Source: Brevibacterium sp. CBA3109
GTDB lineage: Bacteria; Actinomycetota; Actinomycetes; Actinomycetales; Brevibacteriaceae
NCBI RefSeq assembly: GCF_040256645.1
Contig: NZ_CP158281.1
Location: forward strand, 1,178,001 to 1,242,000
Length of the DNA: 64,000 nucleotides
Direction: 5' to 3'
Part shown: piece after piece, positions 1-64,000 of the stretch
Layout: each line of letters begins with the position of its first letter
Numbering within the stretch: position 1 is the stretch's first letter
Made by a program: the position numbers and the translations under genes
Notes under the pieces: model-generated
Told to the model about the DNA's origin: nothing
The model's input: only the letters and a program-made list of their open reading frames with translations
Databases searched by the model: none

Positions 1-696
1 GAGGGTGGCAAGGACCACAACCGGGGAGAGCACATTCGGTGAGATCTCCCGGATAAGGGACTTGCCGGCGCTGAAGCCGAGCAGCCGGCCCGCGATGACG
101 TATTCGCTGTTGCGTGCAGACATCACCAGAGATCTGGTGACACGGGCGTAGGAAGGCCACGAGACGAGGAGGATGGCAATGATGGCGTTCTTCAGGCCCG
201 GTCCCAGTGCCGCCGCGATGACCATGGCAAGGATGATGGTGGGGAACGCGAAGACGAGGTCAGCGATGCGCATGATGATCTCATCCACGGCTCGTCCGAA
301 GTAGCCCGCGATCGCACCGAGGACGGATCCGAGCACTGCAGAGCAGACGACGACGAAGGCGGCTGCCGGCAGTGTGGTGCGGGCAGACACGATGAGTCGA
401 GACAGAACGTCACGGCCCAAGGTGTCGGTGCCCAACAGGTTCTCACCTCCTGGAGAACTGAGCCGGGTGAAGTCCTGCGCGAGCGGATTGAACGGGGCAA
501 TGAGGGGAGCGAAGATCGCCACGATCAGCCAGATGGCGAGGATGACTGCTCCCACGAATCCCAACGGTGTGCGCAGCGCCTTCGGGAGTCTCAGCTTCCA
601 CCGTTTGACACCGAGGTCGACAGGATTGCGATCGAGGCCCTCGGCGTCGGTGGAATCGGTGTTCGTCGGTGGCTGTTTGGGTGAACTGATGCTCAT
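1..696 (-). CDS. ABC transporter permease, DppC/OppC type (partial at left edge)
   Basis: Inner-membrane permease subunit of a peptide/nickel-type ABC importer. The 232 codons in the window give a cytoplasmic N-terminus, a first membrane helix around residues 55-75, the family sequence GTDTLGRDVLSRLI after it, and further helices; the C-terminus runs off the window. The ATG at 694-696 overlaps the TGA of the upstream permease gene (ATGA), so translation is probably coupled. It is the third gene of the binding-protein/dppB/dppC operon; the ATPase genes would be expected to the left, outside the window. The substrate (peptide, nickel or another solute) cannot be read from sequence. Confidence 0.9.
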   Translation of the reverse strand, partial: MSISSPKQPPTNTDSTDAEGLDRNPVDLGVKRWKLRLPKALRTPLGFVGAVILAIWLIVAIFAPLIAPFNPLAQDFTRLSSPGGENLLGTDTLGRDVLSRLIVSARTTLPAAAFVVVCSAVLGSVLGAIAGYFGRAVDEIIMRIADLVFAFPTIILAMVIAAALGPGLKNAIIAILLVSWPSYARVTRSLVMSARNSEYVIAGRLLGFSAGKSLIREISPNVLSPVVVLATL

Positions 697-1799
697 CGCA
701 CCCTCACTCTCGGATCCACGAAGCCGTAGATCAGGTCGACGATGAAATTGACGAGGATGTAGACGACGCCGATGACGAGACCGACTCCCATGATGACCGG
801 GAGGTCGAGGGTCGTTGCGCCACGGAATGCGTACTGGCCCAGCCCGTTCCAGGCGAACACGGTCTCAGTGAGGACCGCACCCGAGAGGAGCGAGCCGAAG
901 GCCAGGCCGACCACCGTGATGATGGGGACGAGGGCGCCGCGGAAGATGTATTTGAAGATGACGGTGCGAGCAGGCAGCCCCTTCGCCTTGGCCGCCGTGA
1001 CGTAGTCGAGTCGGATGATGTCGAGGACACTGGAGCGGCTGAACCTTGTGAGCAGGCCGATCGTGAACAGTGCCAGCACACAGGAAGGCAGGATCAGATG
1101 CCCGAAGGCGTTGACGAAGGTCGACATCTGCCCCGCCAGAAGGGAATCGACCGTGTATAGGCCAGTGACCCTGGGCGGTGGCTGGAGCCACGGGTCGAGG
1201 CGCCCTGCACCGGGAACCACACGGAGTTTGAAGAAGAAGACGTAGTAGCCGACAGCCGCGATCCAGAACGTCGGGGCGGAGATGCCGATGAGGCTCAGTG
1301 TGCGGATGGCATGGTCGAGGAACCGGTTCTGATTGAGGGCGCTGGCCAGCCCTAGCATCAGACCGATGATGACCGAGATCAGGATGGCGCCGATGCCCAA
1401 CTCGATCGAGGCGGGGAATACCTGCCCGATCGATTGGAGCACCGGTGTCCGGGTCTGGTTCGATACACCCATATCCCCTTGGAGGAGGTTGCTCAGGTAC
1501 GTGAAGTACTGCACGATGAGGGGCTCGTCCAAGCCGAGGCGCTCGCGGGTCTGAGCGACGATCTCCGGATCCGCAGCCGCCCGGTCGCCGAGGATCGCGG
1601 CGACCGGGTCGGTGGGGACCAGGTTGGTCAGCAGGAACGTCACAATGGTGACACCCCAGATGAGGAGGAGGCTGATCCCGATCCGGATGAGGATGTAGCG
1701 CAGCAGCGGGGGCAGCAGCGGAGGCTTGATGCGCTGTGCCTCGTCGTTGCTCGGGCTATCGGCGGAAGTGCTGTCGGCAGTGGTGACCGACATTCTCAC
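693..1799 (-). CDS. ABC transporter permease, DppB/OppB type
   Basis: Partner permease of the DppC-like protein. It has a first helix near residues 35-60 ending in the DppB-typical LTNLVPTDP, several further helices, and the cytoplasmic coupling loop containing DYVTAAKAKGLPARTV, the EAA-type motif that docks on the ATPases. The length of about 368 residues is somewhat above the usual 310-340 because of a polar N-terminal tail of about 30 residues. A GTG at 1797-1799 overlaps the stop of the binding-protein gene; the ATG at 1791-1793 is an equally good start. It is the second gene of the operon. Confidence 0.92.
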   Translation of the reverse strand: MRMSVTTADSTSADSPSNDEAQRIKPPLLPPLLRYILIRIGISLLLIWGVTIVTFLLTNLVPTDPVAAILGDRAAADPEIVAQTRERLGLDEPLIVQYFTYLSNLLQGDMGVSNQTRTPVLQSIGQVFPASIELGIGAILISVIIGLMLGLASALNQNRFLDHAIRTLSLIGISAPTFWIAAVGYYVFFFKLRVVPGAGRLDPWLQPPPRVTGLYTVDSLLAGQMSTFVNAFGHLILPSCVLALFTIGLLTRFSRSSVLDIIRLDYVTAAKAKGLPARTVIFKYIFRGALVPIITVVGLAFGSLLSGAVLTETVFAWNGLGQYAFRGATTLDLPVIMGVGLVIGVVYILVNFIVDLIYGFVDPRVRVR

Positions 1800-3367
1800 T
1801 CAGCTTTCGCGAAGTCGAATGAGACGTCAGCGTTGGAGACGTACTTGCTGATACTCGAACCCACCGCGATGGTGCTGACCGGCTGGACCAACGGGATCCA
1901 GACACCGGTGTCCGTGGTCGCCTGGAACAGCTTTGCGTAGGCGGCGTCGCGGTCCTCACCCTTGGCCTTCCCCGCAGTCTTGGCCAGCTTCGCCAGCTTC
2001 GGGTCAGCATCCTTGGCCCAGTTGACGCGTTCGGCGACGCTGCCGCCGGGGGTGAAGACGTTGTAGTTCGTCGGATCCGGGAAGTCAGCGCCCCAGGTGC
2101 CGATGCCCATGGGCTGCTTGGCGGAACGGAAACCGTCGAGCTGGGTTGAGCTCGGTGCCGGTTTGAGGGCGAGATTGATGTCTGCTTCCTTCAGCTGTGC
2201 CTGCAGTGTCTGGGCCAACTGGGCCAGATCGACGCCGTTGACAGCCTGGTCACTCGAGTAGTGGAACGGAATCTTTTCGCCGTTGTAGCCGGCCTTCTTC
2301 AGCAGCTTCTTCGTTTTCTCGAGGTCGCGTTCCGGAGCCTTGTCCTTGTCGACGGCGCCGATGAACTCGTTGGGCACGAGGCTGGCCATCCGTTGTGACC
2401 CTTCGCCTGCAAGGTCGATGAGTTTGTCATAGTCGATGGCGGACATGACTGCCTTGCGGAAGTTCGGGTCGGCTGCGGGGCCACCGATCTTCTCATCGGT
2501 GTTGTTGAAGATGTAGAGGCTGCGCGTCGACGGCAGACTCGAAATCTCGCCCATGGACTCATCGATCGACTTGACCTGGTCGGCGTTGAGGTCGAAGGCG
2601 ACCTGGGCCTGACCGGACTGAATGTCGGTCAGCTGAGTCTCTGCGGCAACATTGCGCAGGACAACGCGCTTGAACTTCGGTTCCGGGCCGTTGTAGTGCT
2701 CGTTCGCGGTCAGCACGACCTTGCTGTCGGCGTTGTAGGTGTCGACCTTGTAGGGGCCTGAACCTTGGGAGTTTTCGTTGAGGAACGCCTCGGCGCCGTC
2801 GTCGGCATCCGTGGAGCCGTCGTTTTCCTTCACGACCTTCGAGTTCACGATGCCGATCGAGGAGTTGGGCAGAATGTAGGGCAGTGCCGGATTGGGGCTC
2901 TTGCTGATCAGCTCGAGAGATTCGTCATCGACCTTCTTCACGGTGACACCATCGAGGAAGAACGAAGGGTTGCCCTTGAGTCCCTGCAGACGTTTGAAGG
3001 AGAAGACGATGTCGTCGACGGTGACGGGATCGCCGTTGGAGAACTTCGCGTCCTTCTCCTTGAGTGTGAGCGTCATCTTCTTGTCGTTGTCAGACAACTC
3101 GTAGGAGCACAGGCCATCGGTCGGCTTGGTCAGGTCGCCGTCCTTGAATTTGAGAGCCGTCTGGTAGATCGCATTGTCGATCGTTGAACCGGTGAACTCG
3201 AACTGCCGGTGAGGATCGATCGTCTTGAGGTTGAAGGCGGTCTCGGCAACGATCGTATCGCCCGACTCACCTCCTCCTTTGTCTCCTCCGCTGCAAGCGG
3301 CTAGACCGAAGGTGAGGGCGAGAGCTGAACCGATCGCGAGCGCTCGGCGGGGGAGACGGACCTTCAT
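1796..3367 (-). CDS. ABC transporter substrate-binding lipoprotein, family 5 (peptide/nickel)
   Basis: Extracytoplasmic binding protein that captures the solute for the two permeases downstream. The ATG at 3365-3367 was chosen because AAGGAAG lies just upstream and a classic lipoprotein signal follows (basic start, hydrophobic core, LAAC lipobox near residue 25, then a Gly-rich linker). The 523 residues match family 5 (SBP_bac_5), with the DDIVFSFKRL-type block about 100 residues after the Cys. It is first in the operon binding protein-dppB-dppC. The substrate class is open: this family covers peptides, nickel, sugars and opines. Confidence 0.92.
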   Translation of the reverse strand: MKVRLPRRALAIGSALALTFGLAACSGGDKGGGESGDTIVAETAFNLKTIDPHRQFEFTGSTIDNAIYQTALKFKDGDLTKPTDGLCSYELSDNDKKMTLTLKEKDAKFSNGDPVTVDDIVFSFKRLQGLKGNPSFFLDGVTVKKVDDESLELISKSPNPALPYILPNSSIGIVNSKVVKENDGSTDADDGAEAFLNENSQGSGPYKVDTYNADSKVVLTANEHYNGPEPKFKRVVLRNVAAETQLTDIQSGQAQVAFDLNADQVKSIDESMGEISSLPSTRSLYIFNNTDEKIGGPAADPNFRKAVMSAIDYDKLIDLAGEGSQRMASLVPNEFIGAVDKDKAPERDLEKTKKLLKKAGYNGEKIPFHYSSDQAVNGVDLAQLAQTLQAQLKEADINLALKPAPSSTQLDGFRSAKQPMGIGTWGADFPDPTNYNVFTPGGSVAERVNWAKDADPKLAKLAKTAGKAKGEDRDAAYAKLFQATTDTGVWIPLVQPVSTIAVGSSISKYVSNADVSFDFAKAE

Positions 3368-3559
3368 GTGAACTTCCTTACGGTAGGTGTTGTAGCTCAC
3401 ACTAAATCCCAACCGACCCCCGTTCAATCAGCCATGCCACAACGCTGGCTGTTTTATGGTGTGGCATTCCACCAATGTCCCGCCAGGTGGGAGGCCTGAC
3501 CTTGGCGTCCTTCCAGCCGCGATGCCGTTGAGAGAGGAAGACTGAGTGCAGGCGAACGA

Positions 3560-4011
3560 TCATGATGGGTACCGCTGTGGACGCGCCAGCAGTCGCCGCA
3601 CCTTGCAACGCCACACCCCGCAGAAGCCCGCATGCTCGTGAGTGCGCAGGCAAGTACACGAAGTAGGGGCGCCGAGGATAGCGACGATGAGACCGGCAGG
3701 AAGTCCGCACGGGAGCGTTCCTGCCAACGTGAGAGCCTTGTCGATCGCAGCTCTGCCGCCGGCAGTGAGTGAGGCGATGCAGCACCGGCACAGAGAGTGC
3801 AGTTGTGGGAATAGTCGAGCCGACGGATTCGACGCTGACATCGCCGAGGCGATCGGATGCAAGCGGGCCAGAGACCGCAGGACGATGGACTTGCCGCAGC
3901 CGTTGGAACCGATGAGCGCCGTGAACTGACCGGGAATGACACTGTGGACGACGGGTGTGCGGTGGTAGCACTGGTGCAGGCCCGAAGCGTGGGGCTGGTC
4001 ATGCTCACGTC
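3560..4011 (-). pseudogene. Remnant of an iron-siderophore ABC transporter (FecE ATPase start joined to FecCD permease end)
   Basis: This is the only recognisable content of the 747-base gap between the binding protein and the SbcD-like gene. One open frame on this strand starts, without a start codon, with a FecE-like N-terminus including an intact Walker A (ALIGSNGCGKS, about 3905). About 60 codons on it continues into the C-terminal end of a FecCD-type permease (GLPAGLIVAILGAP, about 3660). A one-base shift there restores the usual ending YFVYL. Gene order is reversed relative to a normal fecCD-fecE operon, and most of both genes is missing. This is read as a deletion/rearrangement scar; the boundaries are approximate. 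Confidence 0.55.
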
Positions 4012-4114
4012 GTGGTCAATCGACGCGTGGATGACTTGGCTCACATTCCATGTCAGTGCCTGTCCGTAGGGTGGGTGTGCATACATAGGATGGGGGAGAG
4101 CCAAGGAGGAACCC

Positions 4115-5248
4115 ATGAGATTCGTCGCCACCGGAGACTGGCAGTTGGGCATGACGGCGCACTATCTCAGTGCTGAAGCCCGCCCGCGGTTTCATCGTGC
4201 CCGCCTCGACGCCGTCAAACGCATCGGTGAGATCGCTGCCGAACAGTCCTGCGAATTCGTTGTGGTCTGCGGTGACGTGTTCGAGTCCAACCAACTCGAC
4301 CGAGCCATCATCTCCCGCACCTTCGAAGCACTGAGCGCCTTCACCGTGCCCGTTGTTCTGCTGCCAGGCAACCACGATCCCCTCGACGCCGCCTCCATCT
4401 ACGATTCCCCGGCCTTCACCTCCCGTCAGCCTGACCACGTCCACGTCCTGCGCGACAGCGAGCCGTTCGAGCCCATCCCCGATGTCGAGATCGTCGGTGC
4501 CCCGTGGTTCTCGAAGCGTCCCCAAGGGGACCTGGTCGCCCAAACAACACAGAACCTCGCCGAGGTGGCACCGGGGAAGGTGCGCATCATCGCCGGTCAC
4601 GGCGCCGTGAGCACTCTGGACCCGGATCGGGAGTCTCTGGCCACGATCGATACCGAGAGCCTCAAGACCGTGCTGCGAGAAAACCGTGCCCAGTTCATCG
4701 CACTCGGTGACCGGCACGCCACCCATTCTGTGGACGAACGCATCTGGTATCCAGGTGCCCCGGAGGTGACCTCACGCCGAGAAGACGATCCGGGCAATGT
4801 TCTTCTCGTCGATATCGATCTGCAGACCCATGCGAGCTCGGTGGAGAAGGTGCACATCGGTCGCTGGTCCTACCTCGTCGTTGAGGAGGACATGAACTCG
4901 GATGAGGACGTCAGCCGCCTCGAACAGCGACTGACAGATATCCCGAACAAGGACAGCACCGCTGTTTGGCTTATCCTCCGGGGAACCCTGTCCACGGCAG
5001 CGAAGTCACGACTCGACGAAGTCCTCGACCACGCGACAGACCTGTTCGCCCTAGTCTCCCTGTGGGAACGGCACACGGACATTGCCGTGGTCGCTGCCGA
5101 CGAGGACTTCGCCGGCCTCGGCTTGAGCGGATACATGCAGGAGACTCTCGACGAGTTGGCGGAATCGGCGGCAGCAGAGGACTCGACTGCCACAGCAGCA
5201 CAGGACGCGCTGGGGCTGCTGTATAGATTTGCGAGGAGCGGATCATGA
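4115..5248 (+). CDS. Metallophosphoesterase, SbcD/Mre11-like DNA repair exonuclease subunit
   Basis: Predicted Mn2+-dependent nuclease that works with the ATPase encoded next. Calcineurin-type motifs are visible in order: GD at residues 7-8, GDVFES 53-58, GNHD 85-88 and GHG 161-163. The last motif reads GDRH (198-201) instead of the GHxH of canonical Mre11/SbcD, so one metal-site His is Asp. I believe this variant recurs in actinobacterial relatives but could not check. The ATG is preceded by AAGGAGGA. The TGA overlaps the next ATG (ATGA), the hallmark of a coupled nuclease-ATPase pair. The role in double-strand-break or hairpin processing is inferred from the family. Confidence 0.85.
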   Translation: MRFVATGDWQLGMTAHYLSAEARPRFHRARLDAVKRIGEIAAEQSCEFVVVCGDVFESNQLDRAIISRTFEALSAFTVPVVLLPGNHDPLDAASIYDSPAFTSRQPDHVHVLRDSEPFEPIPDVEIVGAPWFSKRPQGDLVAQTTQNLAEVAPGKVRIIAGHGAVSTLDPDRESLATIDTESLKTVLRENRAQFIALGDRHATHSVDERIWYPGAPEVTSRREDDPGNVLLVDIDLQTHASSVEKVHIGRWSYLVVEEDMNSDEDVSRLEQRLTDIPNKDSTAVWLILRGTLSTAAKSRLDEVLDHATDLFALVSLWERHTDIAVVAADEDFAGLGLSGYMQETLDELAESAAAEDSTATAAQDALGLLYRFARSGS

Positions 5249-7893
5249 AATTCCATTCCATCCACCTGCGCAACTACCGCGGTATTGCCGACTCTCGCGT
5301 CGAATTCGGCGATGGCGTCACCGTAGTCGAAGGGCCCAACGAGGTCGGCAAGTCCTCAATCCATGAGGCAATCACCCATCTGCGCGAGGACAAAGCGAGT
5401 TCACGCAAGGCCAGCGTCAAAGAGACCCAACCGGTCGGTGTTGATGCCGGACCCGAAGTCGAACTGCACCTGAGCACCGGGGACTACGAACTCAAGTACC
5501 GGAAGCGGTGGATCAAACAGCCCTTCACCGAACTCAGCGTCATCAGTCCCAGGCCGGAACAGCTGAGCAGCGATGATGCGCACGACCGGTTTCTTTCGAT
5601 CCTCGCTGACACCATCGACATCGACCTCCTCGTCGCCCTCGAGGTGGCACAGGGGGAGAGTCTGGCGCAGGCACCGCTGGCTCAGATCAAGGCTCTGCAC
5701 AGTGCACTCAACGAATCGGGCGTAGAGGTCGCCGACCACGACGACTTCCTTGACCGGATCGAGGCCGAATACGCGAAGTACTTCACCAGGTCCGGCAAAG
5801 TGACCGGTGACTACAAAGCCGCGAATGCTGAAGTCCCTCGTGCCGAAGCTGCGTTTGATCAACTGCGTGAACGCAGCCGCGGGATGGACGACCTCGTCGA
5901 CAACCACGCCCGGGCCGCCACTCGCCTGGAATCTGTGCGTGTCCAGCTGGCACAGGCACTGACTGACCGTGACGAAGCCGAACAGGCGGCAAAGGCGGTA
6001 GCCGAACTTAAGGCAATGCTCGACCAGGCAGTCGAACAGGCGAAGTCAGCGCAGCGTGACGTCCAGATCGCCCGGGAAGCTCTGGACCGACGCACACAGC
6101 TCATTGACGATGTTGCCGCCGCCGAGGAGACCGTGAAGGCTGCTCGGACCTCGGTCACTGACCTCGAAACGACGCAGAGTGATAAGGACTCCGACTTCGA
6201 CTGCGCGCAGAAGACCCTCGCAGAGAAGCAGAACGCACTCGACGAGGCACGTGCACTGGCAAAAGCCGCAGCCAAAGAGGTGACTGAGGCACGCGCACAG
6301 ACTGAACTCACCGAACTCACGCGACGGCTCGACACTATTCGTGACCATGATGAGAAGAAGAGCCGGGCCCAGGCGACGATCGCATCGATCACAGTCACGA
6401 CCAAGGACGTCGAGGCGCTGAGCTCGCTGGAGACAGAGGTGCGGATCGCAGAGAACGCCAAAACCTCCGCCGCGGCCCAGATAGTTGCGAAACAGCTCGG
6501 TTCGCAGCCGATCAGCGTCGACGGAAGTGAACTCGGCGACGGAGTCACCGGAGAATTCGCCGCGGTCAAGGACGTGCGAATCACGATCGACGGCATCGCC
6601 GACATCACCGTGCGTCCAGGAGCATCTCCCGTCGAGCTGGACAACGCATTGACCTCGGCAAAACAAGCCTTCGAAGCAGAGCTGAAACGCCTCGACGTCG
6701 ACTCCGTGGTGCAGGCCCGGGCGAGAGCCAATGATCGTGCTGATGCAGAAGCGGTCAAGGCAGAGGCCGATTCGACGCTCAAGGTGCTTCTGGGCCACGA
6801 CGAGCGAGACCAGCTCGAAGCCGCGCTCGCCCGCGCACAGCAGATCCTCGGAGCCGATGGAACGGGCCCAGGCACCGATGAAAAAGCTGGAGACGGCACC
6901 GAAGCGGGCAGCCAAACTGGTGACAGGAGCCTCAGCGAGCTCGAAACGGCAGTCACAGAGTCCGAGAATACCGCCGACGACGCGCAGTCCGCACTGGATG
7001 CCACACGTGTCGAACTTGAACGAATTCGCACGAGCCGAGATGACGCGCGCGTGGAGACGGTACGAGCCCAGACCAGCCTGAAAGAAGCCGAAACCCAGCA
7101 CGAGCGACTGACGAGCAGTCTGGCTGCGGCACGAAAGACGGACTCCGACGCCGATCTGGATGAGGCAGTGAAGACTGCCGAGGCTCGAGCGAGGAATGTG
7201 GACTCGCATGTCGACAAGGCAAAAGCCGCCTATCAGGCAGCCGATCCCGAGACCTTGGAGATGCAGCTGCAGAACGTGCGGCAACTCGTCGGCAGCAAGG
7301 AAGCCCAGCGAGAAGAAGTGCGGCAGGAGGTCGATCGCCTGTCGGCTCTCATCGACGATCGTGCCAGCGAAGGCATCTACGAAAAGCTCGCGGCCGCCGA
7401 AGAGACTATGGAATCGGCTCAGAGGAAACAGGCGCGACTGGACCGTCAGGCGAGGGCAATCGACCTGCTGCGCTCCACTGTCCTTAAGCACAAGGAAGAA
7501 TCCCAGCGGAAGTACGTGGCTCCTTTCAAGGAACAGATCGAGCGTTTGGGCAGGCTGGTCTTCGGCCAAGGGCTCTCGGTTGAGGTCTCTGAAGATCTCG
7601 AGATCGTCTCACGCACCGTGAACGAACGAACCGTGCCCTTCGAATCACTCTCAGGAGGGACGAAGGAGCAGCTTGCGCTCATCGGCAGACTCGCAGTGGC
7701 GACACTCGTCGACAGCGATTCTGGGGCACCTGTGGTCCTCGACGATGCCTTCGGCTTTGCCGATGCGCAGCGCCTCAATGCACTCAACGTCATCCTGAGC
7801 ACAGTCGGGAAGAGCGCTCAGGTCATTGTGCTCACCTGCCAGCCCGACCGTTTTGCCCGCCTCGGTGGAGCGAAGACCGTGAGCCTGACGTAA
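5245..7893 (+). CDS. SbcC/Rad50-like SMC-type ATPase
   Basis: Large ATPase partner of the SbcD-like nuclease. Walker A GPNEVGKSS lies at residues 30-38; the ABC signature LSGGTKEQ near 802-809 and Walker B VVLDDAF near 830-836 close the C-terminal half of the split ATPase. About 450 residues between them are Ala/Glu/Lys/Arg-rich heptads, i.e. long coiled coils, interrupted by a small globular stretch around residues 410-480. There is no CxxC zinc hook at the apex (only two Cys in the protein), so it resembles the shorter hookless SbcC/YhaN-type ATPases rather than classical Rad50. It overlaps the nuclease gene by 4 bases. Confidence 0.85.
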   Translation: MKFHSIHLRNYRGIADSRVEFGDGVTVVEGPNEVGKSSIHEAITHLREDKASSRKASVKETQPVGVDAGPEVELHLSTGDYELKYRKRWIKQPFTELSVISPRPEQLSSDDAHDRFLSILADTIDIDLLVALEVAQGESLAQAPLAQIKALHSALNESGVEVADHDDFLDRIEAEYAKYFTRSGKVTGDYKAANAEVPRAEAAFDQLRERSRGMDDLVDNHARAATRLESVRVQLAQALTDRDEAEQAAKAVAELKAMLDQAVEQAKSAQRDVQIAREALDRRTQLIDDVAAAEETVKAARTSVTDLETTQSDKDSDFDCAQKTLAEKQNALDEARALAKAAAKEVTEARAQTELTELTRRLDTIRDHDEKKSRAQATIASITVTTKDVEALSSLETEVRIAENAKTSAAAQIVAKQLGSQPISVDGSELGDGVTGEFAAVKDVRITIDGIADITVRPGASPVELDNALTSAKQAFEAELKRLDVDSVVQARARANDRADAEAVKAEADSTLKVLLGHDERDQLEAALARAQQILGADGTGPGTDEKAGDGTEAGSQTGDRSLSELETAVTESENTADDAQSALDATRVELERIRTSRDDARVETVRAQTSLKEAETQHERLTSSLAAARKTDSDADLDEAVKTAEARARNVDSHVDKAKAAYQAADPETLEMQLQNVRQLVGSKEAQREEVRQEVDRLSALIDDRASEGIYEKLAAAEETMESAQRKQARLDRQARAIDLLRSTVLKHKEESQRKYVAPFKEQIERLGRLVFGQGLSVEVSEDLEIVSRTVNERTVPFESLSGGTKEQLALIGRLAVATLVDSDSGAPVVLDDAFGFADAQRLNALNVILSTVGKSAQVIVLTCQPDRFARLGGAKTVSLT

Positions 7894-7933
7894 CCACTCG
7901 CACCTCAGACAATCAGACCCAATGAACAGAAAC

Positions 7934-7962
7934 GGCCGCCGCGTCGAGCAGACGCGACGGCC
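7934..7962. terminator. Hairpin between convergent genes
   Basis: GGCCGCCGCGTC and GACGCGACGGCC pair at 11 of 12 positions around the 5-base loop GAGCA. It sits between the sbcC-like and acyl-CoA ligase genes, which converge here, so it can act on both strands. There is no strong T-tract. Confidence 0.6.
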
Positions 7963-8005
7963 ATGACCGGCTGACATCATTGGCAGCGTGCCGGTGACGC
8001 CCAGA

Positions 8006-9742
8006 TCAGTCGGAGCCGACCGCGCTGGCTTTCGCCTCCTGCGCGGCAGCAACCGCATCGGCGCGAATAGTGCGCCGCAGAATCTTGCCTGAGCTCGTCT
8101 TCGGCAACTCGTCTATGATGGTCACCTGACGTGGAGCCTTGAAGGAGGCCAACTTCTCGCGACAGTACTCGATGATCGCGGTCTCGGTGACCTCATCGGC
8201 TTCGGGCCCTGACTGCAGAGTCACGAACGCAGCAACGCTCTCACCCCGATACTCATCGGGAATGCCGACGACCGCTGCCTCCTGGATCGCGGGATGGGTG
8301 TACAGCACGTCTTCGACCTCCCGCGGCCAGACCTTGAAACCAGAGGCGTTGATCATGTCCTTCTTGCGGTCGATGATGAATAGCCAACCGTCCTCGTCCA
8401 TATAGCCGACATCGCCAGTGCGCAGCTCCCCACCTGGGATCTGCTCGGCCGTGGCCTTCTCATTGTTGATGTACTCGGAGACGACTTCGGGGCCTGAGAT
8501 GGCGACCTCTCCGATCTCGTTCGGGCCCAGGGGTTCGCCGAAATCATCGAGGATGCGAATCATCGTGTCCGGCTGCGGCAGACCGCAGGAAAGGTTGCCG
8601 CTGTCGGGATCGACTGGGGCCTTCAGTCCGGGCGGGACCGTGGCGACTTGGGCGCAGGTCTCGGTCAGACCGTAGCCCTGCCCGATGTAGACACCGGTCT
8701 TGTCTTCGAACTTATTGACCAAGCCCTCAGGCAGCGGAGCACCTCCCGACATGATCCGCTTGAAGGATGAGAAGTGCTGCGCCGACGCGGCGGGATGGGC
8801 CAACATGGCGGTATAGATCGTGGCGGGACCCGCCATATATGTCGGCTTCTCGCGAAGGAAGAGATCTAGGAGGGAACCTGGTTCGAAGCGATAGTTGAGT
8901 ATCAGTCGCGCACCACCGGCCACACCGGCGATGAACTGGCAGACGAACCCGGTGATGTGGAAGATCGGAGCCAGAGTGAGGAATCCATCCCCGGGTTCGA
9001 ACGTCGGTGTCCGCACGCAGTACCGGGAGTTACTCGACACGGACCCGTGGGTGCCGGCGGCACCCTTGGACCTCCCTGAAGTCCCGGAGGTGTACACAAC
9101 GATCGCGCCGTCCTCGGGAGAGGGGATGGCGGGAGTGAAATCGGTGTCCAGTCGGGACTCGACGACGGCCTGGAAATCGGGGAGGTTGGGCACCTCGGTG
9201 GATTCGGGGTTCTGACCGGGTGTGCCGGGCAGCGCGTCGAACATCGAGAAGATCGCTTCGGGACCGTCGACTTGGAAGCTGCGGTCGTCGCTGAGCACGA
9301 CCACCGGGATGGAAGTCGCATACGGAGCCACCCGGTCGAGGAATGCCGCCTTTGAGACCATCAGTCCCTTCACCTCGGCGTCGGCGAAGATGTGCTCCAG
9401 CTCTCCGCGATACATCGGATTGAGCGGAACGACGACAGCACCCGCCTTCCAGATTCCGTAGGTGGCGATCATGAAGGCAGGAGTGTTCTGGTCATAGATC
9501 GCGACGCGGTCACCCGTAGCGATGCCGCATTCGGCCAGATACGAGGCGAAGGCCGTCGAGTACCGATCGAACTCCGACCAGGACAGGCCGAACCCGTAGT
9601 AGCTGATGGCCTCCTCATCACCGTGGGTGGCAACCGTCGTGGCCAGGTCCTGCAGCGTTGTTGACTTCTCCAGTGTGTACGGCTTGTTCGCGAGATCTCC
9701 CCAGGTCTTCAGCCAGGGACGGGTGTCTGCCCACGTGCTCAT
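8006..9742 (-). CDS. Acyl-CoA synthetase / AMP-dependent ligase (ANL superfamily)
   Basis: Activates a carboxylic acid to its acyl-CoA via an acyl-adenylate. The P-loop motif YTSGTSGRSKGA is at residues 217-228. The hinge and C-terminal domain contain RTGDVG and IDRKKDMINASGF, and the catalytic Lys lies in PKTSSGKI near residue 553. The 578 residues fit medium- or long-chain fatty acyl-CoA ligases. ATG is preceded by AGGAAG. It is the last gene of a four-gene operon with an acyl-CoA dehydrogenase, an SDR and a phosphotransferase-like protein, so a role feeding beta-oxidation of an unknown acid is inferred. Confidence 0.9.
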   Translation of the reverse strand: MSTWADTRPWLKTWGDLANKPYTLEKSTTLQDLATTVATHGDEEAISYYGFGLSWSEFDRYSTAFASYLAECGIATGDRVAIYDQNTPAFMIATYGIWKAGAVVVPLNPMYRGELEHIFADAEVKGLMVSKAAFLDRVAPYATSIPVVVLSDDRSFQVDGPEAIFSMFDALPGTPGQNPESTEVPNLPDFQAVVESRLDTDFTPAIPSPEDGAIVVYTSGTSGRSKGAAGTHGSVSSNSRYCVRTPTFEPGDGFLTLAPIFHITGFVCQFIAGVAGGARLILNYRFEPGSLLDLFLREKPTYMAGPATIYTAMLAHPAASAQHFSSFKRIMSGGAPLPEGLVNKFEDKTGVYIGQGYGLTETCAQVATVPPGLKAPVDPDSGNLSCGLPQPDTMIRILDDFGEPLGPNEIGEVAISGPEVVSEYINNEKATAEQIPGGELRTGDVGYMDEDGWLFIIDRKKDMINASGFKVWPREVEDVLYTHPAIQEAAVVGIPDEYRGESVAAFVTLQSGPEADEVTETAIIEYCREKLASFKAPRQVTIIDELPKTSSGKILRRTIRADAVAAAQEAKASAVGSD

Positions 9743-9819
9743 CGCTTTACTTCCTTCATCGTTGAATGGTGTGTCGAAAAGACTATTGACTTCGTCAGCC
9801 AGGTCGCCTGTTCTGTCGC

Positions 9820-11025
9820 CTACTTCCGGTACTTCTTCATCTCATTCCGAGCGATGCTGCGCTTGTGCACCTCATCGGGCCCGTCGGCCAGGCGCAGAGT
9901 GCGCATGTGCGCCCACATGCTGGCCAATGGGAAGTCCTCAGTCACGCCGGCGCCGCCATGGACCTGGATAGCGCGATCGATGATCTTCAGTGCCATGGCC
10001 GGAGCGACGACCTTGATCTCCGCGATCTCGTTCTTGGCGACCTTGTTGCCGTGCTTGTCCATCATGTCCGCCGCGTGCAGCGTCAGCAGCCTGGCCTGAT
10101 CGATCTCGATCCGGGCCTCGGCGATCCAATCCTGGATGTTGGCACGAGACGACAGCTTCTCACCGAAGGTCACGCGCTCCTCGGCGCGTTTGACCATGAG
10201 TTCCAGCGCTCGTTCGGCCGCCCCGATCGCACGCATGCAATGGTGGATGCGACCCGGGCCCAGGCGGGCCTGACTGATCGCGAAGCCCTCGCCTTCGCCC
10301 TTGAGGATATCGCTGGAGGGCACATGGACGTCCTCGAAGGTGATCTCCGCGTGGCCCTCCCGATCGTGGTAGCCGAAGACGGGCAGGTTGCGCACCACGG
10401 TGACACCGGGGGCATCGATCGGAACGACGAGCATCGACTGCTGACGGTGCACCTCGGCGTCGGGGGAGGTTTTGCCCATGACGATGAGGACACGGCAGTG
10501 GGGGTGCATGCCATTCGAAGCGAACCATTTGCGGCCGTTGAGGACGAACCCGTCCTCCGCGGGTTCCATGCGCATCTCGACGTTTGTGGCATCGGAGCTG
10601 GCGACCGCGGGTTCGGTCATGGCGAACGCCGAGGCGATAGTGCCATCGAGCAGTGGCCCCAGGTATTTCTCCTTGTGCTCATCGGTGCCGAAGCGGGTGA
10701 AGACTTCCATGTTGCCCGTGTCGGGGGCGTTGCAGTTGATCGACTCGGGTGCGATTTCGATGCTGTGGCCGGTGATTTCAGCCAGGGGAGCGTACTCGAG
10801 GTTCGTCAGTCCCGGCCCCCACTTGGGATCGGGGTGGAAGAGGTTCCACAGTCCCTGGCTCTTGGCCTCAGCCTTGAGGTCTTCGAGGATCTGCGGCTGG
10901 ATGTGCGGGCTGTGTGCCGCCGCCATCTGCTCGGCATAGACGGACTCCGCGGGGTAGACGAAGTCGTCCATGAACTTTGACAGACGCTCCTGGTATTCGC
11001 GGCCGCGGTCAGTCGTTTCCAGCAT
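9820..11025 (-). CDS. Acyl-CoA dehydrogenase
   Basis: FAD-dependent alpha,beta-dehydrogenation of an acyl-CoA. Visible blocks are the FAD/substrate stretch ending AMTEPAVASSDATN, the NGRKWFASNG strand, and the C-terminal helical domain with RAIQVHGGAGVTEDFPLA. The 401 residues and the short insert before residue 60 match the ACAD10/ACAD11-like or FadE-type bacterial enzymes. ATG is preceded by GAGGAG. It overlaps the end of the SDR gene by 17 bases, so the two are co-translated. ACAD10-type enzymes are often linked, even fused, to APH-like domains such as the one two genes upstream. Confidence 0.92.
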   Translation of the reverse strand: MLETTDRGREYQERLSKFMDDFVYPAESVYAEQMAAAHSPHIQPQILEDLKAEAKSQGLWNLFHPDPKWGPGLTNLEYAPLAEITGHSIEIAPESINCNAPDTGNMEVFTRFGTDEHKEKYLGPLLDGTIASAFAMTEPAVASSDATNVEMRMEPAEDGFVLNGRKWFASNGMHPHCRVLIVMGKTSPDAEVHRQQSMLVVPIDAPGVTVVRNLPVFGYHDREGHAEITFEDVHVPSSDILKGEGEGFAISQARLGPGRIHHCMRAIGAAERALELMVKRAEERVTFGEKLSSRANIQDWIAEARIEIDQARLLTLHAADMMDKHGNKVAKNEIAEIKVVAPAMALKIIDRAIQVHGGAGVTEDFPLASMWAHMRTLRLADGPDEVHKRSIARNEMKKYRK

Positions 11026-11881
11026 GTGTGGTCTCCTCGTTGAGTCGGGTCGCTTCGTTGAGTCGGTTCTGGTAGCGGCTCATTCCTTTGAGCCAGCGGT
11101 CGTAGTCGCTGCCCTTCATGCGATACATGTCGAGCACCTCGGGGTGGGGGAGGATGAGGAACTGCTCAACCTCGACGGCATCGAGGGCCACGTTTGCGAC
11201 CACTGAGGGTGTGAGCACCGTGCCGGCTTCGGTGACCGCGGACTGTGCTGGCCCGTCGGAGTCACTGGCGCGAAGCAGATCGGTGTCGACGCCCATCGGA
11301 GCGATGACCGAGGCCCGAATTCCGTCGTCGCGGTAGGTCAGAGATAGCCACTCGGCGAATCCGACCGAGGCGTGCTTTGTCACCGAGTACGCAGCCGATC
11401 CGATCTGGGTGAGCAGGCCCGCCGCCGAGGCGGTCGCGACGAAATATCCTGAGCCCGACTTCTGCCAGCGGGGGATGAGGGCTTGAGCTGCGCGGATGTG
11501 GGCGCGAAGGTTGACGTCGATGATCGCATCCCAATCACCGTCGGAGTCGCCGAGTCCTGCGGGTCCGATGATGCCGGCGTTCGCGAAGTACATGTCGACC
11601 CCGCCGAGGTGGTCATCGGCGAAGGAGATGAGATCGGCGATCCCGTCCACCGAGGACACATCCCCGACCCAGGCATGGGCAGAGGCGGTGAGAGCCGCAG
11701 CCGTGTCGGTGACCGCGGGGGAGAGATCGGCGAGGACCACTCGGGCGCCTCGTGCGATGAGCTCGGTCGCAAGTGCTGCGCCGATGCCGCCGGCAGCACC
11801 GGTGACGATGACGCGCTTGTCGGCAACGGGGCTTTTCACGCTGTCGGTGGTGATCGTCGCGTTGTTCTCAGATGTGCTCAT
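11009..11881 (-). CDS. Short-chain dehydrogenase/reductase
   Basis: NAD(P)-dependent oxidoreductase with the classical SDR set: TGAAGGIG (27-34), NAG (101-103), Ser near 152 and YSVTK (165-169). The first 20 residues are a polar tail. It starts at the ATG of an ATGA overlap with the preceding gene. Within the operon it could oxidise a hydroxyacyl intermediate, but the substrate is not evident from sequence. Confidence 0.9.
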
Positions 11882-12912
11882 GACTTCTCCAGAAGTGTCA
11901 TCGCCTGCCGGGCGAGGTCTTCGACTCCGGCGCCGGCGGTTTCCGGATCAAGGTCGAGGTCGCCCATCTTCCCGGTCAGCAGCCTGGTGTAGACGCCTTC
12001 GCGGATGCACGCGAGCTTCCACATGGCGAAGGCCGCGTAGTAGTCGACGTCGTGGACCTCGTGCCCGCTGACCTCTTGGTAGCGATCGATGATCTCGGCG
12101 GAATCCGGGAAGCCGAGCTCGGGGGTCGGCACCCAGATGCTTGTGTATTCCTCTGGCACCGTGAGCATTGCGACGAAGTAGCCCAGATCGGTCAGTACCT
12201 CGCCGACGGCGGTGAGCTCCCAGTCGACGACCGCGTTGACCCCTCCATCGGGGGCGAAGATCATGTTGTTGGGTTTGAAATCGCCGTGGGCCAGGCCGAC
12301 AGGGCTGCCGGCCGGGTCGGGCATTCTCTGGGCGAGGGCGTCGTGGACCTCGCGGATGATGGGGATGTCGCGCATCGAGATCTCTTCGACCTGGCCGAGC
12401 CAGCGTCGCAGCTGCCGTTCGATGAGGCCGCCGTTCCTGCGCAGATCCCCCAGCCCCACCTCGTCGATGTCGACGCGATGGATCGCCGCCAGAGTGTCGA
12501 CCATGCCGAACGCGCAAGCCCGCTTGTCGCCAGGGCCAGGACCATCGGGAATCTGTGCCCAATCGGCGGGTTCATTCATGGCGAACCCGGGGCAGTGATC
12601 CATGAAGACGAACGGTACGTCGAGGACCTCAGGATCGTCGACGATGTCAATGACATGAGGGACAGGAACGGGGCTGTCTGCCAGCGCGGCCATGATCCGA
12701 CCCTCGCGTGAGACGTTGTGGGCGCTTCCCCCGGAGTGACCCAGCGGTGGACGTCGAAGCACCCATCGCGGGAGTCCGTCCACGGTGATGGTGAAGGTGA
12801 GATTCGAACGTCCGATGGACATGACTTCGACGTCGAAGTCCGTGACTCCGAACCGGTCCTCAATCCATCGTCCAATGGTTGAAACATCGAATCCTGCAGG
12901 TGCTGTGGTCAA
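11878..12912 (-). CDS. Phosphotransferase family protein (APH-like, ACAD10/11-associated)
   Basis: Kinase-fold protein with the Brenner motif HGDFKPNN at residues 209-216 and DWE at 230-232. Members of this group next to acyl-CoA dehydrogenases correspond to the kinase domain of ACAD10/ACAD11, which phosphorylates 4-hydroxyacyl-CoAs before dehydrogenation; that activity is an inference here. The start is a TTG preceded by GGGAGGG with 8-base spacing; no better ATG exists. It is first in the operon, just downstream of a TetR-type palindrome. Confidence 0.85.
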   Translation of the reverse strand: MTTAPAGFDVSTIGRWIEDRFGVTDFDVEVMSIGRSNLTFTITVDGLPRWVLRRPPLGHSGGSAHNVSREGRIMAALADSPVPVPHVIDIVDDPEVLDVPFVFMDHCPGFAMNEPADWAQIPDGPGPGDKRACAFGMVDTLAAIHRVDIDEVGLGDLRRNGGLIERQLRRWLGQVEEISMRDIPIIREVHDALAQRMPDPAGSPVGLAHGDFKPNNMIFAPDGGVNAVVDWELTAVGEVLTDLGYFVAMLTVPEEYTSIWVPTPELGFPDSAEIIDRYQEVSGHEVHDVDYYAAFAMWKLACIREGVYTRLLTGKMGDLDLDPETAGAGVEDLARQAMTLLEKS

Positions 12913-12928
12913 CGTCGACCCTCCCGAG

Positions 12929-12942
12929 TGAACAATCGTTCA
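12929..12942. promoter_or_regulatory. TetR-type operator-like palindrome between divergent transcription units
   Basis: TGAACAATCGTTCA reads the same on both strands at 12 of 14 positions. It lies immediately upstream of the ribosome-binding site of the phosphotransferase gene and about 125 bases from the divergent oxidoreductase start. GAAC...GTTC symmetry is common for TetR-family repressors of fatty-acid genes. No regulator gene is adjacent. Confidence 0.5.
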
Positions 12943-13065
12943 GTTTCAATCACAGTATTCAAACCAGGCGTGGGAGTCAAGCTGAAATCGTGATGCCGGT
13001 CACCACCGAATGTGATAGTGATGAATGGGTCATCCCAAGCATCTTTCATCCACAGTGAGGAAACC

Positions 13066-14037
13066 ATGAGAGCCATTCGCGTTGCCACCTTGACCGGACC
13101 AGACGATGTTGAGCTCGCCGAGGTGGACCGGCCCAGCCCGGGACACGGTGAAGTCCTCGTCGAGGTGGCCTTTGCCGGCGTGACGTTCCCCGAACTGCTC
13201 CAGACCCGGGGCATGTACCAGACGAAGCACGAACTTCCCTTCGTTCTCGGTTCCGAGGCCGCCGGAGTCGTCGTCGAGGCCGGCGCTGGTTCACGGTTCT
13301 CCGTGGGTGACCGTGTTGCCGCAATTCCCGGCACAGGCTCGTTCGCCGAATTCATGGTCGTCAGCGACGAGCAGACGGTGCCGGTGCCCGATGGCATCAG
13401 CCTGGCTCACGCAGCAGGAATGCCGATGAACCTGCTCACCGCTGACTTCGCCCTTCGGATTCGGGCCCACGCCAAAGCCGGGCAGTCCATCCTCGTCCAC
13501 GGGGCCGCGGGTGGGTTGGGCTCGGCTGCGGTGCAGATGGCGTTGGCCATCGGCCTCGACGTCATCGGGGTGGTGTCGACTGAGGCCAAGGCGCAGACTG
13601 TCCGCGAGCTCGGCGCGACGCATGTGGTCATGGCTGATGGCTTCAAGGACACTGTCAAAGAGCTCTACCCGAACGGAGTCGACTATGTCTTCGACCCGGT
13701 CGGCGGGGACCGCTTCACGGACTCGACCCGAGTCCTCGCCCCTTATGGCCGTCTCTTGGTCCTCGGATTCACTGCCGGTGAGATCCCTTCCATCAAGGTC
13801 AATCGTCTGCTGCTGAAGAACATCTCGGTCGACGGGGTGGCCTGGGGTGCCGCGACCCGTGAGCGACCCGGCTACATCGCCGAACAGTGGGACGCGATCG
13901 CCGAATACGTGGCCGCGGGCCAACTCAATCCGGCAATCCACGCCGCCTACCCCCTTGCTCAGGCCGCAGCCGCGATCGGCGAACTCGATTCTCGCAGCGT
14001 GCAGGGAAAGGTCCTGCTCGAGGTCAAGGGCGAGTGA
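13066..14037 (+). CDS. NADPH:quinone oxidoreductase family protein (zinc-free MDR)
   Basis: Medium-chain dehydrogenase/reductase of the quinone-oxidoreductase branch. It has an N-terminal GroES-like fold without structural or catalytic Zn Cys clusters, then an NADPH Rossmann motif VHGAAGGLGSAAVQMA around residues 143-158. I chose the ATG at 13066 (323 residues) because GTGAGGA precedes it and the family starts with MRAIRV-like sequence; an upstream in-frame start would add 18 unconserved residues. It is divergent from the acyl-CoA operon and may share its operator. Confidence 0.85.
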   Translation: MRAIRVATLTGPDDVELAEVDRPSPGHGEVLVEVAFAGVTFPELLQTRGMYQTKHELPFVLGSEAAGVVVEAGAGSRFSVGDRVAAIPGTGSFAEFMVVSDEQTVPVPDGISLAHAAGMPMNLLTADFALRIRAHAKAGQSILVHGAAGGLGSAAVQMALAIGLDVIGVVSTEAKAQTVRELGATHVVMADGFKDTVKELYPNGVDYVFDPVGGDRFTDSTRVLAPYGRLLVLGFTAGEIPSIKVNRLLLKNISVDGVAWGAATRERPGYIAEQWDAIAEYVAAGQLNPAIHAAYPLAQAAAAIGELDSRSVQGKVLLEVKGE

Positions 14038-14134
14038 TCACTTCTGGCGGTGGCGCTCGGCGAGTTCGAAGCGCGCGTGCTGGAAGTCAACGATCGACTG
14101 TCCGAAGGCAGGTCGGGCGAGTCGTGTGTCGTTC

Positions 14135-15751
14135 TCAGGCGTCGTAGACCTGGTCGAAGATGCTGAGGTCACCGACAACGACGAGTTTCGTCGTTGCCCG
14201 CGACATTCCGACGTAGAGCATGTCCAATGCCCGGTCGGGGTCGCGGAACCCGTTGATGCACAGCACCACGACGGGACGTTCGAGGCCCTTGAATCCGAGC
14301 ACGTGGCCGTAGAAGACGTCCTCGGCGGCAAAGAACTGATCCCAATAGGCCGAGGTGCCTTCTGCCTCGACGATCTCGCGCTGGACAGGGTGCCGGCTGC
14401 CTGTTGTCAGCAGTGCGATGTCTCCGGGGCTCCATCCGGAGTCCATGAGCGATTCCACCTGGGCATCCGCCTCGGCGAGGGCATCGTCGATGTCGACCTC
14501 GCTGAACTCGATGTCCTCACCTGGCCCGTTGCGGGGGATGGGCGGTTCGAACGCGAGGTCGGCAAAGCCGGCGACGATCTGTTCGGAGTTGCGCAGATTT
14601 TCGTCGAGCTGGATGGGATTCATCGTGATCGGTGATTCGCCCTCACGGCCGAAGATTCGCTGTCTCTCATCCGTGAAGGCATAGAGGATCCCCTCGACCT
14701 GATTGCGCAGACACGACTGGACCGCCTCCCACCACAGAAGACTGAAATCCTGCCCCTCGTCGATGACGATCGCATCGAAGAGGCTTTTGCGCGGCCGTCC
14801 ATCAGCAAGCTCCTTGAGCTGCAAGGGAAGACTGTTCTCCCAGTAGTCGGAGTCGTCGTCGCTGCCTGGAGCAGCTCCCCAGGAGATCGGCAGGTCGTGG
14901 AACAGTCCCACATATGCGGGACGATCTTCCTCTGGCCATTGGGTGGTGAAGAGCTGGAGGAGTCGGCCCAGGCCACGTGAATAGCACATGAGCGCGACCT
15001 TCTTGCCCGCCCGCGTCAGCGCCCTGGCTTTGAGCAGTGCCAGGTAGGTCTTACCCGAACCCGCGCCGCCGCTGATCTCCGCACGATTCTGGTGGCGCAG
15101 AACGCTGATGAGCTTCGCCTGCTCCCGGCTCAGCGCATCAGCACGGTCAGAGATCTCGGCTGCTTTGAGACTGACGTTCTCCACGGCTTGGTTGGTCCGG
15201 TGCAGGTTCTTGAGGACGAATTCGTGGGGCGTATTGAGGTTGTCACGACCCGGGTCGAAGTCGAAGCGCAGCTGAGTGGAGATCGCCGCTGCTATCGAGG
15301 CTAGTTGAGTGGAGTCGACGAGCTGCCGCCTCGGCGCGTCGGGCTGGTCCCAGTCCGTCGGCAGCTGCGTGTAGGGGAGGACAGCGAGGTGGCTGATAGG
15401 ACCAGGCGTCGCGGAGACCCGCGAATGAAGATAGTCGACGAGGGTGTGCTTGGCGACCATCGCCTGCTCAAGTGGGGAGACCTTGAGCCGATTGCGATGG
15501 CCCTGAGAGTCCTGCGTGATCCAACGGCCGTCCTCGACGCCGACCCGACCGCCTTTGACCTCGACGACGGCAATGCCGAAGCCGGGCCAGAGCACCAGGA
15601 TGTCGATCTCGACGTCCTTGTCGTCTCCGGTCAGTCGCTGGCCGTGAATCATCGTCGTTTCGTCGGGAAGCTGCTGACACAGGGCATTCCACACTGTCGC
15701 CTCGGCGGTGGAGCCATTGAAATCAGGGTGCTGAGGGATCAACGTGACCAT
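14135..15751 (-). CDS. NERD-domain nuclease / UvrD-like helicase
   Basis: Two-part protein. Residues 10-110 carry a nuclease-related domain with the PD-(D/E)XK-like pattern EIDILV...VEVKGG (Asp 50, Glu 64, Lys 66). Residues 205-538 form a superfamily-1 helicase-like ATPase with Walker A GGAGSGKT (228-235), DEGQD (331-335) and a C-terminal GMSRATTKLVVVGD. At 538 residues it is shorter than full UvrD/PcrA, so subdomains 1B/2B are reduced. Such proteins are known as stand-alone genes and in defence islands; no partner is apparent here. It lies 25 bases after the TRAP permease on the same strand. A coding-like tail continues in another frame after the stop (14038-14134). Confidence 0.85.
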   Translation of the reverse strand: MVTLIPQHPDFNGSTAEATVWNALCQQLPDETTMIHGQRLTGDDKDVEIDILVLWPGFGIAVVEVKGGRVGVEDGRWITQDSQGHRNRLKVSPLEQAMVAKHTLVDYLHSRVSATPGPISHLAVLPYTQLPTDWDQPDAPRRQLVDSTQLASIAAAISTQLRFDFDPGRDNLNTPHEFVLKNLHRTNQAVENVSLKAAEISDRADALSREQAKLISVLRHQNRAEISGGAGSGKTYLALLKARALTRAGKKVALMCYSRGLGRLLQLFTTQWPEEDRPAYVGLFHDLPISWGAAPGSDDDSDYWENSLPLQLKELADGRPRKSLFDAIVIDEGQDFSLLWWEAVQSCLRNQVEGILYAFTDERQRIFGREGESPITMNPIQLDENLRNSEQIVAGFADLAFEPPIPRNGPGEDIEFSEVDIDDALAEADAQVESLMDSGWSPGDIALLTTGSRHPVQREIVEAEGTSAYWDQFFAAEDVFYGHVLGFKGLERPVVVLCINGFRDPDRALDMLYVGMSRATTKLVVVGDLSIFDQVYDA

Positions 15752-15776
15752 GACTCGAGACTAACCGACGACGAAG

Positions 15777-17726
15777 CTATCTCTCCGCAAATGCTGACTC
15801 TTCTGACTGAGCGTCTTTGCTGATTGAGAGCGGAGTATATTCGCCCCCACGGTTCCAAAAACGGGAGATGAGGAAGCAAGCAGATCCGAGGACGACCCCG
15901 ATGAGCGCGAAGACGAGCTCTGGCGCAAAGCTGAGCAGTCCGGCCACGACGAGGAGTGCGCGCATCACCCAGTTTGGGCGCCGTCCGACGATGACCAGCC
16001 AGCCTTCGAATGCGCAGCCGAGGAAGAAGACTCCGATGACTGCGAGGATAAAGGTTGCGAGGACTTCGGGCAGGGGAGCCTGTGCTACGAGCGCGGGATT
16101 GAGTGCGAAGGCGAATGGGACCACGTACTTCACGGCGCCCAGGCGCATAGCGGTCAGTGAGGCCTGCATCGGTGGCGTTCCGGCGATGTTCGCTGCGGCG
16201 AAAGACGCGAGAGCAACCGGCGGAGTGATGTATGAGACCGTCGCCCAGTAGATGACGAAGAGATGGCCCGCGATTGGATTGACACCCAGGTCCACGAGTG
16301 CCGGGGCCATGACAATAGCCAGGAAGACGTAGACCGCAGACACGGTCATACCCATGCCGAGGACGAACGACGTGATCGCAGCGGCGATCAGGACCAGGAT
16401 GAGGTTACCGGAGAACGCATTGACGAGTTCACGAGCCAGCGACAGGCTCACGCCGGTCATCGACAATCCGCCGACGATGAGCCCGACGCCGGCGATGATA
16501 CCGAGGATTTCTGCGATTGTTTTGCCAGAGCTGTAGAGGAATTCGCTGAACCCTTTGAGCCGCATGCGGTGCTTCTTGGAGAATACCGCGACGACGAGGA
16601 GGAACCCGACAATCCAGTACGGCGCTTGGCTTTCATTCTTCTGCACAACCAAGAGAAGGACCAGGCCGAGGAGTGCTGCCAGATAGGCCCACCCGAAAAC
16701 GATGACTTTGCCGACATTGGGAAGAAGGTTCTTCGCGACCCCCTTGAGTCCTGACTTCGCGGAATAGGCGTCAGCCTGGACGAAGATCCCGATGTAGTAG
16801 AGGAGTGCCGGGATGACAGCGGCGAGGGCGATCTGTCCGTAGGGGACACCGACGAAGGAGACCATGAGGAAGGCCGCAGTGCCCATGATCGGCGGCATGA
16901 TCGTGCCGCCGGTTGCAGCTGTTGCCTCAATGCCCGCGGCGTAACGTCCGCTGAAGCCTGCCTTCTTCATCGCCGGGATCGTCATCGGACCGGTGGTGAG
17001 CACATTGGAGACGGCAGATCCGCTCATCATTCCCATGAATGCCGAAGAGATGACCGAGACTTTGGCCGAGCCGCCGCGGTAACGACCGAAGAGCCCCATT
17101 GCCAGCTCGTAGAAGAATGTCGCACCACCGGAATGCTGGAGTGCGACTCCGAAGAGCAGGAAGCCGATGAGGATCGTGGCACCGGTCTGCAGCGGTAGGC
17201 CGAGGATCGAATCGACTCCCATGGCGTGGATCTGAGCTGCGGTCTTGATGTCGAAGGGGATGCCCTGGAGGAACGAGATCGGGATGTATCCCGTGAAGAT
17301 CGGGTACAGGGAGAAGACCAAGGCGATGATCGTGACCACGAGTCCCGCCGTGCGGCGCAAGGCTTCGAGCACGATGAACCAGAAGACGAATGACAGCACC
17401 GAGGCAGTGGGCACTGGGGCGTAGTCCCACCCTAGGGTCACGATGTTCTCTGCATTGACGCAAAAGTAGACGCACGTGGCGAGGGTGATCACGATCAGCG
17501 CGATGTCATAGATGGGAATTGGTCGCTCATCCTGCGTCTTCTTCGCCGGAAAGACGATGAAGACTATGGGGAGGAACGAAGCGAGAACTGCGTACATGTA
17601 CGCGTTCTTCAGCAGGGAGATTCCGCCCGGGTTCCAGAAGAACGCCTGATTCATCGCTATCAGCACTCCGATCACGGTGAGCGTGATGACGGTGGCTTTC
17701 CAGAAAGGGGTGATTCGGACGTTCAT
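15777..17726 (-). CDS. TRAP transporter fused permease (DctQ-DctM type, TAXI system)
   Basis: Sodium- or proton-driven uptake permease. The 649 residues are nearly all membrane helices and correspond to the 4TM/12TM fusion in which the small and large TRAP subunits are one chain. The family sequence SGSAVSNVLTTGPMTIP occurs around residue 230 and ATGGTIMPPIMGTAAF follows. ATG is preceded by GAGGAAC. It is divergent from the TAXI binding protein at 18001, the standard pairing for TAXI-TRAP systems. Substrates of this branch are poorly known (glutamate/2-oxoglutarate and other dicarboxylates are proposed). Confidence 0.92.
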   Translation of the reverse strand: MNVRITPFWKATVITLTVIGVLIAMNQAFFWNPGGISLLKNAYMYAVLASFLPIVFIVFPAKKTQDERPIPIYDIALIVITLATCVYFCVNAENIVTLGWDYAPVPTASVLSFVFWFIVLEALRRTAGLVVTIIALVFSLYPIFTGYIPISFLQGIPFDIKTAAQIHAMGVDSILGLPLQTGATILIGFLLFGVALQHSGGATFFYELAMGLFGRYRGGSAKVSVISSAFMGMMSGSAVSNVLTTGPMTIPAMKKAGFSGRYAAGIEATAATGGTIMPPIMGTAAFLMVSFVGVPYGQIALAAVIPALLYYIGIFVQADAYSAKSGLKGVAKNLLPNVGKVIVFGWAYLAALLGLVLLLVVQKNESQAPYWIVGFLLVVAVFSKKHRMRLKGFSEFLYSSGKTIAEILGIIAGVGLIVGGLSMTGVSLSLARELVNAFSGNLILVLIAAAITSFVLGMGMTVSAVYVFLAIVMAPALVDLGVNPIAGHLFVIYWATVSYITPPVALASFAAANIAGTPPMQASLTAMRLGAVKYVVPFAFALNPALVAQAPLPEVLATFILAVIGVFFLGCAFEGWLVIVGRRPNWVMRALLVVAGLLSFAPELVFALIGVVLGSACFLISRFWNRGGEYTPLSISKDAQSEESAFAER

Positions 17727-17855
17727 TGTCGTTCCTCAGCTGATTCGCGGCCTGTGCACTGGCGGTGTCGTGGTGTGGTTTTTGGTCCGTCGGCGCGAAC
17801 GTCTGCACTTCTTCCTTGAAAGTTGCGGACGTGCCCGGCCGGATAGTGTGCTTTG

Positions 17856-17904
17856 TTGCATATATTACCTAAATGACAATAATCTAGGTTCATATATTCT
17901 GCAA
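17856..17904. promoter_or_regulatory. AT-rich divergent promoter with imperfect inverted repeat
   Basis: The 274-base gap between the two TRAP genes is markedly AT-rich in its centre. TTGCATATATTACCTA (17856-17871) is mirrored, with small indels, by the complement of 17885-17904, giving outer TTGCA/TGCAA and inner ACCTA/TAGGT arms. This is operator-like. The LysR gene downstream of the binding protein is a candidate regulator, though LysR sites usually have a T-N11-A core that I cannot assign cleanly. Confidence 0.35.
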
Positions 17905-18000
17905 TACGTGTCAGCGGAACGTTCGTGCCTGCAATTCTGCGGCTTCGTTCGTGCCACTGAGAACGACACCGTGATCCATGCCGATGTGGAAGGCCGAACA

Positions 18001-19116
18001 ATGAAGTTTCGCGCATTACTCGCAAGTCTCCTCGCTCTTACGCTGGCCCTGAGCGCCTGCACACCGCCGACCAAGACGGTGAATGGGATTCGAGATCCGT
18101 TGGTCTTCGCCACTTATGGCACTGGAACGTCGACCTATGCGGACTTGGCTGCAGTCACTGATGCGGTGTCGACCGATACCGAGGCTCGACTGCGCATCAT
18201 CACGTCGGACACCGCTATCGGCCGACTGGCACCGATGAAAGCAGGAATCGCCCAGATGGGTCGACTCGGTGATGAGTACATCTTCGGCTTTGAAGGTCAG
18301 AACGAGTTCGCAAGCGAGAACTGGGGGCCACAGGACCTTCGGGTTGTCTGGGCGCCGCTGTCGCCGCACTCGCTGCTGACGCGAAAATCCGACCAGATAA
18401 AGACCCCCGCCGATCTCAAGGGCAGGAAGATCCCCAATGTCACGGCAAACCCCTCGGTGAACGGGAAGATCGAGGCTTATCTCGCGTATGCGGGTCTGAC
18501 CTTGGACGATGTGGAACTCGTCGACGTTGCGTATTCGGAGCAGCCGGCGGCGCTTGAGTCCGGGCAGATCGACGCTCTCTATCAGCAGGTCTATGGGTCA
18601 TCGCTCTTCGAGCTCGAGTCGAAGTTCGACGTCAGCTGGATTGAACTCGATCCCAAAGACAAAGCGGGAATCGAGCGAGTGCACGAGCTGGCACCACAAC
18701 TCAATATCCTGCCGTTCGAAGATGCCCCAGGGCAAGAAGACGGCACCAGCACACATGGTTTCGTCTACACGTTGCCGATATCCACGTATGCAGATGCTTC
18801 TGAGGACGAGGTGTACAAGCTGGTGAGCTCGATGGCATCGACGTTCCCGAAGTTCGAATCGTCAACTCTCAATACGCCGCGGTGGAATCCCGACGATGTT
18901 GAGACCATGCCTCGAGTCATTCCCTTCCACCCGGGCACAATCGCTTGGCTCAAGGAGAATGGTCAGTGGACGGACGAGGCGCAGAAGCGCAACGACGAGC
19001 TGATCGAACGAGGTGAGCAGCTTCGCACAGAATGGAATAAGTTCATGGATACCAAACCGAAGAAGGACGACATTCCCGAGAAATGGAGCGCGTGGAAGGG
19101 CTCGGCCGATCTGTAG
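18001..19116 (+). CDS. TAXI family TRAP transporter substrate-binding lipoprotein
   Basis: Captures the solute for the fused TRAP permease. Start at ATG 18001, preceded by GGAAGG; a lipoprotein signal with LALSAC lipobox follows, Cys near residue 20. The 371-residue protein shows the TAXI-type fold: an early segment FATYGTGTSTYADLAAV, a middle segment FATYG-related lobe exchange, and VDVAYSEQPAALESGQIDALY near residue 180, typical of the binding cleft. Divergent from the permease. Confidence 0.85.
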   Translation: MKFRALLASLLALTLALSACTPPTKTVNGIRDPLVFATYGTGTSTYADLAAVTDAVSTDTEARLRIITSDTAIGRLAPMKAGIAQMGRLGDEYIFGFEGQNEFASENWGPQDLRVVWAPLSPHSLLTRKSDQIKTPADLKGRKIPNVTANPSVNGKIEAYLAYAGLTLDDVELVDVAYSEQPAALESGQIDALYQQVYGSSLFELESKFDVSWIELDPKDKAGIERVHELAPQLNILPFEDAPGQEDGTSTHGFVYTLPISTYADASEDEVYKLVSSMASTFPKFESSTLNTPRWNPDDVETMPRVIPFHPGTIAWLKENGQWTDEAQKRNDELIERGEQLRTEWNKFMDTKPKKDDIPEKWSAWKGSADL

Positions 19117-19302
19117 GAAGCGAGGCTGAAGACGGTCTAGAATGTGAGACCACCAGCCAACCAGGTGCGGATCCACAGCTTTCGAGCCGCATGCCAGACT
19201 GATCGCTGCAGCGATAACCTGCGTTTCGCAACGCAACAGACGTCATTGTGAGGGAATGCTCTTGCTCAAGCCAGTGAGCATGAGCCGTGTGGAAGGTGAT
19301 GA

Positions 19303-20217
19303 GTGGAAGTTCAACAGGCGCGCGTGTTCATGGCTCTCGCGGAGGAGCTGCATTTCGGCCGCGCTGCGCAACGTCTGGGAATGGGGCAGTCGCTGTTGAG
19401 TCGGATGATTCGGCAACTCGAAGATGAGCTCGGCGCCACACTGTTCCAGCGGACTACTCGCAACGTGCGCCTTGCGCCGGCCGGGTTGGCGCTTTTCGAG
19501 CCAGCTCGACAGATGATCGGTCTGCAGCGGGTGGCGATCGATTCGGTGAAGCGCGCGGCGGCTGGAGAAGTTGGGCAATTGGACTTTGGGTTTGCCCGCT
19601 CGTCGTCGCGTGGAATTGCTGCATCATTGGTGGCGGCGGCCTATGAAGACCATCCCGGCATCACGTTCGGCATCGAGTCAAATGTCTTCGCCGACGAGGG
19701 ACTGACCCGGTTGGCTGATGGGAGTCTCGATCTTGCTCTTGTGAGGTGGACACGGCAACCGCCGACGATTGCGGGACGGGCTGTGCTGATCGAACACCCC
19801 GTCGTCACCCTGCCTGACTCGCATCGTCTTGCCCGGAGGAAACTCCTTCGCGTCGACGAACTGGCCAATGAGGACCTGCTCTCCCTTCCGGCGAACCCGA
19901 ACTCGACGCTTCGCGAGACGACTAACCGACTGTGCCATAACGCAGGCTTTTCGCCTCGAGTGATTCTGGAGCTTCCTGACGCGCAGACGATCTCTGCGCT
20001 GATCGCAGCGGGCATGGGACTGACGATCACCTTTGACTCGGTTGCAACATCCATGCGCGAACCCGGCACTGTGACAATTCCGCTCGACGTTGTGGGCGAG
20101 GCGTCGGTGGTGTACCTTGCACATCTGCGGACTCATGGAAGTGCGTCCTTGTCTGCCGTGTTGGCAATTGCTGAGACCGTTCTGCCGACGGTGAGCAGTA
20201 CCAGTGAAAGAACTTGA
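19303..20217 (+). CDS. LysR family transcriptional regulator
   Basis: DNA-binding regulator with an N-terminal winged HTH (residues 1-60; LHFGRAAQRLGMGQSLLSR is the recognition region) and an inducer-binding domain of about 220 residues. GTG start at 19303 preceded by GGAAGG. It follows the TAXI binding protein after 186 bases on the same strand, so control of the TRAP system is plausible but not shown. It converges on a broken MFS gene. Confidence 0.9.
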   Translation: MEVQQARVFMALAEELHFGRAAQRLGMGQSLLSRMIRQLEDELGATLFQRTTRNVRLAPAGLALFEPARQMIGLQRVAIDSVKRAAAGEVGQLDFGFARSSSRGIAASLVAAAYEDHPGITFGIESNVFADEGLTRLADGSLDLALVRWTRQPPTIAGRAVLIEHPVVTLPDSHRLARRKLLRVDELANEDLLSLPANPNSTLRETTNRLCHNAGFSPRVILELPDAQTISALIAAGMGLTITFDSVATSMREPGTVTIPLDVVGEASVVYLAHLRTHGSASLSAVLAIAETVLPTVSSTSERT

Positions 20218-20251
20218 CTGAGTTGTTGGCTGTCGTGGCCAAGAACAGAGC

Positions 20252-20281
20252 TCGGGCCCGCTGGAAATCCAGCAGGCCCGA
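20252..20281. terminator. Hairpin between lysR and MFS remnant
   Basis: TCGGGCCCGCTGG and CCAGCAGGCCCGA pair at 12 of 13 positions around a 4-base loop. It lies at the junction of convergent genes. The MFS reading frame now runs straight through it, which suggests the MFS stop codon was lost. Confidence 0.55.
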
Positions 20282-20629
20282 ACCGTGCGGCGATGCGCCC
20301 TTGGTCTCCTTCATGAACCGAATGGCGATCAAGCTGACCATACAGGCGCCCATCACGAAATAGGCAGGCACGATCGTGTTCCCCGTGGCGGCGATGACCG
20401 CGTCTTTGGTCGAGCGCATCCAACCGAACGGAACGAGGATCATCGTGAACGCCTGGGCCAGGAACATCACCGTCAGCGAGGCGTTCGAGTTCATGCCGGC
20501 CGGGCCCTGCAGATAGGTGGACATGCAGGACAGCAGCGTGTAGTTGACGACGCGGACTGCGGCAACCACGCCACCGAGGAGGAGGAGCTGCCTCCAGTGC
20601 CCGGTGAACAGATTGCGGAAGACCTGCAC
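20282..20629 (-). pseudogene. Remnant of an MFS (metabolite:H+ symporter-like) transporter
   Basis: Open frame starting MQVFRNLFTGHWRQ resembles the start of the second half of MHS-type MFS carriers (helix 7 onwards: ending in STYLQGPAGMNSNASL). After FLAQAFTMILVPFGWM it jumps directly to AATGNTIVPAYFVMGA and the last helix ending RFMKETKG. About 100 residues between these blocks and the whole N-terminal half are missing, and the frame continues past the normal end into sequence antisense to lysR. It is therefore treated as a non-functional fragment. Confidence 0.65.
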
Positions 20630-20803
20630 CGCGTCCCTTCGGCAATGAGTGGGATATCACGATGTATTCCGTGTAGGCAAGGTACCGTTCAAGGCCTTCA
20701 GGCACTAAAGTGGGTCGCTGCGAAATCTGACAGAACGATCGACGGCAACAAGTGGCTCCACCTCGAGCATTCGATGTGATGGAGTCCGGAAGGCAGCAGA
20801 CAC

Positions 20804-22432
20804 ATGGACGAGACCAGGGATCAATCAGGATCAGTCAGACAGGAGACGCCGCCGATGACGGGCAGCGCCGATGTCGACGCGGACGGGGACCCCGAACCGA
20901 GGTCGGGCGAGGCGTCTGAAACAAAATTGAGTCACCGCATCGACCTGCCGGTGGCTGGCACCAGCGTCGGCATCCTTGCCGCCTTCGTCGCACTCGCCCT
21001 CATCATTCCCGACACGATGTCCTCGTGGGTCGGGACCGCATTCACCGCCTGCGCGAACATCTTCGGCATGTACTGGCAGATTCTCCTGCTGGCCACGTTC
21101 CTCATCGCACTCGTCCTCATCTTCACCCCATGGGCCAAGGCACGGCTGGGCAACCAGGCACGCCCGGACTTCAAGCGCTTCAGCTGGGTCGCCATGATCA
21201 TGACGACTCTGCTCGCTGCAGGAGGAGTATTCTGGGCGGCGGCAGAGCCGATGTATCACTATGCGACGACTCCGCCGCACTTCACCGACGACGGAGGCAG
21301 CGCCGTCGATGCGGTGGCTGCCGCTCTGGCCACGAGCTTCATCGACTGGGGCTTCCTCGCTTGGGCGATCCTCGGCTCACTCGGCGCCATCGTGATGATG
21401 CGCGCGGCAGAGAAGGGCATGCCCCTGCGGCCACGCAGTCTCCTGTACCCGGTGCTGGGCAAGCGCGCTGCCACCGGACCGATCGCCGCAATCGTCGACG
21501 TCGTGTGTGTCATCTCGGTGGCCGCGGGAACGATCGGGCCGGTCGGATTCCTCGGCATGCAGGTCTCCTATGGACTCCACTCCCTGTTCGGCATCCCTGA
21601 TGTCTATGGCGTGCAGCTCGTCGTGATCGCAGTGCTCACCGCCATCGCCGGCGTCAGCGTCTTCTCCGGTGTCAGCCGAGGAATCCGCTTCCTCAGCAGC
21701 GCTAACGTCTGGATTGCCTTGGCGCTCATGGCCGCGGTGCTCGCGCTGGGCTCGGCATGGTTTGTGATCAAGAGCTACTTCAGCGGCTTCGCCTTGTACA
21801 TGACCGACTTCTTCAGCATGACGCTCTACCGCGGTGACACCGAATGGCTCTCGGGCTGGACAGTGTTCTTCTTCGGTTGGTTCCTCGGCTATGCCCCGCT
21901 GATGGCGATCTTCGTCGCCCGCATCTCGAAGGGACGAACCGTGCGGGACCTGCTCATCAGCACCACTGTGCTGCCTCCCATCGCCACGACATTCTGGTTC
22001 GCTGTTCTCGGTGGCACCGGCATCTTCCTCGAACAGAAATCCGCTGGATCCATCTCCGGACCGCTGTCGGATGGGGGACTGCCGGCCGCTGTCATGGCCA
22101 TCAGTGACAATCTTCCGTTGTCGCTGATCATCAGCATCGGTTTCCTGATTCTCACCATGACCTTCGTAGCCACGACCACGGACTCCATGTCGTTCGCGAT
22201 GTCGCAGTCGTGCATGACCAGCGGTGAACCCTCGCCGAAGCTGCGGGCCACATGGGCTCTGCTCATCGGTGTCACCGCTGCCGTGCTCATCAGTTTGGGA
22301 GATGGCGGGGTCGACGCACTGCAGTCCGCGATCGTCATCACCGCAGTGCCGGTGGGCTTCGTCATGCTGCCCTCGCTGTTCGCAGCGCCGGTCTATGTCA
22401 GGCAGATGGCCAAGGAACAGAACCTGGTCTGA
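20804..22432 (+). CDS. BCCT family betaine/carnitine/choline transporter
   Basis: Secondary transporter for quaternary ammonium compounds or related solutes. After a 45-residue acidic cytoplasmic tail, 12 helices follow. The diagnostic segment corresponding to the BCCT signature is VFFFGWFLGYAPLMAIFVAR near residue 355, but the aromatic Trp box common in betaine carriers is partly replaced (GWFLGYAP instead of WWxxWxP), so the substrate may not be glycine betaine. GGAAGG lies 10 bases before the ATG. It converges on the DeoR regulator. Confidence 0.88.
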   Translation: MDETRDQSGSVRQETPPMTGSADVDADGDPEPRSGEASETKLSHRIDLPVAGTSVGILAAFVALALIIPDTMSSWVGTAFTACANIFGMYWQILLLATFLIALVLIFTPWAKARLGNQARPDFKRFSWVAMIMTTLLAAGGVFWAAAEPMYHYATTPPHFTDDGGSAVDAVAAALATSFIDWGFLAWAILGSLGAIVMMRAAEKGMPLRPRSLLYPVLGKRAATGPIAAIVDVVCVISVAAGTIGPVGFLGMQVSYGLHSLFGIPDVYGVQLVVIAVLTAIAGVSVFSGVSRGIRFLSSANVWIALALMAAVLALGSAWFVIKSYFSGFALYMTDFFSMTLYRGDTEWLSGWTVFFFGWFLGYAPLMAIFVARISKGRTVRDLLISTTVLPPIATTFWFAVLGGTGIFLEQKSAGSISGPLSDGGLPAAVMAISDNLPLSLIISIGFLILTMTFVATTTDSMSFAMSQSCMTSGEPSPKLRATWALLIGVTAAVLISLGDGGVDALQSAIVITAVPVGFVMLPSLFAAPVYVRQMAKEQNLV

Positions 22433-22458
22433 TCGTCAGCGGCACTGTGAGCTGAGGC

Positions 22459-23184
22459 TCAACGCTGTGTGTGGGGTCCGTGCTCATCGATCCACACCCA
22501 GCCGTTGGGCAACGGCGCCCACGCAGCCACCTGGCGGGCCGCCTTGGAGCTGTCGGCGAGGACGACGACCATGCGAGCATGGTCGGAGATGAGCTCCTTG
22601 GTCCGAGCCTCGTCCAAGGTCGGCTCGCCCAGACCCCTCGTCGTATCCACCGCGTCAGCCCCCAACAGGGCCAGATCGACGTGGATCCGGCTGAGAGCAT
22701 GATCGCTGAAGGCCCCGGTCGTCCCATGGGACTTGGCTGAGACGCGGCCCCCGACCATGATCACTTCAGGACCGGTCGGATGGGCCAGCGTCTGGGCGAC
22801 CTCGAGTCCGCGCGTGTAGACAGTGAGATCCTGTCGTTCACGGATGCGCTGGGCCACCCGGACCGTGGTCGACCCGGCATCGAGGAAAACGGTGCGCACG
22901 CTCTGATCGCCGAGGTAGTCCATCGCGGCCGTGGCAATTGTGTCCTTGGCCTCGGCGTTGGCCTCCATGCGCTGACCCAGCGGAGGTTCGATGTAGCCGG
23001 CGGCGGTGGCACCGCCGATCGTGCGGATGACTTCGCCCGTGACCGACATCTCGCGCAGGTCCCGTCGGATCGTCGACTCCGAGGTGTTCAGCTCGGTTGC
23101 CAAGCGGCCGATGGTCCACGAACCGGTCGCCAGCAGCGACTGGATGTCATCACGACGCTTCTGCGTTCGGGTGCGGATTGCCAT
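22459..23184 (-). CDS. DeoR family transcriptional regulator
   Basis: Sugar-responsive repressor: N-terminal HTH_DeoR (residues about 5-58, with LATELNTSESTIRRDLREM) and a DeoRC sensor domain containing FLDAGSTT and GLGEPTLDEARTKE. Start at ATG 23184 (241 residues) with a weak AGGA before it. It is the last gene of the GntP-kinase-PdxA2-DeoR unit, 10 bases after the dehydrogenase, so it is likely the local regulator answering to a phosphorylated tetronate or similar intermediate. Confidence 0.9.
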   Translation of the reverse strand: MAIRTRTQKRRDDIQSLLATGSWTIGRLATELNTSESTIRRDLREMSVTGEVIRTIGGATAAGYIEPPLGQRMEANAEAKDTIATAAMDYLGDQSVRTVFLDAGSTTVRVAQRIRERQDLTVYTRGLEVAQTLAHPTGPEVIMVGGRVSAKSHGTTGAFSDHALSRIHVDLALLGADAVDTTRGLGEPTLDEARTKELISDHARMVVVLADSSKAARQVAAWAPLPNGWVWIDEHGPHTQR

Positions 23185-23194
23185 AGTGAGAATC

Positions 23195-24238
23195 CTACTT
23201 CGGCAGGTACTCCGCGCGGATGCCGTCGACGAATGGTGCGTAGCCGATGGCTGCGGTATAGGCCGAGCGCATGGTGCCGGCATCGGCAATGCCCTGGCCT
23301 GCGATGTCGAAGGCGGTTCCGTGATCGACCGAGGTGCGCAGGATCGGCAGCCCGACGGTGACGGAGATCGTGCCATCGAAGTCGAAGGTCTTCGAGGCGA
23401 TGTGACCCTGGTCGTGGTACTGGGAGAGGATCCCGTCGAAGCGGCCGGACAGTCCCTGGTGGAACACCGAGTCGGCTGGGATCGGCCCGGCGACCTCGAG
23501 ACCGGAGTCGACGACGCGCTCCACAGCGGGAGACAGGATCTCGATCTCCTCGTCGCCGAAGGCACCGTTCTCCCCGCCGTGTGGGTTGAGCGCGGCGACG
23601 GCCAACCTCGGCGAGGCCACACCGTAGAGCTGCAGGGCACGGTGTGCGCGTTCGATCGAATCGACCTGAGTGTCGACGGTGAGTGCGTCGATGGCCTTGC
23701 GCAGCGACATGTGGCGAGTGGCGAAGAAGATCTGGAGCTTGTGCTCGGGGACCTTCGTGTTCTCGACGACGAACATCGTGTCCTGCTTGGTCACGCCGGT
23801 GAGTTCGCCGAGCATCTCCGTGTGGCCCAGGTGAGCAGACCCCGACTTCCAGACGGCTTCCTTGTTGATGGGGCCGGTGACGATGCCGGCGATCTCACGG
23901 TCCATCGCGGCCTTGGTGGCGACCTCGATCGCGGTCACGGCGGCCTGGCCGGCGCGGGCATCGACGACACCCCAGTCGGGCAGATCGTCGCCGAGCACTC
24001 CGATGTCGAAGACGTCGATGACACCCTGCCCGGCGGACGGCGTCGACCAGTCGGTGATCGGCCGCAGCTCGACGTCAAGGCCGAGTACGTCAACGGCCCG
24101 CGTCATCACGGCCAAGTCGGCCACGGCGACACCGTGCTGGTCGTCGCGACCGGAGAACTCGGCGAGCACCGTCGCGGTGATCTCGGGGCCGATGCCCACC
24201 GGGTCGCCCACGGTCATGGCGAGTACGGGTGCGGTCAT
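23195..24238 (-). CDS. pdxA2: PdxA2-like 4-phospho-tetronate (D-threonate/D-erythronate) dehydrogenase
   Basis: Member of the PdxA family (NAD-dependent oxidation/decarboxylation of 4-phosphorylated four-carbon acids). MTVGDPVGIGPEI at the start and LNPHGGENGAFGDEEIE near residue 215 are characteristic; metal-binding His residues follow (LSQYHDQGHIASK). Start at ATG 24238 with GAGGAGAC. Pairing with a DUF1537 kinase and a GntP permease, with no vitamin B6 genes around, points to the catabolic PdxA2 role described for threonate/erythronate rather than pyridoxal synthesis. Confidence 0.85.
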   Translation of the reverse strand: MTAPVLAMTVGDPVGIGPEITATVLAEFSGRDDQHGVAVADLAVMTRAVDVLGLDVELRPITDWSTPSAGQGVIDVFDIGVLGDDLPDWGVVDARAGQAAVTAIEVATKAAMDREIAGIVTGPINKEAVWKSGSAHLGHTEMLGELTGVTKQDTMFVVENTKVPEHKLQIFFATRHMSLRKAIDALTVDTQVDSIERAHRALQLYGVASPRLAVAALNPHGGENGAFGDEEIEILSPAVERVVDSGLEVAGPIPADSVFHQGLSGRFDGILSQYHDQGHIASKTFDFDGTISVTVGLPILRTSVDHGTAFDIAGQGIADAGTMRSAYTAAIGYAPFVDGIRAEYLPK

Positions 24239-24323
24239 GTCAGTCTCCTCAACATTGCGTTTTCTGGGGTCACGCGCACGATGTACGCGAACATCTGGGT
24301 GGGGTCCGGCTTCGTGCACGTCC

Positions 24324-25745
24324 TCATGAGCGCCCGTTCCGTGCGGCCTTTTGGAGGTGGTCCAAGCACAGTGCCGTCGTGTCTGAGTCCCCGATGAGCC
24401 CGCCCTTGGTCACGATCGGCAGGCCTGCTGCCGTTCCGCCGACGATGCGACCGCCGACTGCCAGGGGGATGATCTCGGCCTCGATCTCCATGCCGATGGC
24501 ATCGACCTCTCGCAGCACCGCTGCCGTGACATCACCGCCGGTCGTGTAGAGGCCCGCGACGGAGGGGACGGGCGAAGCCATCACCTCGGCGGTGGTCTGG
24601 GCCAGCCTGCGTGGGATGATCTCGGACTGCTCGTCGGTGAGCTCGAGGAGATCGGAGGCATCGACGACGGTGGCGAGAATGATCGCCTGCACCGATCCGA
24701 GCTGCGCCGAGGCGACTGCGCGGACCTGCTCGACCGTGGCGGCGACATCGGGCAGGGCGTCGGCATCGTTGATGGTTCGCAGCACCGTGATCGTGGGATC
24801 GTCGTCGAGTTTGGCCAGCTGCGCCCGAGTGATCTCGGTCGCCGAACCGGAGACCCCGAGGATGATCCCGGTCTCGCGAGCCGGCAGGAGCGCCCGAGCC
24901 AGGGCCAGACTGCCCGGGCCGGGATCGATGGACACCCATTCGAGGCGCTCACCGTGGCGCAGATTCGCATGCAGGCGAGCATTCTCACCAGGAGCACCGG
25001 CGGGAGTTGACGCGACCTCACGGCTGAGGTCGACGACGGTGGCCGCGATGAGGTTGATGTGCTCATTCGTCATGGCGTCGGCGACGATGACCTCGGCGCC
25101 GGCTGCGATGGCGCTGACAACGTCGGCGCGGATCGCGTGTTTGCCATCCAGCACTGTCGAAAGCTCGATGGTGTGACACTTGAGATCGGTGTTGAGACGC
25201 AGAATGTCCTCGACGACCGAGGTGGTCATGGGCGAGCGGACGTCATGGGCCAGTTCCGTGTGTTCGAGCAGCTGACCGTTGAGCAGCTGCCGCCCGCCGA
25301 CCGTGACCCGACCGGAGGATGGGAAGGCGGGAAGGCACAGCCCCATCACTCGGCTCGGCCCTGATTCGGACGCCAGGGATTGACGGGCGCGCAGGGCCGC
25401 CTCGGCGGTGGGGCCGACATTGCCACGCAGGGTCGTGTCGATCCGACACGACACGAGATCGACGGGCCCCGCGATGCGGACGAGGGCATCGGTGAGGCTG
25501 GCGGCTTCGGCGGGATCCATGTGCCGGGAGTTCGCGTTGACGACGACGGTGTCATAGTCGTCGAGCATCCCATCGAGGCTGACCGAGTCACTGCCGCCCG
25601 TGCCGGTGATCGTCATCGTGCGCAGGCCTGCCTCGGCGAAGAGGGCACCGCAGGCATTGCCGCCGGTGAGGTCGTCGGCAAGGATGAGGATCCGTGGGCC
25701 GGACTGAGGCAAGCCGGGGTCTGCGGCCGAGTTCTGCTGGCTCAT
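24324..25745 (-). CDS. Four-carbon acid sugar kinase (DUF1537, DtnK/DenK/OtnK type)
   Basis: ATP-dependent kinase for four-carbon sugar acids. The N-terminal DUF1537 domain begins at RILILADDLTGGNACG (about residues 18-33) and contains SCRIDTTLRGNVG near 115; the C-terminal nucleotide-binding domain ends with AVGGRIVGGTAAGLPIVTKGG. The 473 residues are normal. With PdxA2 it would carry out the first two steps of D-threonate or D-erythronate breakdown; substrate stereochemistry cannot be read from the sequence. Its ATG overlaps the end of the permease gene (ATGA). Confidence 0.88.
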   Translation of the reverse strand: MSQQNSAADPGLPQSGPRILILADDLTGGNACGALFAEAGLRTMTITGTGGSDSVSLDGMLDDYDTVVVNANSRHMDPAEAASLTDALVRIAGPVDLVSCRIDTTLRGNVGPTAEAALRARQSLASESGPSRVMGLCLPAFPSSGRVTVGGRQLLNGQLLEHTELAHDVRSPMTTSVVEDILRLNTDLKCHTIELSTVLDGKHAIRADVVSAIAAGAEVIVADAMTNEHINLIAATVVDLSREVASTPAGAPGENARLHANLRHGERLEWVSIDPGPGSLALARALLPARETGIILGVSGSATEITRAQLAKLDDDPTITVLRTINDADALPDVAATVEQVRAVASAQLGSVQAIILATVVDASDLLELTDEQSEIIPRRLAQTTAEVMASPVPSVAGLYTTGGDVTAAVLREVDAIGMEIEAEIIPLAVGGRIVGGTAAGLPIVTKGGLIGDSDTTALCLDHLQKAARNGRS

Positions 25746-27244
25746 ACGATCAAGTCGAGCACGAACAGGAGCGGAAGGGAACAGATCCAGACGGCCGTTG
25801 TGATGCCCGACCAGCCCTTGATCGCACCGATGCCGTCGAGGCCGGCGAACCGGGTGACGACCCAGAAGTACGAGTCGTTGAAGTAGGAGAAGACCATCGA
25901 GCCTGCAGTGCAGGCCATGACTGCCACGAGCGGGCTCAGACCCAGGGGCGCGACCAATGGTGCGGTGACCGAAGCCGCGGTGATCATCGCGACGGTTCCC
26001 GAACCCTGAGCCAGGCGCACGAGCGAGGCGATGAGGAACGGCACAAGGAGGGCCGGGAGGCTGATCGATGCGATCGCCTCGGCGAGAGCATCGCCGACGC
26101 CCGATTCGCGCAGTACCAGGCCGAAGCTGCCGCCGGCTCCGGTGATGAGCAGGATGAGCCCGGCGGAGGCTGCGCCGTCGGCCAGCCAGTTCTGCACCTT
26201 GTTGCGTGGGGTCACGCGGGGCAGAAGCGTGTAGACGGCGAGGACGAGACCGATGATGAGGGCGATGACCGGATTGCCGAGGAACGCCAGCGGGGCGACC
26301 CAGGCCGAGGGCTCATAGGCGTCGCCGGACAGTTCGCCCTGAGCGTTCTTGTCGATCGCGGTGGACACGGTGTTGGCAACGATGAGCAGAAGTGGGACGA
26401 CGAGCGGAAGGAATCCGAGGAAGGCACCCGGCTTCTTCGCTGAGGTGGATCCGTCGTTTCCGGCAGCGACGCCGGCTGCGTCGGCGGGCGAGTTGTCGGT
26501 CGCAGAGCTTTGGTCTGCGGTGGAGGCATCGCCGGTGAGGGTATCGACGCTGCCGCTGGTCGAGTGCACATCCGCGGAGGCAGTTGTCACCGAACCGTAG
26601 ACATCGTGCTTGACGGCCGCGTTGAGGACGGGTTCGAGCTTCGGCCCGATCCAGCGGGCGTAGATGACGACGACGGGCAGGAGGCAGATGGTGAAGACAA
26701 CGCCGGCGAGGATGACGGAGCCGATGTCGGCGCCGAGGATCCCGGTCGCGGCCAGTGGGCCTGGAGTCGGTGGCACCATGTGGTGGGTCAGCGTCATGCC
26801 GCAGCCCAGGGCGAGTGCAAGTGTGACGTAGCCGCCCCTCTTCACGCGAGCTATGGAGCGGGCCAGAGGATTCATGATGACGTAGCCGGAGTCGCAGAAG
26901 ACCGGAATGGAGACAAGCGAACCGACGGTGCCCATGGCCCAAGGTTCGCGACCCTTGCCGAAGGCGCTCAAAAAGGCTCGGGCCAGGGAGTCGGCGGCGC
27001 CGGAGACTTCGAGGATCTTGCCGATTCCAACGCCCAGTCCGATGACGATGCCGATGCTGGCCAGGGTGTCGCCGAAGCCGGTGGTGATGGAGTCGACGAT
27101 TGAAAGCAGGTCCTGACCGGCGACGATGCCGGTGACGACCGATGCCAGGAGAAGTGCGATGAAGGCGTCGAGTCGGGTCGCCAAGACGATGACGACGATC
27201 GTCGCGATCCCGGCGACAAGCGCCACGATGAGTTGCAGGTCCAT
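25742..27244 (-). CDS. GntP family permease (gluconate/sugar acid:H+ symporter)
   Basis: Twelve-helix uptake permease of the GntP family; FCDSGYVIMNPLA (about residue 115) and the segment HHMVPPTPGPLAATGILGAD (about residue 155) are family hallmarks. A hydrophilic Ser/Asp/Ala-rich loop of about 55 residues around 225-280 is longer than in E. coli GntP. GGAGGA precedes the ATG. First gene of the sugar-acid operon, so its substrate is presumably the acid phosphorylated by the kinase. Confidence 0.9.
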   Translation of the reverse strand: MDLQLIVALVAGIATIVVIVLATRLDAFIALLLASVVTGIVAGQDLLSIVDSITTGFGDTLASIGIVIGLGVGIGKILEVSGAADSLARAFLSAFGKGREPWAMGTVGSLVSIPVFCDSGYVIMNPLARSIARVKRGGYVTLALALGCGMTLTHHMVPPTPGPLAATGILGADIGSVILAGVVFTICLLPVVVIYARWIGPKLEPVLNAAVKHDVYGSVTTASADVHSTSGSVDTLTGDASTADQSSATDNSPADAAGVAAGNDGSTSAKKPGAFLGFLPLVVPLLLIVANTVSTAIDKNAQGELSGDAYEPSAWVAPLAFLGNPVIALIIGLVLAVYTLLPRVTPRNKVQNWLADGAASAGLILLITGAGGSFGLVLRESGVGDALAEAIASISLPALLVPFLIASLVRLAQGSGTVAMITAASVTAPLVAPLGLSPLVAVMACTAGSMVFSYFNDSYFWVVTRFAGLDGIGAIKGWSGITTAVWICSLPLLFVLDLIV

Positions 27245-27331
27245 GAGGTCCTCCGCAGTGAGGCCGACTCAGTCGTGGAGTCGGGGTTGAGCCGATCCGG
27301 TTCCCTGTGAACCGAATGTGAAGTTGAACAG

Positions 27332-27362
27332 CTTGAGCAAGTATTGCGCATAGATGCTCAAG
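27332..27362. promoter_or_regulatory. Inverted repeat upstream of the gntP operon
   Basis: CTTGAGCA (27332-27339) and TGCTCAAG (27355-27362) form perfect 8-base arms 15 bases apart, 88-118 bases upstream of gntP. Each arm is followed by a related word (AGTATTGC and AGTATGCA), giving a mixed direct/inverted repeat as seen for DeoR-type operators. It also lies upstream of copB, but copB has its own metal box. Confidence 0.4.
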
Positions 27363-27407
27363 TATGCAATGTGTGGCCGAGGCAGCTACATGCGTCGCGG
27401 CCTGACG

Positions 27408-27436
27408 TTGCGACGACTATTGCTATTGGCTTATAC
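27408..27436 (+). promoter_or_regulatory. copB promoter (-35 TTGCGA, -10 TTATAC)
   Basis: TTGCGA at 27408-27413 and TTATAC at 27431-27436 are 17 bases apart. Transcription would start around 27443-27446, giving a leader of only about 15 bases before the ATG at 27461. Confidence 0.5.
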
Positions 27437-27450
27437 CCTATAGGGGTATA
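27432..27450. promoter_or_regulatory. CsoR-like copper operator
   Basis: TATACCCTATAGGGGTATA is a 19-base near-palindrome, the form known for CsoR boxes of actinobacterial copper genes. It covers the -10 element and the predicted transcription start of copB, so apo-CsoR binding would block transcription and Cu(I) would release it. No csoR gene is in the window. Confidence 0.75.
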
Positions 27451-27460
27451 TCCTGTTGAG

Positions 27461-29575
27461 ATGGAAGCACAGAACGAACATCAGCACCGCAATGGTCATG
27501 TGGACGTCGACGGTCACGCCGAGCACAGTGGCCACGAAGGCCACGAAGGCCACGAAGACCACGAAGGCCACGGCGGGCACGCGGGCCATGGCGACCATGC
27601 CGCTCAATTCCGTCGCCTGTTCTGGATCATGCTGGTCATGGCGATTCCGGTCATCGTCTTCAGTCCCATGTTCGGCCACCTCGTTGGTTATGAGGTTCCG
27701 GAGAGCGGCATCCTCGGCTGGCTGCGGTGGCTCTCGCCGATCCTCGGTACTGTCATGTACTTCTGGGGCGGAAGGCCGTTCTTGGCCGGCGGGCTGAGCG
27801 AGATGAAGGACCGCAACCCGGGCATGATGCTCCTCATCGCCCTGGCCATCACGGTCGCCTTCCTGTCCTCCTGGGGGTCCTCGCTGGGGATCCTCGATGC
27901 CGAACTCGACTTCTGGTGGGAACTGGCTCTGCTCGTCGTCATCATGCTGGCCGGGCACTGGCTGGAGATGCGATCTCTGGCGCAGACTTCGTCGGCACTC
28001 GACAGCCTGGCGGCGCTCCTGCCCGATGAGGCGGAGACGATCGTCGACGGAGAAGCTGTGATGGTCGACCCGGCCGACCTCAGCCTCGGCGACACTGTCG
28101 TGGTCCGTCCTGGTTCTGCGGTTCCTGCTGACGGTCGGGTCATAGACGGCTCGGCCAGCATGGACGAGTCCATGGTCACGGGCGAATCGACGACCGTCCG
28201 CCGCTCGGTGGGGGACACTGTCGTGGCAGGCACTGTCGCCACAGATTCCGGCCTGCGCCTCGAAATCACGGCCACGGGCGATGACACTGCACTCGCTGGC
28301 ATTCAGAAGCTTGTCGCCGAGGCTCAGAACTCGACATCGCGGGCACAGCGCATCGCCGACAGGGCCTCCGCATGGCTGTTCTGGTTCGCCCTCGGTTCCG
28401 CCGTGATCACCGCGATCGTGTGGTCTCTGGTGGGGTTGCCGGATTCGGCGGTCGTGCGCACCATCACCGTCCTCGTCATCGCCTGTCCCCACGCCCTGGG
28501 CCTGGCCATCCCGCTCGTCGTGTCCATCGCCACCGAGAGAGCCGCCCGCGCGGGCGTCCTCATCAAGGACCGGCTGGCGCTGGAGACGATGCGCTCTGTT
28601 GACTCGGTGCTTTTCGATAAGACCGGCACCCTGACCAAGGGCGAACCGACAGTCACTGCGGTCGAAGTCACGACCACGAACTACACCGAGGATGAGACCC
28701 TTGCGCTCGCCGCAGCTGCTGAGGCCGATAGCGAGCACCCCCTGGCGCGAGCTATCGTCCGCGCCGCCCAGGGCCGTGGCCTCGACATCGCGCGGGGCCA
28801 GGGCTTCTCGTCCTCCCCGGCCGTCGGAGTCAAGGCCGAGGTCGACGGCGCCAAGGTGGCCGTGGGCGGGCCGAATCTGCTCAGCGAATATGACGTGGGC
28901 GAAGCTGCCATTGCTGAGCAGTGGAGCGAGGAAGGCGCCATCATCCTTCACGTCCTCGTCGACGGAGATGTCATCGGAGCGCTCAAGCTGGCAGACGAGA
29001 TCCGTCCCGAGTCCAGTAGAGCAGTCGATGCGCTGCACCAGCGCGGGGTGCAGGTCGTCATGATCACCGGTGACGCCGAGGCGGTTGCGCAGACTGTGGC
29101 CTCAGAACTCGGCATCGACCGTGTCTTCGCCGGAGTCCATCCTGCTGACAAGGCTGCGAAGGTCGCCGAACTGCAGGGGGAGGGCCGAAAGGTCGCCATG
29201 GTCGGTGATGGAGTCAACGACGCGCCCGCATTGGCTGCCGCAGATGTCGGCATCGCCATCGGAGCTGGAACCGATGTGGCCATTGGTTCGGCGGGAGTGA
29301 TCCTCGCCTCCGATGACCCGCGTTCCGTGCTCTCGGTCATCGAGCTCTCTCGAGCCACATACCGGAAGATGAAGCAGAACCTGTGGTGGGCGGCCGGCTA
29401 CAACCTCATCTCCGTGCCGCTGGCCGCTGGTGTCCTAGCGCCTATCGGGTTCGTGCTGCCGATGAGTGTGGGCGCGATCCTTATGTCGATCTCGACGGTT
29501 GTGGTTGCGCTCAACGCCCAGCTGCTGCGCAGGCTGGACCTGCGACCGGAGGCATCTGCCTCAGCCGCGCGGTGA
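27461..29575 (+). CDS. copB: Copper-exporting P1B-type ATPase, CopB-like (CPH motif)
   Basis: Metal-pumping P-type ATPase in the cell membrane. The N-terminus has no ferredoxin-like HMA domain but a His-rich stretch with tandem GHEGHEGHEDHEG-type repeats (residues 6-48). The membrane metal motif is CPH (342-344), the P1B-3 type linked to Cu(II)/Cu(I) or Ag. Phosphorylation site DKTGTLT starts at 386; GEST, GDGVND and the C-terminal helix pair are present. I chose ATG 27461 (704 residues) because an upstream extension would include the operator and promoter. Likely copper-induced through the CsoR-like box. Confidence 0.9.
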   Translation: MEAQNEHQHRNGHVDVDGHAEHSGHEGHEGHEDHEGHGGHAGHGDHAAQFRRLFWIMLVMAIPVIVFSPMFGHLVGYEVPESGILGWLRWLSPILGTVMYFWGGRPFLAGGLSEMKDRNPGMMLLIALAITVAFLSSWGSSLGILDAELDFWWELALLVVIMLAGHWLEMRSLAQTSSALDSLAALLPDEAETIVDGEAVMVDPADLSLGDTVVVRPGSAVPADGRVIDGSASMDESMVTGESTTVRRSVGDTVVAGTVATDSGLRLEITATGDDTALAGIQKLVAEAQNSTSRAQRIADRASAWLFWFALGSAVITAIVWSLVGLPDSAVVRTITVLVIACPHALGLAIPLVVSIATERAARAGVLIKDRLALETMRSVDSVLFDKTGTLTKGEPTVTAVEVTTTNYTEDETLALAAAAEADSEHPLARAIVRAAQGRGLDIARGQGFSSSPAVGVKAEVDGAKVAVGGPNLLSEYDVGEAAIAEQWSEEGAIILHVLVDGDVIGALKLADEIRPESSRAVDALHQRGVQVVMITGDAEAVAQTVASELGIDRVFAGVHPADKAAKVAELQGEGRKVAMVGDGVNDAPALAAADVGIAIGAGTDVAIGSAGVILASDDPRSVLSVIELSRATYRKMKQNLWWAAGYNLISVPLAAGVLAPIGFVLPMSVGAILMSISTVVVALNAQLLRRLDLRPEASASAAR

Positions 29576-29774
29576 ATTGCGGTGTGGAACAGGTCGACGC
29601 CCGGCTGTGGTCGACGCCGGGCAGTTTGGCGGCGTCACCGGGAGGGCAAGGGGAATATTCCCGTCCACCCACCCAGACAGTCCAGCGGCAGATCCGTGGG
29701 GTGTGATACGACAGAGGAAACTGCTGTCCATTGTGGCCCGAGACCACCATGGCGACGTCAAAGGAGATGATGGC

Positions 29775-31364
29775 ATGAATGGTGCCCAGAGCCTGCTGGA
29801 GACACTTGGTCACAACGGAATCGAGGTCTGCTTCGCCAACCCCGGCACCTCGGAGATGCACTTCGTGGCGGCCCTTGACCGGCAGCCCCACGTCCGTGGC
29901 GTCCTCGGCCTGTTCGAAGGAGTCGTCACCGGGGCCGCCGACGGCTACTCACGGATGCTCGACAAGCCTGCGGCCACACTGCTGCACCTGGGACCGGGTG
30001 CCGCCAACGGCCTCTCGAGTCTCCACAACGCACTGCGGGCTCGCACCTCGATGGTCAACATCATCGGCGATCATGCCGGCTACCACCGGAGCCTCGACGC
30101 ACCGCTGACCTCTGACATCGAGGGGGCACTCCGGCCCTTCAGCAACTGGGTGCGTACCTCACCATCGGCGAACTCCATCGCCAAGGACGCCGCGGATGCC
30201 ATCGGCTACAGCCTCTCAGGGCAGATCAGCTCGCTCATTCTCCCCGCCGACACCGCGTGGAACAACGCGGATCAGTACACCCAGCCACCGAACGCGGTCG
30301 TACCCAGTTCAGTGTCGATCAATCCGGTCGACGTTGACGCGGCCGCTGCACGCCTGAGAGTTTCCGGTCCCCGTACTGCCATCCTCCTCGGCGGACGTGC
30401 CCTGCGTACCTCGCAGCTCGAGGCCGCCGCTCGAATTGCTGAGGCGACCGGTGCGACGTTGCTGGCGGAGACGTTTGCCGCACGGACCGAACGAGGGGCT
30501 GGCCGGCCCTCGGTGACAAAGATCCCGTATCCGGTCGAACCATCTGTCGAGCTCCTGCAGAACTTCGACGCCCTCATCTTCGTTGATGCGAAACCACCTG
30601 TCGCCTTCTTCGCCTACCCCGACAAGCCGAGCGTGCTCACCGCACCAGGCACCACCTTCTTCACGCTCAGTCCCATCGGCGCCGATTCGCTGCGGGCACT
30701 TGAGGACCTTGACGAGGCGGTCGGGGCAGGGTCGGCAGGCAACCACCTCGCCGAGGCGGTAGGCAGTTCACGTGGTCGTTCGTCCTTGCTCGCGGAGTTG
30801 GCTCCGGCTCCTGTTCCCAGCGGCACTATCACTTCGGCGAAGCTCGCCGCGTGGCTCTCGGGTGCCATTCCTGAGAATGCGATCGTCCTCGACGAATCCA
30901 TCACCACAGGGTGGGACTTCTATGCTCAGACGGCGCAGTCACAGCCCCACGACTACCTCGGCGGCACCGGTGGGTCCATCGGCTGGGCACTGCCGGTGGG
31001 TGCTGGGGCTGCGATCTCGAGCCCCGACAGGAAGATCATCGTCTTAGAATCCGACGGCTCGGGTATGTACAACCCACAGTCTCTGTGGACTTACGCGCGG
31101 GAGCAGCTCGACATCGTCGTCCTCATCTTCGCCAACCGGAAATATCAGATTCTGCGCAATGAGATGTCCAATGTCGGCGTTCCCGACTTCGGACCGAAGG
31201 CCGAGTCGCTGCTCGACATCGGCAACCCGGCCATCGACTGGGTCTCCCTCTCCCACGGGATGGGCGTGCCAGCGACACGAGTCGGGACCATCGAAGAGCT
31301 TGATCGCGATTTCCGTGCGGGCTTGGCCGATTCGGGGCCGCGGCTCATTGAAGTACTCGTCTGA
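29775..31364 (+). CDS. Thiamine diphosphate-dependent enzyme, acetolactate synthase large-subunit-like
   Basis: ThDP enzyme of 529 residues with the three-domain layout of acetolactate synthase/benzoylformate decarboxylase. The N-terminal PYR domain has NPGTSEMHFV and the catalytic-type Glu in LGLFEGVVTGAADGYSRM. The C-terminal PP domain has the GDGS-like ESDGSGMYNPQSLWTYARE and the NN-like FANRKYQILRNE segment. Strong AAGGAGAT ahead of the ATG. No small (regulatory) subunit follows, so it is probably a catabolic decarboxylase or ligase rather than the biosynthetic enzyme; the substrate is unknown. Confidence 0.85.
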   Translation: MNGAQSLLETLGHNGIEVCFANPGTSEMHFVAALDRQPHVRGVLGLFEGVVTGAADGYSRMLDKPAATLLHLGPGAANGLSSLHNALRARTSMVNIIGDHAGYHRSLDAPLTSDIEGALRPFSNWVRTSPSANSIAKDAADAIGYSLSGQISSLILPADTAWNNADQYTQPPNAVVPSSVSINPVDVDAAAARLRVSGPRTAILLGGRALRTSQLEAAARIAEATGATLLAETFAARTERGAGRPSVTKIPYPVEPSVELLQNFDALIFVDAKPPVAFFAYPDKPSVLTAPGTTFFTLSPIGADSLRALEDLDEAVGAGSAGNHLAEAVGSSRGRSSLLAELAPAPVPSGTITSAKLAAWLSGAIPENAIVLDESITTGWDFYAQTAQSQPHDYLGGTGGSIGWALPVGAGAAISSPDRKIIVLESDGSGMYNPQSLWTYAREQLDIVVLIFANRKYQILRNEMSNVGVPDFGPKAESLLDIGNPAIDWVSLSHGMGVPATRVGTIEELDRDFRAGLADSGPRLIEVLV

Positions 31365-31434
31365 GGAGGGCCGGATCCCGTCCACGGTGACGGCTGGACC
31401 GGCTTCGATCCGTGCGGAAAACCATTCCTAGTGG

Positions 31435-31665
31435 TCAGTCGAATGTCTTTCCCGCTTGTGACTCATCGATAGCCTCATGTGAGCCGTCTGGATTCCGATA
31501 GAGCTTCACTCCTTCGTGCATCGCAGTAGACTGCATCCGCGCTTCTGAGCTGTCTTCGGTGTACCCGACTTTCTGTCCCTGGCCGATGTTCACGCTTGTG
31601 AATCGCTTGGCCCAGCGGCTGAACCGATTGGTGGATTTGTGTGAATTCTTCACTTCTGCGTTCAT
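31435..31665 (-). CDS. Small hypothetical protein
   Basis: 76-residue polar protein without a signal peptide, membrane helix or family I recognise. Codon bias looks coding, and the frame fills the space between the ThDP enzyme and the lipoprotein. The ribosome-binding site is poor. It could be an orphan gene or a chance frame. Confidence 0.4.
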   Translation of the reverse strand: MNAEVKNSHKSTNRFSRWAKRFTSVNIGQGQKVGYTEDSSEARMQSTAMHEGVKLYRNPDGSHEAIDESQAGKTFD

Positions 31666-31825
31666 GATGATTCGCCCCGCTTCATCGCAGATCTCTTGGA
31701 CTTATTATAGCTCTGGCCGCTGTGAAAGCCCCGAGGATTCTGCTCAGTGCGAGCTGATCGGCAACGCGGACTGTGAGGGGCACCTGGGGTGCAGTGTGCT
31801 GGCCCGAGGTAGATAGGGTGGAACT

Positions 31826-32323
31826 ATGAAGTGTGTTCCTCAGCTCGGCTCGGCGTTGACCGTGGCACTGGCCCTTTCGCTCGGCGGCTGCAGCACCGGC
31901 GAGCCTGATGCTGGTGACATCGAACCGGGGCAGAGTGCCGAGGTGCCCAGCAGTGACTTCGACAGCACCGACGCGCTCGGTGACTACCTTCGCGAGAGCA
32001 TCGACGAGGTTCATGTCCACCGTGAGTCCGAGAGCAACCCGGACTTCGACCACGAGGGAGATGCCGAGCGCCTGCACGTAGAGTTTCCGTCAGCCGGGCA
32101 GGCGAACACCGACAAGAAGGCCACCGCCGATGCCGTCCAAGCTGCAGGTAGCGCCCAATTCGACTATGACGTGCTCATGGTCACCGGCACCACCGACGCG
32201 GGCACCTGGTCGTATATGTTCAGCACCGACAGTGTGGATGAGCTGACAGGCGGAGGATCTGTCGTCGAAGCTGACACGGTGTGGGACGTCGCGGACCAGG
32301 ATTTCGATTCGGTGCATCGCTGA
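31826..32323 (+). CDS. Small secreted lipoprotein, unknown function
   Basis: 165 residues. The N-terminus has a short hydrophobic stretch followed by the lipobox LGGC (Cys near 22), so it should be lipid-anchored outside the membrane. The rest is acidic (many Asp/Glu), with a pattern of alternating strands (DYDVLMVTGT, GTWSYMFSTDS) suggesting a small beta-rich domain. No family recognised. Not obviously in an operon. Confidence 0.65.
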   Translation: MKCVPQLGSALTVALALSLGGCSTGEPDAGDIEPGQSAEVPSSDFDSTDALGDYLRESIDEVHVHRESESNPDFDHEGDAERLHVEFPSAGQANTDKKATADAVQAAGSAQFDYDVLMVTGTTDAGTWSYMFSTDSVDELTGGGSVVEADTVWDVADQDFDSVHR

Positions 32324-32365
32324 GGCTGAGCGCACACATCTGATTCCACCTGGCTCCCGGCCGAA

Positions 32366-32623
32366 TCAGCCGATGACGGCCTGGGCGATGAGGTAGTCGA
32401 GGCGTCGGACTTCGAAGCCCTTGCCGATCTTGATCTTCTTGCCCGTCATACCCTGAGAGTCACGAATGATGAGTCTCTTGTTCGTGAAGATCGCCGAGTC
32501 ACGGATGGTTTTGAAAGCGGTGACCGGGGTTTCGCCCGGTACCAGGAGCGGCCCGAGGTCGTCGGGAATGGGGCGTTCGGACGTAAACGTCCATGCGGCA
32601 GATGTCTGAAGGTCTGTACTCAT
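32366..32623 (-). pseudogene. PH-domain protein with internal deletion
   Basis: The start and end match bacterial pleckstrin-homology-like proteins of about 125 residues: TVAFK-type strand, then IRDSAIFTNKRLIIRDSQG, then the family's final helix VRRLDYLIAQAVIG. The roughly 40 residues that normally sit between MTGKK and the last strand/helix (the central beta strands) are absent, with the frame kept. The 85-residue product could be stable but cannot form the normal PH barrel. A striking palindrome lies 11-26 bases upstream of its ATG. Confidence 0.6.
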
Positions 32624-32633
32624 GAATGAAGCA

Positions 32634-32649
32634 TACTACTAAAGTAGTA
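32634..32649. promoter_or_regulatory. Perfect inverted repeat upstream of the PH-domain gene
   Basis: TACTACT-AA-AGTAGTA: seven-base arms with a two-base spacer, placed immediately upstream of the start at 32623. Looks like a small dimeric repressor site; the regulator family is not evident. Confidence 0.45.
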
Positions 32650-32660
32650 GATCGTTGAAA

Positions 32661-32700
32661 CTGCTTGGGCTCCATTTCAGAAGGGGTGGAGCCCAAGCAG
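32661..32700. terminator. Strong hairpin terminator
   Basis: CTGCTTGGGCTCCA (32661-32674) pairs perfectly over 14 bases with TGGAGCCCAAGCAG (32687-32700), loop 12 bases. It lies 17 bases after the stop of the alcohol dehydrogenase gene and should end that transcript. Confidence 0.8.
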
Positions 32701-32717
32701 GGCAACTGTCGGGCAGA

Positions 32718-33779
32718 TCAGGCTCGAGGATCGACGATGATCTTCACATGTTGTTCGTTATTGTTGATGAGCTCGTCGAATCCGCCCGAGATTAACTCAT
32801 CGAGACCAATGCGCCCGGTGATGAAAGGGGAGAGGTCGATCTTCCCGCTGCGTACCAGTTCGATCGTGGACGGGTGGTCTCCCGAGTAACCGATAGTTCC
32901 TCGCAGATCGATCTCTTTGAGCACAAGCTTCGGCATATCGACTTCCGGCTTGTGGCCCCAGATGGAAACGTTGACGACCACTGATCCCGGGCGAACCGCG
33001 TCGAGCAGCATGTCGAGTACCACCGGGACTGATGAACATTCGAAGCCGACGTCTGCGCCTTGGCCGTTTGTGCGTTCACGGACCTTTTCCGCCACGTCGC
33101 CTTCGCGTGGATCCAGGACTTCGTCAGCAACTCCGGTCGAGAGTGCCATCTTCTTCCTCGCCTCAGAAAGCTCGGAAATGAAGACTGTGAGGCCTTCGGC
33201 CTTGAGTACGGCAGCGGTGAGCAGGCCGATTGGGCCGGCTCCGCCGACGATGGCGACCTGACCAGATTTCGCGCCGGAGCGGACGACTGCGTGATGGGCC
33301 ACGGAGAGCGGTTCGATGAGAGCCGCTTGATCAAGCGGGATGTCACCGACTGGATGAACCCAACGACGTTCGACGACGATCTTCTCGGCAAGTCCGCCGC
33401 CACGACCGCCGAGCCCGATGAAGTTCATGTCCTTCGATAGCTGATAGCTCTGCCCGATGCTGGTATCGACGTCGTCGGCGATAATGTACGGTTCGACGAC
33501 GGCTTTCTGTCCCACCTCAAGATCAGTCACGCCGTCGCCGAGGTCGGTGATCGTTCCCGAGAATTCGTGTCCCATGGTCACCGGGGCGGACTCGCCCGAA
33601 ATTGGATGCGGGTGTCCCTCAGGTGGAACGAAGATCGGTCCTTCGAGGTACTCGTGCAGGTCGGTGCCGCAGATTCCGCACCAGGCGACGTCGATTGCGA
33701 CGGTCCCGGATTGCAACTCTGGTTCGGGAATGTCTTCGATGCGGATGTCATTGCGGTCGTAGAAACGTGCTGCCTTCAT
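32718..33779 (-). CDS. Zinc alcohol dehydrogenase, (R,R)-butanediol dehydrogenase-like
   Basis: NAD-dependent zinc MDR of 353 residues. CGICGTDLHEY (catalytic Cys near 36) and MGHEFSG place it in the Zn-ADH fold. The segment FIGLGGRGGGLAEKIVV and the long insert with GPIFVPPEGHPHPISGE are typical of butanediol dehydrogenases (BdhA/ButB). The coenzyme motif VGGAGPIGLL is present. ATG at 33779 with AAAGG upstream. With an acetolactate-synthase-like enzyme 1.3 kb away, an acetoin/butanediol link is possible, but the genes are on opposite strands and not an operon. Confidence 0.85.
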   Translation of the reverse strand: MKAARFYDRNDIRIEDIPEPELQSGTVAIDVAWCGICGTDLHEYLEGPIFVPPEGHPHPISGESAPVTMGHEFSGTITDLGDGVTDLEVGQKAVVEPYIIADDVDTSIGQSYQLSKDMNFIGLGGRGGGLAEKIVVERRWVHPVGDIPLDQAALIEPLSVAHHAVVRSGAKSGQVAIVGGAGPIGLLTAAVLKAEGLTVFISELSEARKKMALSTGVADEVLDPREGDVAEKVRERTNGQGADVGFECSSVPVVLDMLLDAVRPGSVVVNVSIWGHKPEVDMPKLVLKEIDLRGTIGYSGDHPSTIELVRSGKIDLSPFITGRIGLDELISGGFDELINNNEQHVKIIVDPRA

Positions 33780-33961
33780 GTGAGACTGACCTTTCATCGT
33801 TGAAACGAAGCCGATCTGACCATCTTCGGAGTTCATCGGTGACTCGCGACGGCCATAGCTCCTAGTTGAAATTCTACTTTGCGAGGCACCAGCCTTATCC
33901 GCACTTTTTCGTCAGGTGAGAATCTGTCCGCTAAACCGGTTGGATGTGGCGCAGCGTGCGG

Positions 33962-34429
33962 CTACTGCTCCACCACAACACCATCAGGATCTGCGAACAC
34001 CATTGCACCGGGGCGGATCGTGGCTCCACCCACCTCAACCGTGACATCGAGGTCGCCCTGGCCTGTCTTTGCGCTCTTGCGCGGGTTGCTGGCCAGGGCC
34101 TTGATGCCCAGTCCCATCGACGACAGTGCCACTCGGTCGCGGACGGCTCCGTTGATGATCACACCTGCCCAGCCGTTGCTCACGGCGAGTTCGGCGATCA
34201 TGTCACCCATGAGTGCAGTCGCGATCGAACCGCCACCATCGATGATGAGCACGGCTCCGTCGCCGGGCTGGGACAGTGTCGACTTCGCCAGTGCATTGTC
34301 TTCGAAGCAGCGCACGGTCCGGGCAGGGCCGGAGAACGAGTCCTTGGCGCCGAAGTCACCGAAGTTCAGAGCAATCGAATTCAGTTCTGGTCCGCGTTCG
34401 TCCCAGAGATCAGCTGTGGAGACAGTCAT
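33962..34429 (-). CDS. RraA family protein (HMG/CHA aldolase-like or RNase E regulator-like)
   Basis: 155-residue trimer-forming fold. Substrate/metal loop GGSIATALMGDMIAELA and NGAVRDRVAL (Arg-Asp) match the 4-hydroxy-4-methyl-2-oxoglutarate aldolase/RraA family. Start at ATG 34429 with GGAGGAAAA upstream. The same sequence features occur in true RNase E inhibitors and in aldolases; without protocatechuate-4,5-cleavage genes around, function is open. Confidence 0.85.
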   Translation of the reverse strand: MTVSTADLWDERGPELNSIALNFGDFGAKDSFSGPARTVRCFEDNALAKSTLSQPGDGAVLIIDGGGSIATALMGDMIAELAVSNGWAGVIINGAVRDRVALSSMGLGIKALASNPRKSAKTGQGDLDVTVEVGGATIRPGAMVFADPDGVVVEQ

Positions 34430-34482
34430 GGTGTTTTCCTCCAGATAGGTCAGTTGAGATGACATTCGTCGTTGGTTCCAGA

Positions 34483-35508
34483 CTATGCGAATGCTCCGGC
34501 CCGAGCATAGAGTCCGGGCACTCCACCTGAGTGGATGAAGACCACATTATCGTCGTCCCCGAAGCGATCTTGTCGGATCAGATCGATGAGGCCGGCCGCG
34601 GCCTTCCCGGTGTAGACGGGGTCGAGGAGGATTCCTTCGGTGCTGGCAAAGAGTCGTACGGCTTCGACCATCTCAGGCGTGGGCAGTGCGTACCCGGTGC
34701 CGAAGTAGTCGCCCAGGCCGAGGCTGCGTTCGCGCGGGACTGGTGGAAGTTCGAGGAACGAGGCCACCTCATCGACGAGGTTGACGATCTTCGGTTCTTG
34801 GTCCTCCTGCGTGCGGCTGACGTTGATTCCGACCACGGGGATCTGACTGTCAGCGCGGTGGAGGCCGGCGATGAGTCCTGCCTGCATCCCAGCAGACCCA
34901 CTCGGGGCCAGGATCGACGATACATCCAGGCCCACCTCGGCGAATTGGGTGAGCAGCTCCTGAGCGCAGTCGACATAGCCCAGGGCGCCGGTGACGTTGG
35001 AGCCACCGACCGGGATGACATAGGGCTTCTTTCCCTGAGTCTTGAGCTCGGCGGCCAACTCATTGGCGCGAGCAACCAGGTCACTGCCATTGGTATGAAC
35101 CTCAGTCGAGTCCGCGCCGAGGAGGTCGAAGAGCAGGAAGTTGCCCGTGAGCTTCGGCGGATTTCCACCGGCGTCCGCAGGTACCGGCGCGCCATCGGAA
35201 CCGAGATCCTCTTCGAGCACGAGGTGGCAGTCGAGCCCCTCGCGCCGGGCTGCCGAGAGCGCGAGCCTGCAGTGATTGGACTGCACCCCACCCGCGGTGA
35301 CGAGGGTGTCAGCCCCGTGTGCCAGCGCATCGGCGATGAGGAATTCGAGCTTGCGAGTTTTGTTCCCACCCTGAGTCAGACCCAACAGGTCATCACGTTT
35401 GATCCAGATCTGCGGTCCACCCAGCTGTGTACTCAGATGTTCGAGGTGCTCGAGCGGGGTGGGTCCATTGGTGTAGCGGCGTCGTGGCAGCTCGTTCAGG
35501 TTGACCAT
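34483..35508 (-). CDS. PLP-dependent D-cysteine desulfhydrase / ACC deaminase family
   Basis: Fold type II PLP enzyme of about 341 residues. WIKRDDLLG and GGNKTRKLEFLIADAL hold the PLP Lys (near residue 50), followed by TAGGVQSNHCRLAL. The family includes D-cysteine desulfhydrase, L-cysteate sulfo-lyase and ACC deaminase; residues that separate them cannot be judged here. Start ATG 35508 is a choice over a TTG 14 codons upstream; neither has a good ribosome-binding site. Possibly co-transcribed with the RraA gene 53 bases downstream. Confidence 0.85.
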   Translation of the reverse strand: MVNLNELPRRRYTNGPTPLEHLEHLSTQLGGPQIWIKRDDLLGLTQGGNKTRKLEFLIADALAHGADTLVTAGGVQSNHCRLALSAARREGLDCHLVLEEDLGSDGAPVPADAGGNPPKLTGNFLLFDLLGADSTEVHTNGSDLVARANELAAELKTQGKKPYVIPVGGSNVTGALGYVDCAQELLTQFAEVGLDVSSILAPSGSAGMQAGLIAGLHRADSQIPVVGINVSRTQEDQEPKIVNLVDEVASFLELPPVPRERSLGLGDYFGTGYALPTPEMVEAVRLFASTEGILLDPVYTGKAAAGLIDLIRQDRFGDDDNVVFIHSGGVPGLYARAGAFA

Positions 35509-35576
35509 GGTTCCCGAGTCTACTGCGAGCCGCAACGCGATCGGGTGCAAGGCGATCGCGAGACGCCGGCTCGCCT

Positions 35577-35843
35577 TCAGCCGTGAAATCTGACCTGGCG
35601 AACAGCCTCGGCGTCGCCGTTGTCGGATCGCGCATTGTCGACGCGAAGGGTTATCACTTCGTCGGTATCCAAGTTCACATAGGCCACGTGAGTCGTGCCC
35701 ACCTTCGGGTCCGCGCCCGTATCTGCGGCGACCCTATGCCAGCGAGTCACGTGCGCATCTCCGTGGGCGGCAAGGTCATCGATGACCGTCTGCACGGCCC
35801 GGTCTCTGACCTTGGAATCGGCGCCGACGCCCGATGACCGCAC
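35577..35843 (-). CDS. Small hypothetical protein
   Basis: 88 residues with a GTG start; basic/acidic mix, no hydrophobic segment. Contains VAYVNLDTDEVITLRVDNA, which looks like a beta hairpin. No family recognised and no clear ribosome-binding site. It sits 68 bases before the PLP enzyme on the same strand. Confidence 0.4.
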   Translation of the reverse strand: MRSSGVGADSKVRDRAVQTVIDDLAAHGDAHVTRWHRVAADTGADPKVGTTHVAYVNLDTDEVITLRVDNARSDNGDAEAVRQVRFHG

Positions 35844-35997
35844 AGACTGAGAAAATCCTCAGAGACTGTTACAGTTCTGCGGATCTGCTATTTCAGTGCC
35901 ATCGCAGAATTGACATAGTCACATGAATCCTTGTGAAAAGCCGACTCGGGCACCCGCCAGGGGCACCTCCGACTCAGCTGCTGAAATACGATCGTGA

Positions 35998-37326
35998 TCA
36001 AGAATTTTCAGTGGAAGACACCTCGGCGAGGGTGTTCTCCGATTCATTGTCCCTGTCCATCCAGCCCTTGCCGTCGAGGATTCGGGCCACCATCATGGAA
36101 CTCGTCTGGTCGCCGACCGCGTTGACGGTGGTCGCGGGAGGGTCGATGACGGTGCCGATGATCTGGATGATCGGCAGGGCCGCGGCCGGGAACCCGTAGA
36201 GGGTGATGATCATCAGCTCGCCGATGAACCCGCCGGAGGGGATGCCCGCCATGACCATGCCGGCCAACAAGGCCACGGCGATGCCGATGAGGATGTTGCC
36301 AGGAGTGAAGAAATCGCGCTGGAAAACTGCAAAGAGGAAGGCGATTTTGAGGATCGCGGACAGGCTCGAGCCCTCCATGTGGATCGTCGCCCCGATCGGG
36401 ACGATCGTCTCCCGGATGTCGCGAGGCACGCCGATGCGTTTGCCCGCGCGAAGGTTGGCCGGGATCGACGCCACCGAGGAGGACGTACCCAAGGAGATCG
36501 CCGTCGGTTCGATGATGTTCGACCAGAACGCGGTGATCCCACGTCGGCCGCCGGCGAGGAATGAGTAGAGAGTGAACGCGATGAAGAAGTAACCGATCGC
36601 CACTGGGTAGTAGACGAGGAAGACGCGGACGTAGTCGCCGACGAGCTGGGCCCCGAGTTCACCGATGAGGGCCGCGAAGTAGGCTCCCAGGCCGATCGGG
36701 GCGTAGTACATGATGATCGACGTGAACTTGAGGAATACCTCGGAGCCCGAATGGAGGAACTGGGCGAACGGTTTGCCCATGTCGCCGATCTTGGACGTGG
36801 CGATGCCGACGATGACGGCGAAGACGATGAGGGCGAGCATGTGCTCGGCAGAGAGAATCTTCGAGAAGTCATCGACGACGAAGGTCTGTACGAGCTGATC
36901 GCCGATGGATCCGACCTCTTCGAGGTTCTCGGGGTCGCTCATCTCAACTTGGACACCCTCGGTGGCCTGGGAGATCCAGAGGGCGGCGATCATGACGATC
37001 GAGGCGATGACGCCGGTGACCGCGAAGATGCCGAGCATGCTGCTCAGGATCGTGCCCAGCCTCTTGGCCGAGGACATGCCCGCCACCGCCGAGGAGATCG
37101 AGAAGAAGACGAGGGGCACGACGAGGGTGAACATCATGTTGATGAACAGCGTGCCGAAGGGTTTGATGACCGTGGCCTTCTCCCCGAAGATCAACCCGAT
37201 GATCGCTCCGATGACTACGCCGGCGAGGATGAACAGCGGGAACCGATAGTTGCGCAGGACACGGCCGAGCTTCGACGGGGACCTGGGTGGGATGCTGGCA
37301 GCTGAGCGGCCTGCAGGGGATGGCAT
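35998..37326 (-). CDS. Dicarboxylate/amino acid:cation symporter (DAACS/SLC1 family)
   Basis: Eight-helix sodium- or proton-coupled carrier for glutamate/aspartate or C4-dicarboxylates. The re-entrant hairpin 1 segment with SLGTSSSVASIPANL (about residue 290) and the helix 7/8 segments TIHMEGSSLSAI and GIPSGGFIGELMII mark the substrate site. 442 residues, normal length. GGAAGG precedes the ATG. A weak hairpin (TTCTGCG 35875-35881 with CGCAGAA 35903-35909) about 90 bases after the stop may end its transcript. Confidence 0.9.
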   Translation of the reverse strand: MPSPAGRSAASIPPRSPSKLGRVLRNYRFPLFILAGVVIGAIIGLIFGEKATVIKPFGTLFINMMFTLVVPLVFFSISSAVAGMSSAKRLGTILSSMLGIFAVTGVIASIVMIAALWISQATEGVQVEMSDPENLEEVGSIGDQLVQTFVVDDFSKILSAEHMLALIVFAVIVGIATSKIGDMGKPFAQFLHSGSEVFLKFTSIIMYYAPIGLGAYFAALIGELGAQLVGDYVRVFLVYYPVAIGYFFIAFTLYSFLAGGRRGITAFWSNIIEPTAISLGTSSSVASIPANLRAGKRIGVPRDIRETIVPIGATIHMEGSSLSAILKIAFLFAVFQRDFFTPGNILIGIAVALLAGMVMAGIPSGGFIGELMIITLYGFPAAALPIIQIIGTVIDPPATTVNAVGDQTSSMMVARILDGKGWMDRDNESENTLAEVSSTENS

Positions 37327-37501
37327 AGAGCGAGAACCTTCCGGGAGTATCGGGGTGCGATGAGAGCAGGGAGAACTGCCCAGGAAATCCTAAAGGATTG
37401 AGCGAATGCCGGCTGCGCCGTCCCCTTCTGCGAGAGATGTCTGTGAGAGCGGCGACCGAAACACTCTATACTTAACGATCAATTAGTTTAGACTGGGTTT
37501 C

Positions 37502-39358
37502 GTGAATGATCAGAACCTGGACAATGCTGTCCCCCCGGCCTCCACCGACTCCCTGCTCTCGCCAGCAGACATTGAGTTCCTCCTCTACGATTGGCTGCGA
37601 GTCGATAAGCTCTGTGAGCGCGAACGATTCGCCGGGCACTCCCGCGAGACCTTCGACTCGGTGCTGGCCGCCAGTGAAGAGCTGGCCAAGGAGCACTTCG
37701 CCCCGCACGCCAGAAAGTCAGACCTCAACGAACCGACCTTCGACGGTGAGAGCGTCACCCTCATCCCCGAGATCAAGACCGCACTCGAACGATTCGCTGA
37801 CGTCGGGCTGCTGTCGGCGACCATGGACGAAGAGGTCGGAGGCATTCAGCTGCCCCAGACCGTGGCCACGGCCTGCTTCACCTGGTTCCAATCGGCAAAC
37901 ATCGCGACCTCGAGCTACCCGATGCTGACCATGGCCAACGCGAGCCTGCTGCTGGAATACGGGACAAGAGAGCAGATCGAGACCTTCGTCCGCCCTGAAA
38001 TCGAGGGTCGATTCTTTGGCACCATGTGCCTGTCCGAACCAGAAATCGGCTCCTCACTCGGCGACGTCACCACTCGTGCCGTTCCCGATCCTGGCGGAGA
38101 TGAAGGCACCTACCGGTTGCACGGAACGAAGATGTGGATCTCCGGCGGCGACCACGAACTGTCCGAGAATATCGTCCACCTCGTCCTCGCCCGTGCTGAA
38201 GGTGACGTGCCGGGAACCAAAGGGCTGAGCCTCTTCATCGTCCCCAAACACCTGGTCAGCAACGATGGCAGCCTCGGCGAGCGCAATGATGTCGTGCTCT
38301 CGGGACTCAACCACAAAATGGGCTGGCGTGGGACCACGAACACGCTGCTCAACTTCGGCGAGGGCACGCACACACCCCACGGATCAGGCGGAGCCATCGG
38401 TTACCTCGTGGGGGAGTGCGGCAAGGGCTTGTCCTACATGTTCCACATGATGAACTCGGCGCGCATCGGGGTCGGCGCCGGAGCCGTGGCGCTCGGCTAC
38501 CACGGTTACCTCGACGCCCTGCGCTATGCCCGTGAACGCCGCCAGGGCCGCTCCGATGACGGCCGCGGCAAGGATTCCCCGCAGGTGCCGATCATCGAAC
38601 ACGCCGATGTCCGCCGCATGCTTCTGTCTTCGAAGAGCTACGTCGAGGGAGGGCTCGGTCTCATCCTCTACGCGGCCACGCTCCTCGACGAATCCGAAAC
38701 CGCAGACACCGAGGCCGACCGTGCACGCGCGGCGCTCCTCCTCGACGTGCTGACCCCGATTGTGAAGACCTGGCCAAGCGTGTGGGGTCTCAAGGCCAAT
38801 GACCACGCGATTCAGGTCCTCGGCGGGGCTGGCTACACCCGCGACCACGCCGTCGAGCAGCTCTACCGTGACAACCGACTCAACCCGATCCACGAAGGCA
38901 CACACGGCATCCAGGCCAAGGATCTTCTGGGCCGCAAGGTCATCATGGCCGGGGGAGAGGGGCTGAAGATCCTCGTGGAGGAGATGCGATCCACCCTCGC
39001 CGAGGCGGCCGGTGGGACCTCGTGGAACGCCGAATCCGGTGCCCTGTCAGAGGCCATCGACCGTGTCGAGACCGTGACTGCTGCCGTGTGGAAGTCGGCT
39101 GAGCCGGTTCATGCGCTGGAGAATGCGTGGACCTACCTCGAAGCGGTGGGACATACGGTCATCGCCTGGCTGTGGCTGCAGCAGGGCATGGCTGCCGAGG
39201 CCGCCGTGCGCTCGCGTGGTGACTCGGCGCTGCGGCGCGGGAAGATCGCTGCAGCCCGCTACTTCTTCGTTCACGAGCTGCCGCAGACCGGGCCTTGGTT
39301 CGACCTTGTGGAGAGTGGCCCGTCAACCTTCACCGACCTGGATGACACGTGCCTGTGA
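37502..39358 (+). CDS. Acyl-CoA dehydrogenase, long form with C-terminal domain
   Basis: 618-residue FAD enzyme of the longer bacterial acyl-CoA dehydrogenase class: N-terminal helical extension, core with MCLSEPEIGSSLGDV and LHGTKMWISGGDHE, and a C-terminal segment beyond the catalytic region. The catalytic Glu lies in LNPIHEGTHGIQAKDLLG. GTG start at 37502. A -10-like TATACT at 37467-37472 and a short AT-rich segment (TTAACGATCAATTAGTTTA) just downstream suggest a promoter with an operator in the 30 bases before the gene. It stands alone rather than in a beta-oxidation operon. Confidence 0.9.
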   Translation: MNDQNLDNAVPPASTDSLLSPADIEFLLYDWLRVDKLCERERFAGHSRETFDSVLAASEELAKEHFAPHARKSDLNEPTFDGESVTLIPEIKTALERFADVGLLSATMDEEVGGIQLPQTVATACFTWFQSANIATSSYPMLTMANASLLLEYGTREQIETFVRPEIEGRFFGTMCLSEPEIGSSLGDVTTRAVPDPGGDEGTYRLHGTKMWISGGDHELSENIVHLVLARAEGDVPGTKGLSLFIVPKHLVSNDGSLGERNDVVLSGLNHKMGWRGTTNTLLNFGEGTHTPHGSGGAIGYLVGECGKGLSYMFHMMNSARIGVGAGAVALGYHGYLDALRYARERRQGRSDDGRGKDSPQVPIIEHADVRRMLLSSKSYVEGGLGLILYAATLLDESETADTEADRARAALLLDVLTPIVKTWPSVWGLKANDHAIQVLGGAGYTRDHAVEQLYRDNRLNPIHEGTHGIQAKDLLGRKVIMAGGEGLKILVEEMRSTLAEAAGGTSWNAESGALSEAIDRVETVTAAVWKSAEPVHALENAWTYLEAVGHTVIAWLWLQQGMAAEAAVRSRGDSALRRGKIAAARYFFVHELPQTGPWFDLVESGPSTFTDLDDTCL

Positions 39359-39515
39359 GGATGTGAAGCCCTGGTGCAGGCTGCTCACCGCTGGTGGGGC
39401 GATTGTGTCCGAAATGGTCCTCGAAAATCATGGGCTTGCCGTATCGCAAAGGTGATTGAGCGCGCATGATGGTGATAACAGGTTCGAGCACTGATATCCG
39501 AGAGGAGGTGCAGCC

Positions 39516-39698
39516 ATGTCTGAGAATCATCAGCCAGAGAACGGGCAGGACGAGTCCTCAACCTCCCCCGCCGAGGCAACCGGCAGTTCCGCTCAACGGT
39601 CAGAGGCGGAACAGATCCGTTATGACCACGACGACAAGATGGTCGACGAATGGGAAGACGAATCATTCCCCGCCAGCGACCCGCCGGGACGCTGCTGA
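39516..39698 (+). CDS. Small acidic protein with conserved SFPASDPP ending
   Basis: 60 residues, strong GAGGAGGTG before the ATG. The first 35 residues are disordered (Glu/Ser/Gln-rich); the end MVDEWEDESFPASDPPG matches a C-terminal motif widespread in small uncharacterised bacterial proteins. Function unknown. Confidence 0.75.
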   Translation: MSENHQPENGQDESSTSPAEATGSSAQRSEAEQIRYDHDDKMVDEWEDESFPASDPPGRC

Positions 39699-40562
39699 TC
39701 AGTTCACAGTTGAGCTGACGAGCGCGTCGCCAGAAAGGGCCGGGACATCGGCTTGCTGTGGTGGCGCGCTTTGTTGACGTTGGCCAAGGTCTACGGGGTT
39801 GTCATCCGGCCTGTCGTGCACTCCGCGACACGGTCGTCGTCGAATCGCTGGATTCTCAGCGGTGATCCGACCCGGATTCCGTTCATCCCGGAGACGAGCA
39901 TTGTTCCGGGGGCGATTGACTCTGTCAGCGAGTGTCTGCACCGAGGTTCGAAGAGCCAGCCAAACATCGGAGAGGTCACAATGGGCGGCGATATCGAGGT
40001 CGCCTTTGCTGGGACAGTCATCACGGGCTCCAGCTGCATAGGTTCACCGACGGAGAGCACACAGGAGAAACGTCAGATCAGCGAGTTGGGGCGTTGCTTG
40101 TCCTGCCTCATCGATGAAGCGCCACGCCAAAGATTCTTGTCCCAAGGGCCCCGAACATCCGTGGAACTGACGCAAAGGCTGTTCATTCCAAAGGAATCAG
40201 CAGCAACAGCGCCTGCCAAGCTGTTCGCTTCCTATTCGGTTCCAGCTGGTGCGGAGCATCACCCTGTATGACATCCATGGCACATTCCTTCTCAAGCCAG
40301 GCAATCCGACGTCGAGTTGCACTGCCCAGCGGGATTGGCTGAACTCGTGTCACGACACGATCCGAATTGATGCGATGAAGAAGGTCTGGCTGGCACAGTG
40401 AAATCGGACTTCTCAGATAGAAAGAGCTGGACGGATTCTCCCCCGAGCTCAGGAATGATCGGCTACTTTCTGAGCTGATGTCCATCGGCGGTCTGTTCGG
40501 TGAGTCTGCACCGAGGGGTGGTTCCCTGGGTTAGTAGGGGAATCTAGCCGAATCACGAAGAC
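39699..40562. other. 864-base region without a supported gene
   Basis: No frame here has a family match I recognise, a ribosome-binding site and good codon use together. Frames of 80-170 codons exist on both strands but look like chance in GC-rich DNA or very decayed sequence. No transposase, tRNA or hairpin was seen. Confidence 0.5.
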
Positions 40563-41327
40563 TCACAGTGCTGGTGCTGCGACGCTCCCCATACGATTCA
40601 ACCGGTAGCGCGTACGAGTGTCGTACTGGGTCAGGATGCGCAGGAACAGGCCGCCCGCGATGAGGCCGCCGATGAGATCGGTGGCCCAGTGCCACCCGAG
40701 GAGGAATGAGACGACCACGGAATTCACGCTGATGGCGATGACGACCCAGCACAGAACTCGTACGAGCCGCCGGGATGCGCCACTGTAGTTGGCGATGAGA
40801 TAGACGGCCGCGCCGTAGATGAGGACCGCCTCGGCAGAGTGTCCGGAGGGAAAACTGATCCCACGGTCGCCGAGCTCGAGCAGACCCCCTTGGAAGAATC
40901 TCGGATCGTGCAGAGTCGTCGCTGGCCGGGCGAGCAGAACCTTCAGTCCTCCGATGCCGATGAAGAAGGCCGCCTCGGTTGCCAGCGCAAATCCGATCGG
41001 GCGCCAGGACTGCCTCCTGTGCGCGAGCACAATAGCGACAACCGCCAACACCGGCGTACAGACCGCCTGCGCGGCAATGCGATCCAGAACATTCTGTGCG
41101 AACCACACCAGATCAGGGTCGAAGAGGTAGAGCCAACGTCGATTGAGTTGGTAGTCCCAGACCCGCAAGGGTCCCGCGGCGATGATTGCCAACACGACGA
41201 ATCCGAGTGCCAGTGCCCAAATTGAGGTTGCCCGATTAAGCCATCCCTGACTCTGAGCCTGTATTCGGCCACGAGCGGAGGGAAGGCCGGTCGGACCATC
41301 AGGCGCCATACGCGAATCGACAACCAT
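40563..41327 (-). CDS. PAP2 family phosphatase
   Basis: Membrane phosphatase (lipid phosphate or undecaprenyl-pyrophosphate type). Six predicted helices and the three PAP2 motifs: KVLLARP near residue 130, PSGH near 160 and the His/Asp motif in LLGWHWATDLIGG near 210. About 254 residues from ATG 41327; a later ATG at 41309 is possible, and neither has a clear ribosome-binding site. Divergent from the acetamidase gene. Confidence 0.85.
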   Translation of the reverse strand: MVVDSRMAPDGPTGLPSARGRIQAQSQGWLNRATSIWALALGFVVLAIIAAGPLRVWDYQLNRRWLYLFDPDLVWFAQNVLDRIAAQAVCTPVLAVVAIVLAHRRQSWRPIGFALATEAAFFIGIGGLKVLLARPATTLHDPRFFQGGLLELGDRGISFPSGHSAEAVLIYGAAVYLIANYSGASRRLVRVLCWVVIAISVNSVVVSFLLGWHWATDLIGGLIAGGLFLRILTQYDTRTRYRLNRMGSVAAPAL

Positions 41328-41451
41328 CAAGGGTGAGTTTAGTCGCTTCGAGGTGTCGACGTGGAAACGGCTGAATCATGGGGGTTGAATATCGACACAG
41401 CGTGCCGATCGGCACTATTGGCGTTATGACGTGTATCACGTAGCATCGAGT

Positions 41452-42453
41452 ATGGCTGGCCTCGATTTTGTTCCCAAGCGAGACCAGTTCGTCTACACCT
41501 TTGGCGGTTCTCAACCTGTCGCCACGATCAAGCCTGGCACTGCCCTGCGATTGTGGTCCGAGGATGCGTTCAACAATGCGATCACCTCTGTCGCTGATAT
41601 CCCAAGCGAGAAGTTGGATCCACGGTTCCTGAACCCGCAGACAGGACCGTTCTGCGTCGAAGGAGCTGAACCAGGGGACACCCTGGCCATCCATATCGCC
41701 GATCTCACACCCGCCCGCGGGTGGGGAGCCTCTGCGATGATCCCGTTCTTCGGCGGGCTGACGGCCACGGACAGAACCAGCCTTCTGCATGAGCCTCTGC
41801 CGGAAGGAGTCTGGATCTACGAAATTGATGCCGCCGCGCAGACAGTGGGATTCCAGACGCGCAGGGGCGATTTCGAACTGGCGCTGCCTCTCGAGCCGAT
41901 GCTGGGCACCGTCGGCGTAGCGCCAGCCGGCGGAGAGGTGCATTCGTCGTTGACTCCCGAACGCTACGGCGGAAACATGGATACACCGGAGATGAAGGTC
42001 GGCACGACTGCCTATTTCGGAGTCAACGTCGACGGCGCCATGTTCTCCATCGGCGACGGCCACTACCGCCAGGGCGAGGGTGAAGCGTGCGGCACGGCGG
42101 TCGAGGGAGCGATGAACTCGACGATCATCGTCGATCTCATCAAGGGAGGCGGTCCGGCTTGGCCGCGGCTGGAGGATGACGGTCATTGGATGGTCGTCGG
42201 GTCTTCACGGCCGATGGAGGACTCGTGGAGGATCTCCCAGGTCGAAATGATCCGCTGGCTCGGCGAACTCTACGGGTTGGAGACCATGGACGCCTATCAG
42301 CTGCTCACCCAGATCTCCCTCGTCCCGGTCGCCAATGTCGTGGACACCAACTACAGCGTCGTGACGAAGATCCCGAAGTCCCTGCTGCCTGAGCGCAGTG
42401 CGTTCGACGGGCTTCACGCGGACTTGCGAGAACGTGCACGTTCATTGGTTTAG
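41452..42453 (+). CDS. fmdA: Acetamidase/formamidase family protein
   Basis: Zinc amidohydrolase releasing ammonia from formamide, acetamide or another small amide. Conserved blocks in order: GDTLAIHIADL, MIPFFGGLTATDRT, LPLEPMLGTVGVAP, GGNMDTPEM and GDGHYRQGEGE (metal-site residues). 333 residues from ATG 41452, within the family range. An SDR gene follows after 32 bases on the same strand. A broken piece of a second copy lies at 47.7 kb. Confidence 0.88.
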   Translation: MAGLDFVPKRDQFVYTFGGSQPVATIKPGTALRLWSEDAFNNAITSVADIPSEKLDPRFLNPQTGPFCVEGAEPGDTLAIHIADLTPARGWGASAMIPFFGGLTATDRTSLLHEPLPEGVWIYEIDAAAQTVGFQTRRGDFELALPLEPMLGTVGVAPAGGEVHSSLTPERYGGNMDTPEMKVGTTAYFGVNVDGAMFSIGDGHYRQGEGEACGTAVEGAMNSTIIVDLIKGGGPAWPRLEDDGHWMVVGSSRPMEDSWRISQVEMIRWLGELYGLETMDAYQLLTQISLVPVANVVDTNYSVVTKIPKSLLPERSAFDGLHADLRERARSLV

Positions 42454-42485
42454 CTCATGAGAGCAAAGAAGAAATAAGGCGAGTT

Positions 42486-43244
42486 GTGGACTTAGGAATA
42501 CACGGAAAGACAGCGATGGTCACCGGTGGTACACGCGGTATCGGGCGTGCCATAGTGGAAAGGTTCCTCGCCGAGGGTGCGCACGTTGCGTTCTGCGCCA
42601 GAAATGGCACGGAAGTCGCCGAGGCAGAAGAGGTTCTGGCCCGAGACGGAAAAGCTGTGGGCACGGTCTTGGACGTCAGCGATTCCACGTCTCTGTCCGC
42701 TTGGGTTGAGGCTACAGCCGCTGAGTTCGGCCGAATCGACATGGTCGTCAACAGTGTTAGTGCCTTGGCGATTCCGGATACAGAAGAGAACTGGTACGAG
42801 TCGTTCAATGTCGACATGATGGGCACAGTGCATCTGTCCAAACTCACGATTCCGTATTTGGAGAAAAGCGAGGTCGCCTCGCTGGTCTCCATTTCGAGTG
42901 TCTCGGGTCGAGAAGCTGACTTCGCTTCCGGGCCCTATGGCACGATGAAGACCGCGATCATCGGCTACATGGCAGGGCTTGCGCTGAGCCTTGCGGGCAA
43001 AGGAATCAGGGTCAATACCGTGTCGCCAGGCAACACATATCACGAGGAAGGGGTCTGGCCCGGAATCGAATCGTCCAATCCTGAACTGTTCGCGCAAGCG
43101 CTGAGTTTGAATCCCACTGGGCGTATGGGCACTCCCGAAGAGACAGCTGCGAGCGTCGTCTTCCTATCCAGCCCGTTGTCGAGTCGAACCACTGGTGCGA
43201 ACCTCTTGATCGATGGCGCATTGACCCGAGGAATTCAGTTCTGA
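42486..43244 (+). CDS. Short-chain dehydrogenase/reductase
   Basis: 252-residue SDR: TGGTRGIG near residue 15, and the catalytic tetrad with YGTMK; the usual NNAG reads NSVS, so the adenine-side loop is variant. The C-terminus ATGANLLIDGALTRG-like ending is typical. GTG start with AAGGCGAG. Probably co-transcribed with the acetamidase gene; the substrate is unknown. Confidence 0.9.
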   Translation: MDLGIHGKTAMVTGGTRGIGRAIVERFLAEGAHVAFCARNGTEVAEAEEVLARDGKAVGTVLDVSDSTSLSAWVEATAAEFGRIDMVVNSVSALAIPDTEENWYESFNVDMMGTVHLSKLTIPYLEKSEVASLVSISSVSGREADFASGPYGTMKTAIIGYMAGLALSLAGKGIRVNTVSPGNTYHEEGVWPGIESSNPELFAQALSLNPTGRMGTPEETAASVVFLSSPLSSRTTGANLLIDGALTRGIQF

Positions 43245-43259
43245 ATCTATGCGGAACGC

Positions 43260-43445
43260 TTAGTCGTTTTCGGGCTCGTCGTCTGGGACTTCGGCGTCGT
43301 TCTGCTCGACTTCTTCTTCCTTGTCGCGATCGTCGCCGTGCTGCTGGCCCGGGTCATTGGCATGTACGACATCCGAAGTGGGAGCCGCTCCCGCCGCTTT
43401 GTCGAGGTTCTTGGTGGCCTTGCGCATCCCGTCTTCAATCGGCAT
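43260..43445 (-). CDS. Small acidic hypothetical protein
   Basis: 61 residues; N-terminus MPIEDGMRKATKNLDKA, then a hydrophilic tail dominated by Asp/Glu (DRDKEEEVEQNDAEVPDDE). GAAAGGTG lies before the ATG. Looks like a CsbD-like or general small stress protein by composition, but no family is assigned. Confidence 0.6.
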   Translation of the reverse strand: MPIEDGMRKATKNLDKAAGAAPTSDVVHANDPGQQHGDDRDKEEEVEQNDAEVPDDEPEND

Positions 43446-43508
43446 GATGTTCACCTTTCGCAATCACCTGTGAAGTGGCTCTCAGTCTACGCCTCGGCTA
43501 TGGCCACA

Positions 43509-44396
43509 TCACTGGGGGCAGGCAGGTTGTGAATATGCAGTGATCGATTTCAACTGCGGCTGGGCCTGTGCATCGGCGACGACCGCAGCGCCGACGGCAT
43601 TCGCGGTGTGCAGGGCCTCTGTGTGGGAGGTACCAGAGCACAGTGCTATGGTCAGCGCGGCACAGAAGGCGTCACCGGCTCCCACTGTGCTCACAACCTC
43701 GGCGCTGCGCCCGGGGACGAAGGCGCTCTGCTCACCGTGGTGGAGAATCTCTGCTCCCTTCGCACCGTAGGTCACTGCTACCAAGGGTGCTTCACGCAGG
43801 TCCGGGTTGAGTGCGAACTCGGACTCATTGACGATGATGAGGTCCGCACGCTCGATGAGTTCCTGGGGCAGTCGAGCGGCCGGAGCGGCATTGAGGGCGA
43901 AGAACCCGCGGCAGCGTCGTGCAGCTGCGACGACGGTGGCCAGCGGAATCTCCAGCTGAGCGAGCACAGTCTCGTCCGCTCCGAAGTCCACACCATCGAC
44001 GGTGACTGTGGCATTGGCTCCGTCGCAGACAGAGATCTGGTTCTCCCCAGCGGCGTCGACCATGATCACAGCCGTGCCGGTGGCCTCCGTCGAGGTTCCC
44101 ACACCGCTGACGTCGACGCCTGCCCGCTGCAGGGAGGTAAGCATCGCCGTGCCGTCGGAGTCGTCGCCGACCGCTCCGATCATTCGTGTTCGTGCTCCCA
44201 AGCGGGCGGCGGCAGCTGCCTGATTGGCGCCCTTTCCGCCGGCACTTCGGGTGAGGGCGCCGCCGCTGACGGTCTCTCCGGCCTGCGGCAGCCGCTGAGA
44301 GGTTGCGGTGATGTCGATGTTGATGCTGCCGACGACGGCGAGGCTGACGGAGGAGGTCGGAGCCGGTTCTGGGCGTGTATCGGGAGTGATGGTCAC
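43509..44396 (-). CDS. rbsK: Ribokinase (PfkB family)
   Basis: Phosphorylates ribose at O5. Substrate-binding GSINIDIT and GGKGANQAAAAARLG near the N-terminus, and the ATP/catalytic motif STVGAGDAFCAAL with the base Asp near residue 248. 295 residues. Convergent with nothing; on the same strand as the GntR gene upstream (37 bases). Together with the nucleoside hydrolase across the divergent region it would channel nucleoside ribose into the pentose phosphate pathway. Confidence 0.88.
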   Translation of the reverse strand: MTITPDTRPEPAPTSSVSLAVVGSINIDITATSQRLPQAGETVSGGALTRSAGGKGANQAAAAARLGARTRMIGAVGDDSDGTAMLTSLQRAGVDVSGVGTSTEATGTAVIMVDAAGENQISVCDGANATVTVDGVDFGADETVLAQLEIPLATVVAAARRCRGFFALNAAPAARLPQELIERADLIIVNESEFALNPDLREAPLVAVTYGAKGAEILHHGEQSAFVPGRSAEVVSTVGAGDAFCAALTIALCSGTSHTEALHTANAVGAAVVADAQAQPQLKSITAYSQPACPQ

Positions 44397-44433
44397 TAGG
44401 TGTCCTCTGTTTTCGGTCAGGATAGGGCAGATG

Positions 44434-45225
44434 TCATGTGGTGGGGCTCTGGATCACGGTGAGAGGCCCCACGATCGAGGAGATGATGCATTTTGCGAGG
44501 TAGATCGGGGCGGAATCGGCTTCGGCAACCTGGGTGAGGATGAGCACTGGATCGGTTTCGAGAAGGTTGAGCTGTTTGCCTCGAGACGCGCCGATGATGC
44601 TCGGTGTGATCTGGCAGCTGGCCATTGTGAGTACCGGGCCGCAGATTTCTTGGATTCCGGCGAGCAGGGTGGCCTGCGCCTCTGCGGCACGCGGCAGGGC
44701 CGCGGAGATGAGGGGGTGGGAATCGCCGAGATACCTCCCCGCCGGCAGGTGCTCCTGGACGATGGCCACCGGTTCGCCGGCACGGTGCAGCACGCTCTCG
44801 CGGAACCAAGCATTGGCCTCTGCTTCGAGGTTGAGGTGGTCGGAGACGAACTCTGTGTTCGGCTGGAGCAGCATCGGCGAGGCATCCACCGTGAGCGGTG
44901 ACTGCTCACCGGCCAGTACGACTTCGAAGGGGCGCAGACCCTCGAGGCCCAGTCTGGGCACCGAGGCGGTGACGAATCGCCCTACCCCTCGGCGAGTGCT
45001 GATGAGGCCGTCCTCCTCCAAGAGCATCAGTGCTTCGCGGATGACTGTGCGGCTGACTCTCAGCGCAGTCCCGATCTCCGTCTCGCGAGGCAGAGCGGAA
45101 CCGACGGGGAAGGCTCCCGACCGGATACCCTGGGCGATGCGTGAGTAGACAGCGACTCGCATCGGCTGGCCTGCTGTTGTGCTCAGCGGTGTCGACAGCA
45201 GTGATTCGGCGTCGGTCATCGTCAT
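44434..45225 (-). CDS. GntR family regulator (HutC subfamily)
   Basis: Winged HTH at residues 24-90 (PRETEIGTALRVSRTVIREALMLLEEDGL) and a C-terminal UTRA ligand-binding domain of about 150 residues. Transcribed with ribokinase and divergent from the nucleoside hydrolase, so it probably responds to a nucleoside or sugar intermediate. Candidate sites in the divergent region are a perfect palindrome at 45261-45285 and paired direct repeats at 45337-45367. Confidence 0.9.
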   Translation of the reverse strand: MTMTDAESLLSTPLSTTAGQPMRVAVYSRIAQGIRSGAFPVGSALPRETEIGTALRVSRTVIREALMLLEEDGLISTRRGVGRFVTASVPRLGLEGLRPFEVVLAGEQSPLTVDASPMLLQPNTEFVSDHLNLEAEANAWFRESVLHRAGEPVAIVQEHLPAGRYLGDSHPLISAALPRAAEAQATLLAGIQEICGPVLTMASCQITPSIIGASRGKQLNLLETDPVLILTQVAEADSAPIYLAKCIISSIVGPLTVIQSPTT

Positions 45226-45260
45226 TCCTTCGGTCGGGCGGGCTGCTGCGAGAGGTGAAG

Positions 45261-45285
45261 CGATCGGTCGGTTTCCGACCGATCG
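45261..45285. promoter_or_regulatory. 25-base perfect palindrome upstream of gntR
   Basis: CGATCGGTCGG (45261-45271) and CCGACCGATCG (45275-45285) are perfect 11-base arms separated by TTT. It lies 36-60 bases upstream of gntR in a non-coding gap of 270 bases. It may be an operator or a leader hairpin. Confidence 0.55.
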
Positions 45286-45336
45286 GAGCTGGTAGCCAGC
45301 ATGTGCCTATTCAGACAAGAATGCTGCGAAATATAC

Positions 45337-45367
45337 ACATCATACTCAAGAGGTATAACATCATACT
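45337..45367. promoter_or_regulatory. Paired direct repeats, 21 bases apart
   Basis: ACATCATACT occurs at 45337-45346 and again at 45358-45367. The 21-base period equals two helical turns, so both copies face the same side of the DNA. In an AT-rich patch upstream of the nucleoside hydrolase. Confidence 0.45.
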
Positions 45368-45495
45368 TGAAAGCGAGTGGCCGTGTCCCACCTCTTGTGC
45401 TCTCAGGTCTTCACTCCGAGCGCGGGCCGAATGACTGGGACCTGCAATCTGCGCCTCTCGATATTCGGTATTCGACGACACGCAAAGGACATCCT

Positions 45496-46473
45496 GTGAC
45501 CACACCCATCTACTTAGACTGCGATACCGGGGTCGACGATGCCATTGCCCTCGGCCTCCTGCTTGCTTCTGCTGAGGTCGACCTCGTTGGCATCGGGGGC
45601 GTGCACGGCAACGTCAGCGCCGCTCAGGGAGTGGAGAACACACTGCGCCTGCTCTCTCTGGCAGGCCGTGATGATATCCCCGTGGCGGTTGGAGAGAATC
45701 AGCCTCTGTACGGTGATTTCGGCGGTGGAGTTCCCCATATCCACGGTTCCAACGGACTCGGCGGCATAGTTCTGCCGGCCACGGCGGCGACACCGGTGGA
45801 AGAAGATGCAGCCGACATGCTCCTTCGCCTCTCACACGAGTACGCGGGAGCTCTCGAAGTTATTGCGGTGGGGCCGTTGACCAACCTGGGCACTGCTCTG
45901 CAGCGAGATCCGTCGGTAGCCGGCCGGATCTCCTCGGTGACTCTCATGGGAGGAGCGGCGCTGGATCCGGGCAACATCACCGCGGTCGCCGAGGCGAATA
46001 TCGCCAACGACGCTGAGGCCGCGTTGGCTGTGGTCTCAGCACCTTGGCCGGTGACGATCGTACCGCTGGATGCCACAATGACCAATGTCTTCGAAGACTC
46101 CGATCGGCAGAAGCTGCTTGCCGCGGAGGCGATGTTCGTCCGCAGCCTCGGGCAGATCCTCGACCCCTACTTCGACTACTACATGGGCGAGTTCGGCCGG
46201 CGATGCTCTGCACTGCACGATCCTCTGGCCGCAGCGATCGCCATCGGAGCCATCGCACCAGGGAATGCGCCGCGAGTCCCGGTCACCGTCGATACTTCTG
46301 ACGGTCCCGGACGCGGACAGACGATCTGTGATCTGCGGGGCCAGAGAATGGGCCCGACGGACAAGGAAGAGGCAACTGTCCGCGTCGTCCTCGACGCACA
46401 GGACCAGCTCGGCCCCGTTCTCATCGACCACCTCCTGAGCTTCGGTCGCAAGCTCGTCGATGCCGGTTTCTGA
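45496..46473 (+). CDS. Nucleoside hydrolase (IunH family)
   Basis: Hydrolyses the N-glycosidic bond of nucleosides to base and ribose. The Ca2+-binding signature DCDTGVDDA is at residues 8-16; GGVHGN and LVGIGGVHG-like strands follow; the C-terminal Asp of the active site lies in LHDPLAAA. Start GTG 45496 (325 residues) with AAAGGACAT upstream; upstream in-frame sequence is non-coding promoter DNA. Works with ribokinase in salvage. Confidence 0.9.
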   Translation: MTTPIYLDCDTGVDDAIALGLLLASAEVDLVGIGGVHGNVSAAQGVENTLRLLSLAGRDDIPVAVGENQPLYGDFGGGVPHIHGSNGLGGIVLPATAATPVEEDAADMLLRLSHEYAGALEVIAVGPLTNLGTALQRDPSVAGRISSVTLMGGAALDPGNITAVAEANIANDAEAALAVVSAPWPVTIVPLDATMTNVFEDSDRQKLLAAEAMFVRSLGQILDPYFDYYMGEFGRRCSALHDPLAAAIAIGAIAPGNAPRVPVTVDTSDGPGRGQTICDLRGQRMGPTDKEEATVRVVLDAQDQLGPVLIDHLLSFGRKLVDAGF

Positions 46474-46538
46474 CTGCCCGAGCTGAGGTTCCCCTGGTTT
46501 CCCTCTCGACCGCCTTCACAGTAGCAGTGGGCGTTTGA

Positions 46539-47528
46539 CTACTGCTCGCGACTGTCGTCGTCCGCGGCGGTTGGGACAACCATGACTGGCCCTTCTGCGT
46601 GGTTGAGCACTCCCCGCGATATCGAACCCAGCAGTGCGCTCCTGACTGCGCCGCGGCCGCGAGTGCCTACGACAGTGAGAGCCGAGGCGCGAGTCTTGTC
46701 CTCGATGAGTGCAATGGGATCGCCGACGGTGACTTCGAGCGTGATGTCCAACGAGTGGTGGTCATCACGCAGCCAGGCGAGTCCCTCATCGATCGACTGC
46801 TGCAGATGAGCTCGGCGCTTTTCGATCGAGCCTTCGTCGGCGTGGATCTCGGGATACCAATACATCCATTCCCCGAGAAGTGGCATGGCAGCGAAGACCT
46901 TCAGCGGTGCGCCGCGGTGTTCCGCCTGTTGCGCGGCTGCCAGCAGAACCAAGTGACTCTTGTCAGATCCATCAATTGCCGCGAGCACTGGGGAATCGCT
47001 CTGTGATGATGTGAAGCGTTTGACTCCCTCTGCCTGCCCCGGCTCGTAGTCGCTGGGCACCACTATGGTGGGGCAGTGGGCATGCGCGGGCAATGCCGAG
47101 GCCACGGACCCCAGGATGCGGCCAAGAAATCCACCCCGGCCGCGGGCTCCTACGACGACGAGTTTGGCCCGGGTCGACAGATCGACGAGGGCACCGGTGG
47201 CGTCTCCCTGCACGGTTGCGAAGCTCACCTTTCCGGGATATTCCTTCAGGTATTCGCGCGCCGCGTCCAGTGTCTTCTCGGCGATTTCCTGCCTGAACTC
47301 GTCTTCGGGTTTGGCCGGCAGCGAGGCCATATTGGGATAGATCATCACCGGCACAGTGAACGCGGTGACAACTGTGAGCCCGACATTGCGGCTCATCGCC
47401 TCGACGGCTGCGAAGTGGAGTGCTGAAAGTGAGTGATCGGAGCCGTCGAACCCGACCAAGATCTCGAGATCTCGCTCCGCGGAATCGAAGGGAGTGGTGA
47501 TTTGAGTCGTGCCAGCGTCGCCATTCAT
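46539..47528 (-). CDS. Tandem universal stress protein (two UspA domains)
   Basis: 329 residues with two UspA folds. Domain 1 (about 20-160) ends with the ATP motif GARGRGGFLGRILGSVAS; domain 2 (about 180-320) with GTRGRGAVRSALLGSISRG. Both retain the G-x2-G-x9-GS/T nucleotide-binding pattern. The single-gene transcript probably starts near 47600, where an AT-rich stretch holds a perfect palindrome. Confidence 0.92.
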   Translation of the reverse strand: MNGDAGTTQITTPFDSAERDLEILVGFDGSDHSLSALHFAAVEAMSRNVGLTVVTAFTVPVMIYPNMASLPAKPEDEFRQEIAEKTLDAAREYLKEYPGKVSFATVQGDATGALVDLSTRAKLVVVGARGRGGFLGRILGSVASALPAHAHCPTIVVPSDYEPGQAEGVKRFTSSQSDSPVLAAIDGSDKSHLVLLAAAQQAEHRGAPLKVFAAMPLLGEWMYWYPEIHADEGSIEKRRAHLQQSIDEGLAWLRDDHHSLDITLEVTVGDPIALIEDKTRASALTVVGTRGRGAVRSALLGSISRGVLNHAEGPVMVVPTAADDDSREQ

Positions 47529-47619
47529 TGCAAACCTCTCATCGGAGTTTCCGTATTTGCGACGAAGACGAAAGCCGTGGTGGTGACGATCGACCTCGTC
47601 ACTACAATTATAGCAACTA

Positions 47620-47636
47620 TTCTACAAAATGTAGAA
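47620..47636. promoter_or_regulatory. Palindrome upstream of the universal stress gene
   Basis: TTCTACA-AAA-TGTAGAA: perfect seven-base arms, three-base spacer, 92 bases upstream of the gene start, within an AT-rich patch. Operator-like (TACA/TGTA core); regulator unknown. Confidence 0.5.
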
Positions 47637-47656
47637 CTGTTTCTTTCCCCATCGTC

Positions 47657-47785
47657 GACGCCGCGGCGAGGATCCTATTCTTCGGTGGCCTCACTGCAAC
47701 TGACCGAACGCGGCTGCCAAAAAGGTGGGATTCCGGGCGCACGGAGGTGACTTCGCAGTGGCTCTGCCTCTGGGGGTGCCCCTAC
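47657..47785 (+). pseudogene. Fragment of an acetamidase/formamidase gene
   Basis: Within the 574-base gap between the stress protein and the DUF4352 gene. One frame reads ILFFGGLTATDRT, matching the intact acetamidase block (identical over FFGGLTATDRT). A second frame, two bases out of phase, then reads VGFRAHGGDFAVALPLG, matching the segment that lies about 16 residues further in the intact protein. No start, and the frame then closes. It is a clear remnant of a lost homologue. The rest of the gap holds nothing I can support. Confidence 0.65.
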
Positions 47786-48102
47786 GCTTTCCGTCCAGGG
47801 AAGGGCGGGGGTCGTGCTGAAGATTTCATTTCGAGAACTTGAAGCTGAGTTGAGCACTCGGGAAGCTCCTGCGGCGTCGGGCTTCTTCGCGGGAGATTTG
47901 TCTGAACTCTATTCATTTCTGTGACTGGCAACACATATTAAGAAAATATTAAGAACTTCGAACGTGGCCCAATGTTTCGGAGGGGTTCTAGTGGTAGTAA
48001 CGGTTGTGTAACCATTGGAGTAGTTGAGGTTCCTTGGGGGAATGTCAGTGTTTCCTGGAGGGTATTCTGGTAGAAATTTGAACTTCCTAGTACCGAGGTA
48101 GC

Positions 48103-49026
48103 ATGAGCCAGAACTTTGACCCCAACAGTCGTCCGCCACAGAGCCCGATCCAGGGGCAGCCTCAGGGTACTCAGTACCAGGAGCCCGACATGCAGGCCAA
48201 TGCTCATCCGCAGTACAGCGACGCCAATGCATACGGCGAGGACGGGCAGTGGGCCGGTGGAAATTTCGCGCGCCCGACACGGAAGCGTCAGAAAAACGTG
48301 ATGGGTATCGTCGCGTTCATACTCGCCGTCGTAGGGTTCATCTTTGGGTGCATTCCGGGCGCACTGATTTTGGGATGGATTCTTCTTCCAATTGCATTCC
48401 TTTTGGCGATCATTTCGTTTTTCCTGAAGGGTGGAAAGGGATTATCCATTGCGGCGTTAATCTTGTCTGTCGTTGGAACTATTGTGGCAATTCTTGTGTT
48501 CTTCTTTGTCGTTGCCTCTTCGTTCGACGATGCTTTCAGCGATGATGTGTCGGCGGAACCGCCAGCCGAAGAGGTTGTGGCTGAAGCTGGAGCCGAAGAA
48601 GGTACCCGAGAGAATCCGTACTCCATCGGCACTAAGATCAGCAGCGACGCCTGGGAGATGACGATTACGAACGTCACACTGGATGCTACGGACGAAGTCC
48701 TTGCAGAGAATGAATTTAACGAGTCGCCGGATGCCGGCAACCAGTACATGATGATTGATGTCGAGATGACATATACAGGCGACGCACCCGATGGTGAAAT
48801 GCCGATGGCTACCTTCGAATACGTGTCCGCTGGAGGAAATACCTTCGACGGTCTCGACGACATGGTGGTAGCGCCAAACGCTCTCGATACTTTGGAGAAC
48901 ATGTACAACGGTGCAACCACATCCGGGTCCATTGCCATCCAGATCCCCTCGGATGATGCTGACGCTGGTGTCGTGGCAGTCAGCCCCGACATGCTCGCTG
49001 ACAAAGTCTATGTCGCGGTGAAGTAG
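48103..49026 (+). CDS. Membrane protein with DUF4352-like extracellular domain
   Basis: 307 residues: a 60-residue Gln/Pro/Asn-rich cytoplasmic tail, then three or so closely spaced helices (about 67-135, DUF4190-like), an acidic linker (EPPAEEVVAEAGAEEG), and a C-terminal domain of about 120 residues with the DUF4352 pattern (AWEMTITNVTLD ... GNQYMMIDVEMTYTGD). Immunoprotease-inhibitor-like folds of this type are common on actinobacterial surfaces. GAGGT before ATG. Base composition is less GC-rich than the neighbours, and an IS remnant follows, suggesting transfer. Confidence 0.8.
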   Translation: MSQNFDPNSRPPQSPIQGQPQGTQYQEPDMQANAHPQYSDANAYGEDGQWAGGNFARPTRKRQKNVMGIVAFILAVVGFIFGCIPGALILGWILLPIAFLLAIISFFLKGGKGLSIAALILSVVGTIVAILVFFFVVASSFDDAFSDDVSAEPPAEEVVAEAGAEEGTRENPYSIGTKISSDAWEMTITNVTLDATDEVLAENEFNESPDAGNQYMMIDVEMTYTGDAPDGEMPMATFEYVSAGGNTFDGLDDMVVAPNALDTLENMYNGATTSGSIAIQIPSDDADAGVVAVSPDMLADKVYVAVK

Positions 49027-49059
49027 GCGAAGTAGCAACTACCAAGCACTGAAGACAAT

Positions 49060-49329
49060 GTGTTGGTGCGAGCTTCGCTAAGGCGAAAGGGTCTGCCAAC
49101 AGGGCTGGCGGAATTGAAACGGTTCGGTCGAACGTTGAAGCGACGAGCAGCCGACGTGGTGGTGTTCTTCACACGTCCGGGAACGTCGAACGGTCCAACC
49201 GAATCGATCAATGGTCGGCTCGAGCATCTGCGTGGATCGGCACTGGGGTTCCGCAATCTCACTCATTACATCGTGAGGTGCTTATTCGAATCCGGTGGCT
49301 TCAGACCAACTAGTCCACAAGATCTATAG
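49060..49329 (+). pseudogene. ISL3 family transposase, C-terminal fragment
   Basis: Only the last 90 residues of the DDE transposase remain: GLAELKRFGRTLKRRA and RPGTSNGPTESINGRLEHLR, then SALGFRNLTHYIVRCL, which are highly conserved at the ISL3 C-terminus and include the final catalytic Glu. The first 80% of the gene is missing. Confidence 0.85.
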
Positions 49330-49338
49330 TGAAGAGCC
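49060..49338 (+). mobile_element. Right-end remnant of an ISL3-type insertion sequence
   Basis: The transposase fragment is followed at 49331-49338 by GAAGAGCC, the complement of the GGCTCTTC tip usual for ISL3 elements, so the right terminus is probably preserved. No matching left end was found upstream; the DUF4352 gene abuts the truncation. Confidence 0.6.
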
Positions 49339-49436
49339 AGAAAAGTTGGTGATCTTGAGGGGTGGAGCTGCCGGGTATTCGACCGGGTCGCACAATGGGC
49401 TTCAGCAATATTCGTCAGGTGCTGAGCTCAGGTGCC

Positions 49437-50225
49437 TCAGCCCTTCAAATCTGCAGCGCGTTCTATGATCGACCGCGCCGCCGAGAGCGTCTGCCCGAGG
49501 AACCCCGCGCCGAACAGCCTTACGTGTGCCAGCAACGCGAAGAAACTGTGCACCGGCAGATCGTTTCTCCAACCGACCGGCATGGGGTTTGTCGCCTCAT
49601 AGCCGGCGAAGATCTCCTCAAGGAACGGCGTCCCAAACAGCGCCAACATAGCGAGGTCCTCGAGACGATGCCCACCATGTGCGGCGGGGTCGATCAGCGT
49701 GCAGCCAGCTGGCGTCCACATAAGGTTTCCGGCCCAGAGATCGCCGTGAACTCGGGCAGGCTTCTCACCTTCTGTGCCTGAAATGCCCTCAAATGCGCCG
49801 TCGGCGATCGCCCGGATCGCACTGGTGATCGTCTCCCGATGGTCCTGCGACAGGTGATCGGCAAGCGCCGTGGCCATCGGTTCCAATCGTGTCTCCACCC
49901 AGAACTCGGTGAACGAAGAACACGAGGCGACTTCTACCTCGAACGGAGACTCCAGCGGACCGAACCAGGCTGGTTCCGCAGGTGCCCAACCAAATGCGGA
50001 AGCACCGGAGTTATGCAGTAGTGCAAGTTGGCGACCGAAACCGAACGCCAAGTGCGCATTCGGTGCCGACTCTTCTATGTAGTCCAGTCGCAGGCTGCCG
50101 TTGTCATGATCGATTGCACTGACGACGGGAGCAACATCTGGTTCGGCCAGCCATCGGAGACCGGCAGCCTCGGCCGCGAAGAATCCGCGTGGGGCGTCGG
50201 CGCGCTCTTTGACGTAGTCTCGCAT
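49437..50225 (-). CDS. Fructosamine kinase family protein
   Basis: APH-fold kinase. RVHGDLWAGNLMW (catalytic Asp 161) and IDPAAHGGHRLEDLAML are diagnostic for the fructosamine/ketosamine kinase family, which repairs glycated proteins or acts on related amines. 262 residues; an in-frame TAG just upstream fixes the start at ATG 50225. Last gene after the Mph-like and flavoprotein genes on the same strand. Confidence 0.88.
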   Translation of the reverse strand: MRDYVKERADAPRGFFAAEAAGLRWLAEPDVAPVVSAIDHDNGSLRLDYIEESAPNAHLAFGFGRQLALLHNSGASAFGWAPAEPAWFGPLESPFEVEVASCSSFTEFWVETRLEPMATALADHLSQDHRETITSAIRAIADGAFEGISGTEGEKPARVHGDLWAGNLMWTPAGCTLIDPAAHGGHRLEDLAMLALFGTPFLEEIFAGYEATNPMPVGWRNDLPVHSFFALLAHVRLFGAGFLGQTLSAARSIIERAADLKG

Positions 50226-50254
50226 GTCTCCAGCCTAGTCGGAGAGGATCCAGA

Positions 50255-51709
50255 TCAAATGGGGAGGGGAATCCGCAACCGCCTCGGCAACCCCTCCAGC
50301 AGTGGCAGCCACAGTTCCGAGGCCGCCGGGAAACTTGGCACCGCATGCCGCAGGACATGCACGGGCAGATCGCCGACGATCGCTACTGTGGCCGGGTGGA
50401 TCAGTTCGGCCGCCTCCGGGCCGACGAACGTGGCACCGAGGAGCATTCCGGTGCGGGCATCGACCACGATCTGTGCTGTTCCCTCGGCGTCATCGCGCAG
50501 CAGCGAGGTTCCGGCGCTGCTGGCAAACGGCAGTTGGGAGATCTCGACCTGGTGGCCGTCCTTGCGGGCTTCTGCCTCGGTCATTCCCACCGAGGCGACC
50601 TGCGGATCGCTGTAGACGACCTGGGGGACCGGCACGTTCTCCCGGATCTCCTCGGCTTCTTCCCCGAGTGCCCGGGACCGGATCTGTGCGCCGAGGACTC
50701 GTGCACGATACTTGCCCCAATGAGTCACGGGCGCCTCGCCGCTGGCATCTCCGATCGCATAGAGCCACTCCGGCATCGTGCCCGCTGTGATGTCATTGCT
50801 GGTCAGTCCGAGACTCTCCAGCCCCAGATCGTCGAGGCGTGGCTTTCGCCCCGTCGCGACCAGGATCTCGTCGGCTTCGAAGGCGGATTCCCCGTCCGGG
50901 CCGTTGGTCTGGATCGTGACTTCTCCGCCATGGATACGGCCGAGGCCCGTGTCTTCGCCACTTTGTCGGCTGCAGTCGGTGACCTCGGTTCTCAGATCGA
51001 TTCTGACCCCTGCTCTGTCAAGCGCCTCGGTGACGTGGTGGCCGGCGAACGGTTCGTGTCCGGCCAGAAGGCCACCGCCGCGCACGAGCATTCGCACCCG
51101 TGTACCCAGTGCGGCCATCCACGTCGCAGCCTCCACCGCGACGACACCGCCACCGACGATGATCAACGACTCCGGGATCTCCTGAACACCAGTTGCATCG
51201 CGGGATGACCAGGGCGAGACATCGGCAAACGTCGACGGCACGGACGGCTGGGACCCGGTGGCGATGATCACCGCTTGTCGTGCCTGCACGAGCACGGGCT
51301 TGGGGCCGTTGACGAGGACCTGTCGTTCTCCGATGAGCTGTGCGTGACCGCGTTCGACTCGCAGCCCGGCAGCCTGTGCCCATTCGACCTGACCGGTGTC
51401 GTCGTAGTGTGAGACCCATTCGTCACGTCTGTTCAAAAGCGCTCGCCGGTCGACCGTGGCGCCGGTCAGCCCGTCCAGATGCTGAGTCGCGTGGGCGAGT
51501 TCGATGGGTCGCAGCATCGTCTTGGACGGGATGCAGGCGTAATATGAGCACTCACCTCCCAGCAGCTCCTCTTCGACGATGACCGCTTCGAGGCCGGAGT
51601 CCTCGGTTGCGTATTGGGCTGCGTTCTCACCGACCGGTCCACCACCGAGGACGATGACATCGGTGGTCACGGTCTCCGCGTTATCGGGGACGAGATTGTT
51701 CGCACTCAT
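50255..51709 (-). CDS. FAD-dependent pyridine nucleotide-disulfide oxidoreductase
   Basis: Group I disulfide reductase fold (lipoamide dehydrogenase/mercuric reductase-like), 484 residues. FAD motif VLGGGPVGENAA near residue 20; redox-active Cys pair in GGECSYYACIPSK with the canonical four-residue spacing; NAD(P) motif VVGGGVVAVEAA-like; second FAD motif YAIGDASG; and the C-terminal His-Glu pair in HAVPSFPAASE. The physiological disulfide substrate is unknown; mycothione and dihydrolipoamide are possibilities. ATG preceded by AGGTCAG, 18 bases after the Mph-like gene. Confidence 0.88.
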   Translation of the reverse strand: MSANNLVPDNAETVTTDVIVLGGGPVGENAAQYATEDSGLEAVIVEEELLGGECSYYACIPSKTMLRPIELAHATQHLDGLTGATVDRRALLNRRDEWVSHYDDTGQVEWAQAAGLRVERGHAQLIGERQVLVNGPKPVLVQARQAVIIATGSQPSVPSTFADVSPWSSRDATGVQEIPESLIIVGGGVVAVEAATWMAALGTRVRMLVRGGGLLAGHEPFAGHHVTEALDRAGVRIDLRTEVTDCSRQSGEDTGLGRIHGGEVTIQTNGPDGESAFEADEILVATGRKPRLDDLGLESLGLTSNDITAGTMPEWLYAIGDASGEAPVTHWGKYRARVLGAQIRSRALGEEAEEIRENVPVPQVVYSDPQVASVGMTEAEARKDGHQVEISQLPFASSAGTSLLRDDAEGTAQIVVDARTGMLLGATFVGPEAAELIHPATVAIVGDLPVHVLRHAVPSFPAASELWLPLLEGLPRRLRIPLPI

Positions 51710-51727
51710 ATCTGACCTGCGCTTCCA

Positions 51728-52627
51728 TTATTTGCTGGGATTGAGCTGAGCCTTCGCTGCCTCAATATGGTCGGCATCACCGGTCTGCAGTGCGTAGAGC
51801 CCCAGCTCGACCGGAGAGGTTGAGAACAGTTCGCCGCAGTGCGCGGCGAACTTCGGCCATACCTGGCCGCCGTTCTCCACATAGCGCCGGATAGTCGCGT
51901 CAAATGCTTCGGCCGAGACGCTGGCATGGTGGAACATGAAATCCCTGGCCGGGTCGCCGACGGCCGCCGTCGTCCAGTCGAGGATGCTGAGGTTCTTAGG
52001 TCCGTCCATAAGCTGGTGTGCCGGATACACCTCTCCGTAGGTGACCGTCGTGAACTTGGGCCAATAGCTGTCATCGTCGAGCCACGCATTCCACCGTTCA
52101 CGCAGACTCTGCTCCACATCAAACTCGGCCACGACGCGAGCGATGTCATCGCGTTTGTGCGCTTTCACCTCGGCGGGGGAATACTCGGCGATCCCCGAGG
52201 AGCGAACGATCGACGGATCAACGCTGTGCAGTTCCGCGAGGATATCACCAAGAGACTCGGCATACTCCGCGGCTTCGACATCGAAGTGCCACTGTGGCTG
52301 TCCCTGCTCATCGATCGTCAGTCCAGGCTCACCCGGAAGTAGAGGATAGGCGATGAGGCATTCGGTGTGGATCTGCCAATCGGGGACCGCGACGCTCAGG
52401 TGGGGTGCAATATTTCGGAGGAATCGTCCTTCAACGGTGGCACGGTCGGTGACGTCCGGGCGGCGGGGAATCCGCAACACCCAGGACTGACCGTCGACCG
52501 TCTTGGCGATGGCGACTTGGAAGTCGAGTCCCAGCTCATTGACGATGATGGTCTTGGGATCGATGTCGAGACCATGCGACTCCGCAAGCTCGCGGATGGT
52601 CGTGGTCTCAGAATTGGTGGTTGGCAT
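51728..52627 (-). CDS. Macrolide 2'-phosphotransferase-like protein (Mph family)
   Basis: APH-fold kinase of 299 residues with the Mph pattern: LGLDFQVAIAKTVDGQSWVLRIPRR for nucleotide contact, PLLPGEPGLT, and ILDWTTAAVGDPARDF (Mg2+ Asp near 217). The Brenner loop reads TYGEVYPAH (197-203 region), where HGD is expected, so the catalytic base is Glu 199 instead of Asp. Start at ATG 52627 (GGAAAGG upstream). May confer macrolide inactivation or be a housekeeping relative; the substitution makes activity uncertain. Confidence 0.75.
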   Translation of the reverse strand: MPTTNSETTTIRELAESHGLDIDPKTIIVNELGLDFQVAIAKTVDGQSWVLRIPRRPDVTDRATVEGRFLRNIAPHLSVAVPDWQIHTECLIAYPLLPGEPGLTIDEQGQPQWHFDVEAAEYAESLGDILAELHSVDPSIVRSSGIAEYSPAEVKAHKRDDIARVVAEFDVEQSLRERWNAWLDDDSYWPKFTTVTYGEVYPAHQLMDGPKNLSILDWTTAAVGDPARDFMFHHASVSAEAFDATIRRYVENGGQVWPKFAAHCGELFSTSPVELGLYALQTGDADHIEAAKAQLNPSK

Positions 52628-52671
52628 GTGGCCGCCTTTCCGGAAGGGGCTCGATCCGTGGGGGTCTGCAG

Positions 52672-53321
52672 TCAGTCTAGGAGTGTGGTGGCAGTCTTCG
52701 ACAGGGGCAATTGGCTCAGCCGGCTGAGCAGGACTGTGCCGAAGAGCAGTTCCCACACCACTATCGAATACATCCCGAGGATGCCGATGACGACGCTGAG
52801 GACACCGGTCAGGCTACTGCGGCGCATGAGGCGGTTGCGGCGGCGCCTCAGGAGGGAGATGCCGATGCGAATTGCCGTCAGGTGCCCGCCGAAGAAGGCG
52901 AGAAACGCGCCGAGGAGGTGGACCCAGCCGAGGCTGTTGTTCTGCGCTCCGCCGTTGACCACGGCAATGAGGGCCATTCCGAGGGCCTGGGTGATCGCGT
53001 GGGTGATGATCGGCACTGGCAAGGGCACCCGTGGTCAGCGTGTCATATCTATATGGCCGCCGACGCGAACAGGAGACCGTGGACGAGGAAGGCGATGTTC
53101 ATGACCACATGCAGGGTCGAATCAATGGCCCGATCACCCAGCATCTCGACATCGGGCACGCCGAGACCGCTGATGTCATTCGTCGCATATGAGTAGTGAG
53201 GGAACGCAGATGCGGCAAGGGCCTCGGCGAGGAGATAGACGATGCTGGCGAGAATCCAGCAGATCGCTGCTCTGGCGGTCGACCCGGGTGTCGCGGACGC
53301 TTCAGACCGAATCTCTGGCAT
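52672..53321 (-). pseudogene. DUF998 membrane protein, split by a frameshift
   Basis: Two frames on this strand together make a DUF998-type protein of about 210 residues. The first (53321 down to 53049) has the family start with YSYATNDISGLGVP and STLHVVMNIAFLVHGLLF, then meets a stop. The second (53028 down to 52672), shifted by one phase, holds the remaining helices (LGWVHLLGAFLAFFGGHLTAI). Neither half alone spans the domain. Confidence 0.7.
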
Positions 53322-53508
53322 GCCGCAGATACTAGAAGGACGAAAGGTGCAATAAAAGGGTCCGTTGGGGCCAAAGTGCACTCGACACACCGAAGTTGTT
53401 ACTGTTCATGCGCTTGTCAGAGGTGACATGCCGTGCAACTATGAAATTAACCTGTTGATCGGGTCCACATGATCAATGAGAACCGAATAGACAGCAAGGA
53501 GAGAGCGC

Positions 53509-54570
53509 ATGAGTACAACTACCATCATCTGGATAGTCGTAGCGATCGTCGTAGTTCTGATTGTCGTCGGCATCATCATCGCGGTCAGCCGAAAGGCCGC
53601 GGCTAAGAAGCGCGAACACCAGCGCAAGGAGGCCGCCAGCATCCGGCAGGAAACCGCCGCAAACCAGCATGAAGTCCATGCTCGGGAAGCGGACGCCGAA
53701 CACCGCAAGGCCGAAGCGAAGAAGGCCGACGCCGACGCTGAAGTTCAGGCTGCAGAAGCCAAGCGCAAGGCCGCCGAGGCCGAGAAGCTGGACGCCGACG
53801 CCGCTGAACGCGATCGTCTGGCCAAGGAGACGCGTCTTGAGCACGAACGCAAGCTCAAGCACGCCGATGAGCTCGATCCTGACGTGGACGCGCATGGCAA
53901 TCGGAAGCCGGCTCCCGGAGCGGTTGCCGGAGACGGTCATGCAGCGGACAAGCACCATCGTGATCACGACCCTCGGGTTGCCGATGACCGTCGGGTTGCT
54001 GACGAGGGTCGGGTTGCTGATGACCGTCGGGTTGCCGATGATCGTCGGGTTGCTGACGAGCGTCAGGTTGCTGATGAGCGTCACGCGGGTCACGACCCTC
54101 GGGTTGCCGATGATCGTCCTGTCGCCGACGCACGTCCGGCAGCAGACGAACGTCACGCTGCCGATGACTCTCGCGTTGCTGACGATCGTCGTCCCGCTGA
54201 CGATCGTCGCGTCGATGACCGAGGACCTGTCGCCGACCAGCAGCCCGTCGCCAACGATCCTCGGGTCGCCGACCAGCGTCAGGCGCCTGTCGATCATGAT
54301 CCGCGTGTTGCGGACAACGGGGCAGGCCGTGAGCCTGTCGAACACAGTGATCGCCCTGTCGTCGACGACAACCGACCGGTGGCGGACAACAACCGACCGG
54401 TGGTGGACAACAACCGTCCGGTCGAGGACGATTACCGTATGGGCGGCAACCGTCCAGTCGCGGATGACCCACGAGCCGCTGAGAATGATCCTCGGTTCAC
54501 CGACCAAAGTTACGATCCACGTGCCGCAGAGGGCAGGAACTTCGAAGACCCGGACACTCCGCGGCACTGA
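53509..54570 (+). CDS. Membrane-anchored coiled-coil protein with Arg/Asp hexapeptide repeats
   Basis: 353 residues. One N-terminal membrane helix (about 5-26), then an Ala/Glu/Lys-rich coiled coil (30-120; many KKA/AEA heptads), then a disordered C-terminal half built on the six-residue unit R-V-A-D-(D/E)-R. Six near-exact units run from residue 156 to 191, and degenerate copies (PVADAR, RVADDR, NRPVADNNRPVVDNN) continue to the end. The repeat region carries almost equal Arg and Asp and no hydrophobics beyond Val/Ala. No family recognised. A 47-residue membrane protein follows in the same transcript. Confidence 0.75.
   Translation: MSTTTIIWIVVAIVVVLIVVGIIIAVSRKAAAKKREHQRKEAASIRQETAANQHEVHAREADAEHRKAEAKKADADAEVQAAEAKRKAAEAEKLDADAAERDRLAKETRLEHERKLKHADELDPDVDAHGNRKPAPGAVAGDGHAADKHHRDHDPRVADDRRVADEGRVADDRRVADDRRVADERQVADERHAGHDPRVADDRPVADARPAADERHAADDSRVADDRRPADDRRVDDRGPVADQQPVANDPRVADQRQAPVDHDPRVADNGAGREPVEHSDRPVVDDNRPVADNNRPVVDNNRPVEDDYRMGGNRPVADDPRAAENDPRFTDQSYDPRAAEGRNFEDPDTPRH
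53974..54081 (+). repeat. Six tandem 18-base units coding for RVADDR-like repeats
   Basis: Units of 18 bases starting CGGGTTGC, each coding R-V-A-D-D/E-R or close variants; differences are mostly third-position or single codon changes, suggesting recent tandem expansion under protein-level selection. Confidence 0.85.
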
Positions 54571-54643
54571 GAGTTCCTCAGACCCCGACAGGCAAACAGT
54601 CCTGTTGGTGCAACACCAAGTGTGAAACAGAAGGGACAAGACA

Positions 54644-54787
54644 ATGGCTACTATCCTTTGGATCATTGCCGCGCTGCTCGTCATTTCGGGCATCTTCGCG
54701 ATCTTCCGCAAGCAGATCCTGTGGGGCGTCGTCCTCATCGTCGTCGGCTGTCTCGTCGGCCCAGGCGGAGTGAGCATCTTCACCTGA
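54644..54787 (+). CDS. Small membrane protein (47 aa)
   Basis: ATG with AAGGGACA upstream, TGA at 54785-54787. Two hydrophobic helices (MATILWIIAALLVISGIFAI and ILWGVVLIVVGCLVG) joined by a short basic turn, ending GPGGVSIFT. Similar tiny proteins with a GPGG end are common in actinobacteria, and are unannotated because of their size. It lies in the gap after the repeat protein and before a strong terminator, so the two are probably one transcript. Confidence 0.8.
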   Translation: MATILWIIAALLVISGIFAIFRKQILWGVVLIVVGCLVGPGGVSIFT

Positions 54788-54801
54788 CCTGCTGAAGCAC
54801 C

Positions 54802-54843
54802 ACTGCGGCGCCTCAACCCAAATAAGGGTTGGGGCGCCGCAGT
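54802..54843. terminator. Strong hairpin terminator
   Basis: ACTGCGGCGCCTCAACCC (54802-54819) and GGGTTGGGGCGCCGCAGT (54826-54843) pair over 18 bases with one T-G wobble, loop AAATAA. Ends the repeat-protein/47-aa transcript. Confidence 0.85.
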
Positions 54844-54950
54844 GCTTCTGCGGCCGGAAGTTTCGGGCCAGACGAGTCCACCGCCGATGACGACGCTCAG
54901 GGCTACAGTGATTGAAGAACACCACTTCGCCAGGACTGAGAGGGATCAAA

Positions 54951-55493
54951 ATGTCAGAGTCTGAGCCAGCAGCAGAGCCAGCAACAGAGGCGCCGGCAGA
55001 GGCCCGCCCGCCCTTCCCGCCGTTCACCGCCGAGACCGCCGCGCAGAAAGTGCAGGGGGCGGAGGATGCGTGGAACACCCGCGATCCGCAGAAGGTTGCG
55101 CTGGCGTACACACCCGATTCGGTGTGGCGCAACCGCGATGAGTTCGTGACCGGCCGGGATGAGATCGTGGCATTCCTGACCCGCAAGTGGGAGCGCGAAT
55201 GCGACTACGTCCTGCGCAAGAGCCTGTGGTCGTTCACCGATGACCGCATCGCTGTGCGCTTCCAGTACGAATGGCATGATGCCGACGAGCAGTGGTGGCG
55301 CAGCTACGGCAACGAACTGTGGGAATTCACCGACATCGGTCTCATGGCGCGCAGGGAGGCCAGCATCAACGAAACGATGTCCCCATCGCCGAGGCGGATC
55401 GACGAATTCTTGGACCCCGCCCTCCCGAGGAGCGCGGAGTCGACTTCGACCTGGGTTAGGCGAGGGTTGTCGCTGATTCCGAGCGGAAGTTGA
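54951..55493 (+). CDS. DUF1348 (NTF2-like) protein, C-terminus shifted by a 5-base duplication
   Basis: Single-domain DUF1348 protein: [39 protein letters not shown] and [21 protein letters not shown] are intact. After SIN (codon 140), AACGA is duplicated (55368-55377). The normal ending [18 protein letters not shown], which stops at TAG 55457-55459, is now in another frame, and this frame runs on to 55493. The start ATG 54951 has GAGAGGGA. Reported as CDS because the present frame is open, but the last 34 residues are not the native ones. Confidence 0.75.
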
Positions 55494-55579
55494 TCGATCC
55501 GGCAATACTTCCTCCATATCACCCGTGATCGGTGAAATCGTCGTGGCCAGATCGGTTCCAGACGCTAAAGTGAATCGCT

Positions 55580-56836
55580 ATGGGATTCAATCCGCTGAAG
55601 AAGAAGCACGGCTTTGAGAGACTCCGCAATATCGCGCCCCTGGTCGCTGCCGGGGCCGCCGCGCTGATTCCGGCCACTGTCGGAGCCTCGATGGTCATCG
55701 ATCTGCTGCAGAAGCGCGACCGCGAGCAGAGGGAGGCTCCGCGCCCCGGCACCTTCCACTCGAGTGTCGAAGGCTCCCAGCTGAGCATCTTCACCGACGG
55801 TGAGACCCTGTACGAGGACATGCTCGAGGTGATCGGCTCCGCAACGGAGTCGATTCAGATGGAGACCTTCATCTGGAAGAACGATGAGATCGGTCAGAGG
55901 TTCGTCGACGCCTTCAATGCCGCAGCGCAGCGCGGCGTCGACATCCACCTCATCTACGACGGGTTCGCCAACCTGACCATCCCGCGCTCGTTCTACGCCC
56001 AGCTGGATGATCGCATCAAGGTTCTGCGCCTGTCGACCGTGGCGAGGAAGTTCTGGAAGGGCCCACTGCGCTATTCCGGGCTCAATCATTCGAAGATCCT
56101 CGTCATCGACAACGATGTGGCCTATGTGGGCGGTTTCAACATCGGCTCGCTCTACGCCCGCCACTGGCGAGACACCCACCTCAAAGTGACTGGGCCCGGC
56201 ACCTGGGGACTGCGCCATTCCATCTGCCAGGTGTGGAACGAATACCACGACGCCGGTGAGCAGATCGCGTGGGTCGCACCCTCAGCGTGGGAGTCGAAGA
56301 TCCGGGTCTCAGCCAATCAGCCGATTCAGCTGATCTATCCGATCCGGTCCATGTATCTCAACGCCTTCGAACGCGCACAGGATCGCATCTGGCTCACTAC
56401 TCCGTACTTCATTCCTGACCAGCAGCTTCTCAAATCTCTGATGGAGGCAGCCGAACGCGGCGTCGATGTCAGAGTCATGGTGCCGCAGGAATCCAACCAC
56501 ATCCTCGGCGACTATCTGTCTCGGGGCTTCTTCGAGCAGATGGTGCGCTCGAAGGTCACAGTTCTTCTGTACACGGCATCGATGATCCACGCGAAGATCG
56601 CCACGGTTGACGGCAAGTGGTCGACAGTGGGCACCGCGAACATCGACCGTCTCTCCCTGACCTTCAACTACGAGACCAACGTCGAGGTCATCGACAGCGA
56701 TTTCGCTGCGAAGATGGAGAAGACGTTCCTCGCTGACGGCGAGCACAGCCAGGAGCTCGGACCGGATTGGCTGGACCGCCATCAGCTGACCCAGGCCGCG
56801 GAATGGGTGCTGCGGCCGATGCGTCCGTTCCTCTGA
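55580..56836 (+). CDS. Phospholipase D / cardiolipin synthase family protein
   Basis: 418 residues: N-terminal hydrophobic anchor (about 17-45), then two PLD domains. HxK motifs are NHSKILVIDNDVAYVGGFNI (about 170-190) and IHAKIATVDGKWSTVGTANI (about 335-355), both with the following Asp. Likely makes cardiolipin from phosphatidylglycerol at the membrane. A -10-like TAAAGT ends 9 bases before the ATG, and no ribosome-binding site is visible, so the mRNA may be leaderless. Confidence 0.88.
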   Translation: MGFNPLKKKHGFERLRNIAPLVAAGAAALIPATVGASMVIDLLQKRDREQREAPRPGTFHSSVEGSQLSIFTDGETLYEDMLEVIGSATESIQMETFIWKNDEIGQRFVDAFNAAAQRGVDIHLIYDGFANLTIPRSFYAQLDDRIKVLRLSTVARKFWKGPLRYSGLNHSKILVIDNDVAYVGGFNIGSLYARHWRDTHLKVTGPGTWGLRHSICQVWNEYHDAGEQIAWVAPSAWESKIRVSANQPIQLIYPIRSMYLNAFERAQDRIWLTTPYFIPDQQLLKSLMEAAERGVDVRVMVPQESNHILGDYLSRGFFEQMVRSKVTVLLYTASMIHAKIATVDGKWSTVGTANIDRLSLTFNYETNVEVIDSDFAAKMEKTFLADGEHSQELGPDWLDRHQLTQAAEWVLRPMRPFL

Positions 56837-56900
56837 TGCGGTAGTCCTCTGACCGGTGTGGGCGCGGCCGTCCAACGGTTGGTCAGCGCGCTCATCCCGA

Positions 56901-56951
56901 TCAGGACAGCAGCGCGGTCAGGACAGCAGCGCGGTCAGGACAGCAGCGCAG
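56901..56951. repeat. Three tandem 17-base repeats at the anti-sigma gene end
   Basis: TCAGGACAGCAGCGCGG occurs three times head to tail (56901-56917, 56918-56934 and 56935-56951, the last with one change). The third copy is the anti-sigma gene's last codons and stop, so the two others are duplicated 3' ends, each carrying an extra TGA. Confidence 0.85.
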
Positions 56952-57159
56952 TCAGGGTCCGTGCCTCCTCGGCGCACACCTCGCATCCGGACAGGTGCAC
57001 GTCCATGAGTTCGTCCTGATACGTCGGATCGGCGAGTCTGTGCTCGATGTACTCGTCGATGCGGGCGAAGCAGTCGTCGCAGGACAGATACGGGTCCGTG
57101 TCCTTGAGCAGCTTGTCGATCATGTCCGGCGACAGCGGCTGATTGGTGGGGTCGGTCAT
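56935..57159 (-). CDS. Zinc-binding anti-sigma factor-like protein
   Basis: 74 residues; the zinc site HxxxCxxC appears as HLSGCEVCAEEA near the end, with CDDC earlier (SCDDCFARI), as in RsrA-type anti-sigma factors without a membrane segment. ATGA overlap with the sigma gene means coupled expression. It should bind and inactivate the adjacent ECF sigma factor, perhaps releasing it on disulfide stress. Confidence 0.8.
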   Translation of the reverse strand: MTDPTNQPLSPDMIDKLLKDTDPYLSCDDCFARIDEYIEHRLADPTYQDELMDVHLSGCEVCAEEARTLTALLS

Positions 57160-57809
57160 GATGGTGTCCCTCCGGATCGTGCGTCGAGATGGCCGGAGGC
57201 GATGAGTGCCTCGCGCAGTCGCTTCCTCGCATCATGGACATTCTTGTACAGCGCGTTTCGGGTGGTGCCCATCCGCTCGGCCAGAACGTCGATGGGAACG
57301 TCATCGATGAGCAACGCGGTGACGACCTGCCGCTGATGTGACGTCAGTGTCGAGGCGATCGCCTCCTGAACCGCCTGCCGCAGGTCACCGCCTTCGGCGA
57401 TGCTGGCCGGCGAGTGCTGCCCATCGATGAGCGGCAGGGTCTCTGACAGTGTGACCTCATGGTGTCGCCACGCCTGCCGCCGGATTGCGACGCCGGCGTG
57501 CAGGATTCCGAACTTGTACACCCAGGTGCTGAACCTGCTGCGCCCCTCGAACGTGCCGATCTTGCGCAGCACCGCCAGGTGCGCATCGTCGGCGGCCTGC
57601 TGAGCCAGATCGTCGAGGTCGGTCGTTCCCGCCCCCGGCAGTTGGTGGCGCAGGCGCCACACCTGTAAGCGCGTGGCCTTGAGCAGCAGTTCGTGCAGTT
57701 GTCGCTGAGCGTCGAGTCCGACAGAACCACCGGCGCCGAGGTGGTGGTGCCAGTTGTCCTCGCGCATTTCGTCACCGACGGAGACGGGGAGATCACCCAC
57801 GATCGTCAT
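57156..57809 (-). CDS. ECF-type RNA polymerase sigma factor
   Basis: Sigma-70 region 2 at about 50-115 (LAQQAADDAHLAVLRKI ... RFSTWVYKFGILHAG) and region 4 at 155-210 (HQRQVVTALLIDDVPIDVLAERMG). No region 3, so extracytoplasmic-function type. I chose ATG 57809 (217 residues), but starts up to 57899 are possible because no ribosome-binding site is clear. Pairs with the zinc anti-sigma factor. Target genes unknown; no matching ECF promoter pair was found upstream. Confidence 0.8.
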   Translation of the reverse strand: MTIVGDLPVSVGDEMREDNWHHHLGAGGSVGLDAQRQLHELLLKATRLQVWRLRHQLPGAGTTDLDDLAQQAADDAHLAVLRKIGTFEGRSRFSTWVYKFGILHAGVAIRRQAWRHHEVTLSETLPLIDGQHSPASIAEGGDLRQAVQEAIASTLTSHQRQVVTALLIDDVPIDVLAERMGTTRNALYKNVHDARKRLREALIASGHLDARSGGTPS

Positions 57810-58048
57810 TTTGCCACCACCATGTCGGGTTGAGAAGGGCAGAGCTGAGGACAGACGTGCCGAGAGAGAGGTCATCCTCCGCTGTGCTGAAACGGTCATA
57901 CTTCGTGAGTGTCAGCCGGTGCGGTCGGTCTTACCGGGAATGACGAGGAGATTCTTTTTTTCGGAACAGGGTAAGAACGTCTCGAGAGTACGACACGAAC
58001 AGGGCAAAGAACGCCATCAGGCGATCTCGATCCTGAAAGGACGCGATC

Positions 58049-58501
58049 ATGTCACACAATCTCGCTACTCCCGCAGCCGCACCTGCCCCGATGGGCACCG
58101 GCTCGACTGCTCTGAGATCACACCTCGGCTCGGACCGAGCCTTCTTCCTGCTGCGCACGGTCTTCACCGTGGCCCCGATCCTCTTCGGCCTCGACAAGTT
58201 CTTCGGACTGCTGACCGATTGGGATCACTATCTTGCACCGTGGATCGACGGAATCCTGCCCGGTACGGCCCATCAGGCAATGTTTGCCATCGGCATCATC
58301 GAGATCATCGCCGGACTCGCCGTGGCCATCGCACCGAAGTTCGGATCGCTGCTCGTCGTCGCCTGGCTGGCCGGCATCATCATCGACCTCGTCTCGATGG
58401 GAACGTACTTCGACATCGCCCTGCGCGACTTCGGACTGCTCGTCGGTGCACTTGCCCTGGCTGCACTCGCCTTCGACCGGCCCAAGCGCGTGCATGCCTG
58501 A
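58049..58501 (+). CDS. Small integral membrane protein, DoxX-like
   Basis: 150 residues with four helices (about 32-52, 72-92, 100-120, 125-142). The first has FFLLRTVFTVAPILFGLDKF, typical of DoxX-like and related proteins; GIIEIIAGLAVAIAP in the second is also family-like. AAAGGACG before ATG. It is divergent from the sigma gene across a 239-base gap, and could be one of its targets. Confidence 0.75.
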   Translation: MSHNLATPAAAPAPMGTGSTALRSHLGSDRAFFLLRTVFTVAPILFGLDKFFGLLTDWDHYLAPWIDGILPGTAHQAMFAIGIIEIIAGLAVAIAPKFGSLLVVAWLAGIIIDLVSMGTYFDIALRDFGLLVGALALAALAFDRPKRVHA

Positions 58502-58526
58502 GCTTCGTCACAAGAATGACGATCGT

Positions 58527-58562
58527 GGGCAAGCCCCGTCGCTGATGCGGCGGGGCTTGCCC
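58527..58562. terminator. Hairpin terminator
   Basis: GGGCAAGCCCCG (58527-58538) and CGGGGCTTGCCC (58551-58562) form a perfect 12-base stem with a 12-base loop, 25 bases after the stop of the DoxX-like gene. Confidence 0.8.
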
Positions 58563-58631
58563 TCAACCAGGTGGGGTATGAGCGGCCGACGCAGCAGTCG
58601 AATGCTGCCCGCTACCCGAACTCACCTGCGC

Positions 58632-58640
58632 TGTTAGAAT
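58632..58640 (+). promoter_or_regulatory. Extended -10 (TGTTAGAAT) for a leaderless transcript
   Basis: TGTTAGAAT fits TGnTAnnnT. Its last base is 7 bases before the ATG at 58647 and no Shine-Dalgarno lies between, so transcription would start on the A of ATG. No clear -35. Confidence 0.5.
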
Positions 58641-58646
58641 GCACGT

Positions 58647-59639
58647 ATGGCTTGGCAGTACTGGACCGAGGCCCACCGACAGGGATGTTGGAGGCAGGTG
58701 ACGACCCCTCACGCAGGAGCCGGCGCAGAACGAATGATGCGGATCCGCACGACCGCCTCGGCGGTATCGAAGGGCACCGAAGCCCTCGTTCACACCGGTC
58801 GAGTGCCGACGCGGATCGCCGAACTCATGCGCGCACCGCACCAATTGGGTGACTTTCCCTTTCCTGTCTCCTACGGATATCTCGCTGTCGGTGTTGTCGA
58901 TGAAGGACCGGCCGAGTGGCTCGGGACCCATGTCTTCGGACTGCTGCCCCACCACAGTCACCATCTGGTCACCCCCGACGACGTCGAACCGATCCCTGAG
59001 GCAATCTCTGACCATCGGGCCCTGCTGGCCGGCGCCGCGGAAACCGGGCTCAACATTCTTTGGCAGTCCCCGCCGCGCTACGGTGACAGGGTGGCGATCA
59101 TCGGTGCGGGCATGATCGGAACCGCCACCGCGCTGCTGGCGTCGCACCTTCGCCTCGAGCGCCTCGAAATCATCGACACGAACCCCGAACGGCGTGCCCT
59201 ACTCACCGGTTTGGGCCTGACCGCACTCGCCCCTGAGGATGCAGGCGACGACTGTGACATCGTCATCCACACCTCGGGGAACGAAAGCGGGTTGGCGCGG
59301 GCCCTCGAGATCACCGGCGATGACGGGACCGTCGTCGAAGCCTCGTGGTACGGCGAGACGAGCCCCACCGTGGCCCTCGGTGCCGACTTCCACGCCAGGC
59401 GCCTGTCGATCGTCGCCAGCCAAGTGGGCCAGGTCCCCGCCGGACACCGCGCGCGGAGGACTCGAAGTCAGCGACTGCGCGCCGCACTCTCCGCACTCCA
59501 CGATGACCGGTTCGACGCCCTCATCACCGGGACGTCCCGGTGGCAGGACCTGCCGCAGCTGATGGACGAACTCAGCAGCGACACCACGACAGCGGCAGAG
59601 ACGCTGTGTCATGTGTTCGACTATGAAGAAGGTGCCTGA
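58647..59639 (+). CDS. Zinc-type MDR dehydrogenase (pterin-cluster dehydrogenase)
   Basis: Medium-chain dehydrogenase-like protein of 330 residues; the Rossmann motif is VAIIGAGMIGTATALLA around 150-166, but the N-terminal GroES-like part lacks the zinc Cys clusters of alcohol dehydrogenases. First gene of the coupled cluster: its TGA directly abuts the next ATG (59640). It should oxidise or reduce a pathway intermediate; substrate unknown. Confidence 0.8.
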   Translation: MAWQYWTEAHRQGCWRQVTTPHAGAGAERMMRIRTTASAVSKGTEALVHTGRVPTRIAELMRAPHQLGDFPFPVSYGYLAVGVVDEGPAEWLGTHVFGLLPHHSHHLVTPDDVEPIPEAISDHRALLAGAAETGLNILWQSPPRYGDRVAIIGAGMIGTATALLASHLRLERLEIIDTNPERRALLTGLGLTALAPEDAGDDCDIVIHTSGNESGLARALEITGDDGTVVEASWYGETSPTVALGADFHARRLSIVASQVGQVPAGHRARRTRSQRLRAALSALHDDRFDALITGTSRWQDLPQLMDELSSDTTTAAETLCHVFDYEEGA

Positions 59640-60023
59640 ATGTTCAGCCTCAGCGTCAACGATCACGTCATGATCGCTCACAGCCTGCCAGACGAATTCT
59701 TCGGGCCTGCTCAGGCTCTCCACGGTGCCACACTCGCCGTCGAAGCCACGTTCACGCGAGACCAGCTCGACGAGCATTCGGTCGTCCTCGACATCGGGCA
59801 GGCTCTGCAGATGCTCGACGATGCTCTGACACCGCTGCGGTATGCCAACCTCGATGAGCATCCCGATTTCGCCGGACGCTTCTCGACGAGCGAAGCGATC
59901 GCCGAGCACATCGGCACCAGTCTGTCCGTTTCCCTCGCTGATCGTCCCGACATCGGGATCTCGGTCCACCTTCGCGAGAACCCTCGAGCCGCGGTGTCCT
60001 ACACTGTTGTGAATCGGCCGTGA
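59640..60023 (+). CDS. 6-pyruvoyl/6-carboxytetrahydropterin synthase-like protein with altered metal motif
   Basis: 127 residues. Matches QueD/PTPS over VVLDIGQALQMLDDALTPL, YANLDEHPDFAG and TSEAIAEHI. The front half has IAHSLPDEFFGPAQALHGAT: two His of the zinc site are present but the CxxxHGH motif is missing (no Cys, third His is Ala). It may therefore act on a different compound or have lost catalysis. Located between dehydrogenase and glycosyltransferase with a GTGA overlap. Confidence 0.75.
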   Translation: MFSLSVNDHVMIAHSLPDEFFGPAQALHGATLAVEATFTRDQLDEHSVVLDIGQALQMLDDALTPLRYANLDEHPDFAGRFSTSEAIAEHIGTSLSVSLADRPDIGISVHLRENPRAAVSYTVVNRP

Positions 60024-61099
60024 ACTTCACCCTCATCGAACCCGACCTCGGGCGCATCAGCGGGGGACTGCGCTTCAACGCCGAGCTCTGTGCCGCATCA
60101 GGAGGCAGACTCGAACGCATCGTCGCTCCCGGCGCCTGGCCCGAACCCTCGGACGACGACGTGCGCAGGCTGCGCCAGCTGGTTGCCGAGTGCCAATCGG
60201 GTTCAAACGATGAGCCGAATGCGCAGAGCCGCCCGGTTCTCATCGACGGGCTCATCGGGTGCAGTCTGTCCACGTCACTGCCGGGCCCGATCGTGATGCT
60301 CCAGCATTCGCTTGCACAGACACCCGCGTCCGAGCACCGTGAAGGCCAGCACCTGCGAGCCGCATCCGCAGTGGTGACTCCGAGTGCCTTCGCCGCCGCT
60401 GAGGTGACCCGGAGATATGGCATCACCGCCGAGGTGGCCCAGCCCGGAACGCACAGACGTCCCCTGACCCAGCCCGACCTGTCTCCATCTCCATCTCTGT
60501 CAATATCTCTGTCCGCAGTCGGAGCAGCAGGCAGCGGTGACTCCAGTGGCCAGCGTACGGCTCACTTCATCTGCCTTGGTGCGATGGAGGACAACAAGAA
60601 CCAGCTGTTTCTCAGCTGCGTGCTCCAGGAACTGCGACGGCGGGGTGTCACCGGCTGGCGCTGCACCTTGGCCGGCCCCATCACCGACACCGTTTACGCA
60701 CAGGACGTTGATGATGCGCTGGAGGGCCTGGCATCCGTCGAGCGTGTGGGCGAGCTCGACAAGGACGCTGTCGACGACCTCTACCGCCACGCGGACCTGC
60801 TTCTCCTGCCTTCGAAGGCAGAGAGCTTCGGAATGGTCGTGCGAGAAGCCGCGGCCGCGGCTATTCCCTCGTTCGTCACCGCGGGCACCGGGGCAGAAGA
60901 AGCACTTGGCGCCGGTCGTGGCCTGGCACTCGACGTCTCAACGTGGGCAGACTCGCTGGAACGGTGGTTGGGCGACGAGGCTGACCGAGCCGAGCTCGCT
61001 GCAAAAGCTCTTGCCGCCCGTGAGTCTGCGATGCACGAGTGGGCTGACACGGCGCGCACCGTGCTTGCCGTCCTGGATGGTGTGGAGCGAGTGTTATGA
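60020..61099 (+). CDS. Glycosyltransferase, GT4-like
   Basis: 359 residues, GT-B fold. The C-terminal half has the retaining E-x7-E motif in AESFGMVVREA, and IVMLQHSLAQTP near the middle. No membrane helices or signal, so it acts in the cytoplasm. GTG start overlapping the PTPS-like stop; TGA overlaps the methyltransferase ATG. Predicted to add a sugar to the cluster's product. Confidence 0.8.
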   Translation: MNFTLIEPDLGRISGGLRFNAELCAASGGRLERIVAPGAWPEPSDDDVRRLRQLVAECQSGSNDEPNAQSRPVLIDGLIGCSLSTSLPGPIVMLQHSLAQTPASEHREGQHLRAASAVVTPSAFAAAEVTRRYGITAEVAQPGTHRRPLTQPDLSPSPSLSISLSAVGAAGSGDSSGQRTAHFICLGAMEDNKNQLFLSCVLQELRRRGVTGWRCTLAGPITDTVYAQDVDDALEGLASVERVGELDKDAVDDLYRHADLLLLPSKAESFGMVVREAAAAAIPSFVTAGTGAEEALGAGRGLALDVSTWADSLERWLGDEADRAELAAKALAARESAMHEWADTARTVLAVLDGVERVL

Positions 61100-62061
61100 C
61101 TGCAGCCGAGCCGGGGTGGCTGGACCTGAGGGTGCCCGTTGACGATGCCGCCAGAGAGTATGCGTTCCCGCTCCTCGACGAGGCGGCCAGTGCGCTGTCG
61201 AACCGCTCGCTCACAGCCGGCACAGAACGACCGCTCATAGCCATCGACATCGGAGCAGGGACCGGTAACTCCATGCGGTGGTTCGATGCCCATCTCACCC
61301 AGCGGCTGTGCGGACGTCGTGTGCAGTGGGTTCTCGTCGATGCCGATGAAGCCGCACTCGAGATCGCTGCTGACAGATTCGACATCCCCGTGCGCACTGT
61401 GGCGGCCCCGATCTCCTCCCTGCCGGACATCGCAGCCGAGGCGCTGGCTGAGGTGTTTTTGAAGGCACCCACTGTGTCGCCGCATCCATGCGATCTCCTC
61501 ATCACCGGCAGCGCTCTGCTCGATGTGCTCACTCGTGATGACATGGCGGCCATCGTCGACACTCTGCAGCGCTTCTCCGGAATCGGAATCTTCCTGCTCA
61601 GCATCTCGGGTCAGTGGCATCTCAGCCCGCCCCATCCAGACGACAGCGTCATCGACGAGGCGTTCGCTCGCCACCAGCGACGCGAATCACGGCTTGGCAC
61701 ACAGTCAGCGCCGGCGCTGGAGGCCGAGGCAGGCGGTACCGGTGCACGAGTGGAAACCTCCGCCAGTCCCTGGCATCTCGAAGCACCACGAGACTCGGAC
61801 TTCCTCACGCGATTCCTCACCGAACGCGTCGATGCCGCCATTGAGGAAGACCCCGGTCTGCGAGAGGTGGGTCGAACGTGGCTGCAGGAACGGCTGAAGC
61901 AGATCGAGTCGCGGTCGGACAGTCAGGCAGGTCGGCCGGACGGTCAGGCTGCTGGGCTCAGCGTCGTCGTCGACCACACTGATCTGCTCATCGACGCTGC
62001 AGGCAACCGTGGCCGAACTGCCGACCAGCATGCTCAGACGTCCGGCGAGCCGAAGCAATGA
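61096..62061 (+). CDS. Class I SAM-dependent methyltransferase
   Basis: 321 residues. SAM motif I is AIDIGAGTGNSMRWF near residue 53; a second acidic strand (WVLVDADE) follows, as in Rossmann-type methyltransferases. N-terminal 45 residues and a 50-residue Gly/Asp tail are outside the core. ATGA overlap on both sides (60020 gene and 62058 gene). Confidence 0.8.
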   Translation: MTAAEPGWLDLRVPVDDAAREYAFPLLDEAASALSNRSLTAGTERPLIAIDIGAGTGNSMRWFDAHLTQRLCGRRVQWVLVDADEAALEIAADRFDIPVRTVAAPISSLPDIAAEALAEVFLKAPTVSPHPCDLLITGSALLDVLTRDDMAAIVDTLQRFSGIGIFLLSISGQWHLSPPHPDDSVIDEAFARHQRRESRLGTQSAPALEAEAGGTGARVETSASPWHLEAPRDSDFLTRFLTERVDAAIEEDPGLREVGRTWLQERLKQIESRSDSQAGRPDGQAAGLSVVVDHTDLLIDAAGNRGRTADQHAQTSGEPKQ

Positions 62062-62939
62062 CAACGATGAGCTCGATGTGGGTGCGGCGGGTACTCATGC
62101 TGCTCATCACCGTCATCCTGCTTGCTCTCACCGTGCGCATCGTCGGAGTCCAGGCCCTGCTCGACGGCGGACGCGTGGTCACCCCTTTGACGGTTCTCGC
62201 ATCGCTGGGTCTCGGCCTTCTCGCCACGGTGGCACAGTCCATGCGATTCTCCCTGCTGCTCAAGCAGTCCGGAACACATGTGACTCGACGCCGAGCCCTC
62301 GCCGACTGCTATTCGGCCAGTCTGCTCAACATGATCATGCCTGGCGGGTTGGGCGGAGACCTGGCGCGCGTCGCCGCCTATCGCGATACCGGCGAGCGTC
62401 GGTGGTTGTCCCCGCTCAGCATCGTCGGTGCCGAACGGCTCAGTGCCACCACCCTGCTCTTCGCCACGGCCACGTTCACTCTCATCCCGGTGGCCCCACA
62501 CTTCGCGTGGATTGCCGCAGCGGTCGCCGCAATGACCGGAGTCCTCTCCATCCTGGGCATGCAGGGGATGAGCGCGTCGACGATAGGGCTCGTGTGGCTG
62601 ACGGCAGCGGTGACCATCGGATCGTTCCTTGGGCTCTACCTCATCGCGATGCTCGCGCTCAGTGGCCCGGTCATTCCGGCGCTCGCCGTCGTCGGCCTCG
62701 CAGCGATGAGCATTCCCCTGGGAGTCGGTGGCTGGGGAGTGCGCGAAATCAGCGTGAGCATTCTGGCCGGCAGCCTCGCAAGCTCCGTCGAATGGGCGGT
62801 CACCTCATCGACCGGCTACGGCCTCCTGGCTGTGATCTCAACTCTGCCAGGCGCGATCACCCTTGTTGCTAGGCTGTGGGGCCGCCGCCACGACAGCGGT
62901 GAGAGTCCTGCGCTGAGGCACCGTTCGCCAGCTCGCTGA
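62058..62939 (+). CDS. UPF0104 / YbhN-like integral membrane protein (lysylphosphatidylglycerol synthase TM domain)
   Basis: 293 residues, about eight helices, with MIMPGGLGGDLARVAAYR near residue 95, the family's signature loop. Without the catalytic C-terminal domain of MprF it is probably a flippase-like transporter, perhaps exporting the glycosylated product. The 3' end overlaps the convergent RibA-RibD_C gene by 71 bases. Confidence 0.8.
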   Translation: MTTMSSMWVRRVLMLLITVILLALTVRIVGVQALLDGGRVVTPLTVLASLGLGLLATVAQSMRFSLLLKQSGTHVTRRRALADCYSASLLNMIMPGGLGGDLARVAAYRDTGERRWLSPLSIVGAERLSATTLLFATATFTLIPVAPHFAWIAAAVAAMTGVLSILGMQGMSASTIGLVWLTAAVTIGSFLGLYLIAMLALSGPVIPALAVVGLAAMSIPLGVGGWGVREISVSILAGSLASSVEWAVTSSTGYGLLAVISTLPGAITLVARLWGRRHDSGESPALRHRSPAR

Positions 62940-64000
62940 GCAGGTATTCAGTGCACATATCCTCCCCGAACTGGTAGCGCCGGAATGGCCGACGCAGCGC
63001 CTGCGCCATGACCGGAGTTCCCTCGAAGCGGATCCCCGGGATTCCATTGCCGATGAACACAGGTGCCGAGGTGAGGAACAGTCGGTCGAGCACGCCGGCG
63101 GCAAGGAACGACGACACGGTCCGTCCGCCGCCCTCAACGAGGATCGACCCGGCGACATGCTCACGGATGAGCGAGACGATGAGTGCTGGAGAGATCTCGT
63201 CATCCTCAGCCACAGGGAGCCGAACCATACGGACGTGGTCGCCGACGTCCGAACCGGGGGCAACCTCGGCGCCGATGAGCCACAGCGTCGGTGCCTCCGG
63301 CGAGGTGAGGACGGTTGCTGTGGCCGGGACCCGACCATGCGGGTCGAGGACGACGCGGACAGGATTCTTCCCGGGCACGGCGCGCACGGTCAGCTGGGGA
63401 TCATCGGCGATGACCGTGCCGCATCCGACCAGAACGGCACCGACGGAGGCCCGGATCCGATGGAGGTGTGCACGGTCGATCTGCCCGGAGACGAATTGGG
63501 CGTCACCATCGGATGTCGCGATGAAACCGTCCTCACTCTGCGCCAATTGCGCAACGACTTCATCACCGTCGGCGATCGTGTCGTAGACCTCGAGAGCGTT
63601 GTCAGTACTCGTCTCCGCTGAGCCGGCGTGCGGGTGATCGGTTGAGCCGGCGTGCGGGTGATCGGGAGGGACGATGTGGTTCATGAACCGACGTTTGGTC
63701 TCAAGATAGGCGGAGTTCTCCGGCCTGTCGGGCACCTGGAGGCCACGACGATCGGTCACCGTGATTCCCAGGTCCTCGAGCGCGGTGATCTTGCTCGGAT
63801 TCGAGGACAGCAGGGTGATCTGCGGGCAGTCGAGTTCCTGGAGGATCGCCGCTGCGGCAGTGTAGTCCCGGGCATCGTCGGGCAGGTCGAGTGCACGGTT
63901 GGCGGCGACGGTGTCGAGGCCATCATCCTGGAGGGCATAGGCGCGCAGTTTGTTCTCCAGCCCGATGCCGCGACCTTCGTGCCCGCGCAGATAGATGAGG
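62869..64000 (-). CDS. GTP cyclohydrolase II - RibD_C reductase fusion (partial at right edge)
   Basis: Continuous frame from the right edge. Its upstream half is GTP cyclohydrolase II: LRGHEGRGIGLENKLRAYAL, DLPDDARDYTAAAAIL, SSNPSKITALEDLGITV. A linker with a repeated HPHAGS follows, then a RibD C-terminal reductase domain (LVGCGTVIADDPQLTVR and VEGGGRTVSSFLAAG). The zinc Cys of cyclohydrolase II lie outside the window. The combination would open GTP and reduce the resulting pyrimidine or pterin, giving the precursor for the cluster. Confidence 0.85.
   Translation of the reverse strand, partial: LIYLRGHEGRGIGLENKLRAYALQDDGLDTVAANRALDLPDDARDYTAAAAILQELDCPQITLLSSNPSKITALEDLGITVTDRRGLQVPDRPENSAYLETKRRFMNHIVPPDHPHAGSTDHPHAGSAETSTDNALEVYDTIADGDEVVAQLAQSEDGFIATSDGDAQFVSGQIDRAHLHRIRASVGAVLVGCGTVIADDPQLTVRAVPGKNPVRVVLDPHGRVPATATVLTSPEAPTLWLIGAEVAPGSDVGDHVRMVRLPVAEDDEISPALIVSLIREHVAGSILVEGGGRTVSSFLAAGVLDRLFLTSAPVFIGNGIPGIRFEGTPVMAQALRRPFRRYQFGEDMCTEYLLSELANGASAQDSHRCRGGGPTA
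63619..63666. repeat. 24-base tandem duplication in the fusion's linker
   Basis: Two copies, 63619-63642 and 63643-63666, identical at 23 of 24 bases. They code for the two HPHAGS copies in the interdomain linker and keep the frame. Confidence 0.85.

Follow-up and report, generated by a model that had tools for sequence, protein, structure and literature searches.

A conserved gene cluster in Brevibacterium and other bacteria that may make a phospholipid with a GTP-derived head group

A cluster of genes at the end of a 64,000-nucleotide stretch of the Brevibacterium sp. CBA3109 genome (the window) would, on the likeliest reading, produce a membrane phospholipid that has not been described and has a head group that starts from GTP; we put the probability of this reading at about one half. 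The product is probably a phospholipid with a glycosylated, methylated, GTP-derived head group, because a conserved CDP-alcohol phosphatidyltransferase (CDP-OH) gene whose predicted fold is PgsA-like lies just past the window end. The original prediction, made from the window, proposed a GTP-derived, glycosylated, and methylated metabolite for which no product had been described. We also found no product for this gene set in the literature that we searched, where most subscription papers lay outside reach, so it may represent an unknown kind of bacterial lipid.

Gene order at the locus

All six of the predicted genes are present, five on the forward strand and a convergent fusion gene on the reverse strand. 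The forward genes encode a BchC-like medium-chain dehydrogenase (58647..59639, assigned from sequence profiles), a homologue of 6-pyruvoyltetrahydropterin synthase (PTPS) of the SCO6650 type (59640..60023, PF01242 profile and PDB match), a GT4-family glycosyltransferase (60020..61099, Glycos_transf_1 profile), a class I SAM-dependent methyltransferase-like protein (61096..62061, a profile score below cut-off and a predicted structure), and a flippase-like LPG_synthase_TM / UPF0104 membrane protein (62058..62939, PF03706 profile). As predicted, they adjoin or overlap at every junction: the dehydrogenase and PTPS genes meet at TGA|ATG with 0 bp between them, and the next three junctions are 4-bp overlaps, GTGA between the PTPS and GT4 genes and ATGA at both the GT4/methyltransferase and methyltransferase/UPF0104 junctions. 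The reverse-strand gene, a fusion of GTP cyclohydrolase II (GCHII) and RibD_C recognized by the GTP_cyclohydro2 and RibD_C profiles, occupies 62869..64000 in the window and continues to 64278, so that the window holds the last 376 of its 469 codons (469 aa, 62869-64278), and it shares 71 bp with the 3' end of the UPF0104 gene.

Six genes are not the whole cluster. The CDP-OH gene (64336-65037, reverse strand, PF01066 profile) ends 57 bp from the start of the fusion gene on the same strand and belongs to the set, and it was missed originally because it sits past the window end. Genes on the other side do not appear to be part of the cluster: a small membrane protein gene (58049-58501) was found in 2/154 loci, its own locus counted, and in stretches that reach about 9-10 kb the upstream cardiolipin-synthase-like, sigma factor, and DUF1348 genes were found in 3/147, 1/147, and 2/147 loci, respectively.

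Spread of the cluster

A conservation search showed synteny far past close relatives, in actinomycetes, as had been anticipated, and also in some gammaproteobacteria and on Rhizobiaceae plasmids. The dehydrogenase was found in 25 of the 137 genera of the class that we sampled and in several proteobacteria. The named loci are the best 80 of 588 and therefore lean towards relatives of the window dehydrogenase, and from the other genomes with a dehydrogenase match we took stretches from part of them. Six of 147 loci were removed as duplicate dehydrogenase sequences, and gene counts were restricted to full-flank loci, those with at least 7.5 kb on both sides, which left 26 of the 132 main-clade loci out. 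In all 106 of these non-redundant main-clade loci the PTPS gene accompanies the dehydrogenase, and of 60 genomes in the family the same 20 carry the two genes, so this pairing is more than chance.

The content of the cluster varies between lineages. In Rhizobiaceae and Thiodictyon, plasmids bear a comparable set to which genes for a cytochrome b and a sulfatase-family protein are added; a search of the window genome with the sulfatase-family protein of another genome, run without a positive control, gave no match. In a distant clade, RibD_C, the dehydrogenase, the PTPS homologue, and a glycosyltransferase are found without the lipid genes, and GCHII is present in 4/9 loci.

The CDP-alcohol phosphatidyltransferase

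The CDP-OH protein scores 38.7 bits against PF01066 (cut-off 22), and its gene is found, variously arranged, in 96 of the 106 full-flank main-clade loci and is missing from 10. In the family it is present in exactly the same 20/60 genomes as the dehydrogenase and PTPS genes (in one of the 20 on a separate contig from the other cluster genes) and in 0/40 of the rest. The window genome has 3 CDP-OH genes in its 3.67 Mb. CDP-alcohol phosphotransferases share the motif DGx2ARx8Gx3Dx3D, and the motif residues D99, D102, G103, A106, R107, G115, D119, and D123 are invariant (47/47); the motif spacing is one shorter in 12 of 88 loci, including that of the window genome, and 1/88 is off pattern.

The predicted model (pLDDT 90.0) has a fold nearest to PgsA (Z 15.7, rmsd 2.7, 163 aligned), followed by PIP synthase (Z 12.3, rmsd 3.6, 165 aligned), and the best unrelated row has a Z of 7.7. 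Foldseek alone returned nothing for the model at E <= 0.001, its best match being PgsA at 3.6e-3; no NCBIfam model matches the window-genome protein, and a sequence search of the PDB with the single protein gave one chance match. A profile search of the PDB ranked choline phosphotransferases first, then PssA, AF2299, PgsA, and PIPS. PgsA and PIP synthases use phosphorylated polyols, but the modeled fold does not by itself reveal the acceptor of the cluster enzyme.

The strongest alternative, which follows the original prediction and which we consider unlikely but deserving of attention, is that the product is a soluble glycosylated and methylated pteridine or pyrimidine, exported by the UPF0104 protein, and that CDP-OH has another task. 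The distant clade lends this some weight: CDP-OH, this methyltransferase, and LPG homologues are found in 0/9 of its loci in the stretch read, so that its core of RibD_C, dehydrogenase, PTPS homologue, and glycosyltransferase (with GCHII in four of the nine loci) may give a soluble product, and a different methyltransferase gene follows the glycosyltransferase in both of the loci checked. Pteridine glycosides such as cyanopterin are also known from cyanobacteria. Against it, CDP-OH tracks the dehydrogenase and PTPS genes through 20/20 positive and 0/40 negative family genomes and is found, in varying gene arrangements, in 96/106 loci.

It is improbable, in our judgment, that the task of CDP-OH, GT4, and UPF0104, joined in some lineages by a sulfatase-family protein, is to assemble an envelope polymer or a general glycophospholipid to which the GTP-derived unit would be added late, as a decoration and not as the head group. 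On plasmids of Dinoroseobacter, Qingshengfaniella, and Alloyangia, genes for CDP-OH, a sulfatase-family protein, LPG_TM, and cytochrome b do lie together without PTPS, and CDP-OH there scores 111-131 bits, little less than the 137-150 bits of the PTPS-bearing Rhizobiaceae clusters, but across 60 family genomes this type of CDP-OH follows the dehydrogenase/PTPS pair without exception.

The dehydrogenase and the PTPS homologue

The dehydrogenase is 42-45% identical to six relatives and scores below the Pfam cut-off for ADH_zinc_N (24.3 bits, cut-off 31.8) and far below that for BchC (37.1 bits, cut-off 291.25). Reading its alignment by eye, we did not see the zinc-ligand Cys or the GHE motif.

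The PTPS homologue belongs to the PF01242 fold family (69.9 bits, cut-off 22.4), and its sole PDB sequence match is 3d7j, SCO6650 of Streptomyces coelicolor (E 7e-27). PTPS/QueD proteins bind zinc through three His residues, and Glu113 is the pterin-binding Glu. In the 132 main-clade rows, the catalytic Cys position is always Ala, the catalytic Glu position before HGH is Gln in 131 and Arg in 1, and the third zinc His is replaced by Ala in 130 and Val in 2 (it is kept as His in 8/8 distant-clade rows); Glu113 and Glu85 are kept in all 132. The motifs of PTPS/QueD proteins (COG0720) are CxxxxxHGH, CxxxHGH, and ExxHGH (PMC5041015). With the catalytic Cys and one zinc His absent from 132/132 rows, we rejected a canonical QueD/PTPS function, and the alignment indicates that this protein is not a ring-builder of the known kinds, although it had been proposed to build a pterin or deazapurine ring and is labelled 6-carboxytetrahydropterin synthase in public records.

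That label and the riboflavin-enzyme domains of the fusion are what would favor a role of the genes as a backup source of precursors for riboflavin, folate, or queuosine. This is highly improbable given the loss of PTPS/QueD catalytic residues in 132/132 rows, the presence in another part of the genome of what appear to be a housekeeping GCHII and RibD, and the poor fit of a vitamin pathway to glycosyltransferase, methyltransferase, and membrane genes.

The GCHII-RibD_C fusion and residue 105

In the protein as cut by the window, GTP_cyclohydro2 (PF00925) scores 98 bits (cut-off 23.3) and RibD_C 123 bits (cut-off 24.1), which bears out the predicted fusion, and in none of the six window proteins did Pfam find a deaminase domain. 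RibD_C is present in 54 of the 106 full-flank main-clade loci, and 38/106 have a creatininase-family gene and GCHII without RibD_C; in eight Streptomyces-type genomes searched with a cluster RibD_C, the matches are only 29-36% identical.

In an alignment with 2bz0, the window GCHII has Tyr at the place of Tyr105 of E. coli RibA, a residue with a role in deformylation, and the window genome has no match to the creatininase family. In full-flank main-clade loci, a creatininase-family gene (threshold 200 bits) is present in 0/42 cases with Tyr105 and in 59/63 with another residue. The four non-Tyr rows without it are L125, L162, L204, and L216, of which L162 stops with its contig piece and L204 runs past the stretch. 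Residue 105 was read from the alignment as Tyr in L077 and L143, Ser in L125, and Ile in L162. The creatininase match at a Chromohalobacter locus with Tyr (L160) is weak (73 bits) and was scored as absent in the dehydrogenase-tree count under the 200-bit threshold and as present in the GCHII-tree count.

On the dehydrogenase tree, residue 105 and the creatininase-family gene have 6 and 7 changes, with three independent pairs on supported branches and none contrary in 200 pairings, and the sign test is not significant (median p 0.25). On the GCHII tree, the switch between Tyr and non-Tyr occurs once, giving one independent pair, and 1/200 pairings is contrary. In the locus counts, GCHII residue 105 tracks the creatininase-family gene.

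For two creatininase-family proteins the best model is MftE (132-134 bits, cut-off 172), and the same two reach 37.3 and 36.6 bits with the NCBIfam ArfB model (cut-off 180); because the MftE scores are well above the ArfB scores and both are below cut-off, a formamidase role would rest on context. BrbF of S. meliloti has been shown to be a creatininase-family formamidase (PMC9478397).

GT4, the methyltransferase, and the UPF0104 protein

The GT4 protein scores 62.6 bits with Glycos_transf_1 (cut-off 26.4). The methyltransferase scores 20.9 bits, under its Pfam cut-off of 30, but its predicted model (pLDDT 91.7) has a class I methyltransferase fold that matches only general methyltransferases in Foldseek. 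The UPF0104 protein scores 48.5 bits with LPG_synthase_TM (PF03706, cut-off 33.4) and 16.1 bits with TIGR00374, under the cut-off of 43.2. It had been read as moving the metabolite across the membrane; since the neighboring CDP-OH points to a phospholipid, the protein is probably better regarded as a lipid flippase-like partner than as the exporter of something soluble. The GTP-diverting part of the original prediction still stands, with a conserved glycosyltransferase and methyltransferase and housekeeping-like GCHII and RibD kept separate.

Proposed pathway

Sequences and models show which genes are present, how far they are conserved and co-occur, their active-site residues, and their folds. 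From these we infer the individual reactions, their order, and that the product is a lipid, as follows. GCHII would open GTP to 2,5-diamino-6-ribosylamino-4(3H)-pyrimidinone 5'-phosphate, and where it lacks Tyr105 a creatininase-family protein would complete the deformylation. RibD_C, with no deaminase domain, would reduce the ribose to a ribityl group and leave the 2-amino group in place. The dehydrogenase and the non-canonical PTPS homologue, whose kept Glu would read the 2-amino-4-oxo ring, may then reshape the side chain, perhaps by oxidation at C2', which would let the 5-amino group close a dihydropterin. CDP-OH would couple the phosphorylated polyol to CDP-diacylglycerol in the manner of PgsA and PIP synthase, GT4 and the methyltransferase would glycosylate and methylate the head group, and the UPF0104 protein would shift the lipid to the outer leaflet.

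It is a long shot, but the lipid could anchor a redox-active or light-active GTP-derived pterin-like heterocycle and so be a new kind of membrane cofactor, with which the product of the adjacent cytochrome b561-type gene would exchange electrons in the proteobacterial versions; some marine plasmids keep the lipid module alone, and on one of them an importer of the NMT1/THI5 type accompanies it, as though the base were scavenged.

If the phospholipid reading is right, the cluster makes a membrane lipid of which no description is known to us and draws on the opening reactions of the riboflavin pathway for its head group, and the orphan proteins SCO6650 and SCO6655 gain a pathway. It would also suggest why some GCHII stop at the formylated product, which an adjacent creatininase-family gene completes, and would correct the annotation "6-carboxytetrahydropterin synthase" for PTPS homologues of the SCO6650 type.

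Comparison with known systems

SCO6650, the sole PDB hit of the window PTPS homologue, reportedly lacks zinc and the catalytic triad, and the reaction of the GCHII SCO6655 is said to halt at the formylated product. We found no product assigned to either. To judge by their locus numbers, which differ by five, the two genes would fit the Streptomyces-type order PTPS-GT-MT-LPG-creatininase-GCHII. In contrast to this pair, the window GCHII has Tyr105 and is fused to RibD_C, and the window genome has no creatininase match.

Phosphatidylinositol mannosides are made by a PgsA/PIP synthase step followed by GT4 glycosylation, and the cluster follows a similar logic, with a PgsA/PIPS-like CDP-OH fold, a GT4, and a flippase-like gene. 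It differs in that the genes for head-group supply are GTP-derived in type, with no inositol gene among the scanned cluster proteins.

The start of riboflavin synthesis (RibA and RibD), with the formamidases BrbF/ArfB (PMC9478397), has the GCHII and RibD_C domains in common with the cluster, and the creatininase-family gene in other lineages. The six window proteins, however, lack a deaminase domain, and the cluster adds the dehydrogenase, PTPS homologue, glycosyltransferase, methyltransferase, and lipid genes. Toxoflavin and pseudoiodinine clusters (PMC9911603) likewise lead from a GTP cyclohydrolase, a RibD-family protein, and a methyltransferase to a specialized product. The WD-40 and sulphatase-modifying-factor partners of the toxoflavin type have no Pfam match among the six window proteins, and the window set has instead the PTPS homologue, GT4, CDP-OH, and UPF0104.

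The cluster in its genome

ORF calls and a reading of the sequence put the six genes where the original prediction had placed them and bear out its tight junctions: a dehydrogenase, a PTPS homologue, a GT4 glycosyltransferase (GT), a methyltransferase and an LPG_synthase_TM/UPF0104 protein (LPG) on the forward strand, and a convergent fusion of GTP cyclohydrolase II (GCHII) with RibD_C that is cut by the window end and is 469 aa at full length in the genome. When the six window proteins were scanned, PTPS, GT4, LPG_synthase_TM, RibD_C and GCHII scored above their Pfam cut-offs and the dehydrogenase and methyltransferase below, although a confident model (pLDDT 91.7) supports the methyltransferase identity. 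Near 3.24 Mb of the genome, another GCHII match (60% identity, in a 540-aa open frame) and RibD_C matches in a 384-aa frame look, by sequence, like a separate riboflavin set, so the cluster's GCHII-RibD_C looks like a second, dedicated one. There is also a weak RibD_C-like match at 3.65 Mb (255-aa frame).

Near the cluster here, and rarely alongside it in other loci, are a cardiolipin-synthase-like gene (55580-56836, +) and a sigma-70 family factor (57156-57899, -). Just 5' of the dehydrogenase is a putative small membrane protein (58049-58501, +) without a Pfam match, which was seen in this locus and one other out of 154.

A phosphatidyltransferase inherited with the cluster

Beyond the window end, at 64336-65037 in window coordinates, a CDP-alcohol phosphatidyltransferase (CDP-OH) gene shares the fusion's strand (-) and ends 57 bp before it; three CDP-OH genes, this one included, were found in the 3.67-Mb genome. 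The protein scores 38.7 bits against PF01066 (cut-off 22) and its catalytic residues are invariant in 47/47 sequences; this score and the motif, not the fold comparison, are the basis of the family assignment. In 12 of 88 loci, including that of the window genome, AR and G are one residue closer together. Searched against the PDB, the profile matches choline phosphotransferases, PssA, AF2299, PgsA and PIPS. The best fold match of the model (pLDDT 90.0) is PgsA (Z 15.7, rmsd 2.7, 163 aligned); PIP synthases come second (Z about 12), and unrelated helical rows reach 7.7 at most, values to be read knowing that chance alone can give helical models high Z. Foldseek alone gave no match for the model at E <= 0.001, the best being PgsA at 3.6e-3.

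The cluster genes form a set that is inherited together. Profile searches of loci found CDP-OH close to the cluster in other genomes in varying arrangements: in Brevibacterium it adjoins GCHII, in Streptomyces it is divergent from the dehydrogenase, and in Actinomadura it lies upstream in the same orientation. Removing duplicates left 141 of 147 loci, 132 of which fell in the main dehydrogenase clade; flanks of 7.5 kb or more on each side were available for 106 of these, and among them we counted PTPS in 106, GT in 104, CDP-OH in 96, the methyltransferase and LPG in 95 each, GCHII in 85, RibD_C in 54 and a creatininase-family gene in 52. Among 60 Brevibacteriaceae genomes, the same 20 carry all three of dehydrogenase, CDP-OH and PTPS homologue, and none of the three was found in the other 40. 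In one family genome (G403; loci L252 and L253) CDP-OH lies well inside a contig other than the one with the rest of the cluster, so co-occurrence there is independent of adjacency. That genome has a reduced cluster of GCHII-RibD_C, GT, PTPS and dehydrogenase, and searches of both stretches found neither methyltransferase nor LPG.

Taxonomic range

Of 394 genomes from the class, the dehydrogenase profile matched 58, spread over 25 of 137 genera; of 396 from the phylum it matched 43, 34 of which scored low, as a distant dehydrogenase clade does. Among the best 80 of 588, actinomycete loci include Brevibacterium, Micrococcus, Kocuria, Georgenia, Ornithinimicrobium, Streptomyces, Amycolatopsis, Actinomadura, Pseudonocardia, Lentzea and Micromonospora, and gammaproteobacterial loci include Kushneria, Chromohalobacter and Thiorhodococcus. 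Plasmid-borne clusters occur in Microbacterium (mobilizable), Thiodictyon, Rhizobium, Peteryoungia, Agrobacterium, Allorhizobium (identified by our own profiles) and Streptomyces fungicidicus.

Rhizobiaceae clusters carry two further genes, for a cytochrome b561 and a protein of the sulfatase family; the Rhizobium member of that family scores 23.1 bits, just under the Pfam sulfatase cut-off of 25, and one actinomycete protein 27.2, above it. This family, which may transfer head groups at the outer leaflet, lies close to the cluster in 37 of 154 loci (3 of them profile seeds), many from actinomycetes (e.g. L015:3830-5611, -), and had no match in the window's genome. The Rhizobium plasmid GCHII (L235:8716-9819, +) has about 170 residues without a Pfam match N-terminal of its GCHII domain, and in six Amycolatopsis loci (L104, L105, L114, L140, L157, L166) a further GT match lies some 4-5 kb past LPG.

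A possible lipid product

PgsA and PIP synthase couple CDP-diacylglycerol with a phosphorylated polyol, and ribityl phosphate could be such an acceptor for the CDP-OH enzyme. We infer all of the pathway chemistry: GTP would first be converted to a diaminopyrimidine, which might be reduced; the dehydrogenase and PTPS homologue would alter its side chain; and the product would be coupled to CDP-diacylglycerol, then glycosylated, methylated and flipped. We give a lipid product about an even chance (roughly 0.5).

Several observations count against a lipid. In the distant clade (L069-L077), CDP-OH, LPG and the main-type methyltransferase were found in 0 of 9 loci, a different methyltransferase lies 3' of GT in both loci checked, and the product may be soluble. 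Roughly half of the main-clade loci lack RibD_C and, in 8 Streptomyces-type genomes searched, matches elsewhere are no more than 29-36% identical, so the reductive step there may use another enzyme or be skipped. Plasmids of Dinoroseobacter, Qingshengfaniella and Alloyangia (L234, L236, L240) group CDP-OH, sulfatase-family, LPG_TM and cytochrome b genes without PTPS, so the lipid module is not everywhere tied to the GTP branch; in Dinoroseobacter it adjoins an importer with an NMT1/THI5-type binding protein.

Comparison with characterized enzymes

The only PDB match of the window's PTPS homologue is SCO6650 of Streptomyces coelicolor (3d7j). In columns whose roles are taken from PTPS structures, all 132 main-clade rows have Ala for the catalytic Cys, Ala or Val for the third zinc His, and retain Glu113 and Glu85; the position of the catalytic His holds Tyr in 125 of them, His in 3, Met in 3 and Phe in 1. 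The 8 distant-clade rows keep the third zinc His and lack the catalytic Cys. Binding of a 2-amino-4-oxo ring would be consistent with the RibD_C fusion, which has no deaminase domain. Ring building of the known kinds, as originally proposed, is not supported, since the protein is conserved but in the 132 main-clade rows lacks the PTPS/QueD motifs described in PMC5041015.

The window's GCHII has Tyr at the position aligned to Tyr105 of the E. coli enzyme (2bz0). Among 105 non-redundant rows, 42 have Tyr, in no case with a creatininase scoring over 200 bits (our threshold for presence), and 63 do not (Met 42, His 12, Leu 6, Gln, Ile and Ser 1 each), 59 of them beside a creatininase, related loci in these counts not being independent. 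In a tree of GCHII itself, with 80 rows, the switch between Tyr and another residue occurs a single time; the dehydrogenase tree, with 105 rows, has 6 such switches and 7 changes in creatininase, giving 3 independent pairs on supported branches and 6 on all (2 and 5 in a smaller 80-row run). Over 200 pairings on that tree a mean of 2.9 pairs were concordant and 0 contrary, too few for the test to attain significance. Plasmids agree: 4/4 alphaproteobacterial loci with GCHII have Tyr without creatininase, and Streptomyces fungicidicus has Met with it. A creatininase-family search gave no match in the window's genome and matches in 6 of 14 control genomes.

SCO6655, a GCHII of S. coelicolor, reportedly releases a formylated product; PMC3509567 cites the study. 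In Sinorhizobium meliloti the creatininase-family formamidase BrbF acts on the formylated GCHII product (PMC9478397). Counting against such a role here, the two cluster creatininases analysed had MftE as their top-scoring model and scored low against ArfB, in every case under the cut-off. PMC2853524 lists SCO6655 with the genes that are anticorrelated with predicted flux; the majority of these go up in stationary phase, and this would fit a specialised over a housekeeping role.
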